DNA from: an uncultured Verrucomicrobiota bacterium
GTDB lineage: Bacteria > Verrucomicrobiota > Verrucomicrobiia > Methylacidiphilales > UBA1321
Direction: 5' to 3'
Assembly: GCA_903863295.1 (NCBI GenBank)
Contig: CAIPBM010000112.1
Coordinates: 1-64,000 of the forward strand
Length of the DNA: 64,000 nucleotides
Shown: in pieces, positions 1 to 64,000 of the stretch
How positions within the stretch are numbered: position 1 is the first letter of the stretch
Layout of the letters: the number at the start of each line of letters is the position of its first letter
Translations under genes and position numbers: made by a program
Notes under the pieces: model-generated
The model's database searches: none
Seen by the model: only the letters and a program-made list of their open reading frames with translations
Told to the model about the DNA's origin: nothing

Positions 1-8
1 CCGCGCTT

Positions 9-575
9 ATGGACCCCATGATCCCGATTCCCCGGCAAGCTCTCGCCGACTTGCTTCAGGCTGCGGGATCGCCGCTTACGCCCGAGGCCTATCTGGCCGC
101 CCTGAGCCCGTCGGAGGGATTTGAAAAATATCCGAGCCGGGCCAAGGTCGCTCTTTGGAGCAAACACATCCTGCTTGCGGCGGCGATTATCTCCGGCGTC
201 TGGATTTGTCTGCCCTTTGGATTTGATCTTTCCGGGCTGCTCGTGGCGATAGCGCTGGCGGTGCTGACGTTTTTCGAGTACCGGGTCCACGCCTATTTCT
301 GCGCACGCAACCCCAAGGCGCCGCGGCTCGGCTTCCGCAACCAGACCGGGTTGGCCGTCACAATCTTCATCTACGGAATTTACCACGCCATGCTGCCCTT
401 TCAGGTGCCGACCTGGCTGGACAGCTTCATCGATCCGACTTCCCTGGCGCTGATGAAAACGGTGATCCGGTACGGCTATATCGCCATCGCTGTGGTGGGG
501 GGAATTTCCCAGTTTGGCCAGGCTTGGTTTTACTGGAAGGCGCGTGGGACTGCGTCAACCGTTGAAGGCAAGTGA
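9..575 (+). CDS. Hypothetical membrane protein
   Basis: A 188-residue protein of unknown function. Four hydrophobic stretches, at about residues 54-71, 74-91, 114-131 and 154-175, suggest an integral membrane protein with a short soluble N-terminus of about 50 residues rich in Pro and Ala. No catalytic motif was recognised. Only eight bases precede the first ATG, so the true start could lie outside the window; a second ATG three codons in is equally possible. The next gene is 130 bases downstream on the same strand. Confidence 0.55.
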   Translation: MDPMIPIPRQALADLLQAAGSPLTPEAYLAALSPSEGFEKYPSRAKVALWSKHILLAAAIISGVWICLPFGFDLSGLLVAIALAVLTFFEYRVHAYFCARNPKAPRLGFRNQTGLAVTIFIYGIYHAMLPFQVPTWLDSFIDPTSLALMKTVIRYGYIAIAVVGGISQFGQAWFYWKARGTASTVEGK

Positions 576-706
576 AACAGTTTACAAAAATGGAGCTTAG
601 TGGGCTGCCGGGGAAGCGTCCGCCTATAGGAACATCGGCGGCTACCACGGAGGGCTAGTGCGCTCTCCGGATGACAGGAGCCGTCTTTCCCGCTAGCGTG
701 CCCGGA

Positions 707-1972
707 ATGGAACTTCCGGTTGAACTTTTTCTCGCCCTCCGTTATCTGCGGCCCCGCCGGTCGTTTGTCTCGGTCATCACGGTGCTTTCCTTCCTGGGCG
801 TGACGCTGGGGGTGATGGTTCTGATCGTTGTGCTTTCGGTCATGGCCGGATTTCGCCAGCGCCTTGATGACAAGATCATCGGCTTCAACGCCCACATCAC
901 GGTGGCGATGATCGATGGCGAAGTCCTCTACGATTACGACAAAGTGCTTGATCTCATCAAGAAACAGCCCGGCGTGATGGCGGCCAGCACGTTGATCCGG
1001 GGCCCGGTCATGGTTCAGTTCCAGAACAAGATGACGCCCGCCTTTATCAAGAGCGTCCCAGTGGAAGGCGACGACCCGGTCCTGCCGTTGCGTCAATACC
1101 TGATCATGGGCGACTACGAACTCCGCGGCGATTCCGTTCTCGTCGGCACGGAGTGGAGCAAGCGCAATGGCGCTTTCCCCGGCGACAAGATCGACATCTT
1201 TGGCAATGCCTTCCTCCAGGCCGCGTTGGCCATGAGCAAAGGAGGCAAGGCCGATAACCGAAACCTCCCGTTGCCGGAGGAGCCGATTATCCGCGGTGTT
1301 TTCCAGACCGGGCAGTTCGATTACGACCTCAACTTCCTCCTCGTCTCGACCGAAATGGCCCAGCACATCTGGGGCATGGAGGACGCTGTCCATGGCATCG
1401 CGGTTCGCGTCAAAGACCCGGATCAAGCCGAACTGGTCAAGGATCAGCTCAACCAAGTCCTGCCGCCGGAACTCCATGCCCGGACCTGGATGGACGATAA
1501 CCGCGACCTCTTCAATGCCATTGCCACGGAGCGGGTGGTCATGACCTTCATCCTCTTCTTTGTCATGCTCGTGGCGGCGTTCGGGTTATGCAGCACGTTG
1601 ATTACCATCACGGTGCAGAAATCGCGGGAGATTGGGCTGATGAAGGCGCTTGGCGCCAATGATCTCCAGGTTTCCGGCGTCTTTCTCTTTCATGGGGTTG
1701 TAGTCGGCGTGGTAGGCGCGGTGAGCGGAACGATTTCCGGGCTTGTGGTGCTTCACTTTCGCAATCCGTTCCGGGATTTCCTGCTCCACGTTTTCCACAT
1801 CCAGGTTTTTGCGCCCTCGGTTTATGGCCAGACCAGTATTCCGGCGGTGATCAATCCGGTGAGCGTGGCGTTGATTGCCATCTCGGCGGTGGTCATTTGC
1901 ATCCTGGCGGCATTGATTCCTGCGGTGAGCGCGGCGAGGCTCGCCCCGGCGCGGGCTTTGCGGTATGAATAG
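707..1972 (+). CDS. LolC/LolE-type ABC transporter permease
   Basis: Probable inner-membrane permease of the lipoprotein-releasing (LolCDE) or related FtsX/MacB family. The protein starts in the family style, with LFLALRYLRPRRSF followed by a transmembrane segment near residue 30. A large periplasmic domain spans about residues 50-280, and three transmembrane segments follow (about 290-315, 340-365, 390-415). It ends in PARALRYE, the typical LolC/E C-terminus. I chose the ATG at 707 over one 36 bases upstream because it gives the usual family N-terminus. No LolD ATPase is visible nearby, so its partner must lie elsewhere or before the window. Family assignment is firm; substrate is inferred. 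Confidence 0.85.
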   Translation: MELPVELFLALRYLRPRRSFVSVITVLSFLGVTLGVMVLIVVLSVMAGFRQRLDDKIIGFNAHITVAMIDGEVLYDYDKVLDLIKKQPGVMAASTLIRGPVMVQFQNKMTPAFIKSVPVEGDDPVLPLRQYLIMGDYELRGDSVLVGTEWSKRNGAFPGDKIDIFGNAFLQAALAMSKGGKADNRNLPLPEEPIIRGVFQTGQFDYDLNFLLVSTEMAQHIWGMEDAVHGIAVRVKDPDQAELVKDQLNQVLPPELHARTWMDDNRDLFNAIATERVVMTFILFFVMLVAAFGLCSTLITITVQKSREIGLMKALGANDLQVSGVFLFHGVVVGVVGAVSGTISGLVVLHFRNPFRDFLLHVFHIQVFAPSVYGQTSIPAVINPVSVALIAISAVVICILAALIPAVSAARLAPARALRYE

Positions 1973-1979
1973 GATAAAT

Positions 1980-2585
1980 ATGATGTATCAGGTGCTTCAG
2001 TTTGTAGCGGCGGTCTATGACCGTCGTTCGGATTTCGGGGACAATTTCGGCGACGGTCATAGACCGCCACTACAGGGGAGGGCATTTCGACTCGGCGTTC
2101 TGTTGGCCTTGTGTCTGCCCGCCTTTGGCCTGGCGCAAAACGTACCGCCTGCGGCGGGCACGCCGCAATCGCTGCCCACGGTCACGCTGCATATTGGCAA
2201 GGCGACGCTCAACACGCAGATCGCCGCGACGGCCACTCAGCGCGAGATCGGCCTGATGTATGTCACCAAGCTGCCCGATAATGACGGCATGATCTTCCTC
2301 CTTGGCGATCCCGCGATCGCGACGTTCTGGATGAAGAATACGCTCATTCCACTGTCGGTCGCCTACATCGACAAGGACGGCGTCATCCGTGAAATCTACG
2401 ACATGGTGCCAGAAGACTTTTCCAAGCCCCATGTCGATTCCGATCTGCCCATTTACCGCAGCGAAAGCAACCAGATCTGCTATGCGCTGGAGACCAACCT
2501 TCATTGGTTCTCACTCAACGGCATCAAGCCGGGCACCAAGATTGATCCGCCGCCCGCCTCGCTGACCAAGATTGTCACTCCCTAA
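1980..2585 (+). CDS. DUF192 family exported protein, with repeat-derived N-terminus
   Basis: DUF192 proteins are small beta-rich proteins of unclear function, often exported. The body matches the family (REIGLMYV, GMIFLL, FWMKNTLIPLSVAYID, and a C-terminal region with SNQICYALE). The reading frame opens just after the lolC/E stop; an AGGA six bases upstream favours the ATG at 1980. Codons 9-32 or so are entirely palindromic repeat A (2003-2074), read as AAVYDRR and DGHRPPLQ. A signal-peptide-like stretch (RLGVLLALCLPAFGLAQ) follows only after the repeat. Either the repeat is translated ahead of the signal peptide, or initiation uses a non-ATG codon near 2100. Confidence 0.8.
   Translation: MMYQVLQFVAAVYDRRSDFGDNFGDGHRPPLQGRAFRLGVLLALCLPAFGLAQNVPPAAGTPQSLPTVTLHIGKATLNTQIAATATQREIGLMYVTKLPDNDGMIFLLGDPAIATFWMKNTLIPLSVAYIDKDGVIREIYDMVPEDFSKPHVDSDLPIYRSESNQICYALETNLHWFSLNGIKPGTKIDPPPASLTKIVTP
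2003..2074. repeat. Interspersed palindromic repeat, family A (full element)
   Basis: Two 24-base arms, 2003-2026 and 2051-2074, are inverted copies with one mismatch. They share the core GGCGGTCTATGACCGTC and end in TGTAG/CTACA. The 24-base spacer is not conserved in the other copies. A second full element lies at 43587-43652 and single arms at 31823-31846 and 32201-32215. This copy lies inside the 5' end of the DUF192 reading frame and stays in frame. Confidence 0.85.
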
Positions 2586-2598
2586 CCTTACTGACGCC

Positions 2599-3384
2599 AT
2601 GCCACTTCCCATCGATTACCACATGCATCCGCAGGCCCACAGCATCAAGCCTTACACCCCGGAATTGCTGCAACCCTGGGCCGATACCGCCCGTCAGCGC
2701 GGCCTGAAGGAAATCGCCTTCACCGACCACGACCGCTATTACGAGGGGGTCGATTTCGACCAGATCGACAAGCTTCGCGAGGCGAATCCCGACGTGAAAA
2801 TTCTCGCCGGCATTGAGCTCGATAACGATCCGGTCAGCGGCAGGGCAGGTCGCGCCTGGGTGGAGAAGAATTGGGATCGGCTCGACTTCGTGCTCGGCTC
2901 GGCCCATTACCTGCCGGGGGATCCGGAGATGTTCGATCAGGTCACCCGCAAAGATGAGTTCGCCCAGCGCGATATCGCTGCCGATTGCGTGAAATATGTC
3001 GCGGAGCTGAACGGGATGATCGACCGGGGGGGCATTGATACGCTCTCACATCTCGACCTGATGAAGATTCACGGCGTCTGGCATCCTGAGGGCGGACTCC
3101 TGCCACACTTCCAGTCTTTATTGGAACGGATCAGCCGGGAAGGCCTCGCCATTGAGATCAGTACCGCTGGCTGGCGCAAACCGGTAGGTGAGCAATATCC
3201 GCATGTGGACCTCATCCGCGAGGCGCAGCGGCTGGGTATTCCCTTTACCCTCGCCAGTGATGCCCATTCTCACGCACAATTGGCGGAGGAGTATGGACGT
3301 CTCTCGGAACTGCTCAAGCAACTCGGCATTCGTGAAGTGGCCTCCTACGAGAAACACCGCCGCCGCATGATTCCCCTCGACTGA
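2599..3384 (+). CDS. PHP-domain phosphoesterase, histidinol-phosphatase-like
   Basis: Metal-dependent PHP-fold hydrolase, closest in pattern to HisJ/HisK histidinol-phosphate phosphatases. Visible metal-ligand motifs in order: DYHMH near the N-terminus, FTDHD, AGIELD, GSAHYLP, SHLDLMK, EISTAGWRKP and a C-terminal ASDAHSH. At about 260 residues it is the usual length. I take the ATG at 2599; an upstream in-frame ATG at 2572 would overlap the DUF192 gene by 14 bases. No other histidine-biosynthesis gene is in the window, so the substrate is inferred and a different phosphoester is possible. Confidence 0.82.
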   Translation: MPLPIDYHMHPQAHSIKPYTPELLQPWADTARQRGLKEIAFTDHDRYYEGVDFDQIDKLREANPDVKILAGIELDNDPVSGRAGRAWVEKNWDRLDFVLGSAHYLPGDPEMFDQVTRKDEFAQRDIAADCVKYVAELNGMIDRGGIDTLSHLDLMKIHGVWHPEGGLLPHFQSLLERISREGLAIEISTAGWRKPVGEQYPHVDLIREAQRLGIPFTLASDAHSHAQLAEEYGRLSELLKQLGIREVASYEKHRRRMIPLD

Positions 3385-3385
3385 T

Positions 3386-4420
3386 ATGGAGCACAATTTC
3401 GAGGCTAATTTTTTCACGCTGCTCGAGTTACTCGATCCGGCCAGCCGTCTCGAAATCGAGGCCGTATGCGCCCGCGTCTCGTATGGCCCCCGCGAGGTCG
3501 TTTACGAGCAGAGCGATCCCTCCAGTTGCGTCTATATTATCGTCAGCGGCTTGGTCGAAGCGGTCACCACCAGCCCGGACGGTCGCCAGACGCGCTCGGT
3601 CGGCCACATGGGCAAGGGCGATTTTTTCGGCGATCTTGGCGTGCTCACGGGACAGGTCCGGCTCGCGCGGGTTGAGACCTGCGAGCCGACCAAGCTGCTC
3701 CAGATTGAGAAGCTCGCGTTTCAGCGCCTGCTGGAAAAAGTCCCCAAGTTTGGCGCCTACTTCAGCCGGAACCTGGCGCGACGGCTGCACCAGACTTCCA
3801 CGGAAGCGCACCTCGATATCTATTCCGTCGACCTCGCGGGTAATCTGAAGCACTTCGATTTGCTCACGATCTTCCAGGCCATCACCAGCATGGGGCGCAC
3901 GGGAGAACTTCATCTCAACAGCGCCAGCAACGAGTTGATCGGAAGTTTCTTTTTCCGGCAGGGTCGCGCGGAGCATGGGCGCTTTGCCCATCTCGAAGGT
4001 GAGGAGGCGATCTGGCAGGGCTTCGTTGAGCTGGCCACCGATGGGACGTTTGTTTTCCATGTCATGGAAAAACCGACCGCCCAGTTCACCGACCAGACCA
4101 AGATTGAATTGGAAAGCATCGACCTGCTCATGCAAGGGGCCACCCGTCGCGACACCTTCCATGACTTGCCGGAACCGCTCCGCTTGATGCAGGGGCGCTT
4201 GAGCCGACTCAGCGAGCAGCTCTTCTGGTCCGACCCGGCCACCCAACCGCTGGCTGAGCGCATCTGGGAGTTGATCGCCAAGCGTCCGCAGCCGCTCGAT
4301 ACCCTGTGGCGTCGGCTCACTTATTCCTCCCTGACTTTTCTGGAAACGGTCAACCTGTTGATCAATACAGGGCAGGTTGAGCTCCTGACCGAGGAGCCCG
4401 TGGTCGCGAAACCTTTCTGA
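3386..4420 (+). CDS. Cyclic nucleotide-binding domain plus DUF4388 (PATAN-like) protein, copy 1
   Basis: Predicted cytoplasmic signalling protein. Residues about 20-130 form a Crp-type cyclic nucleotide-binding domain (VVYEQSDPSSCVYIIVSG, then GDFFGDLGVLTG, then ARVETCEPTKLLQI). Residues about 145-255 match DUF4388 (HFDLLTIFQAITSMGRTGEL, GSFFFRQGRAEH). There is no DNA-binding helix-turn-helix, so it is not a classical Crp regulator. The ATG follows the previous stop after one base. The next gene is a paralogue with the same domain order, pointing to tandem duplication. Ligand and partner are unknown. Confidence 0.8.
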   Translation: MEHNFEANFFTLLELLDPASRLEIEAVCARVSYGPREVVYEQSDPSSCVYIIVSGLVEAVTTSPDGRQTRSVGHMGKGDFFGDLGVLTGQVRLARVETCEPTKLLQIEKLAFQRLLEKVPKFGAYFSRNLARRLHQTSTEAHLDIYSVDLAGNLKHFDLLTIFQAITSMGRTGELHLNSASNELIGSFFFRQGRAEHGRFAHLEGEEAIWQGFVELATDGTFVFHVMEKPTAQFTDQTKIELESIDLLMQGATRRDTFHDLPEPLRLMQGRLSRLSEQLFWSDPATQPLAERIWELIAKRPQPLDTLWRRLTYSSLTFLETVNLLINTGQVELLTEEPVVAKPF

Positions 4421-4433
4421 CAACGCTTTGATT

Positions 4434-5480
4434 ATGGCCAATCCTCCTCCAGCAACCAGCGATTCGGATGCAAATTTCCTGCTGATGCTGGAAACGTTGG
4501 GTGAGGAACAGCGTCGGGAAGTGGAAAAGGTTTGCGCGTTGGTGACGCTTGAACCGGGCCAATTCGTTTACCTCCAAGGCGCACCGGCGGATGCGGTTTA
4601 CATCGTGGTTTCCGGCGTGGCGGAGGCGATCACGTTCAGCCCGGATGGGAAACAGAGCCGGTCGCTGGGACTGATCCGGCGAGGGGATTTCTTCGGCGAC
4701 CTCGCGTTGCTCACGGATAACCCTCGTCTTGCGGCGGTCCGCGTCCGCGAGGCGGCGGAATTACTCCGCATCCGCAAGGAGGCTTTCCTTCACTTGATGA
4801 AGACGATTCCGGAACTCGGCTTCTTCTTCTGCCGGAACCTGGCCCGACGCCTTCATGGCACCTCGACCGAGGCGCATCATCGCGTCTATGCCATTGATCT
4901 CACGGGCAATCTTCAGCGGTTTGATCTTTTGACCATTGTCCAGGCCATTACCGGGATGGCCCATACCGGGGAGCTTTGCCTTAACAATTCCGCCAACGAA
5001 CTGCTCGGCAGCTTTTTCTTCCGGACGGGCCGCGTTGAATATGCGCGCTTCGGGCATTTGCTCGGATTGGAGGCGATCTGGCAGGGCTTCATCGAATCGA
5101 CCTCCGAGGGCACCTTCAGTTTCCGCTCCATGTGCGAACCGACTACCCCCTTTGCCAAGGAGCACAAGATCGACATGGAAGGGACGAGTCTCCTGCTGGA
5201 AGGCGTCGGTAAGCGGGATACTTACCAGGGCATGCCTGAGACCTTGCGGCACATGGAGGGTAGCCTCCATCGGCTCAGCAAGACCTTGGAGTGGAAAAAC
5301 GATGAAACCCGGGAGCTCGCGACTAAAATCTGGGATCAGATCGCGGAACCACTCCCGCTGGCCATGATCTGGAAAAAACTGAATTACTCGGCCATCTCAT
5401 TTCTGGAAGTGGTGATGGAAATGGGCATGAATGGCCAGGCAGAGCTTTTTGTCGAGGAAGCGAAGTTTAAGGAAAAGTAG
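4434..5480 (+). CDS. Cyclic nucleotide-binding domain plus DUF4388 protein, copy 2
   Basis: Paralogue of the preceding gene over its full length. It has a cyclic nucleotide-binding domain at about residues 20-130 (GQFVYLQGAPADAVYIVVSG, GDFFGDLALLT), then DUF4388 (RFDLLTIVQAITGMAHTGEL, GSFFFRTGRVEY). The two copies keep motif order and spacing but differ widely elsewhere, so the duplication is probably not recent. ATG at 4434 (MANPPPA) is preferred over 4428. The 13-base gap suggests co-transcription. Both may sense a nucleotide and pass the signal through the DUF4388 domain; that is inference. Confidence 0.8.
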   Translation: MANPPPATSDSDANFLLMLETLGEEQRREVEKVCALVTLEPGQFVYLQGAPADAVYIVVSGVAEAITFSPDGKQSRSLGLIRRGDFFGDLALLTDNPRLAAVRVREAAELLRIRKEAFLHLMKTIPELGFFFCRNLARRLHGTSTEAHHRVYAIDLTGNLQRFDLLTIVQAITGMAHTGELCLNNSANELLGSFFFRTGRVEYARFGHLLGLEAIWQGFIESTSEGTFSFRSMCEPTTPFAKEHKIDMEGTSLLLEGVGKRDTYQGMPETLRHMEGSLHRLSKTLEWKNDETRELATKIWDQIAEPLPLAMIWKKLNYSAISFLEVVMEMGMNGQAELFVEEAKFKEK

Positions 5481-5626
5481 AGTCCCATTGTGCCAATTTT
5501 GCAACGATTCTCGCCGGTAGAGGATGTGCTTGAATCATGGCTTGAAACCCGCAGACTTGCCAAGATGGCCTGACGGTTCGGGACATCCACGCGCAGCCAA
5601 CTCATTACCAACTTTGAAGGAGATTT

Positions 5627-7174
5627 ATGCCCGGCACGAACCACTATGATGTCATCATTATCGGCAGCGGCGCAGGCGGCGGCACGCTGGCTCTTCGCCT
5701 TGCCCCATCGGGCAAGAAAATCCTGATCCTGGAACGTGGCGATTATCTCCCCCGCGAAAAGGAAAACTGGGATCCGACCGAGGTTTTCGTCAATAACCGC
5801 TACGTTTCCAAGGACACTTGGTATGACGACAAGGGAAAGGAATTCCAGCCCGGCGTCCACTACGTGGTCGGCGGTGCGACCAAGATGTACGGTGCGGCAC
5901 TCTTCCGCCTTCGCAAGGAAGACTTTGGTGAGTTGAAGCATCACGATGGCATTTCTCCCGCGTGGCCGATCAGCTATGATGAACTTGAGCCCTATTACAC
6001 GGAGGCCGAGGAGCTATATCACGTCCACGGGATGCGCGGTGAAGATCCAACTGAGCCCCACGCGAGCAAGCCCTACCTCTATCCCGCCATCGCGCACGAG
6101 CCTCGCATCCAGCGTCTCCACGACGATCTGGTCAAGGGCGGTTACAAGCCTTTCCACGCGCCAACCGGGCTGTTGCTCGATGAGCAGCATCGCAATGCCA
6201 GCACCTGTATCAAGTGCGACACCTGCGACGGCTATCCCTGTCTCGTCCATGCCAAGGCGGATGCCGAAGTCATCGCCGTTCGTCCTGCATTGAAATATCC
6301 CAACGTCACGATGCACACGAATGCCGAGGTGCTGAAGCTCGTGACCAGCCCCGACGGCAAGACCGTGACCGAAGTTATCGTCAAGCGTGAGGGTGAAACC
6401 GAATCCTACAGCGCCGATATCGTCGTCGTCTCGGCGGGCGCTTCCAACACGGCACGGCTGCTCCTTATGTCGGCCAATGACAAGCACCCGAACGGTCTCG
6501 CCAATGGTTCGGATCAGGTTGGCCGCAATTACATGTTCCATAACAGTCAGGCCGTGGTGGCGCTTTCGGTCGAGGCGAACCTGACCAAGTTCCAGAAGAC
6601 GATTTCGATCAACGATTTCTATTTTGGTGACAAGGACTTTGAGTTCCCCATGGGCAACATCCAGATGATCGGGAAATCGAAGGGGCCGATGTTCAAGGGC
6701 GATGCGCCGTTCTTCGCGCCCGGTTTCACGCTTGACGAAATGGCCCGGCACTCGGTCGATTTCTGGCTGACCACGGAGGATTTGCCGAACCCGAACAATC
6801 GCGTGACGCTCAACAGCGCCAATGAGATCGTCCTCAACTATACCTTCAATAACGAAGTGCCGACCAAGCGCCTCTATGAGCGCCTCAAGTCGATGTTGGA
6901 GCATCTCGGCATGCACAAGCATCTCATCCCGAACTCGGTCTATCTCGGCAAGGTAATCCCGATTGCCGGGGTGGGGCATCAGGCTGGTACGGCGCGGTTC
7001 GGCACCGACCCGAAGACCTCCGTGCTTGACGTGAATTGCAAGGCGCATGAGCTGGATAATCTCTACATCGTCGACACCAGCTTCTTCGTCAGCATCGGCG
7101 CGGTGAATCCGTCGTTGACCGCGATCGCGAATGCCCTGCGTGTGGGTGATCACCTTCTGCAGCGCCTCAAGTGA
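5627..7174 (+). CDS. GMC-family FAD-dependent oxidoreductase
   Basis: Glucose-methanol-choline oxidoreductase of 515 residues. The N-terminal Rossmann FAD motif is IIGSGAGGGTLALRL, residues about 11-25, followed by an acid-ended strand ILILERGD. VVGGATKMYGAALFRLR near residue 80 is the second FAD contact. The C-terminal part carries the family pair: HQAGT, and VNPSLTAIANA after DNLYIVDTS. An unusual cysteine cluster, C194-x2-C197-x2-C200-x4-C205 (CIKCDTCDGYPC), sits in the middle. No signal peptide is seen. A strong ribosome site AAGGAG lies four bases before the ATG. Substrate unknown; sugar or polyol is plausible given the downstream aquaporin and sugar kinase. Confidence 0.88.
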   Translation: MPGTNHYDVIIIGSGAGGGTLALRLAPSGKKILILERGDYLPREKENWDPTEVFVNNRYVSKDTWYDDKGKEFQPGVHYVVGGATKMYGAALFRLRKEDFGELKHHDGISPAWPISYDELEPYYTEAEELYHVHGMRGEDPTEPHASKPYLYPAIAHEPRIQRLHDDLVKGGYKPFHAPTGLLLDEQHRNASTCIKCDTCDGYPCLVHAKADAEVIAVRPALKYPNVTMHTNAEVLKLVTSPDGKTVTEVIVKREGETESYSADIVVVSAGASNTARLLLMSANDKHPNGLANGSDQVGRNYMFHNSQAVVALSVEANLTKFQKTISINDFYFGDKDFEFPMGNIQMIGKSKGPMFKGDAPFFAPGFTLDEMARHSVDFWLTTEDLPNPNNRVTLNSANEIVLNYTFNNEVPTKRLYERLKSMLEHLGMHKHLIPNSVYLGKVIPIAGVGHQAGTARFGTDPKTSVLDVNCKAHELDNLYIVDTSFFVSIGAVNPSLTAIANALRVGDHLLQRLK

Positions 7175-7202
7175 GGCGCGGGCCCGCCACGGCGAGACGA
7201 CT

Positions 7203-8063
7203 GTGAAAAGCGGCCTTAATACCCAGAATTCGGCCTTCACTCTTCTCCAGAGGTCAGCCCTCGATTCGCTCCGGCGCCACTGGCCGGAGTATCTCATGGA
7301 GGCCGCTCAACTCGGCATCTTCATGATCTCCGCCGGGGTTTTCACCGCCCTGCTGGAATGGCCAACATCACCGGCTTTGCATGCCATTCCCAACGAGTTC
7401 ATTCGCCGAGCCCTGATCGGCGTGGCCATGGGCGGAACGGCCATGGGGCTGATCTACTCGCCCTGGGGCAAACGCTCGGGTGCCCACATGAACCCGGCGG
7501 TGACGCTGACCTTCCTGCGCCTCGGCAAGATTCCACCGTGGGATGCCTTCTATTACATCATCTTTCAATTTCTCGGCGGACTGGCTGGAGTTCTGCTCAC
7601 GGAGTTGGCGCTCGGAAAATACTTCACGGAACCGCCCATTAATTACGTTGTCACCATTCCCGGTCCCGATGGGAATCTCGTCGCTTTTCTCGGCGAGTTT
7701 TCAATAGCCTTCATCATGATGACGATGATCGTCTACGTCTCGAACAAGCCCGCGATCTCCCAGTTCACCGGACTCTTTGCGGGGCTGCTGATTATTTCCT
7801 ACGTCACCTTTGAGGCACCGATTTCAGGTTTCGGCATGAATCCGGCGCGAACCTTTGCCTCCGCGCTCCCCAGTGGGATTTGGACCGCTTACTGGCTTTA
7901 CGTCATCGCGCCGATTGGCGGCATGCTCCTGGCCGCGCAAAGTTATGTTTTCTTCAAGGATCACGAATCGATCCAGTGCTGCAAGCTGCATCATCACTCC
8001 GCGCTCGATTGTATCTACTGCGGTAAAATCCGGCTCTTTGCCGAGGGAAAGAAATCCGAATGA
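7203..8063 (+). CDS. MIP family aquaporin/glyceroporin with Cys/His-rich C-terminus
   Basis: Six-helix channel of the major intrinsic protein family. Both NPA boxes are present (SGAHMNPAVTLTF and GFGMNPARTFASA), with hydrophobic helices between them. The frame is open back to an ATG at 7131 that would overlap the GMC gene; the GTG at 7203 avoids the overlap and is my choice, but an ATG at 7296 is also possible. The last 40 residues extend beyond the sixth helix and hold CCKLHHHSALDCIYCGK, which looks metal-binding. The stop overlaps the next gene's ATG, so the two are probably coupled. Water versus glycerol selectivity cannot be told here. Confidence 0.88.
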   Translation: MKSGLNTQNSAFTLLQRSALDSLRRHWPEYLMEAAQLGIFMISAGVFTALLEWPTSPALHAIPNEFIRRALIGVAMGGTAMGLIYSPWGKRSGAHMNPAVTLTFLRLGKIPPWDAFYYIIFQFLGGLAGVLLTELALGKYFTEPPINYVVTIPGPDGNLVAFLGEFSIAFIMMTMIVYVSNKPAISQFTGLFAGLLIISYVTFEAPISGFGMNPARTFASALPSGIWTAYWLYVIAPIGGMLLAAQSYVFFKDHESIQCCKLHHHSALDCIYCGKIRLFAEGKKSE

Positions 8064-8449
8064 AACCCGAGTATCGCCGTCTCAATCATGTGACCATCAA
8101 CGTCCCGGCCGGGGAGCATGAGAAGGTCCGCGCTTTCTATGGCGGCGTGCTGGGCTTGGAGGAAATTCCTTTTCCCGAGTCTCTGGCCAGCACCTATGAC
8201 CTGATCTGGTTCAAGTGCCTCGACTTTCTCATCCATGTCGATTTCACCCCGCCTTTTTTTCGTCCGGCGGAGAACCGGCATCCTGCGCTGGAAGTCAAAA
8301 ACATTGGCGAAGTCCGGCGTCACTTCGAATCCCTCGGGGCCGAAATCCGCGAGGCCCTAGTGATACCTGACCGTGATCGCTTTTACGTCCTCGATCCCTT
8401 CGGCAATTATTTCGAGATCATCGAAATGCACGCCGACCAAGTCCGATAA
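8060..8449 (+). CDS. VOC-superfamily protein (glyoxalase/dioxygenase fold)
   Basis: A 129-residue protein with the paired beta-alpha-beta-beta-beta modules of the vicinal oxygen chelate fold. LNHVTINVPAGEHEKVRAFY opens the first module with a probable metal His; HVDFTPPFF and HPALEVKN begin later strands; FYVLDPFGNYFEIIE closes the domain in the standard way with a probable metal Glu. The reaction (glyoxalase, dioxygenase or isomerase) cannot be read from the sequence. It overlaps the aquaporin gene by four bases and is followed 17 bases later by a sugar kinase gene. Confidence 0.8.
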   Translation: MKPEYRRLNHVTINVPAGEHEKVRAFYGGVLGLEEIPFPESLASTYDLIWFKCLDFLIHVDFTPPFFRPAENRHPALEVKNIGEVRRHFESLGAEIREALVIPDRDRFYVLDPFGNYFEIIEMHADQVR

Positions 8450-8466
8450 TCCTATCACCTTCAGCC

Positions 8467-9363
8467 ATGGCCAACTCTCCCCGCATTCTTGTTGTCGGCA
8501 GTTCCAATACCGACCTCGTTCTCTCCTGTCCGGCCCTGCCGCGTCCCGGCGAAACACTGCTTGGTGGCGAGTTCCAGCGTCATCAGGGAGGCAAGGGAGC
8601 CAATCAGGCCGTGGCGGCCGCCCGGGCCGGGGGTAACGTGGTATTTATCGGGGCACGGGGAGACGATGACTTTGGTCGCGCGGCCTCGGCATCGCTTAAA
8701 GGTGAGGGGATTAACGTCCGTCATTTCATCGCCAAGCCAGGACTCTCCAGCGGCGTCGCCCTCATTCTACTCGGTGGAAAATCCCGGGAAAACATCATCG
8801 GCGTGGCCAAGTCGGCCAATGACGCCCTGACCCTCAGCGATCTCCGAGCTGTCAAGTCCGAGTTCGCCAAAGCCGCGGTCATTGTGGCCCAATTGGAAAC
8901 GCCGCTTCCCGTGGTGATGGAAGCGGCCCGGCTTGCAAAGCATCATCATATTCCGTTTCTGCTCAATCCTGCCCCTGCGCGCGAGTTACCCGCTTCCCTG
9001 CTCAAGCTGGTTCACACGCTGACGCCCAATGAACATGAAGCCACAGCGATGACAGGCGAGAGAGAGCCTCATCGTGCCGCCCATCGTTTGCTTGAAAAAG
9101 GATGCCGCCAGGTTGTAGTCACCCTTGGGGCCAAGGGGGCACTTCTCGTCGATAACACCGGGGTCTACGCTTTCGCCGCTCCCAAGGTGAAGCCAGTTGA
9201 TACCGTCGGTGCCGGCGATTGCTTCTCCGGCTGGTTGGCCATGGGCATTGCGGAGAAATTGCCGATTGCTGCCGCCATCACCCGCGCCCTGCGAGCCGCC
9301 TCGCTTTCGGTTACGCGCCATGGCGCTCAGCCCGGCATGCCTTTCCGCCGCGAGGTAGCCTAG
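8467..9363 (+). CDS. rbsK: Ribokinase-type PfkB sugar kinase
   Basis: Carbohydrate kinase of the PfkB family, about 298 residues, the usual length. It has the N-terminal signature region RHQGGKGANQAVAAARAG (ribokinase style) and the C-terminal catalytic motif DTVGAGDCFSGWLA with the base Asp. NPAPARELP and TPNEHEA also match ribokinases. It would phosphorylate ribose or another sugar with ATP in the cytoplasm. No ribose transporter is adjacent, so the ribose assignment is by similarity only. It ends a probable GMC-aquaporin-VOC-kinase cluster. Confidence 0.82.
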   Translation: MANSPRILVVGSSNTDLVLSCPALPRPGETLLGGEFQRHQGGKGANQAVAAARAGGNVVFIGARGDDDFGRAASASLKGEGINVRHFIAKPGLSSGVALILLGGKSRENIIGVAKSANDALTLSDLRAVKSEFAKAAVIVAQLETPLPVVMEAARLAKHHHIPFLLNPAPARELPASLLKLVHTLTPNEHEATAMTGEREPHRAAHRLLEKGCRQVVVTLGAKGALLVDNTGVYAFAAPKVKPVDTVGAGDCFSGWLAMGIAEKLPIAAAITRALRAASLSVTRHGAQPGMPFRREVA

Positions 9364-9541
9364 GTTCGCTTTCTTTAGGTCATGGTGACAATGGAGCACA
9401 ATCGTCATCGACATTTTCTGAACACTAGTGCATAAATGTGCAATAAAGCTTTTAGAGCAAAATATCGTAGAAAAGAATCGTTTGATTGTAATGCCGCTCA
9501 AGCGAATCTATTCCCGGCCACCCGTGTTAAATTAGAACCGC

Positions 9542-10576
<1,035 letters not shown>

Positions 10577-10598
10577 CCTTCGCCACCGATTTGCGGCC

Positions 10599-11504
10599 AT
10601 GGCGGAACCCGATTCCCAATCTTACCTGGATCCTCTCGCGATTTCGCGCGGGGAAAGTCTCGGCATTCTTGCGCGCAATGTCGTCGAGGGTTACCGCGTG
10701 GGCGAACATCGCTCACCGTTCAAGGGCTTCGCCATCGAATTCGCCCAGCACCGCGAATACACCATTGGCGACGATCCCCGCCATCTCGACTGGAAAGTCC
10801 TGGGTCGCACCGATCGCTATTACATCAAGCAGTACGAGCAGGACACCAACTTCGTCGTCCACCTCCTCCTTGATGGCAGCGAGTCGATGAACTACGGCTC
10901 CGGCAAGATCACCAAGCTCCATTACGCCAAGGCACTCGCTGCCTGCATGGCCTATCTCGTCCTGCTCCAGCGCGACGCCGTGGCGGTCGGTGTCTTTGAT
11001 ACGCAAACGCGCGAATATATTCCGCGAACGGACAATCTCGGCAAAATCCATCACATCATGAGCCGCCTGGCGGCGTTTGAGGCAACGGAGAAAACAAGCC
11101 TCGGCGTGGCGATGGCCGATCTCTCCCGCATGGCCAAGGCCAAGGGCATTGTCATTGTGCTCAGCGATCTTTTTGACGATGAGGAAGGCTTTGAACGGGG
11201 GCTGCAGCAACTCCGCTTTAGTGGTCATGAAGTCATCGTTTTTCATGTCCTTGATCCGGACGAAATCGACTTTCCCTTCAAGGGGCGCGTGCAATTCATC
11301 GGCTTGGAAGGAGCGGCCACGGTCGAGACCAATCCTGCGGACATTCGCAAAAGTTACCTCGAAGAAATGAACGCCATGCGTCTCCGCATGCGCCTGGCCT
11401 GCGACCGGACCGGGAGCCATTACGTCCTGGCCAACACGGGAACTTCCCTCGCGGAAACCCTCAGCGGCTATCTCGTCTTCCGTCACCAGGTCTGTGCCCG
11501 ATGA
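10599..11504 (+). CDS. DUF58 domain protein
   Basis: Cytoplasmic VWA-like protein, 301 residues. It has the DUF58 hallmark GDDPRHLDWKVLGRTDRYYIKQYE followed by a VWA metal-site motif LLLDGSESM (DxSxS, about residue 90). DUF58 proteins are regular partners of MoxR ATPases. The gene begins 22 bases after MoxR and its TGA overlaps the next ATG (ATGA), which points to translational coupling. Function inferred from the family: part of a metal-dependent protein-protein complex with MoxR and membrane VWA proteins. Confidence 0.9.
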   Translation: MAEPDSQSYLDPLAISRGESLGILARNVVEGYRVGEHRSPFKGFAIEFAQHREYTIGDDPRHLDWKVLGRTDRYYIKQYEQDTNFVVHLLLDGSESMNYGSGKITKLHYAKALAACMAYLVLLQRDAVAVGVFDTQTREYIPRTDNLGKIHHIMSRLAAFEATEKTSLGVAMADLSRMAKAKGIVIVLSDLFDDEEGFERGLQQLRFSGHEVIVFHVLDPDEIDFPFKGRVQFIGLEGAATVETNPADIRKSYLEEMNAMRLRMRLACDRTGSHYVLANTGTSLAETLSGYLVFRHQVCAR

Positions 11505-13660
11505 CCTTTCTTAATCCAGCCGTACTCTTTGGACTTCTGGCCATCAGCCTGCCGGTAGCGATCCACTTGCTGAGCAAGCCACGCCTGAAAACCGTCCGCT
11601 GGGCAGCCAATCGCCTTTTGCTGCGTAGCGTCCAGAAGAACCGCCGCCGCGTTCAGGCGGAGGACATCATCCTGCTCATCCTGCGATGCCTCCTCGTCGC
11701 CCTGCTCGTCCTCCTCTTTGCCCGTCCCGCCTTTCTTACGGATGCCGCAGGACCTCAGGTCGGTGGTGAAGCCTCCACGGCTGTGATCCTGCTTGATGAC
11801 TCCGAAAGCATGGGCCAGAGCGATGGCGTGCAGACTCGCTTTGATGAGGCGAAGAGCATGATCGATGGCATCCTTTCCAAGTTCGCTCCCGGTTCATCCA
11901 GTGCGCTCTTCCTCGTCTCAGATCGCGTCAAGGCGGTCATTCCCAAGCCGACCCAGGACTTTGCCATTCTGCGTCGTTCACTCGCGCAAACCTCGCTGAC
12001 TGATCGCGGCACTGATCTCTATCCCGGACTGAAGCAGGCGGTTGATCTCCTCAAGAGTTCCACTGGAGGCCATCGTGAAATCTTTGTCCTGACCGATAGT
12101 CAGGTGGGCGCTTGGAATCAACTCGCTCAAATCCGCCAATTGCAGGAGGCGAATAAAAAAGAGATCGCGATGCACTTCATCACGGTGGGCGCGAAGGGAG
12201 AAGACAATCTTGCCGTCTCGGGACTTCAGATGATCGGCACGGTCGCGGCGGTGAATCAGCCCCTGCGTTGTGCGATTCAGGTCAGCAACTGGGGCAAGTC
12301 GACCGTGCAAAGCGTCCCGGTGAAGCTCGCTGCCGATGGTGACGCGCCGCAGGACGAAGCCATGATCGACCAGATTGAGCCGGGCGCTTCGAAGGTTGTG
12401 AATCTCTTTGTCCGGTTCCGCGATCCCGGTTACCACAGCATCACGGCCAGCATTCCCGGCGACCGTCTCCCCGCGGATAACCAGCGCTCCGTCGCGCTGC
12501 TGGTGCTGGAGCAAATTCGTACTCTTATCATTGAAGGAACGACCAATCCCGATCCCTCCGCGCGCGACGGCTTTTTTCTCCGGCATGCCCTCGTGCCTGT
12601 TCGCCCCGATCAGGCCGACCAATATTATCTCAAAACGACCGTCGGGCAGGTCAACGAACTCGATAGTTCCACGCTCAATCAGTACGAGCTGATTTTTCTC
12701 AGCAACGTGGCCCAGCTCACGCCGCTTGGCGCTCAAAATCTGCAGAAATACGTGGAAGCCGGAGGCGCACTCATCGTCTTTCCGGGCCCAACCACCGACA
12801 TCAATTTTTATAATAGCGATCCCAGCCTTAGCGCTCTTTTGCCCGCGAAACTCGGGCCGGCCCGCGAAGCTTCGCCGGACAAAAAATTCCTCGGTTGGCA
12901 AAGCAAGGATTACCAGCATCCCGTCACCGCACTTTGGAACGATCCCGAGTCCGGTTCACTTGGAACCGTCCGCGCGGCCAAATATTTTCCACTCACCCTC
13001 AAGGGTGATGACAAGTCATCTGCCCAGATCGTCGTGAAGTATGCCAACGGGGAACCGGCGGTGGTCGAGCAGGCCGTGGGCAAGGGGAGGGTCTTTCTCT
13101 TCAGTAGTACCGCTACCACCGCCTGGAGTTCTCTCCCGATTCATCCTGCCTTTGTGCCGCTGCTCATGCGGATCGTGGCTTATTCGACCAGCGGCTCGGG
13201 TGGAAAACTTGATCTCGCCCCCGGTCAGCCCTTCGCGTTTGAAATCGATTCTGAATATGCGGGCAAGGAACTTTCCGTCCAGCGTCCCGATGACAAAAAG
13301 CACCGCATTGTCGGTCGCGTTGAACCGGGCGAACGCTCGGCTCTCCTCCGCTATGCCGATACGGAAGTGTCCGGCCCCTACCAACTCTTCGTTGGCGATG
13401 ACGTCAAGCCCAAGGTTGTCTTCGCTGTCCAGGCGGATCCCGCCGAATCGAACCTCGCCCAGGAGCCCAAGGCCGATATCGATTCCTTGCTGGCTGCGTC
13501 TGAACCGGCGGCGCAACCCGATGCCGCCCCCGAGGAGAAACCGAAGACCGGCGAGCATCTCGTCCCGGGCGAGGAAATCTGGTATCCGCTCGCCATCGCG
13601 GCGCTCGTCCTCGCGCTCGTCGAGATCGCGCTGGCTCACCGTTTCAGCCAATCGAAGTAA
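11501..13660 (+). CDS. BatA-like membrane protein with VWA domain
   Basis: A 719-residue membrane protein. The N-terminus (FLNPAVLFGLLAISLPVAIHLL) is the aerotolerance-type BatA helix; a second helix follows at about residues 50-72. A VWA domain begins with AVILLDDSESMGQSD (about 97-111), with the MIDAS DxSxS present. The middle part resembles the DUF4159/glutamine-amidotransferase-like domain of this family. A last helix (ALVLALVEIALAHRF) lies at the C-terminus. It overlaps the DUF58 gene by four bases. Probable role: envelope component acted on by MoxR. Confidence 0.85.
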   Translation: MTFLNPAVLFGLLAISLPVAIHLLSKPRLKTVRWAANRLLLRSVQKNRRRVQAEDIILLILRCLLVALLVLLFARPAFLTDAAGPQVGGEASTAVILLDDSESMGQSDGVQTRFDEAKSMIDGILSKFAPGSSSALFLVSDRVKAVIPKPTQDFAILRRSLAQTSLTDRGTDLYPGLKQAVDLLKSSTGGHREIFVLTDSQVGAWNQLAQIRQLQEANKKEIAMHFITVGAKGEDNLAVSGLQMIGTVAAVNQPLRCAIQVSNWGKSTVQSVPVKLAADGDAPQDEAMIDQIEPGASKVVNLFVRFRDPGYHSITASIPGDRLPADNQRSVALLVLEQIRTLIIEGTTNPDPSARDGFFLRHALVPVRPDQADQYYLKTTVGQVNELDSSTLNQYELIFLSNVAQLTPLGAQNLQKYVEAGGALIVFPGPTTDINFYNSDPSLSALLPAKLGPAREASPDKKFLGWQSKDYQHPVTALWNDPESGSLGTVRAAKYFPLTLKGDDKSSAQIVVKYANGEPAVVEQAVGKGRVFLFSSTATTAWSSLPIHPAFVPLLMRIVAYSTSGSGGKLDLAPGQPFAFEIDSEYAGKELSVQRPDDKKHRIVGRVEPGERSALLRYADTEVSGPYQLFVGDDVKPKVVFAVQADPAESNLAQEPKADIDSLLAASEPAAQPDAAPEEKPKTGEHLVPGEEIWYPLAIAALVLALVEIALAHRFSQSK

Positions 13661-13668
13661 CCACGACC

Positions 13669-16110
13669 ATGCTCCGCCTTCTGCTCCACATTGTCGCTCC
13701 GGGAGAAAAACTGCCTCCAGGTACGGCGCAGTTTTCCATCGGCTACGAGGGCCTGAGCTGGGGCTGGGCCTTCTTCGCTTTCGTTGGGTTGGTCGCTTTA
13801 GTGGCCTGGAGTTATCGCGCCTATGCCCCGGCCTTGTCGCGCTTCACCCGGATCGCTCTCATTGCTCTGCGCAGCATTCTCCTCGCACTTTTGCTGCTCC
13901 TGCTCGTCCGCCCGGTTCTCCTCATTACGATTGAGGAATCAGTCCGCCGTCCGCTCCTTGTCCTGCTGGATACGACCCAGAGCATGGGTCTTGTCGATCA
14001 CCGTGCCAAGCCGGACGACCTCGCGCGCCTCGCCCTGGCCAAGGGTCTTGTCGATCCTGCCGCTGGGTTGAACCAATCGCTCAGCGGCATTTCCGCGGAT
14101 TCGCTCAAGGACGTTTCCCGGCAGCAACTGCTCGAAGATCTCGCCGCCAATTCACGCACCAACCTTTGGCCCAGCCTCTACGCCAATGCCGACATCTCCG
14201 TCTATGGCTTCGGTCGCAAGCTTTCGCAGCTTGGCGACCTTACTCCACGCGATGGCACCAAGCTCAGCACCGACGACGCAGCCGCTTTCTTCCATGGCGT
14301 CCACTATGACGAAAACCTGACCGGCCTCGGCGATGGCCTCCGTGATCTTCTCGATCAGCAGCGTGGCCAGCAAGTGTCCGGCATTCTGATCATCACGGAC
14401 GGCGGCAACAATACCGGCTCTTCGCCGGTGGAAGCCGCCGCGGTCGCACGTCAGGATGGCGTCCCTCTCTACATCTACGGAGTTGGCGTCACATCACCGC
14501 AGGACATCATGGTTACGGAGTTAAGCGCTCCCCAGGTCTCGAACGTGAAGGAGAAGCTCGAGGCCACCGTCCATATCCGTGCGCAGAGCATGCTCGGCAA
14601 AAAAGCGACCGTGCAACTCAAGGCCAATGGCAAGGTGGTCGATGAACAGCCGGTCGATTTTCGCGCTGATGGCGAGCAGGAACTGACCCTGAGTTATACG
14701 CCGGATGAAGTCGGTGAAGTTGGCCTGGAGGCCTACGTTCCACCTCTCCCGGAAGAAGCGGTGAAGGAAAACAACACCGCGACCACCCACGTCCGTATCG
14801 TCGATGACAAGGTGAAGGTTCTCGTCATCGACGACGCTCCGCGCTGGGACTACCAATACCTGCTGACGATGCTGCAACGGGACCGTCGGATCAAGTTGAA
14901 GACGATTCTGCTCAAGGGTGATCGCGATGAGGCGGTCACTGCCGACTCACCGTATCTTGATAAATTACCCGACGACAAGGAGACGCTCGACGCGAATGAC
15001 CTCGTCATCATTGGCGATGTCGATCCTGCGGAAATTGGCGATACCCGGATGAAGATGCTGAGCGAATGGGTGAGCAAGCTCGGCGGAAACATCATCTTCC
15101 TCGCCGGTCCCAACTTTGATCCGAATGCCTATCAAGGAACGCCGCTCGATCCGCTGCTTCCGGTCGAGACCGGGGGCAAGACCGCCCCCGAATACGACCA
15201 ACCCGTCCAACTCAAGTTGACGCCCGCGGGGGAGACTTCGCCCATGCTCGCGCTCTCCCAGGACGCGCAGGAAAACGGGGCGATTTGGGCCAGTTTCCCG
15301 CCAGTCAAATGGACAGCCTGGGTCAATAAGGCCCGGCCCGGTGCCCAGGTTCTGCTCACGGATCCGACCGCCGAACGGGCCAACCGTGATGGTCCGATGC
15401 CGGTCATTGCGCTGCAAAGTTACGGCGTGGGCCAGACCCTCTTCATCGGCTTCGACGAGACCTATCGTTGGCGGTCTCACGTGGGCGAGAAATACTACAC
15501 GCGCATCTGGGGGCAAATCATCCAGGGATTGACCGGGCAACGCAATAATGGCTCCAGTCTCACCCAATTGAAGACGGACAAGGCTACTTATCTGACCGGT
15601 GATCGCGTCCGGATTTCAGGCCGTATCTTCCAGAAAGGTTTTGAGCCGCTGACCGATCCAGAAGTTCCCGGCACGATCACGATTAAATCCCCACCGGTTT
15701 CAGGTCAGCCCGCTGCCAACCAGCAGACAAGTGAACTCCGTCTTGAGGCGATCCCTGACCGTCCAGGCGAATATCGTGGACAGATGATCGCCACGACGCC
15801 GGGAAGCTACAGCTTTTCCACCGTGCGCGATCCCGCCACCGTGCTAAAGTTTGAAGTGACCGAACCGAAGGTCGAACTTTCCGACATCGCGATGAATGAG
15901 AAACTCCTCCGCGGCATGGCCTCGGCTTCGGGCGGTCAGTTTTTGCGGGAAGAGGACCTCAATGGCCTGCCGGAATTGATCACCTCAAAGTCGACTGGAC
16001 TCGAGTCCTTCAAGAAAATCCCGCTGGTGTTCACGCCTTACCTGCTTGCCGTGATGATTCTCGTGGCCTGCGTCGAATGGCTCTGGAGAAGAAAGCTGGA
16101 GTTGAAATAG
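13669..16110 (+). CDS. Large VWA/glutamine-amidotransferase-like membrane protein
   Basis: An 813-residue protein paralogous in plan to the preceding one. It has two N-terminal helices (about residues 30-52 and 62-88). A VWA-like domain begins PLLVLLDTTQSMGL, where the motif is DxTxS rather than DxSxS, and continues with IITDGGNNTG. An Ig-like segment follows, then VLVIDDAPRWDYQYLLTML at about 385, typical of the class I amidotransferase-like fold in these proteins but without a catalytic Cys that I can see. A C-terminal helix (YLLAVMILVACVEWLWRR) anchors it. Starts eight bases after the preceding stop. Confidence 0.83.
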   Translation: MLRLLLHIVAPGEKLPPGTAQFSIGYEGLSWGWAFFAFVGLVALVAWSYRAYAPALSRFTRIALIALRSILLALLLLLLVRPVLLITIEESVRRPLLVLLDTTQSMGLVDHRAKPDDLARLALAKGLVDPAAGLNQSLSGISADSLKDVSRQQLLEDLAANSRTNLWPSLYANADISVYGFGRKLSQLGDLTPRDGTKLSTDDAAAFFHGVHYDENLTGLGDGLRDLLDQQRGQQVSGILIITDGGNNTGSSPVEAAAVARQDGVPLYIYGVGVTSPQDIMVTELSAPQVSNVKEKLEATVHIRAQSMLGKKATVQLKANGKVVDEQPVDFRADGEQELTLSYTPDEVGEVGLEAYVPPLPEEAVKENNTATTHVRIVDDKVKVLVIDDAPRWDYQYLLTMLQRDRRIKLKTILLKGDRDEAVTADSPYLDKLPDDKETLDANDLVIIGDVDPAEIGDTRMKMLSEWVSKLGGNIIFLAGPNFDPNAYQGTPLDPLLPVETGGKTAPEYDQPVQLKLTPAGETSPMLALSQDAQENGAIWASFPPVKWTAWVNKARPGAQVLLTDPTAERANRDGPMPVIALQSYGVGQTLFIGFDETYRWRSHVGEKYYTRIWGQIIQGLTGQRNNGSSLTQLKTDKATYLTGDRVRISGRIFQKGFEPLTDPEVPGTITIKSPPVSGQPAANQQTSELRLEAIPDRPGEYRGQMIATTPGSYSFSTVRDPATVLKFEVTEPKVELSDIAMNEKLLRGMASASGGQFLREEDLNGLPELITSKSTGLESFKKIPLVFTPYLLAVMILVACVEWLWRRKLELK

Positions 16111-16112
16111 CC

Positions 16113-17876
16113 ATGAAAATTCCAGTCACCCTTTCCAAGCCGAAAAGCATGGCCAAGCGCACTCAGCGGTTGTTGCCCAAACCAACGGCCAAGCCGCTCG
16201 CGCCACTGCCGTCCATCCCGCTGCCAGCGGATCTCCAGCGGCGCCTCATCGCCCTGCGTCGCCGTTACCGGACGATTCACGCGGCCACCGGACTCTTCAT
16301 GCTGCTCGGCGCCGTGAGCGGACTTTTTCTCGTCCAGGCGCTGGCGGACTGGTGGTTCGATCTCCCCTGGGCCGCGCGAGCGGTCTTTCTGCTGACCGAT
16401 CTCGGCCTGCTTGCTGCGATTTATCGCCGCCATATTCATCGTCCGCTGCAAAAGAAGCTGGGCCTTCCCGAGACCGCCCTCATGGTCGAAAAGAAATGGC
16501 CGGCCCTCAAGCAGAGCGTGATCACCGCCGTTGAAATGGCGCAGGGCAATGCCAAGGCGACGCGGGGATCAGCCCAACTCGTCGATATTGTCCTGCAACA
16601 GGCCCGTGCGCGAACCACCGGACTCAATTTCAATGACGTCGTCCCGACCCGCGCTCTGCGTCGCTCGGCCATCTGGGGCATTGTTCTCGCCCTGGGTACT
16701 CTCGCGATTGCCGCGGCAGGCTGGCCCTCCAGTCTCTCGCTGATTGAGCGCATCTTTCTCCTTAACGTCCCGCTGCCCACCAAGACCATCGTCATTCCCA
16801 TTACGCACGACATGACCGTCCCGGTCAGCACCGATGTCGAAATCAGCGCCCGGGCGCAAGGCATCATCCCCACGCATGGTCGTGTGACCGTGACTTACGC
16901 TGGAAGCTCCGCGCAGGACTATCCGCTTACGGTTCTGCCCGATCAGCCCGGGGTGTTCTCCTTCACCGTGCATAACGTCCAGAAACAATTCAAATATAGT
17001 TTCACTCTCAATGACGGCCATGGCCCCGAATTCACCGTGAACGCCAAGGTGCCACCCTCGCTCGCGTCCGTCGAATGCACCCAGGTCTACCCTGATTACA
17101 CCAAGCTCCCTCCGCAAAAGCTTCCCTCGACCGGTCTCTCGCTCCTCGCCGGAAGTCACCTGAAGATCAAGGCTGTCGCCGGCGAACCGTTGAAGAGCGC
17201 GACCGTTGTCTTGCAAGGGGTGGCCCAGACCGTTCCCATGACCGTTGATACCGCCGGAACGCAGTTGGAAGCCGATATTCCGATCCCGGCCAAAGATCTC
17301 ACCGGCCTCTCCATCCATCTTGTTGACCAGGACGGACTCGGCTCGGCTAACGAAACGGTCTACCCGATTGATCTCGTCCCCGATAAGCCTCCCGTAGTTA
17401 AAGTCATAGCGCCCGCCAATCAAAACGAAACGATCACGCTCCGCGCCAAGCCGGTCATCTCTTTCGATGCGAGTGACGACTACGGGCTCACCCAACTCAG
17501 TATCAATTATGAACTGGTCGCGCCGCCCGTGGCGGGGGAGGAGACGCCGACGCCGGAAGTCCAGCACATCATGGTTCCCGTTAAGTCCGCGAAAGAAGGC
17601 ACTCACTACGAGGTTGTGCTTGATGTCGCCGCGCAGACGCCGCCCTGGCATGAGGGCTGGACGGTCAATTATTGGATCGAAGCGACCGACAACAACACCG
17701 CCACCGGCCCCGGGGTCACGAAGACCGAGCACCAGCAATTCGGCATCCTCACTCCCGAAGCCAAGCAGGCCGAGATCATGGAACGGCTCAAGCAGAACGC
17801 CAGTGAGATTGACACCTTATCCGGCACGCAGGAAAAGGTCAGTCATGACGTGGGAGAGGCGATTCCGCAGAAATAG
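16113..17876 (+). CDS. DUF4175-like large membrane protein
   Basis: About 587 residues. Two or three helices lie in the first 200 residues (ATGLFMLLGAVSGLFLVQAL, AVFLLTDLGLLAAIY, AIWGIVLALGTLAIAAAGW). Several Ig-like or carbohydrate-binding-like beta modules follow (VECTQVYPDY, ITLRAKPVISFDASDDYGL). The C-terminus turns into a short coiled coil and then stops. This plan fits the DUF4175-type protein often placed after MoxR/VWA genes. The ATG at 16113 is chosen because the upstream ATG at 16077 lies inside the previous gene. The coiled-coil part usual for this position is carried by the next, separate gene. Confidence 0.7.
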   Translation: MKIPVTLSKPKSMAKRTQRLLPKPTAKPLAPLPSIPLPADLQRRLIALRRRYRTIHAATGLFMLLGAVSGLFLVQALADWWFDLPWAARAVFLLTDLGLLAAIYRRHIHRPLQKKLGLPETALMVEKKWPALKQSVITAVEMAQGNAKATRGSAQLVDIVLQQARARTTGLNFNDVVPTRALRRSAIWGIVLALGTLAIAAAGWPSSLSLIERIFLLNVPLPTKTIVIPITHDMTVPVSTDVEISARAQGIIPTHGRVTVTYAGSSAQDYPLTVLPDQPGVFSFTVHNVQKQFKYSFTLNDGHGPEFTVNAKVPPSLASVECTQVYPDYTKLPPQKLPSTGLSLLAGSHLKIKAVAGEPLKSATVVLQGVAQTVPMTVDTAGTQLEADIPIPAKDLTGLSIHLVDQDGLGSANETVYPIDLVPDKPPVVKVIAPANQNETITLRAKPVISFDASDDYGLTQLSINYELVAPPVAGEETPTPEVQHIMVPVKSAKEGTHYEVVLDVAAQTPPWHEGWTVNYWIEATDNNTATGPGVTKTEHQQFGILTPEAKQAEIMERLKQNASEIDTLSGTQEKVSHDVGEAIPQK

Positions 17877-17921
17877 GCATTGAATTGACATCTGCGACGC
17901 CATCAAATACATTGCACTATT

Positions 17922-20033
17922 ATGCAACTCCGCTCTGAAAGTCGGTGCGCGACCTTCCTCCTGTTGAGTGCTTCATTCGTTGCCATCTGTCTTGATCAGG
18001 TGAGGGGAGATGCCACTCCGGCATCCAATGTCGATGTCCAGCAATCGGCCTACCGAAGCAGCATCGCGCAAGAAGCTGTCCGTAAGCAGACGGACAAAAT
18101 TCAGGCGGAACTCGCTCAACTCATTCAAGAGCTGAAACTCAACGGCCTTAGCAGCGCCGGAACCGGTTCTCTCGCCAATGCCTCCAGCCATCTCTCCAGC
18201 CTAAGCCAGGAAGAGATGCAGAAGGTGATCAACGCGCTCCAAAGCGCCAGTATTTCCTCGGACGATCCCAAGCGCCAGGCCGCGCTGATCACCGCTTATC
18301 AGGGACAAAAGGATGTCGTCCTCAAGTTGAAATCGCTCGCCACGCAACTGGCGGCGCAGCAGGCCCGCGATGGCCTTGTCAGCCAGATCGAAAATCTTGT
18401 CGTGCGCCAGTCGACCAATCTGCGCCAGACCGGCATGCTCAATACCACGCCCGATAAATTCGACGTGAAGGAAAAGTCGATTTACGGCCTCGTCACGGCG
18501 GAGCAAACCTCCATTGGGGGCGAGATCGATCTTCTTTTCACTTCGGTCAGCGCCGCTGCATCCGCCACGCCTCCTGATCAATCGACCGACACGGCCAAGG
18601 CCATTCTCGACGCGATGAACGGCACGCAGCTTAAGACCGTTTCGCCACTGGCGATTCAACTGACCACCGCCGGGCCGTTCCCGGATGCGGTGACCAAGCA
18701 GACCGCCGTCCGCGATTACCTCGTCACCGTGCTTCGTGCCGCCACGTCCAAGGAGGATGCCGAGGCCCGGTTGGAACAGGCCAAGACGCAGCTCGACCAA
18801 GTCGCTGCCGATCAAAAAGATCTCACCGAAACGACGAAGCAAGCGAAGCTCGACGGCACGACACTCGCCGCCCGCCAATCGGAAATCAACGAGCGAGCCG
18901 AAGTGGCCAAAGCTCTCCTCAAGCCGATCAATTCGCAGGCCGCCGATCAGGTGGGAACAGCGCAGCAAGACATGCAGAAAAGCACTGCAACCTTGACCTC
19001 CTCCAACGATACCATGGCCGCTGTCCCTCCACAGACGGATGCTTCCAAGGCGCTCGCCGATGCGCAAAAACTTCTCGACCAGCAGATTGCTGCGGTGCAG
19101 AGCCAGCAAAATCAAACGCCGACCGATGCCATGGCGCAATTGCAGAAAGTGCAAGACGAGATTAAACAGGCCCAGGCGGCCGCACAAAACAATCCGGAGC
19201 AAGCCGCCAAGGAGTTGCAAACTGCGCAACAGGATGCCCTGGCTCAATCGCCCGACGCCGCCAACCAGATCGCTGATGCCGCCGATAAATTGCAACAGGC
19301 TCAGCCCGACACCAATAGTGCTAATCAAGATTTGGCCAAGGCCAACGAGGCGCTTCAAAAACAGGAGGACGCCCTGGCCAAGGCTGCGCAGGATTATCAG
19401 GCGCTCGCGGCCGCCAGCCAGCAACTCGATCAGGCCAAGCAACTGGCGACGGATGCCAACCAAAATCTCCAGCAAAGCACCGGCAACAATTTGACCGATC
19501 CAGCGCGCAAGCTCACCGATGCCGAAAACAAGGTCAACCAGGTGGAACAAAATCCACCTCAGGATCTTCCTGCGGACGCTCAACAGGCACTCCAGCAGGC
19601 GGCCGATGCGCTTAAGAATGCCACCATGCAGGCCGTTCAGTCCAAACGTAGCGAGGCTTCCGCCCAGGCCCAGCAAGGCATCGCTGCGATGCAGCAGGCC
19701 CAGGGCGCGCTTGCCCAAGCGATGGCTCAGGCTCAAGCCCAGGGCCAGGCCGCCATGGGCCAAGGCATGGGCCAAGGCATGGGGCAGGGGCAAGGTCAGT
19801 CTGGACAAAAAGGCCAAATCGCGGCAACCGGTGCGGTCTCCGACACGGGTGATGGAAAGAACGTCATGGGCGGCTTTGGTAGTGGCGGCGGCCCGGCGCA
19901 GGTGGTGGGTGGCCTAAGCCCCAAGGATCGCGATGCGATCACTCAATACCAGGCGGAGAAGACTCCACCGGAATATGCGCCGATGGTTCAGCAGTATCTA
20001 AAAAATCTCGCCGATTCCAGCGGCTCTCCTTGA
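17922..20033 (+). CDS. Exported Gln/Ala-rich coiled-coil protein
   Basis: A 703-residue protein beginning with a signal peptide (CATFLLLSASFVAICLDQVRG). The rest is very rich in Gln, Ala, Lys and Asp with heptad-like spacing across about residues 40-590, so a long alpha-helical or coiled-coil rod is expected in the periplasm. A Gly/Gln/Met-rich low-complexity stretch follows (QGMGQGMGQGQGQ, around 620-640). The C-terminus is short and polar. No enzymatic motif. It follows the DUF4175-like gene by 45 bases. Its opposite strand is open for 1.6 kb only because of the skewed composition. Confidence 0.72.
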   Translation: MQLRSESRCATFLLLSASFVAICLDQVRGDATPASNVDVQQSAYRSSIAQEAVRKQTDKIQAELAQLIQELKLNGLSSAGTGSLANASSHLSSLSQEEMQKVINALQSASISSDDPKRQAALITAYQGQKDVVLKLKSLATQLAAQQARDGLVSQIENLVVRQSTNLRQTGMLNTTPDKFDVKEKSIYGLVTAEQTSIGGEIDLLFTSVSAAASATPPDQSTDTAKAILDAMNGTQLKTVSPLAIQLTTAGPFPDAVTKQTAVRDYLVTVLRAATSKEDAEARLEQAKTQLDQVAADQKDLTETTKQAKLDGTTLAARQSEINERAEVAKALLKPINSQAADQVGTAQQDMQKSTATLTSSNDTMAAVPPQTDASKALADAQKLLDQQIAAVQSQQNQTPTDAMAQLQKVQDEIKQAQAAAQNNPEQAAKELQTAQQDALAQSPDAANQIADAADKLQQAQPDTNSANQDLAKANEALQKQEDALAKAAQDYQALAAASQQLDQAKQLATDANQNLQQSTGNNLTDPARKLTDAENKVNQVEQNPPQDLPADAQQALQQAADALKNATMQAVQSKRSEASAQAQQGIAAMQQAQGALAQAMAQAQAQGQAAMGQGMGQGMGQGQGQSGQKGQIAATGAVSDTGDGKNVMGGFGSGGGPAQVVGGLSPKDRDAITQYQAEKTPPEYAPMVQQYLKNLADSSGSP

Positions 20034-20308
20034 ACCTGCGGGTCGAACGTGGGTACGCTCACGCCAGAATGTACCAAGAGAACGACAAAGTCATGATTTT
20101 GGCCACCGGCGAAGTCCTGACCGTCATAGCCGATTTTAGCGATCATCTTGAGCGCGGCATCATCGTGAAGGAAAACATCGGACGCAACCTCATGGCAAGT
20201 GAAGTTCGTCCCGCTGGTCACACCCGTGAGCGCGCTGATGCAGGTGCCGGGATTCAGGTGCCCGAGCCTTTTCCTCCGCCGCCCGTGGCTGAGGAAGATC
20301 TGCTCTAG
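20030..20308 (+). CDS. Small hypothetical protein at the end of the MoxR operon
   Basis: A 92-codon frame that starts with TTG overlapping the stop of the coiled-coil gene (TTGA), or with the ATG at 20069 giving 79 residues. The core VMILATGEVLTVIADFSDHLERGIIVKENIGRNLMASEV has alternating hydrophobic residues consistent with a small beta-rich domain; the C-terminus is Pro-rich. No family was recognised. The overlap suggests it is the last gene of the operon. Confidence 0.5.
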   Translation: MNLRVERGYAHARMYQENDKVMILATGEVLTVIADFSDHLERGIIVKENIGRNLMASEVRPAGHTRERADAGAGIQVPEPFPPPPVAEEDLL

Positions 20309-20374
20309 GCCAGGCCTGTTATATGGATAAGATGTTGGTTGGTACGAGCCGCACCTGCATCCCGTCTTCCTATT

Positions 20375-20935
20375 TTATCGACTCAGCCGATAGGCCTGAT
20401 CATGGAGAGCCAGCCATTTGACGTACATCTGATGCATCTCGTGAGCACGAGTTGAGTCAGGTTCTGTTTCGGACAGAACTTTGACCAGATGTAGGCCGTA
20501 ATTCGTCGTCTCACTCTGGGACATGATGAGTGCCTGGGCGAAGGCCGCGCCGGACGTTCCCCAGAGCAGTTGTTTCTTTCGGTCGTCGGCCATGGACTGG
20601 CGAACGTTTAGCTCAAAGCCGGGCAGCGAAATCTTGTCCAATCGCAACGAACTGTCTCCGGCGGCCATGTTTTTTAGAATTGCCATGTCAGCCTTGGCCG
20701 TAGAGGAGATTTCTTTGGCATAAGCCGAGAGATCAGGCGGTGTCGTCTTGATCCAGAGAAGCAGCGACAGTTGAGATTCTTGATTACAGAAATCATAAAA
20801 GAGACTGTAGCCATCGTTTAGCGCCGATTGATTGGCCTTGGTCTCAGCCGCCCGTAATGAACCGAGCCCCAGGATCACGAACATGGATCCCACGATACAA
20901 AACAACCATCGCCAATTTACATGATGAAGCGTCAT
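20375..20935 (-). CDS. Hypothetical exported protein, DUF4142-like
   Basis: A 186-residue protein with an N-terminal hydrophobic segment (LFCIVGSMFVILGLGSLRAAE) that reads as a signal peptide. The remainder is predicted helical (FYDFCNQESQLSLLLW, ISSTAKADMAILKNMAAGDS) and recalls the four-helix DUF4142 family, but the match is weak. It is divergent from the next gene and convergent with the MoxR operon. Confidence 0.5.
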   Translation of the reverse strand: MTLHHVNWRWLFCIVGSMFVILGLGSLRAAETKANQSALNDGYSLFYDFCNQESQLSLLLWIKTTPPDLSAYAKEISSTAKADMAILKNMAAGDSSLRLDKISLPGFELNVRQSMADDRKKQLLWGTSGAAFAQALIMSQSETTNYGLHLVKVLSETEPDSTRAHEMHQMYVKWLALHDQAYRLSR

Positions 20936-21116
20936 AGGAAACGATACTCCTTAAATGACATGCTGCACGGAGGGATTGGTCCGCCAGACGATTTCGGTTT
21001 GATCCCGATGGATGCTGCCGGAGGTCATGAATCGTCCGGGCAGGTTCATCCGATACTTGGGAAATGCCTGAAGCTTTCCGCGTTCCGGCACGTCAAAGCT
21101 GGTATTGGCACCGATC

Positions 21117-22754
21117 ATGAAACCATTCTTGAAAGCTCCCTGTGTCCTATTGGCACTTATCCTTCTGACGTGGGCGGGAGCTCATGCCCAAGCTCAGGAT
21201 GCGGCCTACGATATGGCTCCTCCTTCTCCGCAGCCAGCCCCCTACAATCCCTACCCAGCGCAGGGTGAAGACCAAACCGGCCCCGTCGCGGATAACAATG
21301 CACCTGGGGACAACGCCACGTTCCAGACCTTCTACGATAACCTTGGCAATCTCGGTTCATGGATTCAGACCAACGATTACGGTTACGTCTGGCAACCCAA
21401 CGTTAACGATCCGAATTGGGCGCCCTACACGGAGGGACACTGGGTCTACACGAGTGATGGTTGGACTTGGGCCTCTGATGAGCCATGGGGCTGGGCGACC
21501 TATCACTACGGTCGCTGGGTCAATCTCGATCAAATTGGCTGGTGCTGGGTGCCGGGCTATACGTGGGCGCCTGCTTGGGTCAGTTGGCGCTATGGCGGAG
21601 GTTACTGTGGTTGGGCGCCGTTACCGCCCGATAGCTTCGTCGGGATCGATTACCAAAGTGAAAATTACTCTATTACCGTCGGTTTCCACATCGGTGGGGA
21701 TTGCGATTCCTTCTATGGGATTGGTGCCGGTTGCTACAATTTTATTCCGGTGAATTGCCTCGGTTATCCGCGGTACCACGGCTGCTACCTGAATCGCTCC
21801 AATAACTACGCTGTGGTCAACCAGACCACCAATGTCACCAGCATCAACGTTGGTCGTGAAGGCGGTTACCATCGCCAGGGTGGTGGGGAAAATCCCGCTT
21901 TCGCGGGAAATTTTCGCCACGTCACCACCGGCGGGCCGTCCCTCGCGCAGGTCAATGCCGTTTCTCCAACGCCTATCCAGCAGGTGAATCTTGTGCGGGC
22001 TCACCAACCGGGTGGAGGTACCGTCAGCAACAATACCCTGGCACTTTACGCCCCCCGCGTTCGCTCGGAAAACGCAGGTTCAGTCCGGCCCACGAACGTC
22101 ACCCAGAATATCGATCACGCCATGATCAATCGCGGGGTTGACGTCTCCCGGCCACTGGCCGTTAATCCGCATCTGGCACCCGCACCACCGACCGATAATG
22201 AAATCCGCCGCGCGATGACGGCCCAGAATAATGCTCCGGTTCATGCCCGGACCATTACTTCTGAAAACGACGTGCGTCCCGTCCTGCAAGCGCCGCTCAC
22301 TTCCCTGCAGCCCTCGGGTTCTCCTGCCCGAACTCAAAGTATTCAGCTCGGAAATGTCCCTCCCACGAGCACACCAAACGCATTACCGAACGTCAACCAG
22401 CAGCCTCATACCTATTTCAATAACGGCGGCGAGGGGAATACTCCCCGGGTTTACGAACCCCACGCCGTCTATACGCCCACGGTACCCGGTGCCTACCAGC
22501 AACATCAGGCTCCAGCAAATCCTAATATCGAAGTCCATCGTCCCCAGACCTACTCTGCCGTGCCCGTGGTCAACCGACCTCAGGTTGAACCTGCAGTTCC
22601 GAGTGCGCCACAAACCTACACGCCCCGGCAACAACCGCCCCAGAATCCGACGCCGGTGACGCCCACCGCACCAACTTATTCTCCCTCTCCATCCCCTTCA
22701 GGTGGAGGACAGGGTGGCGGCTCCACCCCCAGCCACAATCAGCGTAATCAGTAG
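21117..22754 (+). CDS. DUF6600 family exported protein with Pro-rich tail
   Basis: Secreted or outer-envelope protein of unknown function. After a signal peptide (CVLLALILLTWAGAHAQAQ), residues about 65-165 carry aromatic repeats typical of DUF6600: YGYVWQPNVNDPNWAPY, GHWVYTSDGWTWASDEPWGW, YHYGRWV, WCWVPGYTWAPAWVSWRYG. The C-terminal half is low-complexity, rich in Pro, Asn, Gln and Thr, ending in a Pro/Ser/Gly-rich tail. An upstream ATG at 21105 gives four more residues; ATG at 21117 places the signal peptide at the start. Likely a structural surface protein; no enzymatic motif. Confidence 0.75.
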   Translation: MKPFLKAPCVLLALILLTWAGAHAQAQDAAYDMAPPSPQPAPYNPYPAQGEDQTGPVADNNAPGDNATFQTFYDNLGNLGSWIQTNDYGYVWQPNVNDPNWAPYTEGHWVYTSDGWTWASDEPWGWATYHYGRWVNLDQIGWCWVPGYTWAPAWVSWRYGGGYCGWAPLPPDSFVGIDYQSENYSITVGFHIGGDCDSFYGIGAGCYNFIPVNCLGYPRYHGCYLNRSNNYAVVNQTTNVTSINVGREGGYHRQGGGENPAFAGNFRHVTTGGPSLAQVNAVSPTPIQQVNLVRAHQPGGGTVSNNTLALYAPRVRSENAGSVRPTNVTQNIDHAMINRGVDVSRPLAVNPHLAPAPPTDNEIRRAMTAQNNAPVHARTITSENDVRPVLQAPLTSLQPSGSPARTQSIQLGNVPPTSTPNALPNVNQQPHTYFNNGGEGNTPRVYEPHAVYTPTVPGAYQQHQAPANPNIEVHRPQTYSAVPVVNRPQVEPAVPSAPQTYTPRQQPPQNPTPVTPTAPTYSPSPSPSGGGQGGGSTPSHNQRNQ

Positions 22755-23149
22755 AACCAGTTTGAGAGGCGGTAAGGAAAGGCAGTCTGAAAGGGTTTAA
22801 GCGCCATTTTCAGTGCGGTTGCTTCAACCCTCACTGGGAGTAAGTCACCTCTGGGCCATATGATCAAAACCCCTTTAGGTTGTCGATCCGACTATTAGCC
22901 TGTGCGCGATATTTAAATTGCTCTCATTCAAACTTGGATCGCTCGTGGTTAGCGAGAGCTAGGGACGCATAGTTCTGGAAGCGACAAATTCTGCCTACGC
23001 GGGATTTAGAATTCCATGCTCGTAACCGAGCAACAAGGCATCGATTTTACCCTTCCTTTACAAATCTTCTTAACATCGAAATAAAGCCTTAACAGCCATG
23101 GTGCTTACTACAGGGGACGGTTCAGCCAACCACAACCTCCTCCAACACC
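22755..23149. other. Gene-free region before the peroxidase gene
   Basis: About 395 bases with stops in all frames on both strands. The last 110 bases are AT-richer and probably hold the peroxidase promoter, but no clear -35/-10 pair was found. I see no tRNA, known riboswitch or member of repeat families A-E. Confidence 0.5.
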
Positions 23150-24835
23150 ATGAAAAAAATCGAGTCTTCATTTCCATTACTCACAGCAGCCATCGCTAGC
23201 GTGCTTCTCTTCTCGGCCCTATCCGCCTCGCATGCGGATAATCCGATGGACGGTGCACCTCCGGTCAAATTGCTGCCCGCCTTCCGCCCGGTCGGAGGTT
23301 CCGGCAACAATCTGCTGCATCCGAATTTTGATCCTGTACCCGGAAGCGCGGAACTCGCCTTCACGCCCCTCAATTTTGCTCCGGGAACAAAAAACGGCTT
23401 AATCAGCGGCCCCAACGCCCGGACGATCAGCAACGTCATTGCCGGTGGCACGGGAGCCAATGGGCAAAACGGGGAAACGACCGATCCGGTCGCCTCCGCG
23501 TGGCTCTATGTCTTCGGGCAGTTCGTCGATCATGATCTCAGTCTGGAATCGACCCCATCAACCTCCGCCGCGATCAATATCGTTGTTCCGCCGAACGATC
23601 CGGTCTTCACACCGGGTACGAGCATCGCCATGACCCGGGATGTCAGAAGTCCGGTGACCAACACCATCATCAATACCGTCGCCGGGTATCTTGACCTCTC
23701 GCAGCTTTATGGCTCCGATGCTGCCACCGCGGCCAGTCTCCGCAATGCCGATGGCACGTTGAAAAGCTCCGACAACGGCCTGGCCCTTCAAGTGGTGGAC
23801 GATTCTTTCATTACCGGCGATGCCCGTGTGATGGAAAATCCTGAGCTGTCTGCCGTCACCATCCTTTTCATGCGCGAGCACAATACGTGGGTCGCCACCC
23901 TCAAGGAGGAACATCCCACCTGGACTGGCGATCAGCTCTACAACATGGCCAAGTCCATCACCACGGCGGAATACCAGAATATCGTTTATACGGAATACCT
24001 GCCCGTGCTGATCGGACCGGTGCTGGGGCCCTATCGCGGGTACAATCCGAATCTGAATGCGCAGGTGACCCAGGAGTTTTCCACGGCTGCTTTCCGCGTC
24101 GGTCATTCGCAAATCTCCGATACCCAGGAGGGCCTCGATAACATTGGCAACGTCATCTTTAGCGAATCGCTGGCTCAGGCCTTCTTCAACACGGCATCCA
24201 TTGACGAGGCCAATGGCATCGACCCACTTCTGCGCGCCATCTGCGCGGACGATTCACAGGCCACCGATGTCTACACCGTGCCTGTCCTGCGCAATCTCCT
24301 CTTCGCGCCGCTCGTCGGAGGTGATGTCGATGAAATGGATCTCATTGCCATCGATATTCAGCGCCAGAGGGACGTCGGTCTCGGTTCACTCAACCAGACG
24401 CGCAAGGCTCTTGGGTTGGCGCCCTACACCTCGTTTGCCCAATTGACGTCCGATCCCGTCCTGCAAAAGAATCTCCAGTCCGTTTATGGCAATATTAATA
24501 ACGTCGATCTGTTCATGGGTGGGCAAGCCGAGGCCCATGCTCCGGGAGCCGTAGTGGGGCAAACCTTCCAGGCGGTTATCGCCAGCCAGTTCTTTGCCTT
24601 GAGGGAGGGGGATCGCTTTTTCTGGCTGAACGAGGGCTTCGATCCGGCCACCAGTGCCCTTATCGCGAGTACCACCCTGGCCGATATCATTATGCGGAAC
24701 ACCGATACCACCACGACGCTGCAACCCAATGTCTTTCTCCAGGCAGGCGCCGTGCCTCACGTCAAGGTGCATGTCAACCCGCCGCCCCGCTTGCCCGCGC
24801 CACCTGCAGGCCAGAGCAAAATCCGCCTGCCTTAA
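23150..24835 (+). CDS. Animal-type haem peroxidase, secreted
   Basis: Bacterial member of the animal haem peroxidase (peroxidase-cyclooxygenase) superfamily, 561 residues. A signal peptide (LLTAAIASVLLFSALSASHA) directs export. The distal His motif is VFGQFVDHDLSLE (about residue 125); LDLSQLYGSD, FMREHNTWVATL and the proximal His segment STAAFRVGHSQIS follow in the expected order, as does the C-terminal IDIQRQRDVGLGSLNQTRKALG. It would use hydrogen peroxide to oxidise halides or organic donors outside the cytoplasm. It stands alone, with its own terminator at 24903-24933. Confidence 0.9.
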   Translation: MKKIESSFPLLTAAIASVLLFSALSASHADNPMDGAPPVKLLPAFRPVGGSGNNLLHPNFDPVPGSAELAFTPLNFAPGTKNGLISGPNARTISNVIAGGTGANGQNGETTDPVASAWLYVFGQFVDHDLSLESTPSTSAAINIVVPPNDPVFTPGTSIAMTRDVRSPVTNTIINTVAGYLDLSQLYGSDAATAASLRNADGTLKSSDNGLALQVVDDSFITGDARVMENPELSAVTILFMREHNTWVATLKEEHPTWTGDQLYNMAKSITTAEYQNIVYTEYLPVLIGPVLGPYRGYNPNLNAQVTQEFSTAAFRVGHSQISDTQEGLDNIGNVIFSESLAQAFFNTASIDEANGIDPLLRAICADDSQATDVYTVPVLRNLLFAPLVGGDVDEMDLIAIDIQRQRDVGLGSLNQTRKALGLAPYTSFAQLTSDPVLQKNLQSVYGNINNVDLFMGGQAEAHAPGAVVGQTFQAVIASQFFALREGDRFFWLNEGFDPATSALIASTTLADIIMRNTDTTTTLQPNVFLQAGAVPHVKVHVNPPPRLPAPPAGQSKIRLP

Positions 24836-24902
24836 GCTTGGTATAAAAGTGGTCTAGGACTACAAACCATATTCGAATCTCCTCAAAAAATTCTCCTGGT
24901 AG

Positions 24903-24933
24903 CCGCCGCTGTCCCCAGCGGCGGTTTCTTTTT
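24903..24933 (+). terminator. Rho-independent terminator of the peroxidase gene
   Basis: Perfect 9-bp stem CCGCCGCTG / CAGCGGCGG with a TCCC loop, followed by TTTCTTTTT. It lies 68 bases after the stop codon and is the clearest terminator on the plus strand in the window. Confidence 0.88.
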
Positions 24934-25065
24934 GTTCGAGCTACCCATGCCTTGCGGTAACGGCCTGATTGAGATTTCTGGCAGGAGATTCACCGCTAAT
25001 CGGGAAAATTCTCATTCACCTAAATCCCATCATCCGTTTAGATTAGTTAGCGAAACTTTTTAAAA

Positions 25066-25830
25066 ATGAATTCACTTGTCATGTTTTCGGTTAGTTTTGG
25101 TGCCATCCTGGCAGGAACACTCGGCGGCTTTTTTGTGGCCAAGCGCCTGCCGGAACACCATTTCACCGATGAATCCAAGGACGCCGTGAAAATGGCCTGG
25201 GGAATTGTCGCGACCATGTCAGCCTTGGTGCTTGGTCTTTTGCTCTCCTCGGCTAAAGGCTCCTACGACTTTGTGAATGGTGAAATCACCCAGTCGGCCG
25301 CCAAGATCATTGTCTTGGACCAGTTGCTCGATTGCTATGGCCCGGAGAGCAGGCTCGTCCGCGACGAATTACACGCCCGTGTCGCCATGCGCATCCAAAA
25401 AATCTGGCCGGATAAGGCTGCCCCTATTGAGGCCAGCACTTCGCTGGAATCGGGCCGGGGGATGCGGGCCGTGCTGGATCGACTGGATCAACTCAAGCCC
25501 GCCACCGATACCCAGCGTTCTCTCTATCCCCAGTGTCAGCAACTCATCATGGACTTGATGATGGTGCGGTGGCTGGCAGTGGAGCAATCGAAGGATTCGC
25601 TTCCCAACACCTTTTTCTTCGTCCTCGTCGCCTGGCTCGCGATGCTTTTTCTCGGCATTGGGTTGTTCGCCCCCTTCAATCGTACCGTCCTGCTCACCCT
25701 CTTTCTCTGCAACATGACCGTTTCCTCGGCTATTTTCCTGATCAACGAATTGGACCGGCCCCTTGATGGCTATATTCAGATTTCCAGCGCCCCCATGCGC
25801 GGTGCCCTTGATTATCTGGACCGGCACTAA
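25066..25830 (+). CDS. DUF4239 family membrane protein
   Basis: A 254-residue membrane protein. Helix pairs lie at both ends (residues about 4-22 and 45-65; about 180-200 and 205-225) around a soluble helical middle domain, the usual plan of DUF4239 (formerly seen as bestrophin-like) proteins. DAVKMAWGIVATMSALVLGLLLSSAKGSYD is characteristic. A channel role has been suggested for relatives, but none is shown by this sequence. Single gene, no obvious partner. Confidence 0.75.
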   Translation: MNSLVMFSVSFGAILAGTLGGFFVAKRLPEHHFTDESKDAVKMAWGIVATMSALVLGLLLSSAKGSYDFVNGEITQSAAKIIVLDQLLDCYGPESRLVRDELHARVAMRIQKIWPDKAAPIEASTSLESGRGMRAVLDRLDQLKPATDTQRSLYPQCQQLIMDLMMVRWLAVEQSKDSLPNTFFFVLVAWLAMLFLGIGLFAPFNRTVLLTLFLCNMTVSSAIFLINELDRPLDGYIQISSAPMRGALDYLDRH

Positions 25831-25915
25831 ACATTCTCTTATCGGCGCCAGGAATTTATCTTTCGAGATTAAATCGACGTGCCAACGAACAGGGGCGTGA
25901 TAGGTTAAAGGTTCC

Positions 25916-26620
25916 ATGTCCCAGTCCCACACCCGCATCTTTCTCATCCGTCACGGAGCCACCGTTCTCACTGCCGAGGATCGCTTTGCCGGCGAGACCG
26001 ACGTTCTCCTTTCCGACGAAGGCCGCGAACAGGCCCGCCGCTTGTCGGCACGGCTAAGTACGGAGACCATCGCCGGGATCTATGCATCCCCCATGACCCG
26101 CACCATGGAGACCGCCCGACTTTTAGCGGAACCGCACGGCCTGCAGGTGCAGCCGCGTGAAGGCCTCAAGGAAATTTCCCATGGCCATTGGGAGCAAATG
26201 ACCCGCGCCGATGTCGAGGCGAAGTTCCCCAAGGAGGCCCAGGAATGGGAGCAAGACCCCTACACCTTTGCCCCGCCCGGAGGCGAAAGCGGCCTTGCCG
26301 TCACGGCCCGGGCCTTACCCACGTTGATCGAGCTCGTCCGCCGTCATCCGGGCGAAAACCTCCTGGTCGTTTCCCATAAGGCAACAATCCGCCTCCTCCT
26401 CAGCACCCTGCTCGGCTTTGATCCGCGCCGGTACCGGGACAATCTCGATCAAAGTCCTGCTGCGCTCAATATTGTCGATTTCAAGGATCCGGCCCGGGCG
26501 CGCCTGACCCTCTTCAATGATACGTCCCACTACACCGAAGCCGGGCTCGCCATTCCGTGCGCTCCTACCGCGCGTCTCTCCAAGTGGTGGAGCGATGCTG
26601 TTCCCCATCAGGCGATCTAG
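25916..26620 (+). CDS. Histidine phosphatase (phosphoglycerate-mutase-like)
   Basis: A 234-residue branch-1 histidine phosphatase. The N-terminal catalytic motif is FLIRHGATVLTAEDRFAGETD; the second His occurs in LLVVSHKATIRLLLSTLLG near residue 155, and a Glu in LKEISHGHWE is the likely acid. The order matches GpmB/CobC/RNase H-fused phosphatases. No cobalamin genes are nearby, so the substrate (small phosphoester or sugar phosphate) is open. Confidence 0.85.
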   Translation: MSQSHTRIFLIRHGATVLTAEDRFAGETDVLLSDEGREQARRLSARLSTETIAGIYASPMTRTMETARLLAEPHGLQVQPREGLKEISHGHWEQMTRADVEAKFPKEAQEWEQDPYTFAPPGGESGLAVTARALPTLIELVRRHPGENLLVVSHKATIRLLLSTLLGFDPRRYRDNLDQSPAALNIVDFKDPARARLTLFNDTSHYTEAGLAIPCAPTARLSKWWSDAVPHQAI

Positions 26621-26677
26621 TTACGCGGGCCGTTTCATCGATACTCTCGAAGCAGTATCCCGGGCAATCCGCTTCAG

Positions 26678-26784
26678 TTTCATGTCTCCATGTTTAAAAA
26701 ATTCTGCCACGGAACCCAATTTCCAAATTCTAAAGGTGAGGTCTTGGATTGAATTCATCGATTTTTAAACAGGAAAACATGAAA
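26678..26784. repeat. Imperfect palindromic repeat, family E (copy 1)
   Basis: Left arm 26678-26702 (TTTCATGTCTCCATGTTTAA and following A run) and right arm 26761-26784 (TTTTTAAACAGGAAAACATG and following) are inverted copies with three mismatches over 23 bases. The right side continues AATCATGAAATAGATGAAGG, which also matches copy 2 at 46128-46243. Confidence 0.75.
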
Positions 26785-26992
26785 TCATGAAATAGATGAA
26801 GGAGGCAGGGGACGAAGGGAAAGAGGGGGGCTTGCTTGGATGGAAGTGGTCTTTCGGCAAACGAAGAGGACGGATAGCTGGGAGGAAATTGCTGAGAGAG
26901 GCCCGGCGATCATAGAGCTTGGTTAATCACATCCCATGGCGGCTCATTGCTTTATGGCAAAATCACGATCTGGGAAAAGTGTCAAAATACCC

Positions 26993-27021
26993 TTGACCAC
27001 CTTGCCACGGTGCGGTTTAAT
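26993..27021 (+). promoter_or_regulatory. Sigma70-type promoter of rplY-pth-rpsF-ssb
   Basis: TTGACC at 26993-26998, a spacer of exactly 17 bases, and TTTAAT at 27016-27021. Both hexamers differ from consensus by one base each or slightly more, and the spacing is ideal. Transcription would start near 27028, leaving a leader of about 30 bases before the rplY ATG at 27057, with no Shine-Dalgarno site in it. Confidence 0.7.
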
Positions 27022-27056
27022 GCTCGGCTCAACTTAACCCAAAATCATCTCGTTTT

Positions 27057-27782
27057 ATGGCCAAGACTGTTTCTCTCCAAGTATCTCAACGCGCCGGAAT
27101 CGGCCGCACCGCCCTCAAGGCCGTGCGCAATGCAGGCCGCGTCCCCGGCGTTCTCTACGGCAAGGCCAAGGACAAGACCATTCGCTCCCGCCCGATTGAA
27201 ATCGACGCCAAGAAGTTGAAGGCGGTTCTTCACTCCTCCACCAGCGAAAACGTTCTCGTTGATGTCGAAATCACCGACCAGGCCGGAGCCAAGGTTGACC
27301 AGCATCTCGCTCTCCTTCTCGACGTGCAGCATCACCCGATCGAAGATTATATCATCCACATCGACCTGCACGAAATCGCCCAGGACGAAATTCTCCACGC
27401 CGAAGTACCTGTCACCAGCGTGGGCGAACCGGTCGGCGTCAAGACCGGCGGCGGTCTGCTCGAGACCATGCTCCGCACCATTCGCGTGGCCTGCTTGCCT
27501 CGCGACTTACCTGAATTGATCACCGTCGATGTCAGCGCCCTGGCCATTGGTCACTCGGTGCATGTGCGCGAACTCGTTTTGCCCAAGGGCGTCACGGTCA
27601 CGAATCCTCCCGAATTGCCTGTCTTCAGCGTCTTCGCTCCGAAGGAAGAAGTTGTGGCGACTCCTGGCGCCGAAGTTGCGCAGCCTGAAGTCATCAAGGA
27701 AAAGAAAGTGGAGGGTGAAGCCGCTCCTGCCGCCGGTGGCAAGGATGCGAAGCCCGCCGCCAAGGCCGAGGCCAAGAAATAA
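27057..27782 (+). CDS. rplY: Large-subunit ribosomal protein bL25, CTC form
   Basis: Ribosomal 5S rRNA-binding protein of the long, two-domain CTC type (241 residues). The N-terminal L25 domain covers residues 1-95 (GIGRTALKAVRNAGRVPGVLYG, then LLDVQHHPIEDYIIHIDL); the C-terminal TL5-like beta domain covers about 100-190 (EVPVTSVGEPVGVKTGGGLLE). A low-complexity Ala/Lys/Glu tail ends the protein. The start has no ribosome site upstream but a clear promoter is present. It heads the cluster with pth, the standard rplY-pth pairing. Confidence 0.95.
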   Translation: MAKTVSLQVSQRAGIGRTALKAVRNAGRVPGVLYGKAKDKTIRSRPIEIDAKKLKAVLHSSTSENVLVDVEITDQAGAKVDQHLALLLDVQHHPIEDYIIHIDLHEIAQDEILHAEVPVTSVGEPVGVKTGGGLLETMLRTIRVACLPRDLPELITVDVSALAIGHSVHVRELVLPKGVTVTNPPELPVFSVFAPKEEVVATPGAEVAQPEVIKEKKVEGEAAPAAGGKDAKPAAKAEAKK

Positions 27783-27803
27783 TCGGATATCGGGCCGGAA
27801 GAC

Positions 27804-28403
27804 GTGTCATCGCCGACTTTCAAACTTGTCGTCGGCTTGGGCAATCCCGGTCCGGAATATCTCTTCACCCGGCATAACGTTGGGTTCCTTGTCCTGGATG
27901 CGTGGGCGGATGAGGAGGGGGAGGCGTTTCACGAGGAGCGCCCCCGGTTTTCGAAGTTTGTCTCGCTGAACTCGGGCGAGCGGTTGGTGAAACCGATGAC
28001 TTACATGAACGAAAGCGGCAAGGCGGTTGGCGCCTGGCTGGAATGGTTGAAACTGAAAGTTTCCGACCTGTTGGTGATAGTCGATGATGTGGCGTTGCCA
28101 ATGGGCCAGCTCCGGTTGAGACCGGGCGGTTCCGCTGGCGGACATAATGGACTTAAGTCGATTGAAAGCCACCTGGGCACCGACGGCTACGCCCGTCTCC
28201 GGTGCGGGGTGGATACAGTGCCTCCGGGCTGGACGCTGGAAAGCTGGGTGCTTTCCCGTTTTCGCCGGGAGGAGGAAGATGGGCTCGCGCGGATGATCCA
28301 AACGGCCCGGCTGGCGATTGAATGTTGCCAGAGCGACGGAATTGCGGTAGCGATGAATCGGTTCAATGGGCAAAATCCCATTGAGACAAACCAAGACCAG
28401 TGA
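27804..28403 (+). CDS. pth: Peptidyl-tRNA hydrolase
   Basis: Releases peptides from peptidyl-tRNA that falls off ribosomes. The motifs are complete: GLGNPGPEYLFTRHNVGFLVLD (Asn and catalytic His), KPMTYMNESGKAV, DDVALPMGQLRLR (Asp) and GSAGGHNGLKSIESHLGT. Length 199 residues is normal. A GTG start at 27804, 21 bases after rplY, gives the expected N-terminus; no ATG fits. Confidence 0.95.
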   Translation: MSSPTFKLVVGLGNPGPEYLFTRHNVGFLVLDAWADEEGEAFHEERPRFSKFVSLNSGERLVKPMTYMNESGKAVGAWLEWLKLKVSDLLVIVDDVALPMGQLRLRPGGSAGGHNGLKSIESHLGTDGYARLRCGVDTVPPGWTLESWVLSRFRREEEDGLARMIQTARLAIECCQSDGIAVAMNRFNGQNPIETNQDQ

Positions 28404-28424
28404 TTAGAAGGAGAATACCAGAAA

Positions 28425-28721
28425 ATGAATAACTACGACGGCCTGTTTATCCTCAACATCCAAGGCAAGGATGAAGGCCTCAAGGAGGCCATTGAAGTCA
28501 TCGAAAAAGAAATCGAAGGCTTCGGCGGCAAAATCAACGGAACGCAAAAGATGGACCGCAAGCGCTTTGAGCGCATGGCGGGCGATCTCGACAGCGGCTT
28601 TTACGTGAACGTCCAGTTCAACCTGTCCCCGGACAAGGTCGAAACGCTCCGTGCCAAGCTCGCCCTCAATGAAGTTGTCTATCGCCAGTTCTATCTCAAG
28701 CAGGAGACGGTCGCCGCCTAA
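28425..28721 (+). CDS. rpsF: Small-subunit ribosomal protein bS6
   Basis: A 98-residue bS6 protein. It has the N-terminal strand NNYDGLFILNIQGKDEG, a central helix (EAIEVIEKEIEGFGGKI) and the strand YVNVQFNLSPDKVETL typical of this 30S protein. AGAAGGAGAATACC before the ATG holds a good ribosome site, one of the few in the window. Followed directly by ssb as in most bacteria. Confidence 0.92.
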   Translation: MNNYDGLFILNIQGKDEGLKEAIEVIEKEIEGFGGKINGTQKMDRKRFERMAGDLDSGFYVNVQFNLSPDKVETLRAKLALNEVVYRQFYLKQETVAA

Positions 28722-28739
28722 GGGCGCGACCGAAAGCCC

Positions 28740-29228
28740 ATGGCAGCCAGCCTGAATAAAGTTCTCCTCATGGGGAACCTGACCCGGGACCCCGAGGTGA
28801 AGTATACGCCCAAGGGCAATGCCGTGGGCGACCTGTCGCTTGCGATCAACGACAGCTACAAGGCCCAGGACGGCACGATCAAGGAGACTGTCACCTACGT
28901 TGATGTCGAGGTCTGGGGTCGTCAGGCGGAAACCTGCAAGCAGTACCTGACCAAAGGCCGCCCCGTTTTTGTCGAAGGACAGCTTCGCCTCGACCAATGG
29001 GAGCAGGACGGCCAAAAGCGGAGCAAGCTCAAGGTCCGCGCGGATCGCGTGCAATTTCTCGGTTCACCCGCAGGTGGCGGTTCAGGTGGTAGTGGCGGAG
29101 GCCGTTCGGGCGGCAACTACAGCAGCGGTTCCGGTTCAAGCTCAGGCTCCGAAGAGCGCTCTTCCCGGCCCGCGCCGATGGCAGAAGATCGCCCCCCGCT
29201 CCCCAGCGACGACGATATTCCGTTTTAA
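28740..29228 (+). CDS. ssb: Single-stranded DNA-binding protein
   Basis: A 162-residue SSB. The OB-fold covers residues about 4-105 (NKVLLMGNLTRDPEVKYTPKG, YVDVEVWGRQAETCKQYLTK, VEGQLRLDQWEQDGQKRSKL). A Gly/Ser-rich linker follows and the protein ends in the acidic partner-binding tip PSDDDIPF. Usual neighbours rpsR and rplI are absent after it; repeat B and then recG follow instead. Confidence 0.95.
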   Translation: MAASLNKVLLMGNLTRDPEVKYTPKGNAVGDLSLAINDSYKAQDGTIKETVTYVDVEVWGRQAETCKQYLTKGRPVFVEGQLRLDQWEQDGQKRSKLKVRADRVQFLGSPAGGGSGGSGGGRSGGNYSSGSGSSSGSEERSSRPAPMAEDRPPLPSDDDIPF

Positions 29229-29285
29229 GTTCAGTGGTAACCGTTGTGCGCCGCGCAACGGGTCGCGTCAGCGACTCCATATAAT

Positions 29286-29449
29286 TCCGTCATCCTGAGC
29301 TTGTCGAAGGATCAGCTCCCCGTGATGGACTAATTCTTAAATAACGTGCGGATCGAAGTGTCCAAAGAGGAAGTTTCACCACTGAGTGCGTTACTGCAAA
29401 CGTGAGCATTTTACGGAGGCTGATCCTTCGACAAGCTCAGGATGACGAA
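29286..29449. repeat. Interspersed palindromic repeat, family B, between ssb and recG
   Basis: Left arm 29286-29316 contains CATCCTGAGCTTGTCGAAGG; right arm 29419-29449 is its inverted copy. The arms match over about 30 bases and are separated by about 100 bases of unrelated sequence. The 336 bases between ssb and recG hold no gene. The same arms recur at 31704-31811 and, in variant form, at 40317-40356. Confidence 0.85.
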
Positions 29450-29564
29450 TTGTTTACCGATGAACTTTTTGCAGAGTTCACACAAGGATCAGCTTTCCTC
29501 AAGTTCCCAAATCCCGCATGCTCACGTCCGGTCATGAAAAGCCCGACATGACCCTCGATTAACT

Positions 29565-31700
29565 ATGCCGGACGCACCGCATTCTCCCGCTTCCACGCCG
29601 CTCGCGGCCATCCACGGCATCGGCCCGAAGTACGCCGAGTTACTGGCGAAGCTCGGCCTCTTCACCCATGACGACTTGCTCCATTTCGTCCCGCGCCGCC
29701 ACGAAGATCGCCGTCACCTCAAGCCGCTCAGCGAGGCGCAAGAAGACCAGACGATCACGGTGAGGGGAAAGATCCACTCGGCCAAGCCGGGCCGCTGGGG
29801 CGCGCTCAAATTGGAGATCACGGTCGGCCCTGCGACCCTAAGCAATAGCAACGATCTCGTCGTCGCGCGCTGGTACGGCTTCCGTCCCTACGGCATCAAG
29901 GAAGGCTCCGACGTTTTCCTCTACGGCAAGGTGAACCGCGACAAAAAGGGCCTCTGGGCGATGAAGCAGCCCGACTACGAGATCGCGCACGAGGACGCGG
30001 AGTCCTACATCCACATCGACCGCATCGCGCCCATCTACAACCTAACCGAAGGCCTGACGCAGCGCGTGCTCCGGCGCCTGATGTACGAGGCCACCCAACG
30101 TACGCCCTTCACCGCGCCCGAATTTTATCCCGCCCCGTCCAGCATGATTCCGCGCGAGGAGGCTTTCCGGAAGATTCACTTTCCGGAGTCGTGGCCCGCG
30201 GAAGAGCGGGCACGGCAACGGCTCGCCTACGATGAATTCTTCGTCCTGCAATGCGTTGTTGCACTACGGCGGCTCAGCCATGTCTCGACCCATCGCCAAA
30301 GGGCGAAGCGGGCAGGGGACCTCGCGCAACGCTGGCTCGATTCGCTGCCGGTCAAGCTGACCAACGCCCAGCGGCGGGTGATGCAGGAAATCGATGGCGA
30401 CCTCATGCAGGGGCCTCCCATGAATCGTCTGCTCCAGGGCGATGTCGGCGCGGGCAAAACTTTTGTGGCCATCTATGCGATGTTGAAGGCGGTCGAGGCG
30501 GGCGAGCAAGCCGCGCTCATGGCCCCGACTCAAATTCTCGCCGAGCAACACGCGATCAACCTGCGCCGCTGGTTCGAGCCGCTCGGCATCCGCGTCGATC
30601 TCTTCACCGGCAATACCAAGAACAAGAAGGGCGACCGGTTGCAGGGCGGCGAACTCGATCTCTTTGCCGTCAAGCATGGCACCTCCAAGGTAGCCACCGA
30701 TGTCCCCATCGGCAGTTCCCCCAAAGCGAGCGGTTCCGTCGTCATCGGCACCCACGCGCTGCTTTACGATAAATACGCCGCCGACAAGCTCGGGCTCATC
30801 GTCATTGATGAACAGCATAAATTTGGCGTGCTGCAGCGCTTGGCGCTGAGCCGCAAGGGACAGAACCCCGACATCCTCGTCATGACGGCCACGCCGATCC
30901 CGCGCACGCTCGGCATGACTCTCTATGGTGATCTGGATGTCTCCGTCCTGGATGAATTGCCTCCAGGCCGCCAGCCCATCGTGACGAAGTGCCGGTCGGT
31001 GAAGGAGCTCGATAAATTTTGGGCCTTCCTGCTCAAGCAGATCGGCGAGGGGAGACAAGCCTACGTCATCTATCCTCTGGTGGAGGAATCGGAAAAAGTC
31101 GATGCGAAATCGGTCAAAGCCGAATACGAGAAGCTTCAGCAACTGCTGCCCGGCGCAAAGCTCGGCCTGCTCCACGGACAACTCGATGCCGCTGAAAAGG
31201 AGCGCGTGATGACCGCCTTTCGTGCGGGCGAAATTCAGGTGCTGCTTTCCACCTCCGTTGTGGAGGTTGGGGTCGACGTGCCCAATGCCACGGTGATGTT
31301 AATTGAAAACGCGGAGCGGTTCGGGCTGGCCCAATTGCATCAACTCCGGGGCCGAATTGGGCGCGGGCAGCATCTCTCCTATTGCGTGCTCGTCGGCGAG
31401 ACACGCAGCCTGGAAAGCTGGCGTCGACTTAAGATCATGGAAGAGACGACCGACGGCTTCCGGATCGCGGAGGAGGACTTCAAGATTCGCGGCCCTGGCA
31501 ACATCTTTGGCACGGAGCAGAGTGGGCTGCCGCCGCTCCGGTTCGCCAGCCTGGAAAAAGATTTTGATTTACTCACCCGGGCACGCACCGATGCCGCGCT
31601 GTTGATCCGCGAAGATCCGACTCTGTCGAAATGGCCGGGCTTGAGGGAGAAAATGCACTCCGGTGGTGCGAGTGCGGTTTCACTGGTGGCGGTGAGTTGA
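29565..31700 (+). CDS. recG: ATP-dependent DNA helicase RecG
   Basis: Superfamily 2 helicase that reverses stalled replication forks and branch-migrates Holliday junctions. It has the N-terminal wedge/OB region (IHGIGPKYAELLAKLGLFT, then DDLLHFVPRRHEDR), Walker A GDVGAGKT (about residue 293), the DEQH box VIDEQHKFGVLQRL, motif III MTATPIPRTLGMTLYGDLD, and motif VI QLHQLRGRIGRG. At 711 residues it is full length. It is flanked on both sides by repeat B elements. Confidence 0.96.
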   Translation: MPDAPHSPASTPLAAIHGIGPKYAELLAKLGLFTHDDLLHFVPRRHEDRRHLKPLSEAQEDQTITVRGKIHSAKPGRWGALKLEITVGPATLSNSNDLVVARWYGFRPYGIKEGSDVFLYGKVNRDKKGLWAMKQPDYEIAHEDAESYIHIDRIAPIYNLTEGLTQRVLRRLMYEATQRTPFTAPEFYPAPSSMIPREEAFRKIHFPESWPAEERARQRLAYDEFFVLQCVVALRRLSHVSTHRQRAKRAGDLAQRWLDSLPVKLTNAQRRVMQEIDGDLMQGPPMNRLLQGDVGAGKTFVAIYAMLKAVEAGEQAALMAPTQILAEQHAINLRRWFEPLGIRVDLFTGNTKNKKGDRLQGGELDLFAVKHGTSKVATDVPIGSSPKASGSVVIGTHALLYDKYAADKLGLIVIDEQHKFGVLQRLALSRKGQNPDILVMTATPIPRTLGMTLYGDLDVSVLDELPPGRQPIVTKCRSVKELDKFWAFLLKQIGEGRQAYVIYPLVEESEKVDAKSVKAEYEKLQQLLPGAKLGLLHGQLDAAEKERVMTAFRAGEIQVLLSTSVVEVGVDVPNATVMLIENAERFGLAQLHQLRGRIGRGQHLSYCVLVGETRSLESWRRLKIMEETTDGFRIAEEDFKIRGPGNIFGTEQSGLPPLRFASLEKDFDLLTRARTDAALLIREDPTLSKWPGLREKMHSGGASAVSLVAVS

Positions 31701-31703
31701 GTT

Positions 31704-31811
31704 TCCGTCATCCTGAGCTTGTCGAAGGATCAGCCACCAGTGATTTGGGAATTACCTGCTCATGTCACAAACCAATGGAAGCTGATCCTTCGATAAGCTC
31801 AGGATGACGGA
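31704..31811. repeat. Interspersed palindromic repeat, family B, after recG
   Basis: Arms 31704-31734 and 31781-31811 are inverted copies with one mismatch, containing CATCCTGAGCTTGTCGAAGG as in the element before recG. The left arm begins three bases after the recG stop. The spacer of 46 bases differs from the other element's. Confidence 0.85.
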
Positions 31812-31822
31812 GTTTTTGAGTG

Positions 31823-31846
31823 CGACGGTCATAGACCGCCGCTACA
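31823..31846. repeat. Family A repeat, single arm, upstream of the HIT gene
   Basis: A 24-base arm (GACGGTCATAGACCGCCGCT within it) matching the right arm of the full element at 2051-2074. It ends nine bases before the HIT start codon and occupies the place where a ribosome site would be. Confidence 0.8.
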
Positions 31847-31855
31847 TTGCGAGAC

Positions 31856-32197
31856 ATGAGTACGATTTTCTCCAAGATCATCGCCCGGGAAATCCCGGCC
31901 CGGATCGTCTATGAGGACGACCTTTGCCTGGCCTTTCACGATGTGAATCCCCAAGCCCCCGTCCACATCCTGATCATCCCCAAGAAAGAGATTCCCCGTG
32001 TCGCGGAATCAACCTCTGCGGATGAACTCCTGCTCGGACATCTTCTCTATACCGCCCAGTCCGTCGCGAAGCAGGAAGGTCTGCATGAGACGGGCTTCCG
32101 TCTCGTGATCAATAACGGACCGGACGGCGGCGAAACAGTGCCTCATCTTCACGTACATCTGCTCGGTGGGCGTCCGTTGGGGTGGCCGCCAGGTTAA
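31856..32197 (+). CDS. HIT-family nucleotide hydrolase/transferase
   Basis: A 113-residue histidine triad protein of the HINT branch. It begins IFSKIIAREIPARIVYEDD, carries HILIIPKKEIP in the middle, and ends with the triad VPHLHVHLLGGRPLGWPPG (HxHxH). These enzymes hydrolyse purine nucleoside phosphoramidates in the cytoplasm. The ATG at 31856 is used; a TTG nine bases upstream is also in frame. Family A repeat arms bracket the gene on both sides. Confidence 0.93.
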   Translation: MSTIFSKIIAREIPARIVYEDDLCLAFHDVNPQAPVHILIIPKKEIPRVAESTSADELLLGHLLYTAQSVAKQEGLHETGFRLVINNGPDGGETVPHLHVHLLGGRPLGWPPG

Positions 32198-32200
32198 AGG

Positions 32201-32215
32201 TAGACCGCCGCTACA
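32201..32215. repeat. Family A repeat, truncated arm, after the HIT gene
   Basis: TAGACCGCCGCTACA, the last 15 bases of the family A right arm, in the same orientation as the arm before the HIT gene. It lies between the HIT stop and the end of the convergent membrane-protein gene. Confidence 0.65.
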
Positions 32216-32229
32216 GGGGAACTCGCACC

Positions 32230-34275
32230 TCAAGGCTTCGCGGCGGGAGCGGGTGAGGGGGGAGTCGCGGGCGCAGGGGCTGGAGCCGGCGGCGGAGGTG
32301 GCGTTAGCAGGGACGGAACCTCTTTGAGGATATTCGGATGATACAGGAAGATCCCGCAGTTGGGCGGATTCTGGTTATCGGCATCGCGTAAATCCTCGTA
32401 ATCATAAGAAGGGGCCAACTGACGCTTCAACTTGGCCAAGACATCATCGCTGATATTATCATCCGGCCAGACGACCACGGCGGCGATGTCATGCTCGCGG
32501 AGGAATAGGAGAGGATTCTCCTTTTTCCCATCATAGAATTCGTTGAGCGATTTTTCCCGCCGCTCGCCCTCGCCCACACCATTGCGGAACATATCGTTGT
32601 CACAGTTAAAGCTCCACGCGATGTAGGAACGGTTTCCGGAAAAATTGGCGAGCCGGGCGCTCTCGCTGAAGGACCATGAAGACTTGCCGGAAGCGATGAT
32701 CTGGTTCTTCAGCGGGATCAGGGCATTCAAAATACGGGCCTTCGGCCGCTCAATCGCCAAGTCACCCTTGCCATCGATTTGCCCCAGGTCATCCATCTTG
32801 ATCGACTTCCAATAGTAGGTCGTCCAGAAGCAAAGTGAGAGGGCGCTGTTGATGACAATCAGGCCAAAGAGGATGCGGTAAGCCCAGAACCGGCTTGTCG
32901 CGATGGAGGGCAAGAACGTGGCCCATGCCGCGCAAAAAATGAAGCCCCAGATTTTCCCCGTCATGTCAAAACGGGCCCCCACCGAGTAGTACTCAACGGC
33001 AGCAAAGCCGAGTGGTGTCATGAAGAGCACGACATTCACGACCGGATTATTCCTGCGGCAGGTCAAAAGCAAGGCCAGCCACGGGAGATAAATGGGCCAC
33101 CATTGGATGAAGAACTCGGCAATTTGCGTGTGCTCATCCCCAAAGACTGGCCCGTGAATCGGAGTTCCAGCGGTGAGGTAATAGAGGAGCATCGGCGTGA
33201 CGCAGGCCGCGATCAATCCCAGCCCAACAATCACCGCCCGGGGATTCTTGGGAACGCGTCCCAGGTACCACGCCGCCGCCAAGCCCGTACAGGCCAGCAG
33301 TGCCACGAAAGGAAATCCCCAGGTCGAGGCCACTAGCATGAGCGGCACGCTTCCGGCGCAGCAAATCCAGCCCCAGTTGGCCCGCTTGGGGCGGACGATT
33401 TCCGCGATCGAGAAGGTGGTCAAAAGGGTGATGAATTGCCCGATGGAAGTTGAATGGAAGATGCCCAGCCAACTCCACCAGCCCGGAACGAGCAACTCAT
33501 GCCGGTTATACATGTAGACCGGGGTTAGATAATGGAAAAGCGTCAGCTTGAGGGCATTGGGATCGTCAATCCGGCTGTAAAGCGTGGCGGAATCCTCTGG
33601 CTGCAGATCCTTGATCATGAGCCAAAGGTAACCGGTCGAGCCGGTAGCGGCGCAGACGACCAAAATTGGGGCCAGAATGGTGATCCAAAGCTTGCCGCGG
33701 CTGATCTGCCAGGAGAGCCCCGCCGTTAACAGGTATATCCAAGCCGAGATGAGCGCGGCCGAGACATTAAAGCCAGTGCCGAGATCAAAACCGAAGAACC
33801 GGATCAGGACCGAGCAGCCGTAATGGCCAAAAGCGTAATAGTTAATCAACTGAAGCGGCGGAATCCAGGTCGACTCAACGGGCAATTTTTGTCCCATCAG
33901 GAAGCTGGCGACAAATTGCATGTCATAAATGCCATCCCGGACCCCGGCAATGTTGGGCTTGAGAAACCGGAGAAAAAAGGTGAATAAGAAGGAGGCTAAA
34001 AAAATGATCGTCGGTAGCCGCAAGGCTTTCCATTGGGTCTTCGGACTGACGATCAGCCAGAGACAGAGTCCCGTGGTCAACGGAAGGAGCCAGTGGAGGG
34101 TCGGGATGGCAACCTGATGCTCCGTGAAATTCATCACCAGAACCAAGGCCAAGGCAGGTACCACGAAACCAAACCAAGGCGATTCGCGAGGGAAAAAGCG
34201 GCGGAAGAGCACCGCACCGCCCACGATGTGCAGGGAAACCAGACTCCAAAGCAGGAAAAAGCGAATGATGAACAA
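32230..34275 (-). CDS. Large polytopic membrane protein, DUF2298-like
   Basis: A 681-residue membrane protein with about 12-14 hydrophobic helices over residues 1-510, a soluble domain of about 150 residues, and a Pro/Ala tail. LINYYAFGHYGCSVLIRFFG near residue 145 and GTGFNVSAALISAWIY resemble the YYY-type signature of DUF2298 membrane proteins, a GT-C-like group thought to act in glycan or lipid modification. No adjacent glycosyltransferase. Role unknown. The C-terminal soluble part (IAAVVVWPDDNISDD) could bind a substrate outside the cell. Confidence 0.65.
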   Translation of the reverse strand: MFIIRFFLLWSLVSLHIVGGAVLFRRFFPRESPWFGFVVPALALVLVMNFTEHQVAIPTLHWLLPLTTGLCLWLIVSPKTQWKALRLPTIIFLASFLFTFFLRFLKPNIAGVRDGIYDMQFVASFLMGQKLPVESTWIPPLQLINYYAFGHYGCSVLIRFFGFDLGTGFNVSAALISAWIYLLTAGLSWQISRGKLWITILAPILVVCAATGSTGYLWLMIKDLQPEDSATLYSRIDDPNALKLTLFHYLTPVYMYNRHELLVPGWWSWLGIFHSTSIGQFITLLTTFSIAEIVRPKRANWGWICCAGSVPLMLVASTWGFPFVALLACTGLAAAWYLGRVPKNPRAVIVGLGLIAACVTPMLLYYLTAGTPIHGPVFGDEHTQIAEFFIQWWPIYLPWLALLLTCRRNNPVVNVVLFMTPLGFAAVEYYSVGARFDMTGKIWGFIFCAAWATFLPSIATSRFWAYRILFGLIVINSALSLCFWTTYYWKSIKMDDLGQIDGKGDLAIERPKARILNALIPLKNQIIASGKSSWSFSESARLANFSGNRSYIAWSFNCDNDMFRNGVGEGERREKSLNEFYDGKKENPLLFLREHDIAAVVVWPDDNISDDVLAKLKRQLAPSYDYEDLRDADNQNPPNCGIFLYHPNILKEVPSLLTPPPPPAPAPAPATPPSPAPAAKP

Positions 34276-34524
34276 GCGCTCCCTAATTAAAGGTGCACGT
34301 TAAGCTTGGAAAGAACAAATTCAGCAAAATTTCACACGGTTTCATAAGTCTGCGGTTTTTCTGGTTATTACCGCGTGAGATTATTATAAGTTCGCACAAT
34401 ATTTGTTATATAAAATAGAATGCATGCCTTTTCGCGAATTTCAATCTAATGGAATCATAAATGCTATGGCTATAACGTTTAAAACTGTACACAATAATCC
34501 CTGTTATGTTACGACACATAGATC
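34276..34524. other. AT-rich divergent promoter region
   Basis: About 250 bases between the minus-strand DUF2298-like gene and the plus-strand pilin gene, clearly AT-richer than its surroundings (for example TTATATAAAATAG near 34410). It must hold promoters for both, but no confident -35/-10 or sigma54 site could be placed. Confidence 0.45.
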
Positions 34525-34743
34525 ATGAGACCTGATATGAAATTGCCGCACTCCTCATCCTTATGCCCCAAGCGCAATCGCTCAAACAAAAGAAAGAGCG
34601 GTCAAACCTTGGTTGAATACGCTCTCATTCTTGCCTTTATCTCCGTAGTCGCTATTTCGGTTCTCATTTCATTAGGTAAACAAGTCAAGAGTATCTTCAC
34701 GACCATTTCCAGTCAGTTGGCCTACGCCGGCAGCAGCCACTAG
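34525..34743 (+). CDS. Flp/Fap-type pilin subunit
   Basis: A 72-residue pilin-like protein. After a basic leader (residues 1-30, rich in Lys and Arg) comes GQTLVEYALILAFISVVAIS, which has the G-x4-E-Y pattern of Flp pilins: the prepilin peptidase would cut after Gly and Glu5 of the mature protein is present. The hydrophobic helix and short C-terminus fit the family. No tad/cpa assembly genes are in the window, so this is an orphan pilin gene. Confidence 0.82.
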   Translation: MRPDMKLPHSSSLCPKRNRSNKRKSGQTLVEYALILAFISVVAISVLISLGKQVKSIFTTISSQLAYAGSSH

Positions 34744-34804
34744 TTATCAGCAATGATGCAGATGACCTCGACAGGTTAACTCATCGCATGTAGGGCTAGG
34801 AGGC

Positions 34805-35560
34805 ATGGATGCCCCTACCCAACGTTTTACCAATCGGGTCGAGAATTACCGCCGATACCGCCCCGGCTATCCGCTCGCTGTTACTGCACTGATTCAGGAA
34901 ACCGTAGGGCTGTCCGCGCTTTCACCCATAGCCGATATCGGTTCTGGAACCGGTATTTTTACCCGTAATTTGCTCGAAGCTGGCTTTGAAGTCAGCGCCG
35001 TCGAGCCCAATGACGCCATGCGGGCCGTCGCCGAGATCGACCTGAAGGACTTTCCCGGCTTTCATTCCGTTCCCGCGACCGCTGAGCAGACCGGACTGCC
35101 CGCACATCACTTCAGTGCCCTCACCTCGGCCCAGGCGTTCCATTGGTTTAAGCGGGAACCAGTTCGTGAGGAGTTCTCGCGGATTCTTCAGCCCAACGGT
35201 TGGGTCTTTCTCATCTGGAATGAGCGCAAACCAAATGGCGCTCCTTTTGACCGCGAATATGAAGCTCTCCTTGCCACTTTGGGCCAAGCCTATGAAGGCG
35301 TGCGGGATCGCTGGGGAGGAAAGGGGCTCCCCGACTTTTTCCGTCCCGGGAGCTACCAAACCAACTGTTATGATAATCCGCAACCCCTCACCTGGGAGGA
35401 ACTTCGCGGCAGGTTTCTTTCCTCCTCCTATGTTCCGGCGGAGGACGATCCGCGCCATGTTCCCTTGCTTCAGCAACTCGAACATATATTCCAGAAGCAT
35501 CAGATAAGCGGACAAGTCCGGTTCGAACAGCAAACCTGCGTCTACTTCGGGCAGTTATAG
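34805..35560 (+). CDS. Class I SAM-dependent methyltransferase
   Basis: A 251-residue methyltransferase. Motif I is IADIGSGTGIFTRNLLEAGF (about residue 42), followed by the acidic end VSAVEPNDAMRAVA and the post-I segment FSALTSAQAFHWF. The C-terminal region (ERKPNGAPFDREYEALLATLG) matches the SmtA/UbiE-like group acting on small molecules. Substrate unknown. Confidence 0.85.
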   Translation: MDAPTQRFTNRVENYRRYRPGYPLAVTALIQETVGLSALSPIADIGSGTGIFTRNLLEAGFEVSAVEPNDAMRAVAEIDLKDFPGFHSVPATAEQTGLPAHHFSALTSAQAFHWFKREPVREEFSRILQPNGWVFLIWNERKPNGAPFDREYEALLATLGQAYEGVRDRWGGKGLPDFFRPGSYQTNCYDNPQPLTWEELRGRFLSSSYVPAEDDPRHVPLLQQLEHIFQKHQISGQVRFEQQTCVYFGQL

Positions 35561-35617
35561 GGGAACTGTGCTAGGTTTGTGCCTAACTAGACCTTCAAAC
35601 TCAAAATAAGGAACCCT

Positions 35618-35875
35618 ATGCTCCACATCATTTGGTCGATTCTCGTTGGTTTCATTGTCGGCCTCATTGCCCGCTGGTTTGTGCCGGAGGCCGGTCATCT
35701 TGGTTTCTGGGCCACCTCGTTTGTTGGAATCGGCGGCTCCATAGTCGGTGGTCTTATTGCCCGGATTTTTTCCCGGCCCCGCGATGGGGCTTTCTTTCAT
35801 CCGGCAGGATTCTTCCTCTCCATCGTGGGGGCAGTGCTTCTTCTCTTTGCCCTCATCAAATTTGGGAACACCTGA
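35618..35875 (+). CDS. GlsB/YeaQ/YmgE family small membrane protein
   Basis: An 85-residue protein of three short helices with the family pattern IIWSILVGFIVGLIARWFVP and FVGIGGSIVGGLIARIFSR. These transglycosylase-associated-type proteins are often induced by stress. Single gene with its own leader. Function not established in the family. Confidence 0.82.
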   Translation: MLHIIWSILVGFIVGLIARWFVPEAGHLGFWATSFVGIGGSIVGGLIARIFSRPRDGAFFHPAGFFLSIVGAVLLLFALIKFGNT

Positions 35876-35926
35876 TAACAGCGTAGTTTCGCTCGAAATG
35901 CGCGCCGGGCATGCCATGATGCCGCA

Positions 35927-37534
35927 GTGAATCGATTTCGTCCGTGGGTGCTTGCCGCCTTCGTCGTTGCTTGCCTGATTTCTATCGTCCTGGGCCTTGG
36001 TCTTAGGGCCGTTTATGCGCCGGAATGGTTGCAGCTCGATACCACCCAGCATCCTCCGGCTTTGCGCGCTTGGTGCGTGGAGGCCGATTGCTACTCCCAG
36101 CTTGCCCGTGACCAACGCATCCTTCAGGGGCAGGGGCTCGTCCAGAATCATTTTACGGTCGAGAACTGGCCGGAAGGGCTGACGCCTAGCACCACGGCAC
36201 CGTTCGATTACGCCATTCTCCTGCTCTACGCTCCCCTCGCCCTGCTGACCAAATTCCCACTCGATTGGGCCGGGGCGCTGATCTCCCCTCTCCTCTGGAT
36301 GGGACTTGTTCTCTTCTGGATATTTTTCCGTTCGCGAGAATTCACGCTCATGGGGCGAGCCCTGTTCGTCGTCATTTCCGCCGCGATGCCCGCGATCGTG
36401 TGGGCCACCGCCTTTGGTCGTCCCCGTCATCAATCGCTCATCCTCTTTCTCATGGCCGTGGCCCTGACGGCGGAATATGAACGCTGGCATATCGAGCTTG
36501 TGAAAAAAAGGGCCTGGCACATCTTGGCCGGGGTTGCCTGGGCTCTGGCCTGCTGGACGTCGCTCTTCGAGCCCGCGTTCGTCTGGAGCGTCCTCGTCAT
36601 CTTCAATCTTGTGGTCCGGCGTCGCGAATCGCTTGCCTTTCTCATCAGTTTTGGCGGCGTGATGCTCCTGGCCCTCGCCGTGGAAGGCGTTCACATTTTT
36701 GTTCCTCCGCCGGAATATCATGCTGTGCTCCTGCGCTGGCTGGGCACCATCGCCGAGGTGCGGGGCATCGGTCTCAGCGAGTTCCTTAGCCAAGTTCTCT
36801 GGCTCACATTCGTGCTCCTGGTGCCTTTCATCTCGTGGCGGCTTCTCGGCCGGAAGGGAGATCGGCGTGCCGATCTGTTACTCATCGTGCTGACCGTGCT
36901 GCTCGCTATCCTGGCTGTGGTGCAACGACGCTGGACCTATTACGCCAACCTGACGGAGCTTTTCCTCATCGTCCGCTATTGTCAGGTCGCGCCCCTGCGC
37001 TGGACCCGGATTCTGGTCATGGCGATTGTTCTCTTCGGACTGGTCTATGACAACATCCTGCAACTCGAGATGCGCCTGAGCGTCGGGGCGAATCAACCCT
37101 CCGTCGAGCTGGCGCAAATCTCCAAGTCGATTAACGAGCCCGGCGGCATCATGGCCCCGTGGTGGCTCTCACCGGGGCTTCTCTACTTCTCCGGCCAGCC
37201 CATCGTCAGCGGCAGTTCGCATTGCGGCATCTCGGGCATTGTCGACAGCTCCAAATTCTATACCGCTTCGTCCTGGGTGGATGCGGAACAACTTTTGAAA
37301 AAGAGGCAGGTGCGCTGGGTTGTGGTCTACGACAATCCAGCCATCTACTATCCGGTGCTCAATGCCTCGCGCGGATTACTCGGACTCCCCTCCTTTACCG
37401 ATGACAACAAAGACGAGGCCGAGCAGACCGTCGCCCAGATTCTCATCAATGACCGCTATGTGCCGACCTTTCTCCGCCTGCGGGCTGTGACGCCAAATCT
37501 CAAGCTCTACGAGTATTTACCCGCAGCCCATTAA
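35927..37534 (+). CDS. GT-C-type polytopic membrane glycosyltransferase, STT3-like
   Basis: A 535-residue protein with about 10-12 helices. Residues 50-60 (WCVEADCYSQLARDQRILQG) resemble the acidic catalytic loop after the first helix of STT3/PglB-type oligosaccharyltransferases, and TAFGRPRHQSLILFL resembles the DHH-like second site. The C-terminal soluble part (from about residue 415, PWWLSPGLLYFSG, RWVVVYDNPAIYY) has no WWDYG motif, so true oligosaccharyltransferase activity is unproven. GTG start at 35927. Palindromic repeat D follows directly. Confidence 0.65.
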   Translation: MNRFRPWVLAAFVVACLISIVLGLGLRAVYAPEWLQLDTTQHPPALRAWCVEADCYSQLARDQRILQGQGLVQNHFTVENWPEGLTPSTTAPFDYAILLLYAPLALLTKFPLDWAGALISPLLWMGLVLFWIFFRSREFTLMGRALFVVISAAMPAIVWATAFGRPRHQSLILFLMAVALTAEYERWHIELVKKRAWHILAGVAWALACWTSLFEPAFVWSVLVIFNLVVRRRESLAFLISFGGVMLLALAVEGVHIFVPPPEYHAVLLRWLGTIAEVRGIGLSEFLSQVLWLTFVLLVPFISWRLLGRKGDRRADLLLIVLTVLLAILAVVQRRWTYYANLTELFLIVRYCQVAPLRWTRILVMAIVLFGLVYDNILQLEMRLSVGANQPSVELAQISKSINEPGGIMAPWWLSPGLLYFSGQPIVSGSSHCGISGIVDSSKFYTASSWVDAEQLLKKRQVRWVVVYDNPAIYYPVLNASRGLLGLPSFTDDNKDEAEQTVAQILINDRYVPTFLRLRAVTPNLKLYEYLPAAH

Positions 37535-37535
37535 T

Positions 37536-37615
37536 AGAGGGCCCGGCTTCTGCCGGGCCGCACGTCATCGAGAATTTTGCTTTTCATCGCGGCCCAGCGG
37601 GAGCTGGGCCCTCCA
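37536..37615. repeat. Palindromic repeat, family D
   Basis: Inverted arms 37536-37564 and 37589-37615 share GGGCCC-GCT-C-GC-GGGCCGC with four mismatches. Each arm is itself a hairpin (for example GGCCCGGCTTCTGCCGGGCC). There is no T run, so it is not a simple terminator although it begins two bases after a stop codon. Confidence 0.75.
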
Positions 37616-37680
37616 CGGGAACCATCCAATTTGCCTCGAAATAAAAGTGCGACGTTGCCAGATCGCGCTACATTCCAACC

Positions 37681-39162
37681 ATGGCCTTTTCTTCCATGCG
37701 CGACTTCGCGCTGAAACTGGAATCCTCCGGTGAACTGATCCGCATCGCGGAACCGATCCGCACCGATCTCGAAATCACTGCCCTCGCCAATCGCGAGATG
37801 AAATCGCCCGGCGGCGGCAAGGCACTCCTCATTGAGAAACCGATCCTGCCCTCGGGAAAAATCTCTGCCTTTCCGGTTCTCATCAACGCGTTCGGTTCCG
37901 AAAAGCGGATGGCTCTCGCACTCGAAGTCAACCATGTCGATGAAATCGCCGACCAGATTGCGTTCCTGCTCAAGGCCAAGCCGCCCAAGTCGCTCAGCGA
38001 AGCCTGGACGTTGCTGCGTGAGGGCTTCGATGTCATCCACGCCCGCCCGGCCCGCGTCCGCAGCGGCCCCTGCAAGGACGTGATCGTCCGTTTTGATCAA
38101 GGAACCACGCCTGACTTCGATCTCGGCTCCCTGCCCGTCCTGAAGTGTTGGCCGCAGGATGGCGGGCCTTTCGTCACGCTGCCTACGGTCTACACGCAGG
38201 ATCCTGACACGGGCGACCGGAACATCGGCATGTATCGCATGCAAATCTTCGATGGACGCACCACCGGGATGCATTGGCAGTTGCACAAGGTCGCGGCGCG
38301 TCACGGCAAACGCTACTACGAGACCGGCCAGCGCATGCCCGTGGCGGTTTGTCTCGGCGGCGATCCGGTCATGCCTTTTTGCGCGACCGCCCCCATGCCG
38401 GATGGTCTGGATGAAGTCCTGCTCGCCGGGTTCCTCCGGAAGAAATCGGTGCCGCTGGTGAAATGCGAGACCATCGATCTGGAAGTCCCGGCCCATTCCG
38501 ATTTCGTCATCGAGGGCTACATCGATCCCACCGAACCGCTCCGCGCCGAGGGGCCCTTCGGCGATCACACCGGGTTCTACACGCCTGTCGACAACTACCC
38601 CGCCTTCCATGTCACCTGCATCACGCATCGCAAGGACGCGATTTATCCGGCGACCATCGTAGGCAAGCCTCCCATGGAAGACCTCTATCTCGGCAAGGCC
38701 AGTGTGCGGCTCTTCCTGCCGGTCTTCAAAATGAATTTTCCGGAGATCGTCGACATGGCCCTGCCCGCCGAGGGTGTCTTCCACAATCTCGTCTTCGTCA
38801 GCATCAAGAAGCAGTATCCCTATCAGGCCTACAAGATCATGCATGGCCTTTGGGGCATGGGGCAGATGATGTTCACCAAGATCATCGTGGTGGTGGATGC
38901 TCATGTGAATGTCCATGATACCAGTGACGTCCTCTTCCACCTCTGCGCCAACATCGACCCGCAACGCGACAGTCTTCTCACTAAAGGTCCCTGCGACAGC
39001 CTCGACCATGCCCCGACGCTGCCGAACATCGGCTCGCATATCGGTTTCGACGCCACGCAGAAGCTCCCGGGTGAAGGCTACACCCGCGGCTGGCCGGAAG
39101 AGATGCAGTTGCCTCAGGCGATACTTGATGGCATCGCTCAGCGCTTTCCCCGGACCTGGTAG
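37681..39162 (+). CDS. UbiD-family decarboxylase
   Basis: Prenylated-FMN-dependent (de)carboxylase of 493 residues. Characteristic stretches: NVGMYRMQIFD-like NIGMYRMQIFDGRTTGMHW, GQRMPVAVCLGGDPVMPF, VKCETIDLEVPAHSDFVIEG, and EGPFGDHTGFYTPV, with the Glu/Arg residues that contact the flavin in this family. It would decarboxylate an aromatic or unsaturated acid, possibly in quinone synthesis. The UbiX-type prenyltransferase it needs is not recognised here; the flavoprotein at 39682-40227 is of CoaC rather than UbiX type. Confidence 0.9.
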   Translation: MAFSSMRDFALKLESSGELIRIAEPIRTDLEITALANREMKSPGGGKALLIEKPILPSGKISAFPVLINAFGSEKRMALALEVNHVDEIADQIAFLLKAKPPKSLSEAWTLLREGFDVIHARPARVRSGPCKDVIVRFDQGTTPDFDLGSLPVLKCWPQDGGPFVTLPTVYTQDPDTGDRNIGMYRMQIFDGRTTGMHWQLHKVAARHGKRYYETGQRMPVAVCLGGDPVMPFCATAPMPDGLDEVLLAGFLRKKSVPLVKCETIDLEVPAHSDFVIEGYIDPTEPLRAEGPFGDHTGFYTPVDNYPAFHVTCITHRKDAIYPATIVGKPPMEDLYLGKASVRLFLPVFKMNFPEIVDMALPAEGVFHNLVFVSIKKQYPYQAYKIMHGLWGMGQMMFTKIIVVVDAHVNVHDTSDVLFHLCANIDPQRDSLLTKGPCDSLDHAPTLPNIGSHIGFDATQKLPGEGYTRGWPEEMQLPQAILDGIAQRFPRTW

Positions 39163-39167
39163 GTACT

Positions 39168-39298
39168 CGTTGGCCCAGACAACTCGTTGTCTGGGTGCGC
39201 GCAGCGCACAGGAAGCGAATGAACCTTGCCAGAGCTCGTGCGACGGCTCGCTTCCTGTCGCCTTTGACGACCCGGACAACAAGTTGTCCGGGCCAACG
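39168..39298. repeat. Nested palindromic repeat, family C
   Basis: Three hairpins nested in one inverted repeat. Outer ends CGTTGGCCC (39168-39176) and GGGCCAACG (39290-39298). Perfect 10-bp hairpins at 39174-39195 (CCCAGACAAC-TC-GTTGTCTGGG) and 39271-39292 (CCCGGACAAC-AA-GTTGTCCGGG). A perfect 11-bp inner pair ACAGGAAGCGA / TCGCTTCCTGT at 39208-39218 and 39248-39258. It starts six bases after the ubiD stop. Confidence 0.82.
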
Positions 39299-39363
39299 AT
39301 GCGATGGAAATGTTGAGCATCAACTTCGCGAACGATTAGAATGACGTGCACTTCACCTTTAAA

Positions 39364-39404
39364 AAAACAAACAAAAAGGAGAGACCCTTTCGAGTCTCTC
39401 CTTT
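39364..39404 (-). terminator. Rho-independent terminator of the Lys/Ala-rich mini-gene
   Basis: Read on the minus strand: perfect 11-bp stem AAAGGAGAGAC / GTCTCTCCTTT (plus-strand coordinates 39375-39385 and 39394-39404) with an 8-base loop, followed by TTTGTTTGTTTTTTT. It begins 22 bases after the stop of the 24-codon gene, strong support that the mini-gene is expressed. Confidence 0.88.
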
Positions 39405-39425
39405 CCGTTTAAAGCTAGTCGAAGA

Positions 39426-39500
39426 TTATTTCTTCTTCTTAGCGGGGGCCTTCTTGGCCGGAGCGGCTTTCTTAGCTGCCACTTTTTTCTTAGCTGCCAT
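39426..39500 (-). CDS. 24-residue Lys/Ala-rich histone H1-like peptide
   Basis: A complete 25-codon frame (stop TAA included): 11 Lys, 9 Ala, 2 Pro, 1 Val and the initiator Met, beginning MAAKKKVAAKK with PAKK twice and ending in four Lys. The composition and PAKK motifs are those of histone H1-like C-terminal tails, so nucleic-acid binding is likely but inferred. A ribosome site AAGGGGG lies nine bases before the ATG, and a perfect terminator follows. Too short for routine gene calling. It is the last gene of the minus-strand run from thiL, though 180 bases separate it from the flavoprotein gene, so it may have its own promoter. Confidence 0.75.
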   Translation of the reverse strand: MAAKKKVAAKKAAPAKKAPAKKKK

Positions 39501-39681
39501 GTGAAATCACCCCCTTTTCAATTCGCACAAACTGCGCGAAAACGTGCAAAAATAAATTGGTCACTGCTTAAGGATTAAGTTTTTCATTCGATTGCGTCAA
39601 ATGGAATTTCAAAAAATCGTCATATTTTTTCATTGAGCATTTTTCATCGTTCCATTTTGCACGATGAATCCTGTGATGAAT

Positions 39682-40227
39682 TTACGGTTTTAATCGCGCC
39701 AAAATCTCGCGCGCAATTTCTGGAACCGGCCATAAACGTCCGAGTCCTTCATAACCGCACGCCAGCAAACCAGCTTCCGGTCCGATGAACTCCACGTTCC
39801 TTCTCCGGAGGAGAATCACGTTGTCCTGCGTCGCGGGATGATGCCACATCTTGCCGTTCATCGCGGGCGCGATGATCACCGGTGCTGGCGTGGCGAGCAG
39901 CAGCGACGTGAGTAGATCCGGTGCGAGTCCATGCGCGAGTTGCGCGATGAGATGCGCCGTCGCGGGCGCCACGACGACGAGGTCGGCCTGGTCTGCCAAG
40001 GAGATGTGTGCGGGCTGTCCGTCGCGCATTCCGTCGTTCTCGCGCGTGTAAACCTCGCGGCGTGTCAGGGCCTGGAAGGTTAGCGCGGTGATGAAACGGA
40101 GGGCTTCGTCGGTCAGCACGACGTCCACTTCCACCCCTTCTTTCGTCAGCGTGCTCGCGAGCTCCGCCGCGCGATAAGCCGCGATGGAACCCGTGACCCC
40201 CAGAACGATGCGGTGAGGTTTGCTCAT
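39682..40227 (-). CDS. Flavoprotein, phosphopantothenoylcysteine decarboxylase (CoaC) type
   Basis: A 181-residue HFCD-family flavoprotein. It has the N-terminal GVTGSIAAYRAAELASTL, the active-site His in AHISLADQADLVVVAPATA, the substrate motif APAMNGKMWHHPA (PxMNxxMW) and the lid GPEAGLLACGYEGLGR with its conserved Cys. It would decarboxylate phosphopantothenoylcysteine in coenzyme A synthesis. It is the CoaC domain alone; the CoaB synthetase domain usually fused to it is missing and must be encoded elsewhere. Confidence 0.87.
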   Translation of the reverse strand: MSKPHRIVLGVTGSIAAYRAAELASTLTKEGVEVDVVLTDEALRFITALTFQALTRREVYTRENDGMRDGQPAHISLADQADLVVVAPATAHLIAQLAHGLAPDLLTSLLLATPAPVIIAPAMNGKMWHHPATQDNVILLRRRNVEFIGPEAGLLACGYEGLGRLWPVPEIAREILARLKP

Positions 40228-40316
40228 GGTCTCAATGTAGCCACGAGGTCTCGCTCCCGCACTTCAAATTTGTACCCTGCCTTCATCGGCTGTTGCGTAA
40301 GCGATTTAATAAAAAT

Positions 40317-40356
40317 TCGTCATCCTGAGCGGAGCGGAGCGGAGTCGAAGGACCTC
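40317..40356. repeat. Variant family B repeat arm
   Basis: A single arm containing CATCCTGAGCGGAGCGGAGC and then GGAGTCGAAGGACCTC. The start and end match family B, but TTGT is replaced by three tandem GGAGC units. It lies in the 250-base gap between alr and the CoaC-type gene, which otherwise holds nothing I recognise. Confidence 0.7.
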
Positions 40357-40480
40357 TAATTATTTGCCTTCCCGTCTCCCTCGTTCACAAACTCTATCTG
40401 GGAACGTGCCTCTGTTCCTTGCGCAACATCATTTCGCGCCGATCCGTCGCACGGAGTGCGACGGCTACCAAGATATCCCG

Positions 40481-41611
40481 CTACGTCGATCGAAAATGCT
40501 TATAAAATCGCGGCACCCTTGCTCCGATATTGGTCAATATCTCCCATGGGATCGTCTGGGCCTGCATGGCCAGTTCCCGTGCCTGGATCTCCTCGCCCCC
40601 CTGAATCCCCAGCGCCACCACCTCATCCCCCACGCGGCAATCAGGCACGTCCGTCACGTCGATGCTGATCTGGTCCATCGTCACCCGGCCGCGAATCGGA
40701 CACCGTTTCCCCCGCACCAGCAGATGACTTGCGTTGGAATGGAGCCGGAAATAGCCGTCGCCATAACCCATCGCCACAACCGCCAGCCGTTGCCGGCGCG
40801 GTAACCGGTAAGTCGCGCCATAACTAACCGTGCGTCCCTTCGCGACATCGTGGAGCAACGTGACGCGGCTTTTCCAGCTCAACACCGGACGCAGTCCGAG
40901 CGCACGCGCCTCCGAGTGAGGCGGGATGCCATATAACGCCAGGCCCAGCCGGACCAAATCCGCCTGAAAACCATACCGCTTTGTCACCGCGGGACTGTTC
41001 GCGGCATGCCGGAGTAGGTTGGCGTTCTCTTCAAAAAACGGCGCGATGGCTTTCCACTGCTGTTTGGTATAGCCAATATCATCGTCCGCCGAGGCGAAGT
41101 GAGTGCAGAGTCCCCTCACCACAACCTGCGACAGCGTCCGGATGCGCTCCAGTTCGGCGCGGGCTTCCGTATGCCAGCAGCCGAGACGTCCCATGCCGGT
41201 ATCGATCTTGAAATGAGCTTCCACCACTTCGCCCAAAGCCTTGGCCGTGCGATCGAGCGTTCTGGCCTCCGCGTAGGAAGAAAGAATCAGCGTCAATCCA
41301 TGACGCACCGCGTCCTCCATCTCCTCAGGCAAGGTGGCGCTCAGTAACATAATGGGAACCTTCACCCCGGCCTGGCGCAGCGCGACTCCCTCCGCCACAT
41401 TGGCCACGCCCAGCCAGTCGGTTCCAATCGCCTCAAATTCCTTCGCCGTGGCAACGAGTCCGTGGCCATAGGCATTCGCTTTTACCACGGCCAGCACTTG
41501 CGTGGTGCGCGGAATCAGCCCGCGCATGACCTTGAAATTGTGCCGCAACGCGCGGCCATCCACTTCCACCCAACAACGACGATTGATCTTACCCATGTGC
41601 AGAGATCGCAA
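40481..41611 (-). CDS. alr: Alanine racemase
   Basis: PLP enzyme converting L- to D-alanine for peptidoglycan. The PLP lysine lies in VVKANAYGHGL (about residue 44); the second catalytic Tyr is in VSYGATYRLP. N-terminal alpha/beta barrel and C-terminal beta domain (QISIDVTDVP, GDEVVALG) have normal proportions at 376 residues; a start nearer RRCWVEVDGRAL is also usual. Last of the thiL-tsaE-tsaB-alr run, 15 bases after tsaB. Confidence 0.94.
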   Translation of the reverse strand: MRSLHMGKINRRCWVEVDGRALRHNFKVMRGLIPRTTQVLAVVKANAYGHGLVATAKEFEAIGTDWLGVANVAEGVALRQAGVKVPIMLLSATLPEEMEDAVRHGLTLILSSYAEARTLDRTAKALGEVVEAHFKIDTGMGRLGCWHTEARAELERIRTLSQVVVRGLCTHFASADDDIGYTKQQWKAIAPFFEENANLLRHAANSPAVTKRYGFQADLVRLGLALYGIPPHSEARALGLRPVLSWKSRVTLLHDVAKGRTVSYGATYRLPRRQRLAVVAMGYGDGYFRLHSNASHLLVRGKRCPIRGRVTMDQISIDVTDVPDCRVGDEVVALGIQGGEEIQARELAMQAQTIPWEILTNIGARVPRFYKHFRST

Positions 41612-41626
41612 AAGCGAGGACTTAAC

Positions 41627-42217
41627 TTACTTCGCCGCGACAGGTTCGCGGAGATAAATCGGTTCAATCGGAGGCTGCGTTACCCAGCCGGAGAGCGTCT
41701 CGGGCAGCGCGAGGAGATCCCGGGCCCGCGGATAAACCCGTTTCGGGATCGAGGGCAAAGGTTCCGCACTGACGGCCAGAGTGAACTGCTTCGCATGCTC
41801 TTCAATTTCCGCCATCGGAATTAGGTAGGTCGCCTTTTCCAGCTCGCCGTTGCAGAACGAGGTGCAAAACGCCTCGCGCCGCTTGGCATCAGCAAAGACC
41901 CCGAGCCGCGCGACGTCCTTCATCTGCAAGGCCACCGAATAGGCGCTCGAGATGCCCACGACAGGCACGTTCTGCACCAGCGCGATCCCCTGCGCTGCTG
42001 CCAGGGCTACGCGGATGCCGGAGAACGATCCCGGCCCGATGCCGACGATGATCCGTCGCAGTTTCAACCGAGGAATACCGAGTCGTGACAAGGCGGGAAA
42101 TAATGACGCGGAGTGACGTTGCGGACCTTGAAATTCAATGGCTTGCACGACGACCTTATCGTTGCCGAGTGCGATGCTGCCTGTGGACGATGAGGTTTCA
42201 AAAGCGAGATCGAGCAT
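41627..42217 (-). CDS. tsaB: tRNA t6A modification protein TsaB
   Basis: Non-catalytic ASKHA-fold partner of TsaD in making N6-threonylcarbamoyladenosine on tRNAs reading ANN codons. N-terminus MLDLAFETSSSTGSIAL and the central GIGPGSFSGIRVALAAAQGIA are diagnostic. Length 196 residues is at the short end of the family, with the C-terminal half shortened. Begins four bases after tsaE, its functional partner. Confidence 0.9.
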   Translation of the reverse strand: MLDLAFETSSSTGSIALGNDKVVVQAIEFQGPQRHSASLFPALSRLGIPRLKLRRIIVGIGPGSFSGIRVALAAAQGIALVQNVPVVGISSAYSVALQMKDVARLGVFADAKRREAFCTSFCNGELEKATYLIPMAEIEEHAKQFTLAVSAEPLPSIPKRVYPRARDLLALPETLSGWVTQPPIEPIYLREPVAAK

Positions 42218-42221
42218 ATGC

Positions 42222-42638
42222 CTAAGCCTTCTTGCGGATGACCCGCTCCGTCAAACTGGCCACTTCCAGCTCCCAGTGCTGCGTGTCCGGCGGCAGGATC
42301 GATGCGATCCGTTCAGGCCATTCGATGATGGTGACGCCGTTGCTTGGGATGTATTCTTCCAAGCCGATATCGATGAAATCCTTCTCATTCTGAATGCGAT
42401 AGAGATCGAGATGGTAAAGAGGAAGCCGGCCTCCCTGGTACTCATGAACAATGGTAAAAGTTGGACTGGTCACATCCCCGGTATAACCGAGCCCCCGTGC
42501 CAGCCCCTTCACCAACTGGGTCTTGCCGGCACCGAGCACCCCATGGAGGGCGAAGACTTCTCCGCCGACCAAACCCGCGGCCCAGCCTTCCCCGAAGGCC
42601 TGCGTCGCTTCAGCGCTGTTGAAAATGGTCAAAGCCAT
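42222..42638 (-). CDS. tsaE: tRNA t6A modification ATPase TsaE
   Basis: P-loop ATPase of the TsaBDE complex. Walker A in LHGVLGAGKTQLVKGLARGL, then TSPTFTIVHEYQGG and LYHLDLYRI (the HxDxYR motif), then IEWPERI. ATG at 42638 (MALTIFNSAEATQAF) gives the usual N-terminus; an ATG at 42689 would add 17 residues. The gene's start overlaps the end of thiL by 29 bases, indicating coupling. Confidence 0.92.
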   Translation of the reverse strand: MALTIFNSAEATQAFGEGWAAGLVGGEVFALHGVLGAGKTQLVKGLARGLGYTGDVTSPTFTIVHEYQGGRLPLYHLDLYRIQNEKDFIDIGLEEYIPSNGVTIIEWPERIASILPPDTQHWELEVASLTERVIRKKA

Positions 42639-43521
42639 GTGAAATTGGTGGACGGGAATTTCCTTTTTGGGGAAGCCGCGCCACCCCAATACAATGCAAT
42701 GGAAGGGCGAATGGCCACTTCTTTTTTAAAGTTTTTACGTGAGAAACGGGAACAGTGAAGAGAAGTTCATAGTCCTCGCCGTCATTCAGTGCCGCTGCAA
42801 GCGAAGCCCCGCGTGCTCGGGGGATGGCCTTTTCATTCAGCTCAAACTGGACACGGGACGCTTCCGCCAATCGCGGGAGATCCGCACCGAGACCATCACT
42901 CAAATCCATCAAGGAAGAAGCCAGTCCCTGCTTAGCCAGCCACTGTCCCTCGGCCATCCGCGGTTCAAAGACGAGGTGATGCCGCTTCTGGGTGTTCCCC
43001 AGTCGGCCCGTGACGAAAAGTAGATCGCCCGGACGCGCCCCCGATCGCAACCGGGGGTGGTAGCCCCGGCACTCCCCAAGGAGCGCGACGTTGAGAAAGA
43101 GCTGCGCTGCACGAGTCGTCTCCCCACCGACCAGATTAACACGAAATTGCTTCGCCAGCTTTTCGATGCCGCGATAAATCGCCCGCAACCGCTTCACCGA
43201 CTCATTTGCCGGAAGGCCAATCGTGATGACTGCGGCCAGAGGACTTGCGCCCATCGCGGCCAAGTCGCTCAAGGCCCGGGCCAGAGCCTTGCGTCCGATT
43301 AATTCTGGTGCCGCCTTGGCCGTGAAGTGGATGCCCTCCACCACGGCATCGGTCTTGAAAATGAGGAAATGGCTCTTCCCCTCGCCGCGTAGCACCGCGC
43401 AGTCATCGCCAACACCGGTCAGAACCTGCGCCGGATTGGTTTTCCATGCCCCGGTCAGAACTTTGAGCAGCCCTTTCTCACCCAAAGCGGCCAGTGAATT
43501 TGAAGTTTGTGCACGCGTCAT
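42610..43521 (-). CDS. thiL: Thiamine-monophosphate kinase
   Basis: Phosphorylates thiamine monophosphate to the diphosphate cofactor. Motifs of the PurM/ThiL fold: VGDDCAVL near residue 37, KALARALSDLAAMGASPLAA (metal/ATP site), NLVGGETTRA, and LMDLSDGLGADLPRLAEAS. The C-terminal NDGEDYELLFTVP is also diagnostic. Length 303 is slightly short. First gene of the thiL-tsaE-tsaB-alr run. Confidence 0.93.
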   Translation of the reverse strand: MTRAQTSNSLAALGEKGLLKVLTGAWKTNPAQVLTGVGDDCAVLRGEGKSHFLIFKTDAVVEGIHFTAKAAPELIGRKALARALSDLAAMGASPLAAVITIGLPANESVKRLRAIYRGIEKLAKQFRVNLVGGETTRAAQLFLNVALLGECRGYHPRLRSGARPGDLLFVTGRLGNTQKRHHLVFEPRMAEGQWLAKQGLASSLMDLSDGLGADLPRLAEASRVQFELNEKAIPRARGASLAAALNDGEDYELLFTVPVSHVKTLKKKWPFALPLHCIGVARLPQKGNSRPPISHGFDHFQQR

Positions 43522-43586
43522 GACCTATGAGAATGATCGTACCGAACCCAAGAACAAGAGCCGAGGCATTTTCATCAAGTTCTTCC

Positions 43587-43652
43587 TGTAGCGGCGGTCT
43601 ATGACCGTCGCCAACGAAGCAAAAGACACGGCGGTCACAGACCGACACTACA
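43587..43652. repeat. Interspersed palindromic repeat, family A (second full element)
   Basis: Left arm 43587-43610 is identical to the left arm at 2003-2026. The right arm 43629-43652 differs from the 2051-2074 arm at three positions. The 18-base spacer is unrelated. It lies in the gap between the end of the CPBP protease gene and the start of thiL. Confidence 0.82.
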
Positions 43653-43658
43653 GACCGA

Positions 43659-44456
43659 TCAGGTTCCCTTATCCAGCAATAGACTCAGGGCCGTGACCAG
43701 ATTCCAGCACGCATGAATCCCGATCGGCAGCAGAAGCGAGCCTGTATGCTCATACGCAATCCCCAGCGCAATGCCCAGAAACCAAAGCGGAATGGCCGCG
43801 CCCACGTTGACATGGGCAAACGCGAAGACCCCCGCGCTGAGCACCAGCGCCATCCAGGTCGACGTGTAATTCTTCAGGAATGTCAGCAAAAACCCGCGGA
43901 AGAAGAGCTCCTCAATGACCGGGAACAAAATCACCGCCTGAAAAATGAATCCCGCAATGGCGGAGAACTTGTTGAATTGCTTGAAGGCCTCCACCGATTC
44001 CTGCTCGGGATGAGGCAGATGCAGTTGATCCATGAGCCATGACACTCCCGCCATGAGCGGCGCCTCCACCACCATGATCGCGCCGAAACCGAGCAGGCTC
44101 CAAACCATCAGTTGGGCCGGACGCAGCCGCGCGAACCCGAATTGCTCCTCCGCTGTCCGGTTGCTTTCGATCAAGATTCCCGCGATGCCAACGCAGACCA
44201 GCACCACATAGTAAACCGACTGCAAAAAGATCAACTCCAGCACGCCTATCGTAAAGAACCACCCAGCGATGCCCGGCAGGGTAAAGCGCCGGGGCGATCT
44301 CTCATTATCCAGCAACTGCCCTGTGCTAATTGCACGCATCCCATATCGCGCGACGCTCAGGAAGCTCGCCAGGACAAAAAACCAGAAGAGCGTACCCAAG
44401 CCGACCAATACCGCTGTGTGCGTATCAAGCTGGAGCGTGGCGGCGAACGGAAGCAT
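43659..44456 (-). CDS. CPBP-family intramembrane metalloprotease
   Basis: A 265-residue protein with about seven helices. CPBP (CAAX protease/bacteriocin-processing) motifs: EELFFRGFLLTFLKNY (EExxxR), FAFAHVNVG (first-pair His), and LLPIGIHACWNLV (second His plus Asn). It would cleave membrane substrates; relatives process bacteriocins or maturate lipidated peptides. Starts 24 bases after metG, probably co-transcribed with it. Substrate unknown. Confidence 0.85.
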   Translation of the reverse strand: MLPFAATLQLDTHTAVLVGLGTLFWFFVLASFLSVARYGMRAISTGQLLDNERSPRRFTLPGIAGWFFTIGVLELIFLQSVYYVVLVCVGIAGILIESNRTAEEQFGFARLRPAQLMVWSLLGFGAIMVVEAPLMAGVSWLMDQLHLPHPEQESVEAFKQFNKFSAIAGFIFQAVILFPVIEELFFRGFLLTFLKNYTSTWMALVLSAGVFAFAHVNVGAAIPLWFLGIALGIAYEHTGSLLLPIGIHACWNLVTALSLLLDKGT

Positions 44457-44480
44457 GTCGATGGCGTAAGCCGCAGCGCG

Positions 44481-46016
44481 TCAGGATGCGGGGGGCTTTT
44501 CCTCAAGCCGCGGAAAGAGCGGCTCCGGTTTTCCGATGGCATGACCCCGCAGCGATGTGCCGAAGAGGGATTCATCCAGACGGACTGGCCCGGGCGAAAG
44601 CTGCAGTTGGACGCGGATTTTTTCCGCCGTGAAAGGCAGCGCCGCTTGGATCAACACGGAAAGGCGTCGCAGGGTTTCCACCAGCAGCCCCAGAATAACA
44701 TCCAGCCTCTTCGCCTGCGTCGGATCTTTCGCCAGCTTGAAGGGAGCCGTCTCCTCCACGTAAAGGTTGGCCTGCGCCACAAACTCCCATATCGCCTGCA
44801 AGGCCAGATGCGGCGCGAATTCAGCCACCGCCCGCTTGTATTGCTCCGCCACGACATCAGAGCGCAACGCAGCATCCACCTCTGTGAGGTGAAATCCGTC
44901 ATAGTTGGGCACAACTCCGGCGCGATAAGAATGAACCATGGAGATCGTCCGCTGCACGAGATTACCCAGCTTTTTCCCGAGGTCGCCATTGTAGCGCGTC
45001 TCAAACCGCTCATCAGAAAAATCGGCGTCCTGGCCGAGCACCATTTCGCGCAGGACGAAGTAGCGGAGCGCGTCGGGCCCGAATTTTTCCACGTAAGGCA
45101 CCGGATCGATCAGCGACTTCGCGTTTGATTTACTGATCTTCGCACCGCTGTTCGTCCAGAAGCCGTGAACCAGCAAATGCCGGGGCAACTCCAGCTCCAG
45201 GGCGAAAAGCATGATCGGCCAGTAGACGCCATGCGCCGGGATGAGGATGTCCTTGCCAATAATCTGCAAATCCGGCGGCCAGACGAGTTGTCCTTTCACG
45301 GACGCAAAGGAGAAATAATTCACCAGCGCATCGAACCAGACATAAGTCACGTAGTTCTCGTCAAAAGGCAGCGGAATGCCCCACGCCAAGCGGCTCTTGG
45401 GGCGCGAGATGCAAAGATCAGCCAGCGGCTCGGCCAATGCCCCGAGCAATTCCTTGCGCCGGAATGCGGGCACGATCCACTCGGGATTTTCCTCGATATG
45501 CTTCAAGAGCCGCTGACGGTACGGTTCCAACCGGAAATAATAATTCGGCTCCTTCGTCTCGATGACCTCGCCGAAAATCTCGGGCCATGCCCCGTCGACC
45601 TTGTCCTTTTCCGTGACGAATTGCTCCTGGCGCACGCTGTAAAAGCCTTCGTGCTCCTGGAAAAAAATCTCGCCTTTGTCGTGCAGACGCTGCAGCCAGT
45701 CGCGCACAATCGCCTTGTGGGTTTCCGCCGTCGTCCGGACAAAATGGGACGAGGCCACGCCCAGACCATGGTGCAGGCGCTGGAAATGGGCACTCATCTC
45801 ATCGGCGAACGTCTGGGGCTCGACTCCTTTCGCCAGCGCTGACTGCTGCACCTTCTGCCCGTGCTCATCCACGCCGGTGAGGAAGAGCACATCCCGATCA
45901 ATACTCTTTTCATGACGCGCAAAGAAATCGGCCAACACCTTTTCATACGCATGGCCCAAATGGGGAGCGCTGTTGACGTAATCAATTGCCGTGGTGAGAA
46001 AATAAGAACCAGCCAT
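44481..46016 (-). CDS. metG: Methionyl-tRNA synthetase
   Basis: Class I aminoacyl-tRNA synthetase, 511 residues. The HIGH box appears as APHLGHAYEKVLADF and the KMSKS box as AKISKSNAKSL; DEHGQKVQ, PAHGVYWPIMLFAL and the connective domain AWGIPLPFDENYVTYVWFDAL are typical. It lacks the C-terminal dimerisation/tRNA-binding domain and appears to lack the four-Cys zinc knuckle, so it belongs to the short form. Confidence 0.95.
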   Translation of the reverse strand: MAGSYFLTTAIDYVNSAPHLGHAYEKVLADFFARHEKSIDRDVLFLTGVDEHGQKVQQSALAKGVEPQTFADEMSAHFQRLHHGLGVASSHFVRTTAETHKAIVRDWLQRLHDKGEIFFQEHEGFYSVRQEQFVTEKDKVDGAWPEIFGEVIETKEPNYYFRLEPYRQRLLKHIEENPEWIVPAFRRKELLGALAEPLADLCISRPKSRLAWGIPLPFDENYVTYVWFDALVNYFSFASVKGQLVWPPDLQIIGKDILIPAHGVYWPIMLFALELELPRHLLVHGFWTNSGAKISKSNAKSLIDPVPYVEKFGPDALRYFVLREMVLGQDADFSDERFETRYNGDLGKKLGNLVQRTISMVHSYRAGVVPNYDGFHLTEVDAALRSDVVAEQYKRAVAEFAPHLALQAIWEFVAQANLYVEETAPFKLAKDPTQAKRLDVILGLLVETLRRLSVLIQAALPFTAEKIRVQLQLSPGPVRLDESLFGTSLRGHAIGKPEPLFPRLEEKPPAS

Positions 46017-46127
46017 TCTCCTATTTTACCCAATGAACCAAGGATGGCGAGAGGGATATTGGCCTCTTAACCCTCAAATACGACATCGGGCACCTAGGCA
46101 TCTGTGACGTGGTTGGATCAGGCGACC

Positions 46128-46243
46128 TTTTTTAAACATGAAAACATGAATGAAGGAATAGATGAAAATATCTGGCACCCGCTTTGCGTTTGCAACTGAT
46201 CCCTTCATATACCTCATGACTTCATGTTTTCATGTCAAAAAAT
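46128..46243. repeat. Imperfect palindromic repeat, family E (copy 2)
   Basis: Left arm begins TTTTTTAAACATGAAAACAT and runs on through GAATGAAGGAATAGATGAA; right arm (46204-46243) is its inverted copy, ending CTTCATGTTTTCATGTC. Both arms agree with copy 1 at 26678-26784. It fills most of the 270-base gap between metG and the vapBC pair, which holds no gene. Confidence 0.75.
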
Positions 46244-46290
46244 GGCTTTCCATGCCGGGCCTCGATCCATCCTGATTCGATCCGCTCAGG

Positions 46291-46704
46291 CTATTTCCAG
46301 GCAATCACTTTCAGGCCCCTCACCCTTTTGAATTCGCCGATATTTGCGGTGATCAAGGCCGCTCCCAAACTCCGTGCATGGGCGGCGATGAGCAAGTCCA
46401 TCGGGCCGATGGACTGTCCTTTGCGCTCGAGTTCAGCTCGGATTTCCCCGTAATGCCGGGCCGCAACTTCATCAAAGTCATTTACCTTAAAACGGAACAA
46501 AAAGAAATCGAGGCGAGCTCTCTGGATCTCCGGGCGCAGCGACTTGAAAACACCAACCTCCAATTCAGCAGCAACGATAGAAGATACTGCGATATCCTCC
46601 GAGCCGATTTGTTTAAGAAAGGTAGGTTCTTGGCCGATAGGCAGGCGTAAAGTCGAGACGCAGGCGCTGCTATCGAGGTGGTACTTCATCCTTTTCGTCA
46701 CCAT
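46291..46704 (-). CDS. vapC: VapC-like PIN-domain toxin (pair 1)
   Basis: A 132-137-residue PIN ribonuclease. Acidic residues appear in YHLDSSACVSTL (first Asp; Ser-Ser in place of the common Thr/Ser-Asn), ELEVGVFK and PMDLLIAAHARSLGAALITAN. The ATG at 46704 overlaps the antitoxin stop; ATG at 46689 (MKYHLDS) is an alternative that starts right at the fold. Relatives cleave tRNA or rRNA. Follows its antitoxin gene. Confidence 0.83.
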   Translation of the reverse strand: MVTKRMKYHLDSSACVSTLRLPIGQEPTFLKQIGSEDIAVSSIVAAELEVGVFKSLRPEIQRARLDFFLFRFKVNDFDEVAARHYGEIRAELERKGQSIGPMDLLIAAHARSLGAALITANIGEFKRVRGLKVIAWK

Positions 46705-46946
46705 TCAAGAATGGGGCGTTCATGCTTCTTCGCTCGCCTAACTTCAGGAAATTCCTCGGCATTGGGGAATTTTTCGTTTAATTCCCGGATCACATCGCTG
46801 AAAGTTATCTTCTTGGCTTTCAGCGGACGGAGAATGACTTCATTGTTTCGCTTTTCGATAGAAACCTCCTTGCCCTCAAAACGGAACTCCTTTGGCAAGC
46901 GGACCGCCTGGCTTCCCCCGTGCTTGAAAAGTTTGGCTGTGGCCAT
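46698..46946 (-). CDS. vapB: VapB-like antitoxin, AbrB/SpoVT fold (pair 1)
   Basis: An 82-residue protein. The N-terminal swapped-hairpin DNA-binding domain is ATAKLFKHGGSQAVRLPKEF, typical of VapB antitoxins, then VSIEKRNNEVILRPL. The C-terminal 35 residues would bind and block the PIN toxin. Seven-base overlap with vapC. Autoregulation is usual in the family; the operator was not identified. Confidence 0.88.
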   Translation of the reverse strand: MATAKLFKHGGSQAVRLPKEFRFEGKEVSIEKRNNEVILRPLKAKKITFSDVIRELNEKFPNAEEFPEVRRAKKHERPILEW

Positions 46947-47062
46947 AGATACAATTTGTAGATACAGAGTGAGTCTGTCAATACCATGCGAAGGCTGGGC
47001 TCAGCATCGCCCACGCGCGACTTTTTACCTGACTTCCCTTAAAAACTAGCTACATTTTAATT

Positions 47063-48007
47063 GTGCGCCTCGGACTCCCCTTGATGCTGACGACGTCGCT
47101 CGCCCTTCATCTGGGCGTGGTCTTGGGAATTTTATTCGGCCATTCACTCGCCACGACCGCAACAGTCGCGACTGCCTCCCCGGCTCAAACCGTCTCGCTC
47201 ATCCTCCTCGGATCCGAGAACAATCCCGATTTGCGCCAGCCGGTTTCCGTGATTCCGCTCGCCGCTTCTTTACCGGTGACGACCGCGCCATCCCCTGTTC
47301 CCGAGATCCCTCCCGCACCTCAAGCCAAGAGCGAACCGACCGCTCCGCCTCCTTCCTTTGCCTTGGAAGCCAATCCCAATGCCCATCTCCGCGCCTTGCC
47401 GCCGGAGTCGATACTGTCTCCCGCGCATGCCCCCCATCTCGATGGACATAACGGCGTCGTCTTCCTCCTCGACGTTTCCGGCAGCATGTATGAGCCATGT
47501 GCAGGATCCACACGTCTGACCTTTGCGCGGGAAACCCTCAGCCAACGTCTTCGTGCGCTTAAGGATGGCACCCCATTCGCCATCATTCTCTATGCGGAGA
47601 GCAGCAAATGCAGCGGGCCGCTCGTCGCCGCCAGTCCGGCCACACGAGAGGCCGCCATCCGGTTTATCAATCGCGACGTCAATTGCGGCGGCGGCACCAA
47701 TCTGCCTGATGGCCTCGCCTGGGCCAAACAACTCCATGTGGGAAGTCTGGTTCTGATCACGGATGGCGATCTGAACATGAAATTGCCGGAATTACTCTCC
47801 AAGGCCCGCGACCTCATGGGCCCGGAAGGCCGATGCCCCTCGCTCGCCATCGTGGGGATTTCTCCCCGTCCCCATACGGGTGATGGGGATATGCTCAAGA
47901 GTCTTGCCGACCAACAGGGCGGCACCTACCGGGCAGAGAATTTTGAGTCCGATACCGAATTACTGACCGCCAATCGCCTCTCGCCCGGCGCGTCGTCCAC
48001 GCCTTAA
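47063..48007 (+). CDS. Membrane-anchored VWA-domain protein
   Basis: A 314-residue protein with one N-terminal helix (LMLTTSLALHLGVVLGILF), a Pro/Ala-rich linker (about residues 75-125, PAPQAKSEPTAPPPS) and a VWA domain from about 130 to 300. The MIDAS motif is VVFLLDVSGSMYE (DxSxS); ILYAESSKCSGP and LVLITDGDLN follow. The TonB-like N-terminal plan suggests the VWA domain sits in the periplasm. GTG start at 47063. Its stop overlaps the stop of the convergent gene. Confidence 0.78.
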   Translation: MRLGLPLMLTTSLALHLGVVLGILFGHSLATTATVATASPAQTVSLILLGSENNPDLRQPVSVIPLAASLPVTTAPSPVPEIPPAPQAKSEPTAPPPSFALEANPNAHLRALPPESILSPAHAPHLDGHNGVVFLLDVSGSMYEPCAGSTRLTFARETLSQRLRALKDGTPFAIILYAESSKCSGPLVAASPATREAAIRFINRDVNCGGGTNLPDGLAWAKQLHVGSLVLITDGDLNMKLPELLSKARDLMGPEGRCPSLAIVGISPRPHTGDGDMLKSLADQQGGTYRAENFESDTELLTANRLSPGASSTP

Positions 48008-49464
48008 ATTTTACCGGCAATCAGCGTCAATCGCCGCCAGTACCAGATAATTTTGCCATCCTCCTGGCCGATCTTGAAAAGCTCGCGTACAGAGGACGGC
48101 GCTTTGGCCAGCATCTCCAGCACCTTCTTGCGATTTTCTGTCGGGGTATTGGCGACATTAAAATACCAGTTCAAATCTGGCATCTTGAAAGATTCCATCT
48201 GGGAACTGGTCACCGTCAGCCCACAATCGACACACCATTTGCGCCAGACGCTTGGGGGAATAAATCGGACATGGCTGGGATCGCGCAATTTCTCCAGCGT
48301 ATTCATCCATTGCGCCGCCTCAACGTGATCATCCGGCACCGTGCCATCAATGAGTACGAGATAGCCATAAGTCTTCAACACCCGGGCCGTCTCGCGGATG
48401 AAAGCCGCCGGATCGCTGAAGTGATGCGCCGCCGTGCGGCACGTCACCAGCCCGAAGGTATTATCTGCATAGGGCAGTTTCTCCGCCGGATGCTCGTGGA
48501 AATCAATCTTCGCTCCCTTGTCCGCCGCCTGCTTCTTGGCCAGTTCCAGCATCTCCGCCGTAATATCGCTCGCGGTGACATGAAACCCTTTTTCTGCCAG
48601 GTAAATCGCGGTATGCCCTGCACCCGTCGCCACATCCAGCGCGTAGGTACCCGGACGAAACCGGAGACTGGCAATCGCCTTCTCCACATCCGAGACATCC
48701 GCCAGGATATGGGACTTGCCGTATTGGTCGGCCCGTTCACCGAATTGCTCCTGGGCGGCCAGTTGCACCTCATCCAGTTGGCTCCGGAAATTACCCGCCC
48801 GCATCTTCGTGTACCAAGCCTCCAGCATCAGGCAGTTTTCCGGTAAGCCCGTGTTGCCCGGAAACAAGAAATTCCCAATTACCCCGCAAAGCGCGTAATC
48901 CGCATAGACCGGCCGTTCACCGGTCAGGAAGGGACGATCCGCCAGGACCTGCTCGAACGGCTGGATGGCGCGGTGAAAACCCTCAATCAAGGCGGCAATG
49001 TTGCGCTGCCATTCCTCAATGCATCCAAGACCAAATTTCCGCTCTTTGTGACGGCGGTGCAGCCCACGCTCGATATCGCTCTTGATCCAGTTATCGCGAT
49101 AGGCATCGCACACCTTGAAGCTATACGATTCGCACTCGCCTTCGATGTAATGGAGAAAAATCCGATGCAGCCCGTCGACTTCCGAGGGGAAAAGCTTCAT
49201 CAACGGTGCAAGATTATCGATGTACCTGGGCACGTCGTCACCGGAAGGGCTCTTGTCAAAGATCACCTCGTGGCTGAAGAGATCCTCCAGAATCGGCACC
49301 TGATAGTACTCGCCCTTGGTCAACTGGATCACCGCCGTGGGGTCGCCGGTGGGGAGATCAACCACTTCATAGACCAGACCGGAATGGCGCAAGGCCAACT
49401 CAATCGGAATACAATATGGACTGTAGGTATACTGGTAGAGGCGAATCCGGGCGGGCGAGTCCAT
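48004..49464 (-). CDS. Glutathione-S-transferase-like domain fused to SAM methyltransferase
   Basis: A 486-residue fusion. Residues about 6-88 form a GST thioredoxin-like N-terminal domain (YTYSPYCIPIELALRHSGL); about 100-235 form a GST C-terminal helical domain (DRPFLTGERPVYADYALCGV). From about 255 a class I methyltransferase begins, with motif I ALDVATGAGHTAIYLAE at 276-292 and FGLVTCRTAAHHFSDP further on, in the UbiE/COQ5 style. The frame is continuous. Possible role: methylation of a glutathione-conjugated or thiol compound, or use of the GST part as a binding module; both are inference. Confidence 0.8.
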   Translation of the reverse strand: MDSPARIRLYQYTYSPYCIPIELALRHSGLVYEVVDLPTGDPTAVIQLTKGEYYQVPILEDLFSHEVIFDKSPSGDDVPRYIDNLAPLMKLFPSEVDGLHRIFLHYIEGECESYSFKVCDAYRDNWIKSDIERGLHRRHKERKFGLGCIEEWQRNIAALIEGFHRAIQPFEQVLADRPFLTGERPVYADYALCGVIGNFLFPGNTGLPENCLMLEAWYTKMRAGNFRSQLDEVQLAAQEQFGERADQYGKSHILADVSDVEKAIASLRFRPGTYALDVATGAGHTAIYLAEKGFHVTASDITAEMLELAKKQAADKGAKIDFHEHPAEKLPYADNTFGLVTCRTAAHHFSDPAAFIRETARVLKTYGYLVLIDGTVPDDHVEAAQWMNTLEKLRDPSHVRFIPPSVWRKWCVDCGLTVTSSQMESFKMPDLNWYFNVANTPTENRKKVLEMLAKAPSSVRELFKIGQEDGKIIWYWRRLTLIAGKI

Positions 49465-49549
49465 GAATCCATTCTACGAAGCGTTTCCCGGCTGGCAAGG
49501 CGGGATCAAATACTTTTGCGGGAAGGAAAGTAATACTTTTTGATAAAAG

Positions 49550-49573
49550 CTTTACCTTTTCTTTACTCTTTAC
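49550..49573 (+). promoter_or_regulatory. Possible operator of the second vapBC pair
   Basis: Three direct copies of CTTTAC (49550-49555, 49561-49566, 49568-49573) in an AT-rich leader just upstream of the antitoxin start at 49607. VapB/AbrB-type antitoxins usually bind their own promoter; spacing of 11 and 7 bases is compatible but not proof. Confidence 0.3.
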
Positions 49574-49606
49574 TTTTTGAGTTTATCTTGGAATCAGGAC
49601 AAATCG

Positions 49607-49864
49607 ATGACTCTTTCCACCATTTCACCCAAAAACCAGACCACGCTTAGTGCTCAGCACTTAAAGTCATTGCGGCTTCGTCCCGGTGCCCGTCTCCGGC
49701 AATGGGTCGAGGATGGCAGAATCATTCTCGAGCCGATTGAAGATGTCTCCACCGCCTTTGGCGCGCTCAAGTCCAAACGTCCTTTTGTGTCCATCAAGGC
49801 GGAAACGTCAGCCATGGAGAAAGCTGTCGTTGATGAAGTGGCCGGCAGGAAACGTCGGCCATGA
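49607..49864 (+). CDS. vapB: AbrB/MazE-type antitoxin (pair 2)
   Basis: An 85-residue protein with a swapped-hairpin DNA-binding N-terminus (LSTISPKNQTTLSAQHLKSL, then GARLRQWVEDGRIILEP) and a C-terminal toxin-binding tail (about residues 50-85). ATG at 49607 has an AGGA seven bases upstream; an upstream in-frame ATG at 49577 is less likely. Its stop overlaps the toxin start (ATGA). Confidence 0.83.
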   Translation: MTLSTISPKNQTTLSAQHLKSLRLRPGARLRQWVEDGRIILEPIEDVSTAFGALKSKRPFVSIKAETSAMEKAVVDEVAGRKRRP

Positions 49865-50301
49865 GTGACCATGTCAATTACCTTGTCGATACCAACATCC
49901 TTCTGCGCTTCTTGATGAATGATGAGGCAAAACAGGGCACGGCGTCCAAAAGCCTTTTCGAAAAAGCCAAGTCCGGTTCCATCACTCTCCACATTCCTTT
50001 TATCGCAATCACCGAAACTGTCTTTACTTTGCAATCACATTACGGAATCGACCGTGCGGATATAGGCCGGGAGCTCTTGAAAATCTTAAACGCCCCAGGA
50101 GTTACTCTCGCCTGCCCAAGCTGGATCGTCGATGCCCTGGATGAATACCGGTTGCGCAACGTCTCATTCGGTGATGCCTGCCTGGCCGCTGAAGCGAGGA
50201 TTGACGGTTTGGCCATCGCCTCGTTTGATAAGGGGCTTGGCAAATTCACCGGGGTGCTGCGATATGATCCGCTTATCCGCCGCACTTTCCCCTCGTCATG
50301 A
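49861..50301 (+). CDS. vapC: PIN-domain toxin VapC (pair 2)
   Basis: A 146-residue PIN ribonuclease. It has YLVDTNILLRFLMND with the first Asp and the DTN motif, FIAITETVFTL with a conserved Glu, and VSFGDACLAAEARIDGLAIASFD with the C-terminal Asp pair. The start overlaps the antitoxin by four bases, and its own stop overlaps the rlmN start by four bases, so the toxin-antitoxin pair is fused into the rlmN transcription unit. Confidence 0.9.
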   Translation: MSDHVNYLVDTNILLRFLMNDEAKQGTASKSLFEKAKSGSITLHIPFIAITETVFTLQSHYGIDRADIGRELLKILNAPGVTLACPSWIVDALDEYRLRNVSFGDACLAAEARIDGLAIASFDKGLGKFTGVLRYDPLIRRTFPSS

Positions 50302-51359
50302 AACCCACCCGCCCTCTCCTCCTCGACCAGATTCCCGAAGAATGGGACCTTGGCGCTGGCCCCGATTATCGTCGCAAGCAGGTGGCGGAATGGCTTTTCG
50401 CCAAGCGGGCCAACTCCATCGCGGAGATGACCAACCTTCCCGCATCCCTGCGTCAGCAACTCGAATCGGCCTACGACTTCACTGCGCTCAAGCTCACCAA
50501 GCTTCAGGGTTCCCACGACACCACCCGTAAGCTCCTCTGGGAACTCCGCACCGGCGATTATATCGAGAGCGTCCTGATCCCCGCCTCGCTCGATCTCTTT
50601 GGCGAGCGTTCCGATCGATTCACCCTCTGCGTTTCCACCCAGGTCGGCTGCGCCTACGGCTGCAAATTTTGCGCCAGCGGCCTCGAAGGCTGGAAGCGAA
50701 ACCTCACCGCCGGAGAAATCGTCGCGCAGATCATCGAGACGGAGCGGGTCACCAAAACCCGCATCAACAACCTCGTTTTCATGGGCATGGGCGAGCCCCT
50801 GGCCAATTACGCCAACCTGATGCAGGCCCTCCAGATCATCAACGCGTCGTGGGGCGTCGGCATCGGCGCGCGCCATATCACCATTTCGACCAGCGGACTC
50901 GCCCCGCAAATCCGTGAACTGGCCGATCAGCCGCTGCAAATCCGGCTCGCTCTCTCGCTTCACGGCGCCACTGACGACGTCCGCCAGCAGATCATGCCGG
51001 TCAATCGGAAGTATCCCCTCGCCGAGCTCCTCGACGCCTGCGCCGACTACCAGGAAAAAAAGCGGAAGATGATGACGCTCGAGTACATCCTCATTGAGGG
51101 CGTTAACGATTCCATCGAACAGGCCACCCTCCTGGCCAAGCACGCGCGTCGTCTCCACGCCAAGGTGAACCTGATTCCCTACAATACCGTCGAAGGCCTC
51201 GAATGGCGTCGTCCCACCGACTTCGTCATCGACCGCTTCGAGGCCGTTCTCCACGCTGCCAAAGTCACCGCCACCGTCCGCCGCGAAAAAGGTCACGATA
51301 TCGACGCCGCCTGCGGACAGCTCCGCCTCAAGCAACTTAAAGCGGAAGCTTCGGGGTAA
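50298..51359 (+). CDS. rlmN: Dual-specificity 23S rRNA/tRNA methyltransferase RlmN
   Basis: Radical-SAM enzyme that methylates C2 of A2503 in 23S rRNA and A37 in some tRNAs. The iron-sulfur motif is CAYGCKFCASG (CxxxCxxC), followed by NLTAGEIVAQI, VFMGMGEPLANY and ITISTSGLAPQI. The second catalytic Cys lies in the C-terminal DIDAACGQLRLK. At 353 residues it is full length. Four-base overlap with vapC upstream. Confidence 0.95.
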   Translation: MKPTRPLLLDQIPEEWDLGAGPDYRRKQVAEWLFAKRANSIAEMTNLPASLRQQLESAYDFTALKLTKLQGSHDTTRKLLWELRTGDYIESVLIPASLDLFGERSDRFTLCVSTQVGCAYGCKFCASGLEGWKRNLTAGEIVAQIIETERVTKTRINNLVFMGMGEPLANYANLMQALQIINASWGVGIGARHITISTSGLAPQIRELADQPLQIRLALSLHGATDDVRQQIMPVNRKYPLAELLDACADYQEKKRKMMTLEYILIEGVNDSIEQATLLAKHARRLHAKVNLIPYNTVEGLEWRRPTDFVIDRFEAVLHAAKVTATVRREKGHDIDAACGQLRLKQLKAEASG

Positions 51360-51414
51360 TCTTCATCGCCAAATCGTTTCAGGGAGTACAACGCTTGATA
51401 ACGTGATTAGCGGC

Positions 51415-51443
51415 GGGCGGACGGGGAGGGATTCGAACCCTAT
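51415..51443 (-). pseudogene. tRNA 3'-end fragment (T-arm and acceptor strand)
   Basis: Read on the minus strand it is AGGGTTCGAATCCCT followed by CCCCGTCCGCC and C: a T-stem-loop with the invariant TTCGAAT, then a 3' acceptor strand and a near-CCA end. No matching 5' half, D-arm or anticodon arm precedes it. This is the part of a tRNA gene that integrative elements carry as their attachment site. Confidence 0.5.
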
Positions 51444-51651
51444 CAAATGAATTCTCCAGACTTTTCCAGAAATTGCCGCGACGTAAGTCGTTGATTTTCA
51501 ATGTGGTTATTTTTAGCCTATGTCTGGAGAAGTCTCGAATCACGATAAATTTGTCAGATTATTGTCAGATTTTTGCCCCGCCTGGCACCCCTGCCCTTCC
51601 CCGCCCCATTGGCCCAGGGTCGTCGGAGTAGTGTCGTGTTGCGCTAACTAC

Positions 51652-51690
51652 CGTTAGCTCAGCTTGGTAGGCCGCTTCCTTGGGGTGGCG
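51652..51690 (+). pseudogene. tRNA 5'-half-like fragment (D-arm and anticodon arm)
   Basis: GTTAGCTCAGCTTGGTAG matches a D-arm, followed by GCCGCTTCCTTGGGGTGG resembling the 5' side and loop (TTGGGGT) of a GGG-anticodon arm. The 3' side of the anticodon stem and a normal T-arm are lost. No intact acceptor stem can be formed, so this is a remnant or chance resemblance. Confidence 0.35.
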
Positions 51691-51963
51691 ATTCGGTTTT
51701 TCGACCCACTTCCACTCAATTTGAAAATGTGGTGTTTTGAGAGGTAAATCCCTCAATGTTCAGGCTCCGCCGATAAAGCTCATTCCACCCATTTCGACCC
51801 ATTTTAGGGGTGCCGGTTTACCATGGCGGTTTACTAAATTTGCCACTGACTTTGTGGTCAGAATTCATGCTTTCTCAAGCGATGAATCCCCTCCCCAGCC
51901 CACAAGTCGATCCATGCCGCCGTTCAGAATCAACAAGCCATGACGCGACTTTGAGCACAAGTG

Positions 51964-53085
51964 TTAGGCAATTTTTCTGCGAAACATCCAATTGGCCGCG
52001 AGGTTGGTGATAAGAGCGATCAACAGCAGGGGCCAGAGGTGATCAAGAACAAACCCGGTCGAGGATCCCTTGAGAAAGATGCTCTTAACAATGACGATCA
52101 GATGCCGAAGGGGGTTTGCTTCTGTAACCATCTGCAACCATCCGGGCATGTTGTCAATGGGGGCGGCATAACCTGACAGCATCACCGCTGGCATCATAAA
52201 GGTGAAAACGCCGAGGAAGGCCTGCTGTTGGGTTTCGCAGACGGAGGAAATGAGCAGGCCGATGCCGGAAACAGCAATCGCGTAGAAAAAAATGCTTACA
52301 TAAAGCAGGACGAGAGAGCCCTCAAAAGGCACTCCATAAAAAATGACTGCGGCCAGCAGAATCAGGGTGCCTTGAATCATGGCAACCAGGACAGCCGGAA
52401 CGGTTTTACCGACCATGATCATTCCCGGGGTGAGAGGAGAAACCAGGAGTTGATCGAAGGTTCCCTGCTCACGCTCACGGGCGATGGAGAGCGAAGTCAC
52501 GATCAGGACGCTGATGGTCGTAATCATTGCGACGAGGGAGGGCAAAACGAAGAATTTGTAGTTGAGGTTCGGGTTAAACCAATGGCGCAAGACAATCTGT
52601 GAAGGAGCGATCTGTCCCGCCTCGACCAGCCGGTCATTGTTGTAGGACTGAATAATCGATTCCACATAACCGAGCGCAATTTGACCACTATTGGAGCGAC
52701 GTCCGTCGACGATGGCTTGAATGTCGGCCTCCTGCCCAGAGGCGACCTTGCGGGAGAAATCGACCGGAATGAAAAGAACGAGAAGCGCATTCTGATTTTC
52801 AATGGTGCTTTTCATCTCCTGTTCGCTCTGGAGGTTGATGTAATGGGTGAAGGCTTCGGCCCGGGCAAAGCGTTGAATAAGTTCAATGGAAGCCGGCCCC
52901 GCATCGTGATTGAGCACCGCCAGGGTGTTGTTTTGGACGTCGAGCGTCACCGCAAAAGGGAAAAGCGCGGTTTGAAGAATCACCGGCAGGAAAAGCAGAA
53001 CCCGACTCTGCGGATCTCCAAAGAGGGTCTGGAGCTCCTTGATAATGAGAGCGCGAATGCGTTTAAACATGGTCGTGCTAATCAA
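51964..53085 (-). CDS. ABC-2 type export permease, YbhR-like
   Basis: A 373-residue permease of the YhhJ/YbhR type. One helix lies near the N-terminus (residues about 22-40), then a large extracytoplasmic domain to about 175, then five helices to the end. EREQGTFDQLLVSPLTPGMIMVGKTVPAVL is the ABC-2 signature stretch. Last gene of the four-gene unit; its start overlaps the other permease gene by eight bases. It would form a heterodimer with that protein in the inner membrane. Confidence 0.9.
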   Translation of the reverse strand: MISTTMFKRIRALIIKELQTLFGDPQSRVLLFLPVILQTALFPFAVTLDVQNNTLAVLNHDAGPASIELIQRFARAEAFTHYINLQSEQEMKSTIENQNALLVLFIPVDFSRKVASGQEADIQAIVDGRRSNSGQIALGYVESIIQSYNNDRLVEAGQIAPSQIVLRHWFNPNLNYKFFVLPSLVAMITTISVLIVTSLSIAREREQGTFDQLLVSPLTPGMIMVGKTVPAVLVAMIQGTLILLAAVIFYGVPFEGSLVLLYVSIFFYAIAVSGIGLLISSVCETQQQAFLGVFTFMMPAVMLSGYAAPIDNMPGWLQMVTEANPLRHLIVIVKSIFLKGSSTGFVLDHLWPLLLIALITNLAANWMFRRKIA

Positions 53086-54226
53086 GGCGCTTCCGGGTAA
53101 AGCGTGCAGTCAGCCCGATCAGCACCAGACCTGAGACCAGAAGGAAGAGGCTATTGCGGAGCAGAATCGGCCATAAATCACCGGCTTGGAAAAGGGTTTG
53201 CATGCAGGTGACAAAGTAACGGGCGGGGAAGAGATAAGTAACCGCTCGGATGGGGGCAGGCATGCTGCTGATTTCATAAATGAAGCCCGAGAACATCATG
53301 GAGGGCAGAAAGGCAAGATTGAGCGCTGCTTGCGCGGCATTGAATTGATTCTTCATGAGCGTAGAGATCAGCAAACCCGCGCCTAGGGTGGTGAGAAGAA
53401 AGAGCGTTGAAACGAGAAAAAGCGCGAAAATCGAGCCGCGAAAGGGAACACCCAGCACGAACACGGCAACGATGACGCAGATCATCAGTGAAACGATGCC
53501 CAAGACATAATAGGGAATTAATTTGGAGAGCAAAAACTCCGTGCGGGTCATTGGCGAAGCCAGCAGGGCTTCCATGGTGCCCCGTTCCCATTCGCGCGCG
53601 ACCACCAGCGAGGTCAAAAGCGCACCCACCACAGTCATGATTAATGTGATTGAGCCAGGAACGAGAAAATTGCGGCTCTCGGCGGATGGATTAAACCAGA
53701 ATCGCTCCTGAACTCCGATTTGCCCAGGAGCACGAATTCCCTGGGCCAGATTCCGTTGCGCGAGCCAATCCTGCCAGGCCCCAAGGGTGTAACCCTGCAC
53801 GAACGCCGCGAGTTGAGGCTCGGCTCCATCGGTTACCACTTGCACCGGCGCGGAATCTCCCGGTCGCTTTAAGTCGTCACTAAAATTTTGTTGAATCACG
53901 ACAAAGCCGCGAATGGTGCCGTCCATGATTTCGTCTTCGAGTTGTTTCCGGTTCTGCGCCGGTAAAACGGAAAAATATTTCGAACCGTAGAAACTGGCGG
54001 CGAATCGATTCGCTTCTTCACTCTGATCTTCAACGAGAAGACCAATTTTTGTCGCACCGGAGTCGAGATTGATCCCGTAACCGAAGATGAAAAGCATGAT
54101 CAGTGGGAGCACAAACGCGATCAGGTTGCTGCTCGGATCGCGGATGATCTGGAGCGTCTCCTTGAGGCAAAGCGCCTTGAGCCGACGCCAAGAAATAGCT
54201 TCCGATTTCGCCTTAGTTTTGTTCAT
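53078..54226 (-). CDS. ABC-2 type export permease, YbhS-like
   Basis: A 382-residue permease paralogous to the next one. N-terminal helix (IAFVLPLIMLFIFGYGINLD), extracytoplasmic domain, then five helices. ABC-2 signature REWERGTMEALLASPMTRTEFLLSKLIPYY. Its start overlaps the ATPase gene by 14 bases. Transport of cationic drugs or similar compounds is known for the Escherichia coli YbhFSR system; specificity here is inferred. Confidence 0.9.
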   Translation of the reverse strand: MNKTKAKSEAISWRRLKALCLKETLQIIRDPSSNLIAFVLPLIMLFIFGYGINLDSGATKIGLLVEDQSEEANRFAASFYGSKYFSVLPAQNRKQLEDEIMDGTIRGFVVIQQNFSDDLKRPGDSAPVQVVTDGAEPQLAAFVQGYTLGAWQDWLAQRNLAQGIRAPGQIGVQERFWFNPSAESRNFLVPGSITLIMTVVGALLTSLVVAREWERGTMEALLASPMTRTEFLLSKLIPYYVLGIVSLMICVIVAVFVLGVPFRGSIFALFLVSTLFLLTTLGAGLLISTLMKNQFNAAQAALNLAFLPSMMFSGFIYEISSMPAPIRAVTYLFPARYFVTCMQTLFQAGDLWPILLRNSLFLLVSGLVLIGLTARFTRKRLD

Positions 54227-55940
54227 GGCGGTCCTTGGTCACGAGTTCAATAAAGGCGTCTTCCATGCTTGGGTCCGAATTCTTGTCGGTGCGGACCATC
54301 TCCTTCAATTCGTCCGGGGTATTGGCCGCGATCATCTTTCCGCGAAAGACCAGTCCAATCCGGTCGCAATATTCCGCTTCGTCCATGAAGTGCGTGGTCA
54401 CCATGACGGTCACTCCCTTTTCCACCACGCTGTTGATGTGAGTCCAAAATTCTCGTCGGGTCACTGGGTCCACACCGGAAGTCGGCTCATCCAGGAAGAG
54501 AATGTCGGGCCGATGCATCATGGCGCAGGCCAGGGCCAGGCGTTGTTTGAAGCCGAGGGGCAGGCTGTCGGCGGAGGATTTAAGATAAGGTTCAAGATGA
54601 AAAATCTGAACCATACTGGCTACTTCCTGCCGCTGCTCGTTCCCATCGAGTCCGTAAGCCCCGGAAAAGAACATCAGATTCTGTTGCACGCTTAGATTGC
54701 CATAGAGGGAGAATTTCTGAGCCATGTAACCGAGGTGCTGCCTTGCCTTGCTGGCGCTGGTTTTGAGATCGATATCGGTCACCAAGGCTTTTCCGGATGT
54801 TGGCTGCAGCAGGCCGCACATCATTTTGAATATTGTTGATTTTCCCGCTCCATTCGGACCCAAAAGCCCGAAGATTTCACCGCGCACGACCTTAAAGCTG
54901 ACGTCGTCCGTCGCGGTAAAATCACCAAAGCGCTTCGTTAGGTGGGTAGCCTCGATAACGGTCGATCCGTCCTTCTTCAGATTTTCCAAATGATCCGCGA
55001 GAGGCGACTTCCCCGGTGGCTTTTCACCCAAGACATCCAGGAAAGCGTCTTCAAACCGAGGTGGGATAGGAACCCAATGGGCCTTCGGCCCAGCCTGGAG
55101 ATCTTCCAGTTTGGGTTTGTCCGCGTTTTTCTGGAGGACAACGCGAACGCTATTCCCCTGAATCACGGCATCAAGAACTTCGTCGCAATCCAAGACGCGG
55201 GTTAGCACCTCTCGACGACTCCCGGTAATCTCCCGCAATTGAAAGCAACGTCCCTCCATACGCGAGGTCATTTCTTTCGGTGGACCGTTGAAAAGCATTC
55301 GTCCTTCACTGAGCAGCAGCACATCGTCGCAAAGCTCGGCTTCCTCGAGATACGCCGTGCTCCAAACCACGGTGATATCCTGGGAGACGAGGTCACGCAC
55401 CATCTTCCAGAGTTCGCGCCTCGAAATGGGATCGACACCGACACCCGGCTCGTCGAGAAGTAGCAATTTGGGCTGCCCCAAGAGGGCACAAGCGAGGCCA
55501 AGCTTTTGTTTCATGCCGCCTGAAAGCTTTCCCGCCATACGATCCGTGAAGCTCGTCAGGTCGGTCAATTTTAGCAAATGTTGAAATTCCTCTTCACGTT
55601 CATGATCGATCACGTCGCGCAAATCGGCGTGCAGGTTGAGGTTTTCCTGGACGGAGAGATCTTCATAAAGACCGAATTTCTGGGGCATGTAGCCGATGAT
55701 TTTGCGTAGTTCGGACGTATCCCTGATGGGATCCAGATCTATGATTTTGATGGTGCCTGAAGTCAGATGCATCAGACCCGCCATCAAACGTAGGAGCGTC
55801 GTCTTACCCGCTCCATCGGGCCCGACCAGCCCCGTCACTTTTCCCGGCATAATTTGCGCGGTCAGCTCCTCAAGAGCCGCCTTTTCACGGTGTGGAAAAA
55901 CTTTCTTCACCCGATCCAGATGAATAAGGGCATCCGACAT
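54213..55940 (-). CDS. ybhF: Tandem-ATPase ABC transporter protein, YbhF-like
   Basis: A 575-residue protein with two complete nucleotide-binding domains. First: Walker A GPDGAGKTT (about residue 40), signature LSGGMKQKLGLACALL, Walker B LLLLDEP. Second: Walker A GPNGAGKST (about 350), signature LPLGFKQRLALACAMM and Walker B ILFLDEPTSGVDP, the form usual for YbhF second halves. It powers the two permeases that follow. Three bases separate it from the fusion protein gene upstream. Confidence 0.93.
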   Translation of the reverse strand: MSDALIHLDRVKKVFPHREKAALEELTAQIMPGKVTGLVGPDGAGKTTLLRLMAGLMHLTSGTIKIIDLDPIRDTSELRKIIGYMPQKFGLYEDLSVQENLNLHADLRDVIDHEREEEFQHLLKLTDLTSFTDRMAGKLSGGMKQKLGLACALLGQPKLLLLDEPGVGVDPISRRELWKMVRDLVSQDITVVWSTAYLEEAELCDDVLLLSEGRMLFNGPPKEMTSRMEGRCFQLREITGSRREVLTRVLDCDEVLDAVIQGNSVRVVLQKNADKPKLEDLQAGPKAHWVPIPPRFEDAFLDVLGEKPPGKSPLADHLENLKKDGSTVIEATHLTKRFGDFTATDDVSFKVVRGEIFGLLGPNGAGKSTIFKMMCGLLQPTSGKALVTDIDLKTSASKARQHLGYMAQKFSLYGNLSVQQNLMFFSGAYGLDGNEQRQEVASMVQIFHLEPYLKSSADSLPLGFKQRLALACAMMHRPDILFLDEPTSGVDPVTRREFWTHINSVVEKGVTVMVTTHFMDEAEYCDRIGLVFRGKMIAANTPDELKEMVRTDKNSDPSMEDAFIELVTKDRHEQN

Positions 55941-55943
55941 GAC

Positions 55944-56852
55944 TCAGCGGAGGTGAATTTTAACGGTACACGGCATTCCCTGGCGCAATTGCGGACCGGA
56001 GTCATCGATGACTATGCGTAATCGATAGACCAACGAGGTGCGGAGATCGGTTGTTTCAACCGATTTTGGGGTGAACTCTGCTTCGGGAGAAACAAAGCCC
56101 ACTTGCCCGTGGTATGGGTGGTCGGGCTGCGTATCGGTAAATACCTCGACCGCTTCTCCGGGATGAACGTCGCCCAAGTTACTCTCTGCGATATAGGCTC
56201 GAACCCAGACAGGGTGGTAAAGGGAAACCGTGAGGACCGTATTCCCTGATGGTACGATTGCACCCGGTTCTTCAGCCCGAGTCATTACGACTCCATCAGA
56301 GGGTGAGTGGATTTCCGAGTCGTTGAGATCGGTTTGAGCCGAGGCGAGTTGTGCCTGCGCCAGGTGAAGGCCCGGTAAGGCCTGATCACGGGCCGAGAGA
56401 TCGTTATCGTAGGTCAGCTTCGAGATGCCTCCACTGCTTACCATGGTCTCATCACGTTTCAGCGTGATTTCAGCATCCTTGAGTATCGCCGCCTTGACTT
56501 CCACATCAGCAGTGTGCATCGCGAGGGCATCCTTGTAAATCGACTGATCGAGGCTGGCGACTAATTCGCCTTGGGACACTGAATCACCCTCGTCCTTGAG
56601 CACGGTCTCGATACGTCCTGGTACGCGAAAACCCAGATTGACGTCCCGGATATCGACATCGCCGTAGAGCACCAAGACCGTTGGTTTGCCTCTCAGTGCG
56701 AAGTATAAAACCGGCACCAAAATGATCAGGCTCAATCCGATCCCTAAACCGATCTTGAGCCAAGCGGGTTGGGCGAGAAGCGAAGACCAGACGGACGATA
56801 TCGAGGTTTTTGGGACCTTGGCATCTGACAGAGATCGAGGGAGTTGAGTCAT
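55944..56852 (-). CDS. HlyD-family membrane fusion protein, YbhG-like
   Basis: Periplasmic adaptor of about 302 residues. One N-terminal helix (LKIGLGIGLSLIILVPVLYFAL), then a lipoyl-like half (RVPGRIETVLKDEGDSVSQG), a helical hairpin of modest length (about 110-190) and the second half IHSPSDGVVMTRAEEPGAIV. ATG at 56852 (MTQLPRS) is preferred; an upstream ATG at 56885 is also in frame. First gene of the efflux unit, 62 bases from the palindromic operator at 56912-56930. Confidence 0.9.
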   Translation of the reverse strand: MTQLPRSLSDAKVPKTSISSVWSSLLAQPAWLKIGLGIGLSLIILVPVLYFALRGKPTVLVLYGDVDIRDVNLGFRVPGRIETVLKDEGDSVSQGELVASLDQSIYKDALAMHTADVEVKAAILKDAEITLKRDETMVSSGGISKLTYDNDLSARDQALPGLHLAQAQLASAQTDLNDSEIHSPSDGVVMTRAEEPGAIVPSGNTVLTVSLYHPVWVRAYIAESNLGDVHPGEAVEVFTDTQPDHPYHGQVGFVSPEAEFTPKSVETTDLRTSLVYRLRIVIDDSGPQLRQGMPCTVKIHLR

Positions 56853-56911
56853 ACAGCTTATGCCACGTTGGTGTCGTCGGTGCATAGTGACACGGCCTCA
56901 TCAGGAATCCC

Positions 56912-56930
56912 TATAGGGTGAACACCCCAT
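56912..56930. promoter_or_regulatory. Palindromic operator GGGT-N4-ACCC, site 1
   Basis: TATAGGGTGAACACCCCAT: half-sites AGGGT and ACCCC separated by GAAC. It lies between the divergent efflux operon (start 56852, minus) and the BON-protein gene (start 57026, plus), so could control both. Three more sites of the same form occur at 60231, 60627 and 61617 and none was seen outside this 5-kb block. Confidence 0.7.
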
Positions 56931-57025
56931 GGCGCAGAGAGGAAACCCGGAGGAATCTTCCACTTCGGAATAGCCTCAGGACTACGCCTTCCAAACAACT
57001 TCCTGAAATTTGAAAGATTCACCCC

Positions 57026-57712
57026 ATGAAAACCACCCTAGAGAAAAGCGATACGGAAATTAAAACTGACGTGTTGGCAGAATTGAAATACGAGCCAAGT
57101 GTAAAAGTGACCGACATCGGCGTTTTGGTCAAAGACGGGACAGTTACCCTAAACGGAAGTGCAACGAGCTATGCCGAAAAATGGGAAGCGGTGCGCGCTG
57201 CCAAACGAGTAGCTGGCGTAACAGCTATCGCCGATGATATCACGGTCAAGCTCTGGGATTCATTTGTCCGCACGGACACAGATATTGCAACAACCGCTGC
57301 TAATCAGATCAAATCGATCACCTCCATTCCGACCGGAAAGGTTCAACTTACGGTAAGTAACGGCTGGATTACCCTGGATGGCGAACTGGAATGGTGGTTT
57401 GAAAAAGACGAGGCCGAACGTACCGTTCGAGGTCTGGCGGGGGTCAAAGGCGTTTCAAACCTGATCAAGATCAAACCAAAACTTTCCGCTTCCGACATCG
57501 TCAGGGATCTCAAATGGGCCTTCGAACGAAACTCCCAGTTGTACGACTGTGACATCGCGGTCGAGGCGTCCGGAAGCAAAGTCACCCTTCGGGGCACCGT
57601 TTACAACTATTCCGAGCGCGAGGAAGCTGTACGCGTCGCCTGGGCAGCGGCAGGGGTCTCCTCGGTGGATGATCTCATTGAGATCGACTGGTCGGATGGA
57701 ATGGACGACTAG
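57026..57712 (+). CDS. Triple-BON-domain protein, OsmY-like
   Basis: A 228-residue protein made of three BON domains at about residues 8-76, 83-151 and 154-222. Each has the beta-alpha-beta plan with the repeated GTVTLNG / GWITLDG / SKVTLRG strand and VRAAKRVAGV / VRGLAGVKGV / VRVAWAAAGV helix. BON domains bind phospholipid surfaces and relatives are osmotic-shock or stress proteins. No signal peptide is visible, unlike OsmY. Preceded by palindrome site 1. Confidence 0.87.
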   Translation: MKTTLEKSDTEIKTDVLAELKYEPSVKVTDIGVLVKDGTVTLNGSATSYAEKWEAVRAAKRVAGVTAIADDITVKLWDSFVRTDTDIATTAANQIKSITSIPTGKVQLTVSNGWITLDGELEWWFEKDEAERTVRGLAGVKGVSNLIKIKPKLSASDIVRDLKWAFERNSQLYDCDIAVEASGSKVTLRGTVYNYSEREEAVRVAWAAAGVSSVDDLIEIDWSDGMDD

Positions 57713-57748
57713 TCCGGTCTAACTGAATCAAACGCGATAAATTTGGTC

Positions 57749-57776
57749 GTGCGTCCACTATACCCAGTGGACGCAC
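57749..57776. terminator. Perfect hairpin after the BON gene
   Basis: Stem GTGCGTCCACT / AGTGGACGCAC, 11 bp and perfect, with a six-base loop ATACCC, 36 bases after the stop codon. No T run follows on either strand, so it may end transcription by another route, protect the 3' end, or act as a binding site. Confidence 0.5.
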
Positions 57777-57850
57777 TCGAATGATCCATCCTCATGCAAT
57801 GCGGCGGTCTGTCAGCCAGAACACTGGTCTTTTGATAAAAGGAAGTCTCA

Positions 57851-58405
57851 ATGAAATTAGCTGAAACTATCTACGGGCGTCGCTCAACGCGCGCCTTCTC
57901 GCATCAGTCGGTGACAAAGTCCCTTTTGGAACGGCTGATTGACTCCGCCGTTCAAGCGCCAAGCGCCCGCAATCAGCAGCCGTGGGAGTTCGTGATTATT
58001 CAAAATATCCCGCTGCTTGACCAGATTTCGGAGTCCTCCAAAGCGCATATCAGGGGAACGGAAAAGGGTTTATTGGCTCTCCATCCGCACGATTCTCTGA
58101 ACGATCCGGACTTTCACATTTTCTATCATGCACCCGTACTCATTGTCATCTCGGCCGAACAAGGAGATTGGGCGGTCGAAAATGCGGCCCTTGCAGCTGA
58201 AAACCTGATGCTGGTGGCTCATGCGAACGCGCTGGGAACTTGTTGGATTGGTCTTGCGCAAGACTGGCTTGGTACCGCCGACGGCAGGCGCGCTATTGGC
58301 GTCCCCGAAGGGTTCTTGCCAGTTGCGCCGATTATTGTGGGGCACCCGTCAGGAGACGTGTCGCCGGTTCCCCGTAATCCAGCCCGGCTGCGGTGGATTA
58401 ATTGA
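57851..58405 (+). CDS. Nitroreductase-family FMN oxidoreductase
   Basis: A 184-residue nitroreductase. The N-terminal IYGRRSTRAFSHQSV and SAVQAPSARNQQPWEFVIIQ are the FMN-binding hallmarks; ALAAENLMLVAHANALGTCWIGL is the conserved core helix. FMN-dependent NAD(P)H oxidation of nitro compounds or quinones is expected. Its stop overlaps the TTG start of the next gene, suggesting coupling. Confidence 0.9.
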   Translation: MKLAETIYGRRSTRAFSHQSVTKSLLERLIDSAVQAPSARNQQPWEFVIIQNIPLLDQISESSKAHIRGTEKGLLALHPHDSLNDPDFHIFYHAPVLIVISAEQGDWAVENAALAAENLMLVAHANALGTCWIGLAQDWLGTADGRRAIGVPEGFLPVAPIIVGHPSGDVSPVPRNPARLRWIN

Positions 58406-59427
58406 CGACCACAGCGCAATGCCTTGGTCTCGTTTCGTGCAAGCGACGATTACTCGCGTTCACCCTTGGCCTGTTCGCCTCGACTTGGATCGGCGGCTGG
58501 ACTTTCGCGGAAAACTTCACCGAGGGCCGTGACGTTGCTCCCTTTTCCGTCCTCCAAAATGGCGACTACATCTGGAAGCCCGAAATTTCTCCATCTGGTC
58601 CGGTTCTGATCATCGTTAGCACGCCTGATCAACTACTCTACGTTTATCGCAATGGAATTCGCATTGGTCGTTCCACCGTCAGCACGGGGCGACCTGGCCA
58701 TCGGACTCCCTCCGGTGTCTTTACCATCCTTCAGAAGCAGGTTGACCACTACTCCACCATCTACCACGGGGCACCCATGCCATTTATGGAACGGCTTACT
58801 TGGGGTGGCGTAGCTCTCCATGGGGGCGATCTCCCCGGCTTTGCTGATTCTCACGGCTGTATTCGTCTGCCGCTAAAGTTCGCCAAGCTACTTTATACCA
58901 TCACGGATAAAGGCACGACCGTCATGGTTACCAATGGCGCAACCAACTCCGAAATTTCCGACCATCCTGGCTATCTCCTGTCGTCCAAAGGAGGCGAAAC
59001 CGCCAGCGAAGCGGGATCGAACGGCGATTACCAGTGGAATCCTGAGGAATCGCCGTCTGGCCCTGTCTCCATCGTCTTTAGTGCCAAGTCCTCGCGTATT
59101 TATGTCTTTCGGAACGGTGTGGAGATAGGTCGCGCCGTGGTTCGAGGTGGCGAAAATATGAACCTTGGCCTGCATGCCTACGCGGCTCTCGATCAGTTTG
59201 ACACCGAGGGCCATCGCCAGTGGAGCGCCATCAACACCCTCGGAGATAACAACGCACCTGACGTTCGTGATCTAGCCAAGCATCTATCCATCCCACCTGC
59301 CTTCCTGACTCAGCTTCGCACCGTGATACAAACCGGCACCACCCTGGTGGTCAGTGATATTCCCGTGGATCGTAGTACCCCCATCGAAACTGGGGTTAAC
59401 ATTCTGACCACTGATGTTCAGCGTTAG
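58402..59427 (+). CDS. L,D-transpeptidase-like protein with two YkuD-type domains
   Basis: A 341-residue exported protein. Signal segment LAFTLGLFASTWIGGWTFAE, then a YkuD domain at about 65-175 with the catalytic motif in full: His140 in GVALHGG and SHGCIRL at 150-156 (Cys153, Arg155). A second, related segment (about 218-320, SGPVSIVFSAKSSRIYVFRN, same FRNGVEIGRAVV pattern) has lost the His and the SHGC motif. It would crosslink peptidoglycan or attach proteins to it, with one active and one degenerate domain. TTG start at 58402 overlaps the nitroreductase stop. Confidence 0.83.
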   Translation: MTTTAQCLGLVSCKRRLLAFTLGLFASTWIGGWTFAENFTEGRDVAPFSVLQNGDYIWKPEISPSGPVLIIVSTPDQLLYVYRNGIRIGRSTVSTGRPGHRTPSGVFTILQKQVDHYSTIYHGAPMPFMERLTWGGVALHGGDLPGFADSHGCIRLPLKFAKLLYTITDKGTTVMVTNGATNSEISDHPGYLLSSKGGETASEAGSNGDYQWNPEESPSGPVSIVFSAKSSRIYVFRNGVEIGRAVVRGGENMNLGLHAYAALDQFDTEGHRQWSAINTLGDNNAPDVRDLAKHLSIPPAFLTQLRTVIQTGTTLVVSDIPVDRSTPIETGVNILTTDVQR

Positions 59428-59543
59428 TTGCTCTGGCTTGCGCAAGCTAATGACATCGTACGCCTCATTCATCTTGTCATGCTGTCAGTCGGACACGAGG
59501 CGTAAAACAGATGCGACCGGAATCCGACGCCTGACTTAGCGTC

Positions 59544-60137
59544 CTATAATTTAAGCAAGACTTGGACGATGCTCTCCTCGGTTAAGTCTTGCGCCGCAAA
59601 GTCGAGGCTTCGGCAAAGATTTATGGCCTCTTGATCGATGTCCAGAAACTTACCGACTAAAATTTTAAATCGAAACGCCCGCCCCAGATCTACGAGTCGA
59701 TTGAGAAGAATTTTGGCTAACTTGGGGATATTGGCCTCATCGCCGATCAGGATGTCGAACGTGGCGACATAAGGTTCGGGAGTCCTGACTAAACGCCCCA
59801 CGGCCAAGATTCTCACGCTCGACCGAGGGTGGGCTGGTTGTTCGATGACCACGGAGTAAACTTCGGCCGTATTGGTGCAAACCCGGACTAGGCCCTCGTG
59901 AGAGGTTCGCCCATCGAATCCGATATACCCAAAGTAACGCAAACAAATGGTCTTGGGGGACAAGCAGCGATGAAACTCGACCATCTTGCTTTCGTCATCC
60001 AGTCGTATCGGGCGGAGCTTGAGCTTACTGAATCCTGTGACTTCAACAGTGCGCTCCAGATGCATGCGATGGGGACGACGTGAAAAATCCGGAATTGATT
60101 CTTCAGTCTTGGATGCGGGACGAGGCGTATTCTTCAT
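59544..60137 (-). CDS. GNAT-family acetyltransferase-like protein
   Basis: A 197-residue protein. KLRPIRLDDESKMVEFHRCL and SPKTICLRYFG at about 38-70 match the GNAT domain found alone or fused in protein acetyltransferases of the Pat type. RILAVGRLVRTPEPYVATFD holds the core strands; the acetyl-CoA loop region is KLAKILLNRLVDLGRAF. The first 24 residues are basic and disordered-looking; an ATG at 60065 would omit them. Palindrome site 2 lies 94 bases upstream. Substrate unknown. Confidence 0.68.
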   Translation of the reverse strand: MKNTPRPASKTEESIPDFSRRPHRMHLERTVEVTGFSKLKLRPIRLDDESKMVEFHRCLSPKTICLRYFGYIGFDGRTSHEGLVRVCTNTAEVYSVVIEQPAHPRSSVRILAVGRLVRTPEPYVATFDILIGDEANIPKLAKILLNRLVDLGRAFRFKILVGKFLDIDQEAINLCRSLDFAAQDLTEESIVQVLLKL

Positions 60138-60230
60138 TGCGACCTAACGTAATGGCGCACATCGGCTAGAATTCACTTTCGGGACGTAACGGCCACGAAG
60201 GCAACCTGAACAAAATTGCAGGCATCGCCT

Positions 60231-60248
60231 ATGGGGTACTTACCCCAT
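60231..60248. promoter_or_regulatory. Palindromic operator GGGT-N4-ACCC, site 2
   Basis: ATGGGGT-ACTT-ACCCCAT, a perfect palindrome across both 7-base halves. It lies 94 bases upstream of the minus-strand GNAT gene. A lone half-site CTATGGGGT occurs nearby at 60292-60300. Confidence 0.75.
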
Positions 60249-60353
60249 TTCGTATGACGGGCGACCACTTATTCCCGACTTCCAGATGAGGCTATGGGGT
60301 TCAGGCATCAACGATTGAATCAACCTTCAGGGGTTAGCGAAGGTCATCAAGGT

Positions 60354-60593
60354 TTAGTTCAGTATGGCACCAGTTAACGGCGAGTCATGGCATGGTTGAG
60401 AATTCAATGATTCCCAAGTAGAAGCTTGTGCGGAAGCCTGACTTCCATCCGCAGGAATAAACCAGGTGCCATTCACCTGAATGGCAGCAGGGATCAGATC
60501 AGGACTTTCGGAAAGCTCAATTTTGATGAAAGTTTCAAACTTCTCGTTTCCAGCAATATCTTTATTGTCTCTCAGTTCAATCGGAATTTGCAT
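60354..60593 (-). CDS. Small hypothetical protein
   Basis: A 79-residue protein with no recognised family: mixed charged and hydrophobic residues (ELRDNKDIAGNEKFETFIKI, then PAAIQVNGTWFIP), no signal peptide or helix of membrane type. It has palindrome site 3 34 bases upstream of its ATG, which supports it being expressed. Start ATG at 60593. Confidence 0.45.
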   Translation of the reverse strand: MQIPIELRDNKDIAGNEKFETFIKIELSESPDLIPAAIQVNGTWFIPADGSQASAQASTWESLNSQPCHDSPLTGAILN

Positions 60594-60626
60594 TTCTTAT
60601 ATTAGCATTTCGGTTGGGACTAGCCA

Positions 60627-60644
60627 TTAGGGTGAATACCCCAT
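60627..60644. promoter_or_regulatory. Palindromic operator GGGT-N4-ACCC, site 3
   Basis: TTAGGGT-GAAT-ACCCCAT, the same half-sites and spacing as sites 1, 2 and 4, extended by AGG. It lies 34 bases upstream of the small minus-strand gene ending at 60354. Confidence 0.7.
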
Positions 60645-60679
60645 AGGCGTGAACCATTTTTGCCTTAGAAGGTCGGGGC

Positions 60680-61558
60680 CTATGGTCTTGTGAATCCGGC
60701 ACGAAAAGTATCCGCATGTTTCTTGGCAAACGCCTCCCAAGTCACCGGTTTTCTGCCGGTCAAACGTTCGAAATTATCAAAAACCTGATCCGGGTGCGGA
60801 ATTTTTCCCTGAGCATAGGCAAAATAATGCTGGTAGACACAGTTCATGTAGGCGGGGTCCGCCCCTGCTGCCAAGACTTTGGCGAGGAACTCTTCAGGAG
60901 GCCGCGAATCATACCGGAAGGGTTGCCCGATCACTTCACTTAGAATGCGCGCAACGTCATTTAAGGATTGTGCGTCATACCCCATCCGGTAGGTCTGACC
61001 GTTATGAGCCTCTGCGTCCCTGAGAGAAACGGCGGCAACCTCGGCAACATCCTCACAATCGACCCAGCTGAGCCGGGCTTGTCCGAAGTACTGTTCGATG
61101 ACTCCGTTGACCACGGTGGGCTTCCCGCTGTAGCCCAAAAGATTCTGCATGAATTGTTCCGGTCGTAGATGAGTGAAAGAAAACCCGCGCCATTCGATAT
61201 AGCGCTCGACGAGTTGATGCCATACCCAATGGGCCACGGTCGCCTCGTCGTCGCCGCACGCGCCTAAATGGACGACATGCCGGACATTGGCTTTGGCCGC
61301 TTCGTCAAGGAACGCCTTGCTCTGTCGCATCATGTCGACGGTGTATCCCGTCATGAGGAAGACACGGTCGATTCCTTGGAGTGCCGGCGCGAACGTTTCA
61401 ATCCTGTCGAGATCAAGCTCAACGAACTGCACTCCTAGACTCTCTCCCTTTTTCTTGCTGCGGACGGCGGCAATAACTTCGAGAGACGAATCGCTTTTCA
61501 AATTTTCCACAACCTTGCGACCGACCTGACCGGTAGCTCCGGTAATAAGAATCCGCAT
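60680..61558 (-). CDS. NmrA-type NAD(P)-dependent reductase/sensor
   Basis: A 292-residue atypical short-chain dehydrogenase. Nucleotide motif ILITGATGQVGRKVVENL (GxxGxxG) at the start; VRHVVHLGACGDDEATVAHW and LRPEQFMQNLL match the NmrA/QorB group, which lacks the usual YxxxK and often acts as a redox sensor or quinone reductase. No palindrome lies in its frame, but site 4 is 59 bases upstream of its start, shared with the divergent DUF3300 gene. Confidence 0.87.
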   Translation of the reverse strand: MRILITGATGQVGRKVVENLKSDSSLEVIAAVRSKKKGESLGVQFVELDLDRIETFAPALQGIDRVFLMTGYTVDMMRQSKAFLDEAAKANVRHVVHLGACGDDEATVAHWVWHQLVERYIEWRGFSFTHLRPEQFMQNLLGYSGKPTVVNGVIEQYFGQARLSWVDCEDVAEVAAVSLRDAEAHNGQTYRMGYDAQSLNDVARILSEVIGQPFRYDSRPPEEFLAKVLAAGADPAYMNCVYQHYFAYAQGKIPHPDQVFDNFERLTGRKPVTWEAFAKKHADTFRAGFTRP

Positions 61559-61616
61559 ATATTTGTTACTTGAAAGTCAAAGTAATCGAATTTGCAACGT
61601 ATGCGAACCGTTAGCC

Positions 61617-61634
61617 ATGGGGTCAAGACCCCAT
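61617..61634. promoter_or_regulatory. Palindromic operator GGGT-N4-ACCC, site 4
   Basis: ATGGGGT-CAAG-ACCCCAT, perfect over both 7-base halves, flanked by CC and AGCGC. It sits between the divergent NmrA-type gene (start 61558) and DUF3300 gene (start 61673). Confidence 0.75.
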
Positions 61635-61672
61635 AGCGCAGGACAAAGGCCCCGGCTTACGTTTGTTACCTG

Positions 61673-62836
61673 ATGAGGAACACCTTTAAGCTCTCTCTTT
61701 TACTGCTCGTTATCATCGGCACTACCGTAGCCGTGTTAGCGCAAATACCGGTCCCGCCCCCGGCACCAGCCAATCAGACTTTTTCCGACGCGCAGCTTGA
61801 CCAGATTCTGGGTTCCATCGCGCTTTATCCCGACCCACTGATTGCCCAAATACTTCCGGCCTCCACCTTTCCAACACAAATCGTTTTGGCCGACCGTTAT
61901 ATCGTAGGCGGCGGAGACCCTAATCAACTCGACCAGCAAGCTTGGGATCCAAGCGTCCAAGCGGTAGCGCGATACCCGGATGTGCTGAAGTGGATGGATA
62001 CCAATTTGGGTCAGACAACAGAACTCGGGCAGGCTTTTCTTAATCAACAGCCAGCAGTGATGGCTTCCATCCAAAGACTGCGTGCGACTGCTTCCAAGCT
62101 CGGCAATTTGCAAACCACATCGCAGCAACAGGTGACCACAGACGACGGCAATATTGAAATTGACCCGGCGGACTCTCAGCAGATGTATGTGCCGGTTTAC
62201 CAGCCAGACCAAGTTTATGATGACGAAGCGGACGGCACACCCTACATAACCTTCGGAATCGGTTATCCGTTTGGCTATTGGATGGATAATGATTTTGATT
62301 GGGGAAATGGCGACCTGATCTACTGGAATCATGGCTATTCGCGGCCTGCCAATTGGTGGCATGGTTCACGAGGGCAACGGAATAATGGCAACACGTCTGT
62401 TTGGCATCGCAGCAATCGTTCAAACGGGGCCGCGATGAATCGAGGCGACCGAGGTTGGTCACAACAAGCTCCATCTCCAGAGGCAACGAGGCAGGAACAG
62501 GCTCGTCAAGCTCCGCAACCGAATTCACGGGCCAATGCGGTTCCCCGGCCTGCAGCCGCTCCGGATCAACATTTTGCGCCTGTCAGGCAAGGGGAAGCAA
62601 ATGCCGCGCTCATCGGCAGCCAGAGTACGCACGAGGCCAGGACCTACAGCGACCGTGGCCAACAGAGTATGCGTGCGTTCACTCCTTCGGCCCCGGCTTC
62701 CCGCCCACAAGCTTCCTTCCATTCAGCGCCGGCTTCCGGCGGTGGTACCCATGCGGGAGGCGGTGGAGGTGGCGGCGGTCATGCAGGTGGCGGAGGTGGC
62801 GGCCACGCCGGTGGTGGCGGTGGAGGGCATCATTAG
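61673..62836 (+). CDS. DUF3300 family exported protein with Gly/His tail
   Basis: A 387-residue protein. A signal peptide (LSLLLLVIIGTTVAVLAQ) is followed by the DUF3300 core at about 35-180 (LDQILGSIALYPDPLIAQIL, VLADRYIVGGGDPNQLD, ARYPDVLKWM). Trp-rich segments (FGYWMDNDFDWGNGDLIYW) come next. The last 35 residues are mostly Gly and His (GGGGGGGHAGGGGGGHAGGG-type, ending HH), a likely metal-binding or surface tail. Envelope role unknown. Its neighbour DUF2950 is a frequent companion. Confidence 0.83.
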   Translation: MRNTFKLSLLLLVIIGTTVAVLAQIPVPPPAPANQTFSDAQLDQILGSIALYPDPLIAQILPASTFPTQIVLADRYIVGGGDPNQLDQQAWDPSVQAVARYPDVLKWMDTNLGQTTELGQAFLNQQPAVMASIQRLRATASKLGNLQTTSQQQVTTDDGNIEIDPADSQQMYVPVYQPDQVYDDEADGTPYITFGIGYPFGYWMDNDFDWGNGDLIYWNHGYSRPANWWHGSRGQRNNGNTSVWHRSNRSNGAAMNRGDRGWSQQAPSPEATRQEQARQAPQPNSRANAVPRPAAAPDQHFAPVRQGEANAALIGSQSTHEARTYSDRGQQSMRAFTPSAPASRPQASFHSAPASGGGTHAGGGGGGGGHAGGGGGGHAGGGGGGHH

Positions 62837-62880
62837 CTCGTACTCCAGAAAACATTGAACCTTAGAACCGAATAATTCCC

Positions 62881-63933
62881 ATGCAGATATTACCAGTGAC
62901 GAAACTCCTCTCTTTTTCATGGCTATGTCGGATTGTTTCCACCGCCTCCGGTCTTGCTCTCATTGTATTGACGCTGCCCATTAATGCGTTGGCAGCAAAT
63001 GAACAAACCTTCGCTTCGCCGCAGGATGCCCTCAATGCGCTGGTGACTGCGGCAACAAATCACGACGAGAATGCCCTTCATCTAATTTTTGGGCCCGAGG
63101 GACACGCTTTGGTTTCGCCCGATCTGGTTCAGGCCAGCGATGAATCGGCTCTATTTATCAAACGCCTGACCCAGAAGGTGCAGTTGTTCAACAACTCGGA
63201 TTCCAATATCACGCTTGAAATTGGCACGGACAGTTGGCCCTTCCCTATCCCGCTCGTGAAACAGGACGGTAAATGGTTCTTCGATTCCACTGCCGGAAAG
63301 CACGAGATCCTCGCCCGCCGGATTGGCCGGGATGAAATCGGCGCGATCAATGTCAGCAATGCCTACGTGGACGCACAGCGCGAATATGCCAGTCAGGACC
63401 GCATGGGGGACGGCGTGCTTGCATATGCGCAATTCCTGCACAGCAACGCCGACAAGCACGACGGGCTTTACTGGCACTCGCAGCCGGGCGAGGAGTTGAG
63501 TCCCCTAGGGCCGTTGATCGCCCAAGCTCACGTCGAAGGCTACCATCACACTGCTAAAATGCTCAACGACGAGCAGGCACCCTATCACGGTTACTATTTT
63601 AAAATCCTGACCAGCCAGGGAAAACAAGCACGGGGCGGTGCGTACGACTACATTATCAATGGCCGCATGATTGCCGGCTTTGCTTTCATCGCCTGGCCGG
63701 CCCAATGGGGCGATACAGGCGTCATGACCTTCATCGTCAACCAACAAGGCAAGGTCTATCAAAAGAACCTGGGATCCTCGACGTTTGACATTGCCCAGGA
63801 CATGACCGCTTTTGCGCCGAATGACACTTGGGCTCCGGTACAGGCTGATCCTGTAATGATTGCCCAGCGCCCCAGCGACGATCCCAGCCTGAAACCTGGA
63901 ACGGTTCCGGAGAGCGGCCATGCAAATCATTGA
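62881..63933 (+). CDS. DUF2950 family exported protein
   Basis: A 350-residue protein. Signal segment LALIVLTLPINALAAN, then ASPQDALNALVTAATNHDEN, LIFGPEGHALVSPD and HEILARRIGRDEIGAINVS, matching DUF2950; C-terminal AYDYIINGRMIAGFAFIAWP and TGVMTFIVNQQGKVYQKNLG also fit. Function of the family is unknown. 44 bases after DUF3300 and probably in the same transcript, under palindrome site 4. Confidence 0.87.
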   Translation: MQILPVTKLLSFSWLCRIVSTASGLALIVLTLPINALAANEQTFASPQDALNALVTAATNHDENALHLIFGPEGHALVSPDLVQASDESALFIKRLTQKVQLFNNSDSNITLEIGTDSWPFPIPLVKQDGKWFFDSTAGKHEILARRIGRDEIGAINVSNAYVDAQREYASQDRMGDGVLAYAQFLHSNADKHDGLYWHSQPGEELSPLGPLIAQAHVEGYHHTAKMLNDEQAPYHGYYFKILTSQGKQARGGAYDYIINGRMIAGFAFIAWPAQWGDTGVMTFIVNQQGKVYQKNLGSSTFDIAQDMTAFAPNDTWAPVQADPVMIAQRPSDDPSLKPGTVPESGHANH

Positions 63934-64000
63934 GTGCCTTGGGTACTCAGCGATTCGCGAGTGGGTAACTCATCATTCCCAAGGCCTCTGATAGCGTAAA
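63934..64000. other. End of the window, no gene seen
   Basis: Sixty-seven bases after the DUF2950 stop. GCCTTGGG (63936-63943) and CCCAAGGC (63978-63985) form a perfect 8-bp inverted repeat around a 34-base loop; there is no T run, so calling it a terminator would be weak. Confidence 0.3.

Follow-up and report, generated by a model that had tools for sequence, protein, structure and literature searches.

The window, as we refer to the whole 64,000-nucleotide stretch of DNA that was analyzed, carries three consecutive genes near its start, all on the forward strand. The first (671-1972) encodes an FtsX/MacB-like permease with Pfam matches to FtsX (4.3e-15) and MacB_PCD (4.8e-13), and ends in ...ALRYE* with a TAG stop codon at 1970-1972. 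It is followed by an ORF which in its longest form spans 1965-2585 (206 aa, dicodon score 144.2) and matches Pfam DUF192 (1.9e-25), and then by a PHP-domain gene at 2572-3384, assigned from the ORF list and Pfam. The DUF192 domain at 2214-2546 (Pfam residues 84-194) is intact, scoring 89.3 bits against a PF02643 cut-off of 27. In comparisons with seven relatives the mature domain exhibited dN values of 0.19-0.36 versus dS values of 0.88-1.73, with dN/dS ratios of 0.16-0.37 that span the whole divergence, beyond the time since the insertion described below. Upstream of the domain, hydropathy analysis revealed a hydrophobic core, VLLALCLPAF (2097-2126), with a charge of +2 in the eight preceding residues, and these were assigned to a putative Sec signal peptide. 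In an AlphaFold model, block means were 81-97 over residues 61-200, except for two blocks (residues 141-160) at 71-72. The first 60 residues of the model scored 47-65, low values which fit a disordered extension followed by a signal peptide and are no proof of translation.

A palindromic repeat at 2003-2074 was originally predicted to lie in frame inside the DUF192 gene, and the ORF at 1965-2585 indeed crosses it without a stop. The element is a GTAG-tagged REP dimer (REPIN), made of two inverted copies of the consensus TGTAGCGGCGGTCTATGACCGTCG which are stop-free in the DUF192 frame and separated by a 24-nt spacer (2027-2050). The left unit, on the forward strand at 2003-2026, is TGTAGCGGCGGTCTATGACCGTCG and is read as VAAVYDRR. 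The right unit, on the reverse strand at 2051-2074, differs from the inverted consensus by one base, and the gene strand here reads GDGHRPPLQ. GTAG begins at 2004 and the opposing CTAC ends at 2073; the edges of the insert can be placed only to within a few bases, since the positions adjacent to GTAG, often CAGYCT or CCCCT when the aligned units were compared by eye, are partly conserved in the family. Translation of the ORF across the REPIN gives VAAVYDRRSDFGDNFGDGHRPPLQ, and both VYDRR and SDFGDNFGDGHR are stretches of the predicted DUF192 precursor. On the 3' side is a partly conserved family flank, GGGGAGG (2075-2081, forward strand), which is Shine-Dalgarno-like, although no start codon is suitably spaced from it.

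The 72-nt REPIN folded as one hairpin at -48.8 kcal/mol (z = -9.8), and none of 200 shuffles was equally stable. Rfam returned five matches, all microRNA families far below their gathering scores and the best scoring 29.1 against 99; these were disregarded because any long hairpin can yield such matches. The unit pattern, with up to three mismatches, produced 5 matches in the window compared with a mean of 0.02 in 100 shuffles. The other copies of the same REP in the window were a dimer at 43588-43651 and a single unit at 31826-31845. A different repeat around CCTGAGCTTGTCGAAGGATCAG was observed in both orientations at 29285-29455 and 31703-31817.

Across the 4.1-Mb genome from which the window derives, a 19-nt unit pattern with up to two mismatches gave 134 matches (71+63), compared with 2 (1+1) for the reversed control. 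The family was found in all eight genomes of the genus, with 12 to 252 matches each against 0 to 5 in controls, and was rare in G002 (12 versus 3 control matches) and G004 (12 versus 2). With up to three mismatches, at least 113 unit sites were counted over the fetched stretches plus the window, a set that covers all but about 20 of the 134 genome matches. In 111 aligned units each GTAG base was 97% conserved, a figure to be read with the fact that the 19-nt search pattern itself includes GTAG and allowed up to three mismatches. A T preceded GTAG in 95% of these units, and GTAG was followed by CGGCGGTC-TAT-GACCGTCG, in which CGGCGGTC and GACCGTCG form, by eye on the consensus, a stem of eight pairs including one G-T around a TAT loop. 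Head-to-head dimers accounted for 22 of the 91 elements in the fetched stretches and the window. By a simple dicodon gene caller in which the longest start was used, 75 of the 91 elements lay between predicted genes or at contig ends, 8 across ORF ends and 8 inside ORFs. The genome also encodes a RAYT, a 154-aa ORF on contig C49 (9155-9619) which is flanked by inverted REPs at 9128 (+) and 9629 (-), scores 92.4 bits against a cut-off of 80 with the NCBIfam RAYT model NF047646 and matches the solved TnpArep structure PDB 4er8 (E value of 5e-6). Two further Y1_Tnp genes (contigs C14 and C40) were below the NF047646 cut-off.

The original prediction had offered two outcomes for the repeat, an N-terminal extension ahead of the signal peptide or a forced downstream non-ATG start. 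The complete set of in-frame ATG, GTG and TTG codons between 1965 and 2127 comprises 1965, 1980, 1983, 1992 (GTG) and 2103 and 2109 (both TTG), with none from 2003 to 2102, that is, from the repeat through to the core. The ATG at 1965 says little because it belongs to the TATGAA-stop with which the FtsX gene ends, a feature common to the relatives. The likeliest starts are the two adjacent ATGs at 1980 and 1983 (1980-1985), 5' of the repeat. They lie 7 and 10 nt past the FtsX stop and are preceded by AGGA (1971-1974), a putative Shine-Dalgarno-like motif 5 nt before the first and 8 nt before the second.

Comparison with strains that lack the repeat had been proposed; here the gene was compared with same-genus relatives. 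In all seven same-genus relatives (G001-G007), each represented by its best DUF192 match (G005 has a second, weaker one), the DUF192 gene directly follows an FtsX-like gene ending in LRYE*. No REP was found at the DUF192 start in any of the seven when -250 to +200 was searched with up to four mismatches, apart from one match in G005 which had four mismatches and no GTAG tail and was rejected as probably due to chance. The likely starts in G001-G006 are 9, 7, 9, 21, 18 and 18 nt past the FtsX stop, respectively, so that the ATGs at 1980 and 1983 are favored here by six of the seven relatives. Measured from ATG 1983 the hydrophobic core begins at residue 39, versus residues 3-12 from the likely starts in the seven relatives. 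By eye, MRSIFLYPLRLALLVGLCLPLWAQ of G003 can be aligned with the residues flanking the insert on either side, the protein studied here reading MYQVL-[insert]-AFRLGVLLALCLPAFGLAQ. An alignment of 14 sequences, in which the starts of the 13 orthologs were picked by hand, showed that only this protein has a long block after the initiator Met and ahead of the hydrophobic core; a sequence from another family of the order (L017) had a few extra residues before the core. Outside metagenome contigs, no closely related strain of this species turned up.

The seventh relative, G007, differs in that its likely DUF192 start is 88 nt past the FtsX stop. Its junction contains a repeat, GTAGCCGCCRCTGTCCCTAGCGGYGG (G007:C20:31675-31700), that belongs to a second GTAG-like family, and an ATG follows at 31707. 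This family gave 109 matches in G007 with up to three mismatches, compared with 0 in the control, and 59 in the genome studied here. The G007 reading frame is also open upstream through the repeat, and in this longer form the hydrophobic core is at residue 22; with the ATG six bases past it, the G007 repeat may be untranslated. The occurrence of two unrelated repeats at the FtsX-DUF192 junction suggests that the site is permissive.

Similarly, the REPIN at 2003-2074 could be a 5' untranslated hairpin, with translation starting at TTG 2103 or CTG 2100, perhaps aided by the GGGGAGG flank. The resemblance of this purine-rich flank to a Shine-Dalgarno site and the G007 repeat that stops short of its ATG speak for such a start, as does the judgment in excerpts of Di Nocera et al. 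(PMC3733652) that most N-terminal REPs of P. putida, C. koseri and S. maltophilia are possibly extragenic. Against it, in-frame ATG, GTG and TTG codons are absent from 2003-2102, and TTG 2103 is 21 nt past the purine run, within the hydrophobic core, and by hydropathy and charge a start there would remove the positively charged n-region. We therefore consider the untranslated hairpin unlikely. An extended n-region is favored instead because of the start distances in relatives, the lack of internal start codons, the position of the core and the +2 charge. Thus, of the two predicted outcomes the N-terminal extension was supported, by the relatives' starts and AGGA, and the downstream non-ATG start was disfavored. 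Judging from the sequence, the REPIN probably sits in the signal-peptide n-region of the DUF192 protein and is translated.

A search of proteins for AVYDRR and GHRPPLQ had been suggested. The peptide of DUF192 recurs, with its frame unchanged, in MutL and Mfd. The MutL linker, which joins the ATPase/transducer part to the C-terminal domain, reads VAAV(Y/D)DRR ... (G/A)HRPP. Both REP arms were found in 5 of 7 genomes (the genome studied here, G001, G005, G006 and G007), a count that leaves out G003, where only residues 1-175 were available, and they are read in the same frame as in DUF192. The MutL REPIN of the genome studied here is at L044:3609-3688 on contig C5, and those of relatives include L135-L138. 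Among genomes the MutL arms are nearly identical, and the spacer varies in sequence and length. G002 MutL has only VAATYDRR, a decayed left arm that departs from the consensus unit at 7 bases; 4 of these changes are synonymous and the other 3 are in one codon. The G004 linker has no REP arm. In Mfd, a single in-frame REP, the right arm GHRPPLQ, was present in 2 of 7 genomes (the genome studied here, L082:1203-2669 on contig C29, and G007, L144), leaving out G005 with its weak match to residues 98-219; the frame is again that of DUF192. In the genome studied here the Mfd ORF reaches only 488 aa; it parts from its relatives ahead of the stop codon, close to one end of a small contig. No mention of AVYDRR or GHRPPLQ was found in the literature searched, and REP together with a signal peptide and an N-terminal extension was likewise not found there.

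A third protein has an arrangement like that of DUF192. In a BamE-like lipoprotein (L064:1893-2288, contig C54), a REP dimer lies between the likely start codon and the lipoprotein signal peptide, and the protein reads MKISSPVVVVDDRR...ATVIDRRYRGTLGLLICALLLTACGS. The context of its ATG is GTGACCGATG versus GCGACCGATG in G004 and G007, whose lipoprotein loci have no REP of the DUF192 family. GTAG starts 18 nt past the A of the ATG in the lipoprotein and 21 nt past that of ATG 1983 in DUF192. The parallel is less clean in that the left REP unit of the lipoprotein contains two in-frame GTG codons, after which no ATG, GTG or TTG occurs until the core; with the GTGs inside the left unit, most of the repeat would be translated from any of these starts. 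Lipoprotein N-termini were compared in G004, G007 and G005, and none was located for the homologs in G006, G001 and G002. The G005 paralogs have CCTGTAGCG after an early ATG and then another ATG, and may thus contain a REP remnant.

Four of the eight intra-ORF elements look real, namely those in DUF192, the BamE-like lipoprotein, MutL and Mfd (in its N-terminal part). The match at C62:282 was rejected as a chance partial match and that at C20:20547 for its doubtful 98-aa ORF; the repeats before RtcB (C111) and on C27, where an ATG after the repeat fits the real start, look extragenic. Eight of ten scanned ORFs running through other REPs had no Pfam family and were excluded from the intragenic class, the dicodon caller having kept only C27. 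In the relatives, 11 of 17 exact REP dimers were inspected, and 9 were in no ORF of at least 80 aa; of the other two, one was in a Pfam-matching ORF and one in ORFs of doubtful status (134 and 95 aa, L180). An 819-aa ORF of G005 (L176:179-2635, reverse strand) includes an in-frame REPIN read as NVAAVYDRR...DGHRPPLHF and has a weak match to a phage terminase gpA ATPase (28.4 bits, cut-off 25.6). When all 22 dimers were read in six frames, 33 of the 132 frames were stop-free, so that an open frame alone is unremarkable. In 12 of the 132 the length was also a multiple of three, which means that approximately 1 in 11 random insertions would keep a gene open, and selection against the rest suffices for four survivors.

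From what was seen in the sequence (the element, its family and frame, its absence in seven relatives and the lack of a start between repeat and core), we consider it probable that a RAYT-mobilized GTAG REPIN was inserted past the DUF192 start codon and is translated as an extension of the n-region. The RAYT would have moved the REPIN to this site, and the insert would comprise the two head-to-head REP units, 70-72 nt, and possibly a few flanking bases. The net insert would retain the reading frame, in which the REPIN is stop-free. Ribosomes would presumably start at ATG 1980 or 1983 and read through the hairpin, adding some 24-28 residues around VAAVYDRR...GHRPPLQ ahead of the intact hydrophobic core and DUF192 domain. 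The likeliest product would be a DUF192 precursor with a REPIN-derived n-region of 24-28 residues in its signal peptide, the mature protein probably being exported. Export would have to occur despite the long n-region, and the effect of the insertion may have been near neutral.

One feature that counts against this proposal is that the hairpin, at -48.8 kcal/mol, begins 20 nt past ATG 1983 and could depress translation. The insertion might then have silenced or strongly attenuated DUF192, through the hairpin by its start and a possible break of the FtsX-DUF192 transcript, leaving the gene to decay. The stable hairpin does begin 31 nt past the FtsX stop, and REPs between same-direction genes are described as often sitting close behind the upstream gene (PMC3733652, excerpts). 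On the other hand, the DUF192 ORF and domain are intact and the frame is retained, the hairpin starts close to the limit of the initiation footprint, and MutL and Mfd bear the same repeat in frame, making silencing quite improbable. An assembly or binning artifact, conceivable for a draft assembly of 194 contigs, is extremely unlikely given that 7 of 7 relatives share the FtsX-DUF192 order found on either side of the repeat and that the repeat makes up only a small fraction of the 89-kb contig. Beyond the insertion and translation favored here, it is a speculative suggestion, with little chance of being right, that REPINs are a recurrent, tolerated and perhaps useful add-on at signal-peptide n-regions, where the hairpin could tune translation and the peptide would be a disordered pre-signal extension. 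This would apply to two probably exported proteins of the genome, DUF192 and the BamE-like lipoprotein, in both of which GTAG begins at about the edge of the initiation footprint.

The elements resemble the GTAG REP superfamily (PMC3733652) in their GTAG tail, short stem and short loop, many copies, head-to-head dimers and RAYT association; here the terminal GTAG is unpaired, the stem of eight pairs falls within the 5-13 bp of the superfamily, most copies are intergenic and a RAYT gene is REP-flanked. This placement is by architecture, separately from the 24 family consensus sequences of PMC3733652. The lineage differs from those of the superfamily, two named relatives here being Candidatus Methylacidiphilales metagenome bins. 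The inverted REPs with a spacer forming one long hairpin and a RAYT in the genome also match the REPIN as defined by Bertels and Rainey (2011, PMC3116915). In P. fluorescens SBW25, by contrast, only 14 of the core 16-mers overlap genes, whereas the copy here lies within an ORF. The palindromic elements of Rickettsia (Ogata et al. 2000, 2002, as reviewed in PMC10969869) work alike, as palindromes that were inserted into protein genes with the frame kept and are translated into peptide; these are approximately 150 bp rather than 72 and from another organism group, and the present element is not a member. As for the host protein, it belongs to DUF192/COG1430 (PF02643) above cut-off, and has 24-28 extra residues before the core which are absent in the 7 same-genus orthologs.

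The DUF192 REPIN is therefore a new case of a known phenomenon, in that Di Nocera et al. (2013, PMC3733652) already described GTAG REPs lying in frame within genes, some of them at the N-terminus. There, in-gene REPs are more frequent at N-termini than at C-termini and most numerous in O. terrae (Verrucomicrobia), many of them in DNA repair genes; MutL and Mfd are both DNA repair genes as well. The DUF192 case is better supported than repeats with a following ATG, because no such codon is present and the start can be compared with relatives. The REP in DUF192 is thus hard to dismiss as the product of a misplaced start, the doubt raised over most N-terminal REPs in that survey, and together the DUF192 and MutL linker cases open the question of whether bacterial REPs are coding to direct proteomic tests.

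Follow-up and report, generated by a model that had tools for sequence, protein, structure and literature searches.

A short palindrome that recurs between the genes of this uncultured Verrucomicrobiota bacterium, ATGGGGT-N4-ACCCCAT in its perfect form, is predicted to be the operator of a NarL/FixJ-family response regulator (C91:9302–9997), which would activate transcription from about position -42; the probability of this reading is put at roughly 0.8. The response regulator very probably switches on some two dozen promoters, those of storage-sugar fermentation, stress and envelope genes, in this bacterium and its relatives. Sequence statistics give the set of sites, their intergenic placement, the geometry of the -10 elements, the co-occurrence of sites and regulator, and the sites upstream of the regulator and kinase genes.

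The window, that is the whole 64-kb stretch of DNA analysed (on contig C112), had been described in an earlier note as containing four GGGT-N4-ACCC sites, two of them perfect, and pattern matching recovered all four, at 56916, 60234, 60630 and 61620. The perfect copies of ATGGGGT-N4-ACCCCAT occupy 60231–60248 and 61617–61634, while the left arm deviates in the remaining two (ATAGGGT at 56912–56930 and TTAGGGT at 60627–60644). The accompanying statement that the other 59 kb hold no copy is true of the extended form TRGGGTNNNNACCCYA, for which no further match was found in the window, but not of the bare core GGGTNNNNACCC, one additional copy of which lies within a gene at 23889. Four extended matches were found against 0.018 expected (P ~4e-9 for at least four; independent-base model).

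Each of the four sites lies 5' of at least one gene start, as had been proposed, and the window contains no regulator gene. Operator 1 (ATAGGGT-GAAC-ACCCCAT; 56912–56930) separates an efflux operon on the minus strand from a gene for a three-BON-domain protein on the plus strand (57026–57712), both being predicted targets. The first gene of the operon specifies an HlyD-type membrane-fusion protein (55944–56885, minus strand) and the rest an ABC ATPase and two permeases (51964–55940). Paralogues of the BON protein adjoin sites on contig C79, and 3' of its gene lie those of a nitroreductase-family protein (57851–58405, plus strand) and a YkuD L,D-transpeptidase-domain protein (58402–59427, plus strand), which are possible members of the same operon. 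Operator 2 (perfect; ATGGGGT-ACTT-ACCCCAT; 60231–60248) is upstream of a predicted target on the minus strand (59544–60137), whose product has no Pfam match and is called GNAT-like after the earlier note; it resembles the product of C91:8461–8982, which likewise adjoins a site. Operator 3 (TTAGGGT-GAAT-ACCCCAT; 60627–60644) precedes a 79 amino acid open reading frame (60354–60593, minus strand), also a predicted target without a Pfam match. A TAATAT sequence lies 31 nt from the operator centre; the ATG follows the start of this -10 element by 11 nt and is 42 nt from that centre, so that the transcript is predicted to be leaderless. Operator 4 (perfect; ATGGGGT-CAAG-ACCCCAT; 61617–61634) lies between the genes of an NmrA-like NAD(P)-binding protein (60680–61558, minus strand) and a DUF3300 protein (61673–62836, plus strand), again predicted targets. 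The latter starts 47 nt from the centre of the operator; TACGTT is found on the plus side at a distance of 32 nt from that centre, and a DUF2950 gene (62881–63933, plus strand) is likely within its operon.

Part of this region is duplicated. The block C112:51964–89280, which includes 51964–64000 of the window and continues beyond it, is paralogous to C7:7857–42134; the two share 19 protein pairs, 18 of them at 71–96% identity and an acetate-kinase-like pair at 33%, and contain the same metabolic and efflux genes with their own operators in each. Contamination is an unlikely source of the duplicated blocks, since the related genome G004 also has both versions of the stomatin.

Across the 4.1 Mb genome the strict form TRGGGT-N4-ACCCYA occurs 23 times against about 1.2 expected under the independent-base model, on contigs C7, C79, C91, C112 and C164 only, and the 18-bp form ATRGGGTNNNNACCCYAT matches 20 times against none for its reversed (mirror-image) control. 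All 23 strict sites are intergenic and precede one gene start or more, while about 87% of the genome DNA examined is coding according to a simple gene caller. The palindrome is thus neither at chance frequency nor mostly intragenic, two of the outcomes which the earlier note had named as fatal to its proposal. Matches with one or two mismatches are at background (200 versus 374 for the control, genome-wide), so the strict form alone is informative and weaker sites cannot be claimed. Alignment of the 23 sites revealed an invariant T-(G/A)-GGGT-N4-ACCC-(C/T)-A flanked by A and T, with the central two bases mostly A or T and no clear conservation more than about 10 bp from the centre.

The earlier note had advised looking for a response regulator beside matches elsewhere in the genome, and one of the NarL family is encoded at C91:9302–9997; a strict site precedes its start by 124 bp. 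This 231 amino acid protein has the REC plus LuxR-type (GerE) HTH architecture of the NarL/FixJ family (PF00072, E-value 3.7e-27; PF00196, E-value 8e-18), and its structure model has a pLDDT of 79.7. The phosphorylation-site residues D11, D56, S84 and K106 are invariant in nine orthologues, in which the recognition helix is also mostly invariant (KTV-x-KHR). Near it is the gene of a PAS/HisKA_3 kinase (C91:10901–12298), which a strict site precedes by 191 bp and whose product has no recognised periplasmic sensor domain. Since both genes have a site, the switch is likely to be positively autoregulated. The site-associated kinases possess PAS, HisKA or HisKA_3, and HATPase domains, and a Pfam search at E 0.001 found no GAF domain among them. 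Interspersed with the site-bearing kinases are a CheB/CheR-like PAS fusion protein, named by eye (C91:12391–15012), and a separate CheB methylesterase (C91:15102–15581).

Only one other clear LuxR-HTH response regulator is present in the genome, on contig C153, and it was dismissed as a candidate for this role since few relatives possess it (2 of the 29 other genomes tested); a third GerE match, on C162, is a weak one, scoring 24 bits within a 4188-aa frame. Two receiver-only paralogues, about 51% identical to the response regulator (C91:10044–10517 and C164:92050–92580, both minus strand), retain the phosphorylation aspartate, lack the HTH and have an operator each; they are possible phosphate sinks or dimer partners.

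The predicted targets outside the window include the genes of phosphoketolase (XFP), transaldolase, a NUDIX protein, glycogen phosphorylase, debranching enzyme, NDH-2 with a cNMP domain and Nramp. Further predicted targets, with general-stress proteins among them, are those of stomatin, YflT/DUF1269, DUF883, a DUF5069-ferritin protein (Dps-like ferritin), Ysc84, PRC-barrel and BON proteins, CheB and PAS hybrid kinases, together with the response regulator and kinase genes themselves. Names without a Pfam call were assigned by reading the sequence. The same gene blocks also encode acetate kinase, PPK2, aldolase, a P-type ATPase and nitroreductases, not necessarily with sites of their own.

The label of envelope-stress regulon given in the earlier note is apt for the BON, PRC-barrel, DUF3300 and ABC exporter genes but too narrow, the targets also including genes of energy metabolism and signalling. 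That the regulon is primarily an envelope-stress one, a question of role and not of operator mechanism, is rather unlikely: the L,D-transpeptidase, HlyD, Ysc84 and stomatin genes could be added in its favour, but other targets belong to central energy metabolism or are storage and stress proteins, and the kinase near the regulator is without a recognised periplasmic domain through which such stress might be sensed. The phosphoketolase, transaldolase, glycogen enzymes and NDH-2 point to a response to limited energy or oxygen that has an envelope branch, and by gene content the programme resembles such a response, similar to those of DosR or lxa, more closely than one to pure envelope stress. 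Fermentation of glycogen via phosphoketolase would fit such conditions, again by gene content. Limiting O2 does not raise xfp in Methylacidiphilum SolV (PMC3404531), an observation that is neutral here.

Among 60 genomes of the order, an orthologue of the response regulator (at least 60% identity) is present in ten, all of which have at least two sites, compared with one of the 50 genomes without it (G007); the same-genus genome G001 has neither orthologue nor sites. The most recurrent site neighbours in relatives are homologues of the kinase (8 relatives), Ysc84 (7) and the REC-only protein (6). When the alignment of the regulator was used to scan a genome collection, the loci retrieved were mostly from Verrucomicrobiota, Kiritimatiellae and Lentisphaerae, the closest being in a Candidatus Methylacidiphilales MAG, and 1.12 Mb of such loci contained 35 sites against none for the controls. 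An unbiased search of 79 loci around regulator homologues from other genomes, covering every palindrome of 5- and 6-mers with a spacer of 0–12, ranked TGGGGT-N4-ACCCCA first (23 versus 0.06 expected). The palindrome CATGG-N6-CCATG, also enriched near the homologues, is an artefact, since it encodes the VMDIAMP motif with which the loci were retrieved.

These distributions strongly support the earlier idea of a shared operator for a common regulator, as do the genome-wide sites and the reversed control. They also bear on the alternative that the palindrome belongs to another transcription factor, repressor or activator, of which the C91 response regulator would be a mere target. The regulator was assigned through co-occurrence and the sites 5' of its gene, and G007 (66% complete) has eight operators and no full-length regulator that could be found, its syntenic locus (G007:C3:46650–47123) encoding a REC-only paralogue. 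Against this stand the joint occurrence of sites and orthologues across the 60 genomes, the joint absence from G001, and the same palindrome at loci of other classes that were retrieved by similarity to the regulator alone. Dimeric two-fold operators moreover suit NarL-family response regulators, and another factor is considered quite unlikely.

At the scale of the phylum the association is less strong but persists: at least one site is found in 16 of the 51 genomes with the regulator family and in 28 of the 337 without it (P 2e-5). Since the strict site is missing from many genomes with a homologue, either the motif or the role of the regulator must drift, and the motif probably does so outside this lineage. 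The operator nevertheless recurs next to regulator homologues in additional families of the phylum. One such locus is on the contig of an isolate (Haloferula sp. BvORR071), which makes bench testing feasible.

Of 283 flanks, 125 have a -10-like TANNNT at a distance of 30–32 nt from the palindrome centre, where about 7 would be expected. The excess is present in the genome itself (22/46 flanks versus 1.2 expected), in relatives of the order (81/167 versus 4.2) and at other Verrucomicrobiota loci (22/70 versus 1.8). With such spacing the palindrome is centred near -42 and a separate -35 element cannot be accommodated, from which we infer the position of an activator that replaces it. Within the genome the element is found in 21 of the 35 flanks that face a gene start and in 1 of the 11 that do not (P 0.005; flanks split by hand, the 35 including the small window reading frame). 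Six sites have a -10 on both sides and divergent genes; being symmetric, a single operator can serve two divergent promoters. At 7 of the 23 sites, including 56914 and 60232 of the window, no TANNNT occurs at 29–33 nt on either side. Over the flanks of all sites, ATG codons peak 42–46 nt from the palindrome centre and, counted from the -10 start, at 11–13 nt, so many transcripts should begin at or beside the start codon, and judging by this spacing many transcripts of the regulon look leaderless.

The same geometry is difficult to reconcile with an RNA element, be it a 7-bp hairpin closed by a tetraloop within 5' leaders or a bidirectional terminator. The sequence ATGGGGT-N4-ACCCCAT can be read as a perfect stem-loop, but with the -10 elements downstream of it the palindrome would not be transcribed from these promoters, the loop is unconserved and many genes start exactly where the transcript should begin, all of which make this explanation highly improbable. 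A dispersed repeat of the REP type or a mobile-element end without regulatory role, as the multiple, clustered intergenic copies might suggest, is scarcely credible given that conservation ends at about 18–20 bp, that there are constraints on the -10 spacing and on gene orientation, and that the same signalling genes adjoin the palindrome in different families.

Under the preferred reading, that of an activator operator for the C91 response regulator, we infer that the regulator binds DNA, is phosphorylated in response to a signal, and activates instead of repressing. The signal would be sensed by the kinase through PAS, and the response regulator would be phosphorylated at D56 and then dimerise. 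The predicted binding sequence of the phosphorylated protein is ATGGGGTNNNNACCCCAT, and its dimer would occupy ATGGGGT-N4-ACCCCAT with the centre some 42 bp before the transcription start, taking the place of the -35 element and recruiting RNA polymerase to the TANNNT -10 that lies 30–32 nt from the centre. Transcription of the regulator and kinase would increase in turn. The putative output is energy metabolism based on glycogen and phosphoketolase together with stress and envelope proteins, plausibly for survival when oxygen or energy is limited.

A search of the literature found no regulon with this operator or regulator for Verrucomicrobiota, in which both are apparently unreported. An operator, a likely regulator and kinase, a promoter geometry and about two dozen target promoters can be read from sequence, and testable functions can be offered for DUF3300, DUF2950, BON and further stress proteins that are poorly understood. 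They also provide a means to predict how these uncultured bacteria respond when oxygen or energy is scarce.

The best PDB matches of the response regulator are VraR, DesR and NarL, which have solved structures and the same REC plus LuxR-HTH architecture; their operators and regulons differ from the present one. The arms of the NarL 7-2-7 site have the opposite orientation to this palindrome. In gene content there is a likeness to the low-oxygen-activated lxa locus of Burkholderia cenocepacia, a clustered stress locus with a BON protein and a flavin/nitro-compound reductase, which its authors compare with DosR and for which a FixK-type regulator was suggested (PMC6127331); the comparison was made through that paper only.

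The DosR/DevR dormancy regulon of Mycobacterium tuberculosis has the motif TTSGGGACTWWAGTCCCSAA (PMC2275270), its proximal Dev box overlaps the -35 element (PMC3029386), and the core DNA-contact residues of DosR are K179, K182 and N183 (PMC5999986). Common to both systems are a NarL-subfamily response regulator, a palindromic operator with an outer GGG-N8-CCC register, a proximal site overlapping -35 (here at about -42, as judged from the -10 spacing), divergent promoters, autoregulation (here likely), and nitroreductases and stress proteins in the gene set. On a provisional placement of DosR, the helix IKTVEKHR would have E where DosR has K182, and K in the place of N183. The phosphoketolase/glycogen core lies, to our knowledge, outside the DosR regulon, which is induced by hypoxia or NO. 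In phmmer scores the regulator is closer to VraR (148 bits) than to DevR (104 bits). Unlike the consensus TTSGGGACTWWAGTCCCSAA, the strict sites TRGGGT-N4-ACCCYA lack the inner ACT/AGT (GGGGT versus GGGACT half-site), and where DosS and DosT are GAF/heme kinases, a PAS/HisKA_3 kinase without GAF by Pfam is found here. Because of these differences in operator consensus and kinases the regulon was not assigned to DosR. It may tentatively be regarded as a DosR-like survival regulon spread across much of Verrucomicrobiota under one family of NarL-type activators, in which symmetric -42 operators, divergent promoters and often leaderless mRNAs would couple glycogen/phosphoketolase fermentation to stress and envelope remodelling.
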